Origin: Desulfobacterales bacterium
GTDB taxonomy: Bacteria > Desulfobacterota > Desulfobacteria > Desulfobacterales > JAUCGF01
Length of the DNA: 11,596 bases
Assembly (NCBI GenBank): GCA_029940345.1
Contig: JAOZRC010000106.1
Location: 1 to 11,596, forward strand
Direction: 5' to 3'
How positions within the stretch are numbered: position 1 is the stretch's first letter; each line of letters begins with the position of its first letter. Below the pieces are notes generated by a model that searched no databases, was not told the DNA's origin, and worked only from the letters and a program-made list of their open reading frames with translations. Positions 1 to 11,596 of this stretch are shown piece after piece. A program made the position numbers and the translations under genes.

Positions 1-18
1 TGGAAAGTCGTGATCGAA

Positions 19-122
19 GCGAAAAAGTGTGAGAGCGAGGGCTGATTTTCGCAAGTTTTAAGGGAATAGCCGGCCTATTGCCATGAAATTTGCGGAATTC
101 AAAACCGCTCACACGCTTTTGC
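19..122. repeat. Imperfect long palindrome upstream of qrcA
   Basis: The segment can fold into one long, interrupted hairpin. The outer arm near 19-38 (GCGAAAAAGTGTGAGAGCG) opposes 104-122 (CCGCTCACACGCTTTTGC) with small bulges. A middle arm at 46-58 (TTTTCGCAAGTTT) opposes 86-97 (AAATTTGCGGAA). The inner arm AATAG (65-69) opposes CTATT (75-79) around a CCGGC loop. There is no T-tract after the structure, so it does not look like an intrinsic terminator. Its ends do not match the three MITE-like elements elsewhere in the window, so it seems to belong to another palindrome class. I infer an interspersed repeat or a structured leader of the qrc operon; the sequence alone cannot tell these apart. 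Confidence 0.5.
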
Positions 123-208
123 AGCCGATTGAAGACTTTTCAAACAGGCTCTAAGGATGGATTCACGCGGTCCGTCTGAATACTCAATAACCTCTAAACG
201 GAGTTCCC

Positions 209-901
209 ATGAGCGCATCGGATGACAAATTGCAAGATGGAGCAATAGACGCTACCGACCCAGCGGCTAAAGCGGTGTCCCAAGACCAAAAAAAAAACAA
301 ACAGGATAATAACGCTGGCGGAATCGTGATCCTGTTTTTTATTATCGGTCTGGCAGCAAGCATGATTGTCGGGTGGATTATTTTCCCTAAATTACTTTAT
401 TCCCAGAAAAACCAGCCGATTGATTTCAGCCATGCGATTCATAATCAGGAAGTGGATAACGGTTGCGAAAGCTGCCATTTTTTCCGCGAAGACGGCACTT
501 TCGCCGGTGTTCCCAAGTTGGAGCAATGTATTGATTGCCACGAAGAGGTTCAGGGTGAAAGCGCCAGTGAAGCACGGTTTGTGGAAGAATATGTCAATAA
601 AGGACGCGAAGTGCCTTGGCTGATCTATTCCCGGCAGCCTGATTGCGTATTCTTTTCCCACGCGGCGCATGTTAAAAAAGGTGCCATGGAATGCAAAACT
701 TGTCACGGCCCCATCGAAAACTCGGAACATTTGAAACCATACCAGGAAAATCGGATTACGGGGGTCAGTCGGGATATTTGGGGATATAATATCGGCGGTT
801 TCAAGAAAAATGTATGGGACCGTATGAAAATGGATGATTGCGCCGAATGTCACATGAAAGACCTGGGAGTTAAAGACGCCTGTTTTGTTTGCCATAAATA
901 A
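209..901 (+). CDS. qrcA: QrcA, membrane-anchored multiheme cytochrome c subunit of menaquinone reductase
   Basis: This 230-residue protein is the electron-entry subunit of the Qrc complex and is expected to take electrons from periplasmic cytochrome c3. A hydrophilic, lysine-rich cytoplasmic tail (residues 1-37) is followed by one membrane helix (about 38-60) that serves as an uncleaved anchor. The periplasmic domain carries five CXXCH heme sites at C86-H90, C107-H111, C162-H166, C211-H215 and C225-H229. It also has two FSHxxH segments (H75/H78 and H151/H154) typical of heme axial ligands. The Desulfovibrio vulgaris QrcA is described as hexaheme; here only five canonical motifs are visible, plus a lone Cys146 next to H151. 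The start is ATG with GGAG five bases upstream. The gene opens the qrcABCD cluster. An ActA or other c7-like cytochrome is the alternative, but separate B and C genes downstream favour Qrc. Confidence 0.9.
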   Translation: MSASDDKLQDGAIDATDPAAKAVSQDQKKNKQDNNAGGIVILFFIIGLAASMIVGWIIFPKLLYSQKNQPIDFSHAIHNQEVDNGCESCHFFREDGTFAGVPKLEQCIDCHEEVQGESASEARFVEEYVNKGREVPWLIYSRQPDCVFFSHAAHVKKGAMECKTCHGPIENSEHLKPYQENRITGVSRDIWGYNIGGFKKNVWDRMKMDDCAECHMKDLGVKDACFVCHK

Positions 902-906
902 TTTTA

Positions 907-949
907 AAGTTATAAGTTTGAAGTTATAAGTTTGAAGTTTGAAGTTTTG
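907..949 (+). repeat. Short tandem repeat in the qrcA-qrcB gap
   Basis: Two perfect copies of the 14-mer AAGTTATAAGTTTG (907-920 and 921-934) are followed by AAGTTTG (935-941) and AAGTTTTG (942-949). The tract fills most of the 65-bp gap between qrcA and qrcB and ends just before the qrcB ribosome binding site AAGGGG (953-958). Copy number could vary by slippage without disturbing either gene. No function is evident. Confidence 0.75.
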
Positions 950-966
950 AACAAGGGGTTTAATTT

Positions 967-3249
967 ATGAAAATAGACAGAAGAAGTTTCCTGGCGCTGA
1001 GTATCGGTTCAACGGCAGGGATTCATCTTACGCCATTGCCATGGAAGCTGATGGATGACAGCTCAATCTGGACGCAAAATTGGCCATGGACGCCCGTTCC
1101 CAAGGATGGTGCGGCCAATTATGTCAATTCCGTGTGTGGCTTATGCCCGGCAGGATGTGGTATTTTGGTGCGTAAGATTGATAACCGGGCGGTTAAAATC
1201 GAAGGTCTTCCGGGACATCCTGTTAATGATGGCCGAATTTGCGGTCTTGGCCTTTCCGGTCTCCAGATGCTCTATGGAGGCACGCGTGTCAAAACACCTC
1301 TGAAACGCACAGGTGAACGCGGTGCCGGCCAGTGGCGAAAAATATCCTGGAGGAAGGCGATTGAGGAAATTTCCAATACGTTAATCGAACAGCGCAAATC
1401 CGGCAATCCTCAAGCACTGGGAGCGATTTGCAGTTCCGATCAGGGAACGACATCGCAATTGTTAAGTCGTTTTTTGAACGTGTATGGCTCTCCGAATTTC
1501 CTTCGCACTCCCTCAGTTCAGAGTTCTTACGAAATGGCCAATGCGCTGATGAACGGATCCCCGAAAGCGGTCGGGTTTGATTTGGAAAATGCCGACTATA
1601 TATTAAGCTTCGGAAGCGGTTTATTAGACGGATGGGTTTCACCGGTGCGCATGATCAGGGCTCACAGTATCTGGCAGGATGAAAAAGTGCCAGTGGTGCA
1701 AATTGAACCGCGCATGTCTCATACAGCAGCCAAAGCCGATAAATGGATTGCCATCAAACCCGGCGCAAATGCGGTACTTGCATTGGGAATGGCTTATGTA
1801 ATCATCAAAGAAAAACTGTACGATAAAAGATTTATTGAAAAACATAGTCTCGGTTTTGAAAGCTGGAAAGATGAAAAGGGGCGTCCTCACAAAGGGTTCA
1901 AGCAGTCCGTGATAGAAAATTATACCCCTGTCAAGGTGTCTGCAATCACTGGAATAGATGAGGCTATAATAATTCAGTTGGCCAAGGATTTTGCAGGCGC
2001 GGCTCTGCCGATCGCGCTTTGCGGAAGTGGTGATGGCACCGCACCGGGAAGTCTGAACGAAATGGCAGCCATACATGCCTTAAACGCGCTAAAAGGCGCT
2101 ATTAATAAAAAAGGCGGTGTGTGGGCGGTTCCCAGTCCCGATTATATTCTCTGGCCAGAATTGGAGATGGATGAAACGGCTTCTAAGGGTATCCAGACTG
2201 AGCGTTTTGATGGCGCGGGTGGAAAAAAATACGCCCAGGCACGTTCACTCTTAAACCGCCTTCCGGAGGTGATTAACGCCTCCTCTGAATCTCCGTTACA
2301 GTCATTGTTGGTTTATAATGCGAACCCAATGTATACCATGGCGGATAGCATTGCCGTGAAAGAGGCTTTCGCAAAAATACCGCTTATTGTCAGCTTTTCA
2401 CCTTATATGGATGAAACTGCCTCATACTCAGATTATATTCTACCGAATCATACCTATCTTGAGCGCTATGAAGATAGTGCGACGCCATTTGGATTCACGC
2501 AACCATTGATCAGTTTGGCTAAACCGGTTGTTAAACCGTTATTTAACACCAAACATACCGGTGATGTCATTATTAAATTGGCCCAGGTGATGGGCGATCA
2601 AATCGCCAAAGCATTTCCTTGGAAAGATTATCTGACCTGCTTAAAAACGACGATGGGTGATAAATGGAAAACATTGGTCAAACAGGGTTATATCGTCGAT
2701 AAAAATCATAAAGCGCCTGACTGGGCCAAGGGGTTTGAAACCGCATCGAAAAAATTCGAATTCGCGGCCAAAGCGGTCAATACGGATCCGAAGAGCGATG
2801 TGATTGCGCCTTCTGAGTTGAAACCGGCTGATTTGGAGGGGGACGCCAAGGCATTTCCGCTTGTGCTCATTCCTTATGATACAATGCGTCTGGCCAGTGG
2901 ATTTATCGGAACGCCTCCTTTTGTTGTTAAAACAGTCGGAGATGATGTTTTAAAAGCAAACGACAGTTGTGTTGATATTAATCCACAAACTGCCGAGGAG
3001 TTCGGTCTGACTGAAGGCGATAAAGCGATGTTAACAACGCCTAAAAGCGAAGTGCGCGTCAGAGCGCATCTTTCTGAAGGCATCCTTCCGGGTCTGATCG
3101 CCTTGCCTCGCGGTTTGGGGCACTCGGCATACGATAAATTTTTGGCAGGTAAAGGCATTAATTTCAACGCTTTACACGCTCCGAAGGCAGATCCGATTTC
3201 CGGCTTGGATACGACTTGGGGTGTTCGCGCCAAGATAAGCAAAGCCTAA
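967..3249 (+). CDS. qrcB: QrcB, molybdopterin-oxidoreductase-like subunit of menaquinone reductase
   Basis: This 760-residue periplasmic subunit of Qrc belongs to the DMSO reductase/formate dehydrogenase superfamily. The N-terminus MKIDRRSFLAL is a twin-arginine signal, so it is folded and fitted with cofactors before export. A [4Fe-4S] site follows at C57-x2-C60-x3-C64 with C92. The rest has the superfamily layout, including a C-terminal beta-barrel domain (about 630-760). In the family's usual metal-ligand region (about residues 180-197) there is no Cys or selenocysteine, only serines (S184, S186, S187). This fits the established view that QrcB and the related ActB lack molybdenum and serve as an electron-transfer scaffold. 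ATG 967 has AAGGGG eight bases upstream. It lies between the cytochrome and ferredoxin subunits in the same operon. A true polysulfide or thiosulfate reductase is the alternative, disfavoured by the missing ligand and the cytochrome partner. Confidence 0.9.
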   Translation: MKIDRRSFLALSIGSTAGIHLTPLPWKLMDDSSIWTQNWPWTPVPKDGAANYVNSVCGLCPAGCGILVRKIDNRAVKIEGLPGHPVNDGRICGLGLSGLQMLYGGTRVKTPLKRTGERGAGQWRKISWRKAIEEISNTLIEQRKSGNPQALGAICSSDQGTTSQLLSRFLNVYGSPNFLRTPSVQSSYEMANALMNGSPKAVGFDLENADYILSFGSGLLDGWVSPVRMIRAHSIWQDEKVPVVQIEPRMSHTAAKADKWIAIKPGANAVLALGMAYVIIKEKLYDKRFIEKHSLGFESWKDEKGRPHKGFKQSVIENYTPVKVSAITGIDEAIIIQLAKDFAGAALPIALCGSGDGTAPGSLNEMAAIHALNALKGAINKKGGVWAVPSPDYILWPELEMDETASKGIQTERFDGAGGKKYAQARSLLNRLPEVINASSESPLQSLLVYNANPMYTMADSIAVKEAFAKIPLIVSFSPYMDETASYSDYILPNHTYLERYEDSATPFGFTQPLISLAKPVVKPLFNTKHTGDVIIKLAQVMGDQIAKAFPWKDYLTCLKTTMGDKWKTLVKQGYIVDKNHKAPDWAKGFETASKKFEFAAKAVNTDPKSDVIAPSELKPADLEGDAKAFPLVLIPYDTMRLASGFIGTPPFVVKTVGDDVLKANDSCVDINPQTAEEFGLTEGDKAMLTTPKSEVRVRAHLSEGILPGLIALPRGLGHSAYDKFLAGKGINFNALHAPKADPISGLDTTWGVRAKISKA

Positions 3250-3323
3250 TAAGATAAAGCGGTAAAGCCTGATTCCGGCGGCAAGATGCTTTCAGACGCC
3301 GCTTAATATGTGTTGAGGTGTTA

Positions 3324-4124
3324 ATGGAAAACAATCATAAGAAGGGCAAAACAAAAAAATTCGGAATGGTCATTGATTTGGATAAATGCACGGGTTGCGG
3401 ATCCTGCATGGTGGCATGTATGTCTGAAAACAATGTACCGTTTAAAGCGGATGAAACTGACAAACGGCTCAGCATTACATGGATGCTTGTTTATAAATTT
3501 AATAACGGGAAAGCGCACCCGAATTATGATGAGTGCTATCTTCCCAGGCCATGCATGCAATGCGAAGGCGATCACGGACACTCCCCGTGCGTATCTGTCT
3601 GTCCGGCAGTGGCAACGGATTATTCGCATGAGACCGGGATTGTAAGCCAGATTTATACACGTTGTTTCGGATGCCGTTACTGTATGGCGGCCTGTCCTTA
3701 TCACGCGCGATACTTTAATTGGTGGGATCCGGCCTGGCCGGCCGACATGGAAAAATACTTAAGCCCCAATGTATCTCCGCGCATGCGAGGAATCGTTGAA
3801 AAGTGCGGCTTTTGTTTTCATCGCTACCAACTTGCAACCGATAAGGCCTACTATGAAGGACGGGATGAATTGGAAGAAGGCGAATATCAGACCGCTTGCA
3901 CACAAGCCTGTCCGGCCGGTGCGATTATCTTTGGCGATCTGAACAATCCTGAACATATGGTTCATAAAATTGCCCAACCGGACGCTAAACACCACGGACG
4001 TCCGAAGAATCCCAATGCTTTCAGATTATTAGAACGTTTGGGAACCAATCCCAAAGTGTATTATCTTTCAAGCCGCAAATGGGTGCGGGATTCCGGTGAT
4101 AATTATCGGCCTGATGAAAAGTAA
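3324..4124 (+). CDS. qrcC: QrcC, four-cluster ferredoxin-like subunit of menaquinone reductase
   Basis: This iron-sulfur subunit (266 residues from ATG 3324) wires QrcB to the membrane subunit QrcD. Sixteen cysteines fall into four binding groups: C22/C25/C28/C32, C77/C80/C89/C93, C114/C117/C120/C124 and C161/C164/C192/C196. That is the NrfC/PsrB arrangement for four cubane clusters. There is no export signal of its own; in such complexes the ferredoxin subunit is carried across the membrane with its Tat-bearing partner, here QrcB. Start choice: an in-frame GTG at 3318 would add two residues, but GAGGTG at 3315-3320 reads better as the Shine-Dalgarno site for ATG 3324, although the spacing is short. 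The 74-bp gap from qrcB holds only a weak 5-bp hairpin (3278-3302), so co-transcription is likely. Confidence 0.9.
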   Translation: MENNHKKGKTKKFGMVIDLDKCTGCGSCMVACMSENNVPFKADETDKRLSITWMLVYKFNNGKAHPNYDECYLPRPCMQCEGDHGHSPCVSVCPAVATDYSHETGIVSQIYTRCFGCRYCMAACPYHARYFNWWDPAWPADMEKYLSPNVSPRMRGIVEKCGFCFHRYQLATDKAYYEGRDELEEGEYQTACTQACPAGAIIFGDLNNPEHMVHKIAQPDAKHHGRPKNPNAFRLLERLGTNPKVYYLSSRKWVRDSGDNYRPDEK

Positions 4125-4148
4125 ATGAGTTTTTTTTAAACAATTAAT

Positions 4149-4180
4149 GGTGAATTATTACTCACCGAATACTGAGTATT
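4149..4180 (+). other. Two small hairpins in the qrcC-qrcD gap
   Basis: GGTGA (4149-4153) can pair with TCACC (4162-4166), and AATACTGAGTATT (4168-4180) is a 13-base odd palindrome. Both lie just upstream of the qrcD Shine-Dalgarno site AAGGAG (4184-4189). A T8 run at about 4128-4135 precedes rather than follows them, so they do not form a forward terminator. They might tune qrcD translation or mRNA processing, which is inference only. Confidence 0.3.
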
Positions 4181-4198
4181 GACAAGGAGTCAGACCTT

Positions 4199-5446
4199 AT
4201 GGATTTGGATTCGGCATTATGGCCTAAGGATGTTCAACGCTGTTCGTTTCCGAAGTTTATGATCGGCATTACGGTGGTCACCTTAGTGCTGATTTGGGGT
4301 GTTTATGCCGCCCTGCTCTGCTGGTTTAAAGGCCTGAATCAGACCAACATGAACGATTACTATGGTTTCGCTTTATGGATTTGGGCTGATTTGGCCATTA
4401 TCGGGCTGGGTGGCGGTGCTTTTTTCACCGGTTTTCTACGGTATCTTGTTAAAAAAGATGAACTTAAAAATATCATCAACTATGCCGTATTGATCGGTTT
4501 TATTTGCTACAGTTCGGCGCAGCTCATTTTAGGTATTGATGTAGGCCAGCCGCTTAGAGGATGGTTTATTTTCTGGCATGCGAATGTACATTCAATGCTC
4601 ACGGAAGTGGCCTTTTGCCTCTCCTGCTATTTTGTTGTTTTGTGTATTGAATATATACCGCTCATTCTTGAAAACAGGCAGTTGGACAAAGAACCTTTCT
4701 TTCATCATCTCAGCCATAACATGCACGGCATTATGGCGATATTCGCCGCAACCGGCGCTTTTCTTTCTTGTTTCCATCAGGGTTCGTTGGGAGGTGTATC
4801 CGGCGTCCTGTTTGGGCGACCTTTCGGATTTCGGGAAGGCATATTTATTTGGCCATGGACATTCTTTCTTTTTACATGGTCAGCTGCCGCTTGTGGCCCC
4901 TGTTTTACCATCCTGGTTACGAAACTGACTGAAACCATTTCCAAAAAGCAGCTTGTGAAACCTGATGTAATTGATCTGCTTGCCAAAATATCCGGCTGGA
5001 TGATGTTCACTTACATTATTGCTAAGACCGTTGATACTTGGTACTGGGCTCTATATACAGCGCCTTCCAAAGGTTTTAACTGGGCCTTTTTCTATTCTGA
5101 TAATGCTTTTTACGGACCTTGGATATTGTGGCTCGAAATTGTTATATGTGGTTATATACCTGCGATGCTTCTGATTACGAAAAAGACTCGTCAGAAAAAT
5201 GCCACGCTTTGGACTGCGATTATCCTTGCGTCAATCGGCGTTTGCGTCAATCGTTGGGCGTTAGTACTCCAGGTAATGGCGCCACCGGTGCTGCCATTTG
5301 ATACGTGGGCATTATATATACCAAGTTGGCAGGAAGTGGCAACAACCATATTGCCAATTGCTTATGGTGTGATTCTGATAATGATCTCATATCGTTATTT
5401 ACCCATATTTCCTCAAGAGCGGGAATTGAATCCCATAACGAATTAG
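4199..5446 (+). CDS. qrcD: QrcD, NrfD/PsrC-type integral membrane quinone-binding subunit
   Basis: This 415-residue polytopic membrane protein of the NrfD/PsrC family has about ten hydrophobic helices and provides the menaquinone site of Qrc. Recognisable family features are the small-residue helix GLGGGAFFTG near residue 70, the CFHQGSLGG segment in the middle (compare the HQxSLG motif of NrfD proteins) and the NRW segment near the C-terminus. Electrons are expected to reach it from QrcC on the periplasmic face. In the related PsrC and ActC proteins, polar residues inside such helices have been discussed as proton routes; whether this copy conserves energy cannot be judged here. The start is ATG with AAGGAG nine bases upstream. 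No clear terminator follows the stop codon, so transcription may continue into the spacer. Confidence 0.9.
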   Translation: MDLDSALWPKDVQRCSFPKFMIGITVVTLVLIWGVYAALLCWFKGLNQTNMNDYYGFALWIWADLAIIGLGGGAFFTGFLRYLVKKDELKNIINYAVLIGFICYSSAQLILGIDVGQPLRGWFIFWHANVHSMLTEVAFCLSCYFVVLCIEYIPLILENRQLDKEPFFHHLSHNMHGIMAIFAATGAFLSCFHQGSLGGVSGVLFGRPFGFREGIFIWPWTFFLFTWSAAACGPCFTILVTKLTETISKKQLVKPDVIDLLAKISGWMMFTYIIAKTVDTWYWALYTAPSKGFNWAFFYSDNAFYGPWILWLEIVICGYIPAMLLITKKTRQKNATLWTAIILASIGVCVNRWALVLQVMAPPVLPFDTWALYIPSWQEVATTILPIAYGVILIMISYRYLPIFPQERELNPITN

Positions 5447-5495
5447 TTTCTTAATAAAAAGTTGGGTTGAATATAAGATACAGCAAGTAAATTAA

Positions 5496-5912
5496 GCGAT
5501 CAGCGGTCAGTAAAGAGTTCAGGTCCTTTGTTAAAATCAGCCTGTTATCCATACTGCAACGCTAATAAATGATGGAAACTAAACCGACGCACTTCACCGA
5601 ATAGATGTAACTTTTGAAATATCGGTTTATCGTCGGATCGGTTGTTTCCAATATACAAATTGCATTACACGGAATGACGTGTTAGATTTGCCATTGTTCA
5701 TCAAAGAGATTCCGGATATTAAAAGAAGAGTGCAGTCGAAAGTGGTGCCGATCTAGTTTTTCACTAATGTTATTGTTGGAATTGCTTTTGGGCGCTGCTG
5801 CTTCCTCATAAGATTTTGACCGGAACATGATGACAAACTTGCTTTTTATCAATACTGAAAATTAAACGAAGCAAACACATCGTTCAATGACTCTGAGACG
5901 ACCGCTGATCGC
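5496..5912. repeat. Perfect 13-bp inverted repeat bracketing about 390 bp
   Basis: GCGATCAGCGGTC at 5496-5508 is the exact reverse complement of GACCGCTGATCGC at 5900-5912. The match does not extend outward or inward, and no direct repeat flanks the two ends, so evidence for a transposable unit is weak. The word resembles repetitive spacer DNA and could be two independent copies of a short dispersed repeat. The interval encodes nothing recognisable. Confidence 0.45.
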
Positions 5913-5917
5913 ACATT

Positions 5918-5950
5918 TTCAGTCTGACATTTTTTTGGGACTGAAGGAGG
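5918..5950 (+). promoter_or_regulatory. Hairpin abutting a strong ribosome binding site
   Basis: TTCAGTC (5918-5924) can pair with GACTGAA (5939-5945) around a T-rich loop. The 3' arm overlaps the first bases of the Shine-Dalgarno site AAGGAGGT (5944-5951), which sits six to seven bases before ATG 5957. The Shine-Dalgarno match is nearly ideal and is the main reason to accept the small gene that follows. Partial masking by the hairpin could affect translation, but that is inference. Confidence 0.5.
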
Positions 5951-5956
5951 TATAAA

Positions 5957-6115
5957 ATGTTTCCATTTAGTTTTGAGTGGGCTTGGGATATGTCCCATAT
6001 CGTCTTTATGGGCGGATTATGGTACGCATTATCCATTATTGGTGCTGGTATGACCTATTGTATAATTAAGGCTGTTATAGATACCTTGGGAGGCGACGCT
6101 GACGATCACCATTAG
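5957..6115 (+). CDS. Small single-span membrane protein (52 residues), function unknown
   Basis: I do not recognise a named family. The protein starts MFPFSFEWAWDMSHIVFMGG, continues with one hydrophobic helix (about residues 15-41, rich in Gly, Ile, Tyr and Trp) and ends in a short acidic and histidine-rich tail (GGDADDHH). The aromatic N-terminus and the GxG pair (GAG at 29-31) inside the helix suggest packing against another membrane protein. Evidence that it is real: AAGGAGGT at ideal spacing from ATG, an uninterrupted frame of sensible amphipathic design, and an intrinsic terminator just downstream. It lies about 510 bp after qrcD on the same strand. It could be a small accessory subunit of Qrc or of another respiratory complex, but nothing in the sequence proves a partner. 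The short length means it is easily missed by annotation. Confidence 0.75.
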   Translation: MFPFSFEWAWDMSHIVFMGGLWYALSIIGAGMTYCIIKAVIDTLGGDADDHH

Positions 6116-6142
6116 AGTGCATGGTCTCATTAATAAAAGCGT

Positions 6143-6266
6143 GCAACTAACAAGCCGGGACAATAATTTAACGCGGAAAGTTGATCTGCATCGTTCATAT
6201 CCGCTTCAAGGTTGAAGAAGTGGCAAAGCTTTCCGACTTACTTTGTACCGCCTTGTGTTGGTAGCC
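6143..6266 (-). mobile_element. MITE-like palindromic element, copy 1, with exact 9-bp target duplication
   Basis: A 124-bp element bracketed by TAAAAGCGT at 6134-6142 and again at 6267-6275, an exact 9-bp direct repeat touching both ends. That is the mark of a transposition target-site duplication. The right end reads CCTTGTGTTGGTAGCC; the left end is a decayed inverse (GCAACTAACAAGCCGGGACA). Its reverse complement aligns along most of its length with copy 3, including GGAAAG/CTTTCC arms and a core TCAACCTTGAAGCGG, so it lies in the opposite orientation to copies 2 and 3. There is no reading frame inside, so it would need a transposase from elsewhere. The insertion hit the 5' arm of the terminator after the small gene. 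Confidence 0.8.
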
Positions 6267-6267
6267 T

Positions 6268-6325
6268 AAAAGCGTTTACCTTTTGATTTTTATTTTATCA
6301 TAAAGGCAGACGCTTTTTTATTTTT
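6268..6325 (+). terminator. Rho-independent terminator after the small membrane-protein gene
   Basis: AAAAGCGT (6268-6275) pairs with ACGCTTTT (6310-6317). Inside it CCTTT and GAT pair with AAAGG and ATC, with one mismatch and one bulge, around a TTTTATTTT loop. The 3' arm runs into TTTTTTATTTTT. It most likely ends the transcript of the gene at 5957-6115. The 9-bp target duplication of the neighbouring element contains the 5' arm sequence, so the insertion left a complete terminator on the far side. Confidence 0.75.
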
Positions 6326-6410
6326 GAAAATCGCGATTGGTCATTTCCAGTTCAAAATTAATTCAAAACAAGAACTTACACCTGACGAGCATATAAAAAC
6401 AGAGGTTACA

Positions 6411-7661
6411 TTGGATAAAATAATTGTGGAAGGAGGACATCCGTTAAAAGGCCAAGTCAACATTAGCGGCGCAAAAAATGCAGCGCTCCCCATTCTTATT
6501 TCGTCACTTTTAACTGAAGGTCAGAACACATTTACCAATGTTCCAAATCTTCAAGATATTAAAAGCACGCTTACTTTACTGAAACATCTTGGTGCCAGGG
6601 TTGAAACTCATGGCCATACAGTGCGAATCGATTGCAGCAACCTTGGCAACCATGAAGCACCTTATGATTTGGTCCGTAAAATGCGAGCCTCTATACTTGT
6701 TTTGGGACCGCTGGTGGCCAAACTTCAAAAAGCACGCGTTTCTTTGCCCGGAGGGTGTGCTATCGGCGCACGGCCGATCAATTTACATCTTAAGGGACTT
6801 AAACACCTTGGAGCTGCCATTGAACTGAAACATGGTTATGTGGAAGCATCGGCCCCGAATTTACGCGGTGATGAAATTTACTTAGATACACCGACCGTCA
6901 CAGGCACTGAAAACTTAATGATGGCAGCGGTGATGGCGCAAGGCCAAACGATCCTGCGCAATGCGGCGCGCGAACCTGAAATTATGGCATTGGCTGATGT
7001 GTTAAATCAGATGGGAGCGCATATATCAGGTGCCGGAACTTCGGTTATAAAAATTAAAGGAGTGAAATCATTGCACCCTGTTTCGACTCGTATTATTCCT
7101 GATCGGATTGAAACCGGCACGTTTATGGTTGCAGCGGCAATGACCCAGGGTGATATTGAAATTTTAAATTGTGAGCCGGGTCATTTAAGCGGGTTGATTA
7201 ACAGGTTGCGATTAACCGGGGCTGATGTTACCATTAATGGCAACATTATCAGGGTGAAAGGACATGATTTGATTAATAGCGTTGATATCAAAACAATGCC
7301 ATATCCCGGATTTCCCACTGATATGCAGGCTCAGTTTATGACCCTGATGTCAGTTGCCAATGGTTTAAGCCTGATCTCGGAACGAATTTTTGAAAACCGG
7401 TTTATGCATGTGAGTGAATTAAAACGTATGGGTGCTGATATTCGTGTATGCGGTCGTTCCGCTGTGGTTCAGGGTGTTCCTAATTTGTCAGCCGCGCCAG
7501 TAATGGCAAGTGATTTAAGAGCCAGTGCTTCACTGATACTAGCCGGCCTTGTTGCCAAAGGCAAAACAGAGGTGAATCGCATATATCATTTAGATCGCGG
7601 TTATGAGGCCATTGAAGATAAATTTCGTAAACTTGGCGCAGCTATCAAAAGAGTTGCCTGA
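6411..7661 (+). CDS. murA: UDP-N-acetylglucosamine 1-carboxyvinyltransferase (MurA)
   Basis: MurA transfers enolpyruvate from phosphoenolpyruvate to UDP-GlcNAc, the first committed step of peptidoglycan synthesis, in the cytoplasm. From TTG 6411 the protein has 416 residues, close to E. coli MurA (419), and starts like the family with [14 protein letters not shown]. Lys22 of the SGAKNAALP motif matches the conserved active-site lysine. The catalytic cysteine is present in [11 protein letters not shown] (about Cys116), so the enzyme should be fosfomycin-sensitive type. Other family blocks are [14 protein letters not shown] ([10 protein letters not shown]), [19 protein letters not shown] and [14 protein letters not shown] ([10 protein letters not shown]). 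The frame stays open upstream to a TTG at 6324, but that codon lies in the terminator T-tract. TTG 6411 has AGAGG five bases ahead and fits the family N-terminus. It stands alone, with no cell-wall neighbours. Confidence 0.93.
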
Positions 7662-7707
7662 AATAAATCAACCAAACGATTATCGTATTCGCATCAAACG
7701 ATGTTTT

Positions 7708-7840
7708 GGCTACCCACATAAGGCGGGACAGACGTAGATTGGGTTGAGGAACGAAACTCAACGAATTTAGGTTGATGTCAGGTTTCGTTCCTCAATCCAA
7801 CCCTCGACTACATTTAGTGTCCCGGCTTATGTTGGTAGCC
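7708..7840 (+). mobile_element. MITE-like palindromic element, copy 2
   Basis: A 133-bp near-perfect palindrome. The ends GGCTACCCACATAAGGCGGG and the inverse of CCCGGCTTATGTTGGTAGCC match in all but two positions. An inner arm TTGGGTTGAGGAACGAAAC opposes GTTTCGTTCCTCAATCCAA with a single difference. The loop CTCAACGAATTTAGGTTGATG keeps the TCAAC, AAT, GGTT and ATG words of copy 3, although the inner arms are unrelated in sequence. Flanks CGATGTTTT (7699-7707) and CGATATTTT (7840-7848) agree at 8 of 9 bases, consistent with an older 9-bp target duplication. It lies 46 bp after murA and could act as a transcript-ending or mRNA-protecting hairpin, although it has no T-tract. Confidence 0.75.
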
Positions 7841-7861
7841 GATATTTTAATTAGAAATATG

Positions 7862-7907
7862 GGCATCCTTCATTCTTCGAACTGTAAACCGGAAAATGAA
7901 GGATGCC
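7862..7907. repeat. 13-bp perfect hairpin
   Basis: GGCATCCTTCATT (7862-7874) is exactly complementary to AATGAAGGATGCC (7895-7907), with a 20-base loop. It is followed by TAAAATCC rather than a T-run, so terminator activity is doubtful. Coming soon after copy 2, it may be part of the same 3' structure after murA. Confidence 0.6.
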
Positions 7908-7946
7908 TAAAATCCTTACTAAATTAAATCCTTGTATATCAGCGAG

Positions 7947-8015
7947 AAAAGTGTAAACACTTTTAGCCTCACATGAAGATGCCGCGAATTGTAATCAGAT
8001 TAGAATTTTAATCTG
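7947..8015. repeat. Two adjacent short hairpins
   Basis: AAAAGTGT (7947-7954) and ACACTTTT (7957-7964) form an 18-base palindrome with a two-base centre. CAGATTA (7996-8002) and TAATCTG (8009-8015) pair across a six-base loop. Palindromes of this size could be operators for a dimeric regulator of the downstream pit gene or simply structured repeats. No known operator was recognised. Confidence 0.4.
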
Positions 8016-8027
8016 CTTAAATCAATT

Positions 8028-8064
8028 TTTTCAGCTTTCCGAATTCTCTGCGGAAAGCTGAAAA
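8028..8064. repeat. 14-bp perfect hairpin sharing a 10-mer with MITE copy 3
   Basis: TTTTCAGCTTTCCG (8028-8041) pairs exactly with CGGAAAGCTGAAAA (8051-8064) around AATTCTCTG. The word CAGCTTTCCG also occurs in the inner arm of copy 3 (11508-11517), and a shorter form occurs in copy 1. It may be a stripped relic of such an element or a chance use of the same arm. No T-tract follows on either strand. Confidence 0.6.
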
Positions 8065-8070
8065 GTAACC

Positions 8071-8095
8071 CTTTGCGCTCTTTGCGTCTTTGCGG
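8071..8095 (+). repeat. CTTTGCG heptamer repeat
   Basis: Three CTTTGCG units occur in a row with short spacers: 8071-8077, 8080-8086 and 8088-8094. The composite (CTTTGCGCTCTTTGCG then TCTTTGCGG) is a type of intergenic repeat I remember from several unrelated environmental genomes, though I cannot cite a source. It sits about 33 bp before the transporter start. Confidence 0.6.
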
Positions 8096-8127
8096 TGAAC
8101 TGTTAGGAAATGTGAAATAGATTAAAC

Positions 8128-9354
8128 ATGGGTCAGGAAATTTATATACTTTATATAGGATATGCTTTCGGCTTTTATATGGCTTGGAATATCGGTGCCA
8201 ATGATGTCGCTAATTCCATGGCCTCCGCAGTCGGAGCCAAAGCCATTACGATTCGTCAGGCGATTTACATCGCGGCGATCTTAAATGTCGTGGGTGCCAC
8301 GTTTCTCGGTTCACACGTTACCAAAACCATTCGTAAGGGTATTGTATCCACTGATATCATGGCCGACCCTCATATCGCATTGATTGGCGCTCTTTCGGCG
8401 CTGTTGGCTGCCGCTTTATGGGTTTCGTTTGCCACTTGGAAATCCCTTCCCGTTTCAACGACCCATTCTATTGTTGGTGCAATGATCGGCTTTGGCGTTA
8501 TGGCGGGTGGCTTTTCTGTTATCAACTTGGGAAAACTCGGCGCCGTTGTGATGAGTTGGATGATCTCGCCTGTTTTTGCTCTGCTAATCAGCTATGGCAT
8601 GTTTAAATTGATTGTTAAGCTTATTTTATCACGTCGTGATCCGTTTGAACGAGCGCTTAGATTATCGCCTTTGTTCGTGGGATTGACTGCTTTTGTTATT
8701 GTTTTATCTTTTTTATTTAAAACGCCATTGGGGAAAAAATTGCATGTTTCTATGCCGGTTGCTATATTGATTGCACTTGCGCTGGCTGCTTTCCTGGGAT
8801 ACATTGGGATGAGATTGTTAGCTCGTTACGTTGGACGTCTATCATCCCGTGATGAAGAAGAAATATTTCGACGCATCCAAATCGGAACCTCTTGTTATGT
8901 GGCCCTGGCCCAGGGGTCCAATGATGTCGCCAATGCCATAGGTCCTTTGGCAGTTATTTATTTTATAGTAAAAACCGGTGGCATTGGTGCCAACGTGCCG
9001 GTTCCGATTTTTTTATTATTATTCGGTGGCGTCGGCATCGCTTGCGGAATCAGTATGGCGGGACATCGGGTAATGGATACCATCGGACGCAAAATAACAA
9101 CATTGAGCAACTCGCGTGGCTTTGCCGTTGATTTTGCCGCAGCTACCACTGTTTTGATCGCTTCCAAACTGGGTTTACCGGTTTCCACAACACATGCTAC
9201 GGTTGGCGGCGTAATGGGCGTCGGCTTGGCGCGTGGAATGGAAGCGGTCAATTTTAAAATTATTTTTAAAATTATGCTATACTGGATTTTGACTGTTCCC
9301 GCTTCCGCACTAACCAGCATGGTGATTTTTAAAATCCTTCAATATTTACTTTAA
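8128..9354 (+). CDS. PiT-family inorganic phosphate transporter
   Basis: This 408-residue, polytopic membrane protein is a low-affinity, cation-coupled phosphate carrier of the PiT family (PF01384). The two halves each carry the signature: GANDVANSM at residues 23-31 and GSNDVANAI at 263-271. Each half also has an STTH motif followed by a glycine-rich helix (residues 110-113 and 353-356). This shows the inverted internal duplication of the family, and both halves look intact. A central soluble loop (about 165-250) is short. The ATG at 8128 gives the usual short lead before AWNIGANDVAN, although no good Shine-Dalgarno site precedes it (AGGAA is about 20 bases away). It is followed after ten bases by its DUF47 partner. 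The coupling ion, H+ or Na+, cannot be read from sequence by eye. Confidence 0.92.
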   Translation: MGQEIYILYIGYAFGFYMAWNIGANDVANSMASAVGAKAITIRQAIYIAAILNVVGATFLGSHVTKTIRKGIVSTDIMADPHIALIGALSALLAAALWVSFATWKSLPVSTTHSIVGAMIGFGVMAGGFSVINLGKLGAVVMSWMISPVFALLISYGMFKLIVKLILSRRDPFERALRLSPLFVGLTAFVIVLSFLFKTPLGKKLHVSMPVAILIALALAAFLGYIGMRLLARYVGRLSSRDEEEIFRRIQIGTSCYVALAQGSNDVANAIGPLAVIYFIVKTGGIGANVPVPIFLLLFGGVGIACGISMAGHRVMDTIGRKITTLSNSRGFAVDFAAATTVLIASKLGLPVSTTHATVGGVMGVGLARGMEAVNFKIIFKIMLYWILTVPASALTSMVIFKILQYLL

Positions 9355-9364
9355 AGGAGGAGTT

Positions 9365-10033
9365 ATGCGTATCCCATTTCTTTCAATGTTTTTGACATCA
9401 CCGTTTGATGGCCTTGAGGAACATGCCGCCAAGGTAAAAGACTGCGCCTGGACGTTTCAGCAGGCAATGGAGTGTCATGTTTCCAAACGATGCAAACGTT
9501 TTGACGAGCTTAGAAAGGAAATTATTCACCTGGAAAGTGAGGCTGACGCCATTAAGCGCCGTATTCGGGGACATATTCCCCAGGGAACGTTAATGCCCGT
9601 GGATAAATTCCAATTGTTTCGCTATCTTCGCGAACAGGACAATGTTCTTGATGCGTGTGAAGATGCGATGGATTGGATTTCTTATCGAAGTGACCCCGGA
9701 ATACCCAAAGAATTGGAAAAAGATTTCCTGCTTTTGGTCGATGCGGTGGTGGATCCGATTGATCAGCTCAGTCTCATGGTCGCTGAGGCGCGTGAATATT
9801 TTCGAGGGTACGCCGATGAGCAACGCGTTAAGGTAAAAGAGATAATTCGCAGGCTTCGTGAACAAGAACATCAGGCCGACAAACATGAAGATGTCATAAA
9901 AGAGAAAACCCTGAATTTGAAAATTGATCCGGTTACGATTTTTCACATGATTCGATTAGCGGAAATCATTGGCAGCATCGCGGACCACGCCGAAAATGCG
10001 GGTGATATGATGCGTGCGATGGTCGCTAAGTAA
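9365..10033 (+). CDS. DUF47 / PhoU-like Pit accessory protein
   Basis: This 222-residue, all-helical cytoplasmic protein of the DUF47 family (TIGR00153, PF01865) is related to PhoU. It is commonly encoded next to PiT transporters and thought to regulate them. Family segments visible are EKEI-type helix ESEADAIKRRI (about residues 57-67), REQDNVLDACEDAMDW (about 89-104), RRLREQEHQADKHE (about 158-171) and the C-terminal IADHAENAGDMMRAMV. The E/D-rich pairs match the metal-binding E/DxxxD pattern of PhoU proteins. The start is fixed by AAAGGAGG at 9353-9360, four bases before ATG. It overlaps the transporter stop and implies coupled translation of the two genes. A polyphosphate role is known for some relatives but is not shown here. 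Confidence 0.9.
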   Translation: MRIPFLSMFLTSPFDGLEEHAAKVKDCAWTFQQAMECHVSKRCKRFDELRKEIIHLESEADAIKRRIRGHIPQGTLMPVDKFQLFRYLREQDNVLDACEDAMDWISYRSDPGIPKELEKDFLLLVDAVVDPIDQLSLMVAEAREYFRGYADEQRVKVKEIIRRLREQEHQADKHEDVIKEKTLNLKIDPVTIFHMIRLAEIIGSIADHAENAGDMMRAMVAK

Positions 10034-10035
10034 CT

Positions 10036-10785
10036 GTGAATAATAACGTCCCAGTTTTTGAAAAGCAAGCTTTCGTCGGCGTTTACAAATGTCGGAATAT
10101 GAAAATGGCTCCAAAATCTGAAACGCCCAAGAGAACGAAACAGGGTCTGCGCATTATATCTGCTGACGATGATTTAATGGCTCTGTTTGATGAAAGCAAC
10201 AATTCCAAAGAAACAGACTCTCACCCAAAAACTATTCACCAACTGAAGAAACAACCGACCAGCGTGACTTGCGTCCAAAATGCGCTTACATCAGACGGAC
10301 TGCGAGAATCACGCTCACCTCTGACCTCCCGCAAAATCCCAGTTTCCGTCCAAAACACAACTGCTGATTCTGGCAATGATGATGAAAACTTTGAGGATAT
10401 GCTTGAAGCATCATTATCTAAAATGAAAATTAACGATATCCTGAAGCAAAAAAATGGCGATGTAGATGAAGAATCTACTTCGATTCAGGAATTGGTAAAA
10501 TCGCACCCTCCGCCGCAGATGCAGATTGACTTGCATGGCTGTACTCGGAAAGAAGCCAAACGTAAGGCGGATTCATTTATATACAGTGCAAGTTATAAGG
10601 GGCTGAAAACGGTGCGCATTATTGTTGGTAAAGGCATCCATTCAACAGGAGATGCGGTATTACCGGATGTGATCGAAACTAAAATGATTGCGCTTAAAAA
10701 AGAGCGGGTCGTGTTGAGCTATTGTTGGGAGAAACGTAAAAAGCGTAAAAGTGGCGCTATGATCGTTTATTTAGTGCAGTCTTGA
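10036..10785 (+). CDS. Smr-domain protein
   Basis: The C-terminal third (about residues 160-249) is an Smr domain (PF01713). It has DLHG at 165-168 and the GKGIHSTGD segment at 198-206, the two signature blocks, and then a basic KRKKRKSGAM tail strand. Smr domains bind nucleic acid, and several are nucleases. In bacteria, stand-alone forms have been linked to cleaving ribosome-bound mRNA (SmrB) or to recombination (MutS2). The first 150 residues are polar and low in complexity and appear disordered. Start is uncertain: GTG 10036 is two bases after the DUF47 stop but has no ribosome binding site. ATG 10105 (protein MAPKSE...) has GGA eight bases ahead and is perhaps the better start. No functional link to the phosphate genes is evident. 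Confidence 0.8.
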   Translation: MNNNVPVFEKQAFVGVYKCRNMKMAPKSETPKRTKQGLRIISADDDLMALFDESNNSKETDSHPKTIHQLKKQPTSVTCVQNALTSDGLRESRSPLTSRKIPVSVQNTTADSGNDDENFEDMLEASLSKMKINDILKQKNGDVDEESTSIQELVKSHPPPQMQIDLHGCTRKEAKRKADSFIYSASYKGLKTVRIIVGKGIHSTGDAVLPDVIETKMIALKKERVVLSYCWEKRKKRKSGAMIVYLVQS

Positions 10786-10797
10786 GGGCGATCAGTA

Positions 10798-11415
10798 TCA
10801 TTGCAAAATTAATTCGAATATCGCCCGATCACCGGTAAAACTGATCAGACGATTCCGAAATATTTCCACTTTAGCAGCGTCCAATTTGATACGGATCATC
10901 ACATCAGCCTCAAAACGTTCCCGGATTGATTGGGCGTCAAGGCTTTGAAGCGCTCTTTTGACGGCGTTATGATCTGCGTATTCACATGTGATACGGCATT
11001 GAACAAACGCTGTTTTTATAACAACCGGCAGCGATTCGAGCACTTTTTGAACCATACCGGAATAGGCCCGCACCAATCCGCCTGTCCCCAGTTTGACACC
11101 GCCGAAATAGCGTGTTGCAACAACTGCTATCTCGCCTAAATCGGCATGTAAAAGCACGTTTAACATCGGACGTCCGGCCGTTCCGTGCGGTTCGCCGGCA
11201 TCGCTCATTCCCACCTTGGCAGTACTTCCAGGCGCTCCGGCATTATAGGCCCAGCAATGATGGTCGGCACCCGGAAATTCCGTTTTGATGATTGTAATAA
11301 AGCGTTTCGCCTGCTCCGGTGTGGAGACATGCGCCGCCGTGGCAATGAAACGGCTTCGTTTGATACTTTCTTCCACACGATGGTTGGCTTTTGGGATGGG
11401 ATAATTCGTATTCAT
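10798..11415 (-). CDS. yigZ: YigZ / IMPACT family protein (UPF0029)
   Basis: From ATG at 11415 the protein has 205 residues, matching E. coli YigZ (204). The N-terminal domain has the family blocks KRSRFIATAAHV, HHCWAYNAGAP, SDAGEPHGTAGRPML and RYFGGVKLGTGGLVRAY. A smaller C-terminal ferredoxin-like domain follows. The eukaryotic relative IMPACT regulates Gcn2; the bacterial function is not settled. The frame continues upstream to a GTG at 11436, but that codon is inside mobile-element copy 3, so ATG 11415 is preferred. No Shine-Dalgarno site lies in the nine bases between the ATG and the element, so the insertion may have separated the gene from its native signal. The stop is 12 bases from the stop of the convergent Smr gene, with no terminator visible between them. 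Confidence 0.9.
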   Translation of the reverse strand: MNTNYPIPKANHRVEESIKRSRFIATAAHVSTPEQAKRFITIIKTEFPGADHHCWAYNAGAPGSTAKVGMSDAGEPHGTAGRPMLNVLLHADLGEIAVVATRYFGGVKLGTGGLVRAYSGMVQKVLESLPVVIKTAFVQCRITCEYADHNAVKRALQSLDAQSIRERFEADVMIRIKLDAAKVEIFRNRLISFTGDRAIFELILQ

Positions 11416-11424
11416 ACTATTCGT

Positions 11425-11550
11425 GGCTACCAGCACAAGGCGGGACAGAGCAAAACGGAAAGCCGTTTCGCTTCTTCAACCTTAATGCGGTTATGAGCGA
11501 CGCGTAACAGCTTTCCGCGTTACTTAAGTGTCCCGGCTTTGTTGGTAGCC
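11425..11550 (+). mobile_element. MITE-like palindromic element, copy 3
   Basis: A 126-bp element with ends GGCTACCAGCACAAGGCGGG and CCCGGCTTTGTTGGTAGCC in inverted orientation. Its inner arms (CGGAAAGC and GCTTTCCG) enclose the core TCAACCTTAATGCGGTTATG. It aligns throughout with the reverse complement of copy 1. Flanking target duplication is weak: CTATT occurs at both borders (11417-11421 and 11551-11555) and the rest has diverged. On the minus strand its outer edge lies nine bases before the yigZ start, so it forms the upstream region of that gene. Confidence 0.75.
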
Positions 11551-11596
11551 CTATTTTCATTTCCCTTGAATTGATAGGCTTCCGGATAATCAATGT
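11551..11596. other. Unassigned end of window
   Basis: These 46 bases follow copy 3 and show no gene or structure. Read on the minus strand, they hold AAGGGA, which would have been about 12 bases from the yigZ ATG before the element inserted. Confidence 0.3.

Follow-up and report, generated by a model that had tools for sequence, protein, structure and literature searches.

Miniature elements with DUF6399-type insertion-sequence ends and different REP pairs as probable cargo in a Desulfobacterales genome

Background

Bacterial MITEs, among which the pertinent passages of PMC3733652 count RUP, NEMIS/Correia, ERIC and Nezha, and GTAG-tagged REP elements are the described systems closest to the repeats reported here. 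REP pairs in long palindromes are already on record, since section 7 of PMC3733652 describes many GTAG-15 dimers of A. variabilis within long palindromes. Compensatory changes are common in REPIN hairpins according to PMC3116915, and insertion sequences that target REPs are known (PMC1525189).

We analysed a stretch of 11,596 nucleotides from a Desulfobacterales bacterium (GCA_029940345.1, contig JAOZRC010000106.1), hereafter the window, in which three copies of a repeat had been noted. Like bacterial MITEs, these elements are short, intergenic and present in high copy number, with terminal inverted repeats, target duplications and the ends of a full element; unlike the MITEs listed above, their parent encodes a DUF6399 protein (a putative transposase), and several unrelated interiors occur under one set of ends. 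Their inner arms resemble GTAG-tagged REPs and REPINs in that they start with GTAG or GTAA, are palindromic, reach high copy number and form inverted pairs, whereas the outer palindrome differs from that of GTAG REP dimers and REPINs in being an insertion-sequence end pair flanked by 8-bp duplications, with no cognate RAYT at 8 of the 11 Y1 loci. The window copies are very probably MITEs with DUF6399-type insertion-sequence ends, moved in trans, with REP pairs as their cargo.

Results

The three copies in the window

The features are as follows.

6142..6266, minus strand: copy 1, MITE subfamily B, 125 bp; right end degenerate; empty site in genome G001
6134..6141: target duplication of copy 1, TAAAAGCG, read from the sequence
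6267..6274: second copy of the copy 1 target duplication, TAAAAGCG; G001 has a single TAAAGGCG here
6220..6241, minus strand: REP_B-type arm of copy 1, decayed (alignment and REP_B pattern)
6168..6189, plus strand: REP_B-type arm of copy 1 in opposite orientation, decayed (alignment)
7708..7840, plus strand: copy 2, MITE subfamily A, 133 bp (end-pattern matches and pairing)
7700..7707: target duplication of copy 2, GATGTTTT, matching GATATTTT at 7 of 8 bases
7841..7848: target duplication of copy 2, GATATTTT (automatic pairing)
7734..7758, plus strand: REP_A arm of copy 2, a GTAG-tagged palindrome (REP_A pattern)
7781..7805, minus strand: REP_A arm of copy 2 in opposite orientation (REP_A pattern)
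11425..11550, plus strand: copy 3, MITE subfamily B, 126 bp (end-pattern matches and alignment)
11417..11424: left flank of copy 3, CTATTCGT, a possible decayed target duplication; 5 of 8 bases match CTATTTTC, weak evidence by itself
11551..11558: right flank of copy 3, CTATTTTC, read from the sequence
11450..11471, plus strand: REP_B arm of copy 3, tag mutated to GCAA (alignment and REP_B pattern)
11502..11523, minus strand: REP_B arm of copy 3 in opposite orientation (alignment)

An earlier note on this DNA, made from the letters alone, had described three elements with common ends, and these stand; the positions that it gave hold for copies 2 and 3, and the start of copy 1 had been placed one base late, the correct position being 6142. 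Its direction mark, an AAGGCGG end opposite an AAGCCGG end, is present in all three copies, shows copy 1 to be inverted and is the difference between the left and the right end. The interior agrees with the inversion, as copy 1 aligns with the interior of copy 3 at a score of 66 that none of 500 shuffles reached. The central core said to be kept in all three copies did not withstand shuffle tests. Against copy 1, the core of copy 2 was equalled by 180 of 500 shuffles under strict scoring and 369 of 500 under loose scoring; against copy 3 the numbers were 1/500 and 10/500, which is some likeness; and for the consensuses of subfamilies A and B they were 29/500 and 57/500. A core common to copy 2 and copies 1 and 3 was rejected as near chance at the consensus level.

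A genome-wide family with common ends and 8-bp duplications

The 23-bp ends, GGCTACCNNCAYAAG(G/C)CGGGACA, gave 129 and 133 matches (at most 3 mismatches) in the 6.05-Mb genome, and the reversed-pattern control gave none in either orientation. Terminal inverted repeats are thus common to many copies, and the family is much larger than three and far beyond chance. This supports the earlier note in its reading of the copies as a genomic element family whose ends are conserved and carry a direction mark; the scarcity of further copies that it had named as counting against it is not seen. Pairing left with right ends yielded 60 elements of 58-231 bp, in which no coding capacity was seen, and 59 of them were testable for target duplications. 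Perfect 8-bp duplications flank 25 of the 59 and duplications matching at 7 or more of 8 bases flank 36, against a chance figure of about 0.002 of 59; in the other 23 the flanks agree at fewer than 7 of 8 bases, and other duplication lengths account for 0-1 elements, so that the target-site duplication has a fixed length of 8 bp. The automatic pairing put the 6134..6141 border of copy 1 two bases off, and the duplication of this copy is outside the count. Among the 39 elements that have 600 bp of flanking sequence on each side, none falls within a long reading frame, compared with 397 of 780 random placements.

Copy 1 is absent from the corresponding site in G001, a genome of the same genus, which provides an empty site; it is the one copy of three that could be tested there, copies 2 and 3 not being comparable. 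Taken together, the 8-bp duplications and the empty site indicate that these elements have transposed.

Different REP pairs between the same ends

The inner stems consist of two distinct GTAG-tagged, REP-type palindrome pairs, REP_B in copies 1 and 3 and REP_A in copy 2. Both have the features of GTAG-tagged REPs, namely the tag (often GTAA in REP_B), a short palindrome, inverted pairs and high copy number, with 59+60 genome matches for REP_A (119), 122+125 for REP_B (247) and 0 for the controls. The stem of copy 2, previously read as the same stem re-paired in another sequence, is therefore a different repeat, and the apparent exchange of stems arises because different copies carry unrelated hairpin repeats, with no need for a folded RNA. 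Other elements with the same ends have different interiors or, in the case of 58-bp elements, almost none. The comparison with insertion-sequence ends and REP elements that had been proposed was well placed, as both turn out to be involved.

Some interiors are themselves interrupted. In all 10 matches to an IS110-type element (with a PF01548 frame in L281), the end of that element immediately follows GTAG; 8 of these matches are within a MITE arm. Two elements, L204 and L216, are broken exactly after GTAG; a RAYT-like exchange at the tag was considered for them and rejected, since the joined sequence is the IS110-type element, an account that covers L204 and L216 and not L193 and L220. The placement directly after GTAG is like that of the REP-targeting insertion sequences described in PMC1525189, and differs in that the targeted REP lies within a MITE, forming a third layer of nesting.

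The DUF6399 element and its protein

A related genome contains an intact element of 1,759 bp (L078) with a 528-codon DUF6399 frame, nearly the same ends and an 8-bp duplication, TAGTTTAC; it is the one complete element found to share its ends with the MITEs, the transposase role of DUF6399 being predicted. The assembly that contains the window has no complete DUF6399 gene, only fragments. The ends appear to be conserved because a transposase recognises them, as suggested by the 8-bp duplications and by this intact element.

The ends and DUF6399 also tend to occur together. Of 21 DUF6399 matches, 12 are followed by a MITE-type end 23-52 bp downstream, and the other 9 have none nearby. Five genomes have at least 10 end matches, and all five are among the 9 of 146 with DUF6399, compared with 0 of the other 137; 2 of the 9 have DUF6399 without the ends, and 19 DUF6399-free genomes have 1-6 end matches, where the reversed control also gave 3. 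A simple search around 8 DUF6399 frames found inverted ends in 3 (L078, L086 and L314) and none in 5 (L082, L088, L091, L312 and L313). The duplication at L314 is 8 bp if the element begins at GGC and 6 or 10 bp by other borders, and L086 has none at its inverted ends.

Pfam describes DUF6399 as a family of unknown function, plasmid records label the protein DUF6399 or hypothetical, and our literature search returned no paper on it. At E <= 0.001 it has at least 1,150 homologs. None of the transposase models of Pfam or NCBIfam scored above its cut-off, the NCBIfam models, including ISL3 and IS481, being far below. Attempts to name the protein by sequence were abandoned, as the best solved-structure matches were de novo helical proteins (7.2e-6) and winged-helix proteins and included no transposase. 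The strand order and fold matches of the predicted structure fit an RNase-H-like fold, with matches to integrases and, at low TM-scores (about 0.3) and 12-14% sequence identity, to Hermes and ISCth4, DDE transposases of the hAT and IS256 types. D144, D198 and E454 are invariant in 42 DUF6399 sequences, alongside many other invariant positions, and E454 lies in a poorly modelled stretch. On this predicted structure, DUF6399 is likely a DDE-type transposase. Conceivably, the parent element belongs to the ISNCY/ISDol1 group.

Discussion

Alternative explanations

The earlier note had seen in the exchanged stems a hint that selection acts on a folded RNA or single-stranded DNA. On such a reading the elements would be kept as terminators, mRNA stabilisers or protein-binding hairpins, for example, whose stem sequence is free to change if pairing stays. 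The predicted RNA folds are strong (-72 kcal/mol for copy 2 and -63 kcal/mol for copy 3), all testable elements lie outside long frames, and GTAG REPs are thought to work as RNA elements (PMC3733652). Within subfamilies, however, there is no clear excess of covariation: two-sided changes occur at 2 of 50 pairs in subfamily A (25 sequences; shuffled mean 1.9, with 350 of 500 shuffles as high) and at 1 of 36 in subfamily B (13 sequences; shuffled mean 0.6, 285 of 500), and changes in stems mostly break or wobble a pair, a pattern that fits simple decay without covariation, which the note itself had named as counting against its reading, and that differs from the compensatory changes described for REPINs in PMC3116915. 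Cells with a two-sided change are somewhat above the shuffles (48/500 in subfamily A, 42/500 in subfamily B). Selection on a folded RNA is therefore not supported by covariation; with no Rfam match in the window at the gathering threshold, interiors that are unrelated between subfamilies and sometimes nearly absent, and evident transposition, we rejected a structured RNA as the main explanation and, although the hairpins may have some role as RNA or single-stranded DNA, regard selection on such a structure as very improbable.

It is just as improbable that what moves is the REP pair inside, mobilised like a REPIN by a RAYT (Y1 transposase), with the GGCTACC ends only part of a larger hairpin. 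The tag, the inverted pairs, their abundance, the occurrence of REP pairs without MITE ends and 11 Y1 transposase matches in the genome would suit such a mechanism, but the 8-bp duplications sit at the outer GGCTACC borders, the empty site of copy 1 lacks the whole element with its ends, and same-ended elements without a REP exist. Moreover, 0 of the 8 Y1 loci examined (of 11, in a fragmented assembly) have REP_A or REP_B at their own borders, and no cognate RAYT was found there. The only one of these Y1 loci with REP_B nearby, G000:C794, has an exact REP_B 22 bp past the Y1 frame (the chance of such closeness is about 0.09 for 11 genes), and a RAYT partnership was rejected because that REP_B belongs to another palindromic frame (GTAACCGTTCACTCCCC..) inserted at the Y1 stop codon; this Y1 gene and its relatives have inverted ends of their own, of the GGGGTCGGRCC type. 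A less remote, though still unlikely, possibility is that the REPs have no independent existence, the palindromes inside being parts of the MITEs and the end-less copies decayed or truncated MITEs. Two REP_A pairs without recognisable ends (L132 and L133) retain the subfamily A bases beside the tag, CTACGACT, a decayed right end may be present in L121, and many contigs stop inside elements. Both REPs nevertheless occur elsewhere in the genome without MITE ends: of 30 REP_B loci, 12 have the repeat within a second palindromic frame, in the opposite arrangement, and 7 have it outside both frames; a variant of REP_A is enclosed by a different inverted-repeat frame, which is seen on both sides in L149 and L152 and on the one visible side in L127, L139, L146 and L147; and in L193 a third GTAG palindrome adjoins the same left end.

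Proposed mechanism and significance

Our preferred reading, MITEs with REP pairs as cargo, builds on the ends, the 8-bp duplications, the one empty site, the intact DUF6399 element and the differing interiors. The putative transposase, a DUF6399 protein whose core is RNase-H/DDE-like, would be supplied in trans by a full element, which is intact in the related genome and fragmentary in the bacterium's own assembly. It would act on the 23-bp ends and insert the elements at A+T-rich intergenic sites, producing the 8-bp duplications. The interior would travel as cargo, an inverted GTAG-tagged palindrome pair of REP_B (copies 1 and 3) or REP_A (copy 2) and other inserts in other subfamilies, and the REP pairs may have been captured between the ends and then amplified together with them.

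A wider proposal, which we put forward tentatively, is that DUF6399 proteins possibly form an insertion-sequence family with miniature derivatives that carry pairs of several REP families between the same ends. A DDE transposase would spread these derivatives, generating 8-bp duplications; REPs could then move about a genome, or from one genome to another, while having no RAYT of their own, and the 'exchanged stems' would be swapped cargo. These results offer a likely function, that of a DDE-type transposase, for a Pfam family of unknown function, and define the ends and the 8-bp duplication for part of that family. They also caution that stems which differ among the members of a repeat family and yet pair can reflect different cargo and not compensatory change. 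Finally, they point to a route by which REP palindromes may spread with no RAYT involved, and to a possible mechanism for the REP dimers inside long palindromes observed in 2013 (PMC3733652, section 7).

Common ends, target duplications and an empty site

The three copies in the window and their relatives are transposable elements, for which the ends, the duplication length, an intact relative, an empty site, the location and several interiors are established. The earlier note had proposed three elements with common ends, and these were recovered, with ends of GGCTACC type and copy 1 inverted:

6142-6266, minus strand: copy 1, element with common ends
7708-7840, plus strand: copy 2, element with common ends
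11425-11550, plus strand: copy 3, element with common ends

They belong to a genomic family, the end pattern (≤3 mismatches) matching 129 times forward and 133 times in reverse in the same assembly (6.05 Mb, 1024 contigs), against 0 and 0 for the reversed-pattern control. A stricter pattern, searched in one genome per species, was found in at least 45 stretches; those listed come mostly from Desulfobacterales, but also from Methylobacter, Methylovulum, Methylocucumis, Nitrosomonas, one Bacteroidales MAG and, as one lone end, Paenibacillus. On a contig filed as Bacteroidales MAG (L071), three elements, belonging to subfamilies A and C, resemble those of the own genome, reflecting either misbinning or transfer.

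All 138 clusters drawn from the listed matches of the ends (first 100) and of the palindrome REP_A were fetched; together with the window they contain, among the matches listed, 60 elements with paired ends plus 67 single ends, many of the latter sitting at contig ends. An 8-bp border repeat is perfect in 25 of 59 paired elements (the remaining one has no left flank) and matches at ≥7 of 8 positions in 36, compared with a chance expectation of ~0.002 perfect repeats among 59 at 65% A+T; at lengths of 3-7 and 9-14 bp, 0 or 1 of the 59 have a perfect repeat. The 25 perfect duplications are A+T-rich inside, with edges favouring G or C. Copy 1 is flanked on both sides by TAAAAGCG, as read directly from the window; this duplication stands outside the automatic count, in which pairing placed the border two bases off. 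The flanks of copy 2 (GATGTTTT/GATATTTT) match at 7 of 8 positions and those of copy 3 (CTATTCGT/CTATTTTC) at 5 of 8. In the counterpart stretch of G001, a genome of the same genus that is probably Desulfococcaceae bacterium HSG9 (its contig positions agree with those of named HSG9 loci such as L061), copy 1 is missing and TAAAGGCG stands only once, with the same TTTACC behind it; this comparison concerns copy 1 only, and around copies 2 and 3 the G001 sequence differs. None of 39 elements (window, L001-L075 and L243-L272, with 600 bp on both sides) lies inside a frame of ≥150 codons, versus 397 of 780 random placements. MurA-like (EPSP synthase family), PHO4 and UPF0029 genes lie close to the three copies.

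DUF6399 and a complete element

In L004, L061, L072, L074 and L032, the C-terminus of a frame lies just before a single end, and the L072 and L074 frames match the protein family DUF6399 (4.9e-42 and 1.2e-41). A complete element in a related genome (L078) spans 1,759 bp, with an open DUF6399 frame of 528 codons, an 8-bp duplication TAGTTTAC and the ends GGCTACCTACCTAAAGCGGGACA and GGCTACCCACCTAAGCCGGGACA. These ends differ at the very position (AAGGCGG versus AAGCCGG) that had been proposed to define direction, so the mark is a left/right difference. GGCG at one end with GCCG or GCTG at the other is found in 28 of the 60 paired elements.

DUF6399 is present in 9 of 146 genomes searched, the own genome included (8 over the cut-off), and an end lies 23-52 bp downstream in 12 of 21 DUF6399 matches and is absent there in 9. 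Ends (≤2 mismatches) occur in 26 of the 146 genomes, the reversed control giving 3 hits in all: 7 of 9 genomes with DUF6399 have them versus 19 of 137 others, and at least 10 end matches were seen in 5 of 9 versus 0 of 137. In the own assembly DUF6399 is present solely as fragments, of which one is truncated where its contig ends. DUF6399 frames without a GGCTACC end (L082, L086, L088, L091, L093, L094) have TGG(G/C)CGAA in common a short way downstream; this motif may belong to the GGCCTTGATCAT-type ends that L086 and L314 show.

Interiors and REP palindromes

The inner stem of copy 2 had been described as exchanged. Its interior does differ, but as a different repeat, a REP_A pair as against REP_B pairs in copies 1 and 3. 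Both palindromes fit the GTAG-tagged palindromes described in PMC3733652. In the own genome, REP_A (GTAGGYTGGGTTGAGGAACGAAACC, searched with T) gave 59+60 matches and REP_B (GTARAGCGGAAAGCYGTTCCGC) 122+125, with controls of 0/0. Interiors of the 60 paired elements are REP_A in 24, REP_B in 16, GAGGCTCTGCCTC-type in 10, AAAAATCGGGTTTCT in 5 and none of these in 5, two of which are 58 bp long.

The palindromes also occur in other settings. REP_A pairs lack recognisable ends in L132 and L133, while at L121 a decayed right end is possibly present. A REP_A variant (GTAGGCTGGGTT..) has a frame of GTGTGTAATTCACGA.CGTCGGTT type around it in L127, L139, L146, L147, L149 and L152; in L149 and L152 this inverted-repeat frame encloses it on both sides, in the other four it lies on the visible side. 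Among 30 loci with exact REP_B copies, GGCTACC-type ends are near in 11 (two being arms of one element), a second frame (GTAACCGTTCACTCCCC) in 12 and neither in 7. In those 12 loci (among L243-L272, L103) the REP_B pairs within this second palindromic frame, GTAACCGTTCACTCCCC..GGGGAGTGAACGGTTAC, are arranged the opposite way round; one such frame is located at the stop codon of a gene for a Y1 transposase. Neither REP_A nor REP_B was found at the own borders of Y1 loci in the 8 of 11 examined. L193 has a third GTAG palindrome (GTAGGGTGGGTGGAG..) beside the usual left end, the right end not being seen, and in L220 an arm breaks directly after GTAG into unrelated sequence.

In all 10 matches to the end of an IS110-type element (PF01548, assigned from one locus), that end follows GTAG immediately, and 8 of the 10 are in a MITE arm; the element's ends in L273-L282 are of CGACTGTKATYAAWGWCAAG type. 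REP-targeting insertion sequences are already on record (PMC1525189).

Covariation in the stems

The earlier note had suggested selection on a folded form, and the inner-stem covariation test did not bear this out. In subfamily A, which holds the REP_A pair (25 sequences: 18 of the own genome, 7 taken from other records), the share of pairing cells is 97.2% versus 97.0% in shuffles, and two-sided change affects 2 of 50 pairs, against a mean of 1.9 in shuffles, 350 of 500 of which reach as many. Cells with two-sided change number 14 versus 9.2 (48 of 500 as high), and the covariation score is equalled in 52 of 500. Subfamily B, with the REP_B pair (13 sequences: 11 of the own genome, 2 of HSG9, after removal of two duplicate reverse rows), has 93.9% versus 93.7% pairing cells, two-sided change in 1 of 36 pairs (shuffled mean 0.6; 285 of 500), 2 such cells versus 0.7 (42 of 500) and a score reached in 29 of 500 shuffles. 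Covariation thus amounts at most to a weak excess in cells, which relatedness can produce.

The two subfamily A pairs with two-sided change are neighbours switching between two states; of the 25 sequences, 5-6 leave them unpaired and 4 have a wobble there. Relative to the ends, the loop (alignment A2, n=25) has one direction in 8 sequences and the reverse direction in 17. Both the switching and the loop direction would follow more readily from exchange between the arms than from compensation in steps, as though the inner part could flip between its inverted arms.

Other repeats in the window

About 480 bp at 5457-5938, containing inverted GCGATCAGCGGTC at 5496-5508 and 5900-5912, are missing at the same place in G001 and are probably another, older insertion. 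Directly behind copy 2, at 7862-7907, lies a palindrome GGCATCCTTCATT..AAATGAAGGATGCC whose motif (≤1 mismatch) recurs in 23 of the 168 loci fetched from the own genome, indicating another repeat family. A 14-bp short tandem repeat occupies 900-948 behind a cytochrome c gene.

Proposed mechanism

MITEs, GTAG REPs and REP dimers inside long palindromes are already on record (PMC3733652, PMC3116915 and PMC2817692). The literature searched yielded no paper on DUF6399 and none on several REP families inside one insertion-sequence end set. We propose that the DUF6399 protein would catalyse movement of these elements, the transposase presumably acting in trans, and that the REP pairs may have been captured as cargo between the ends.
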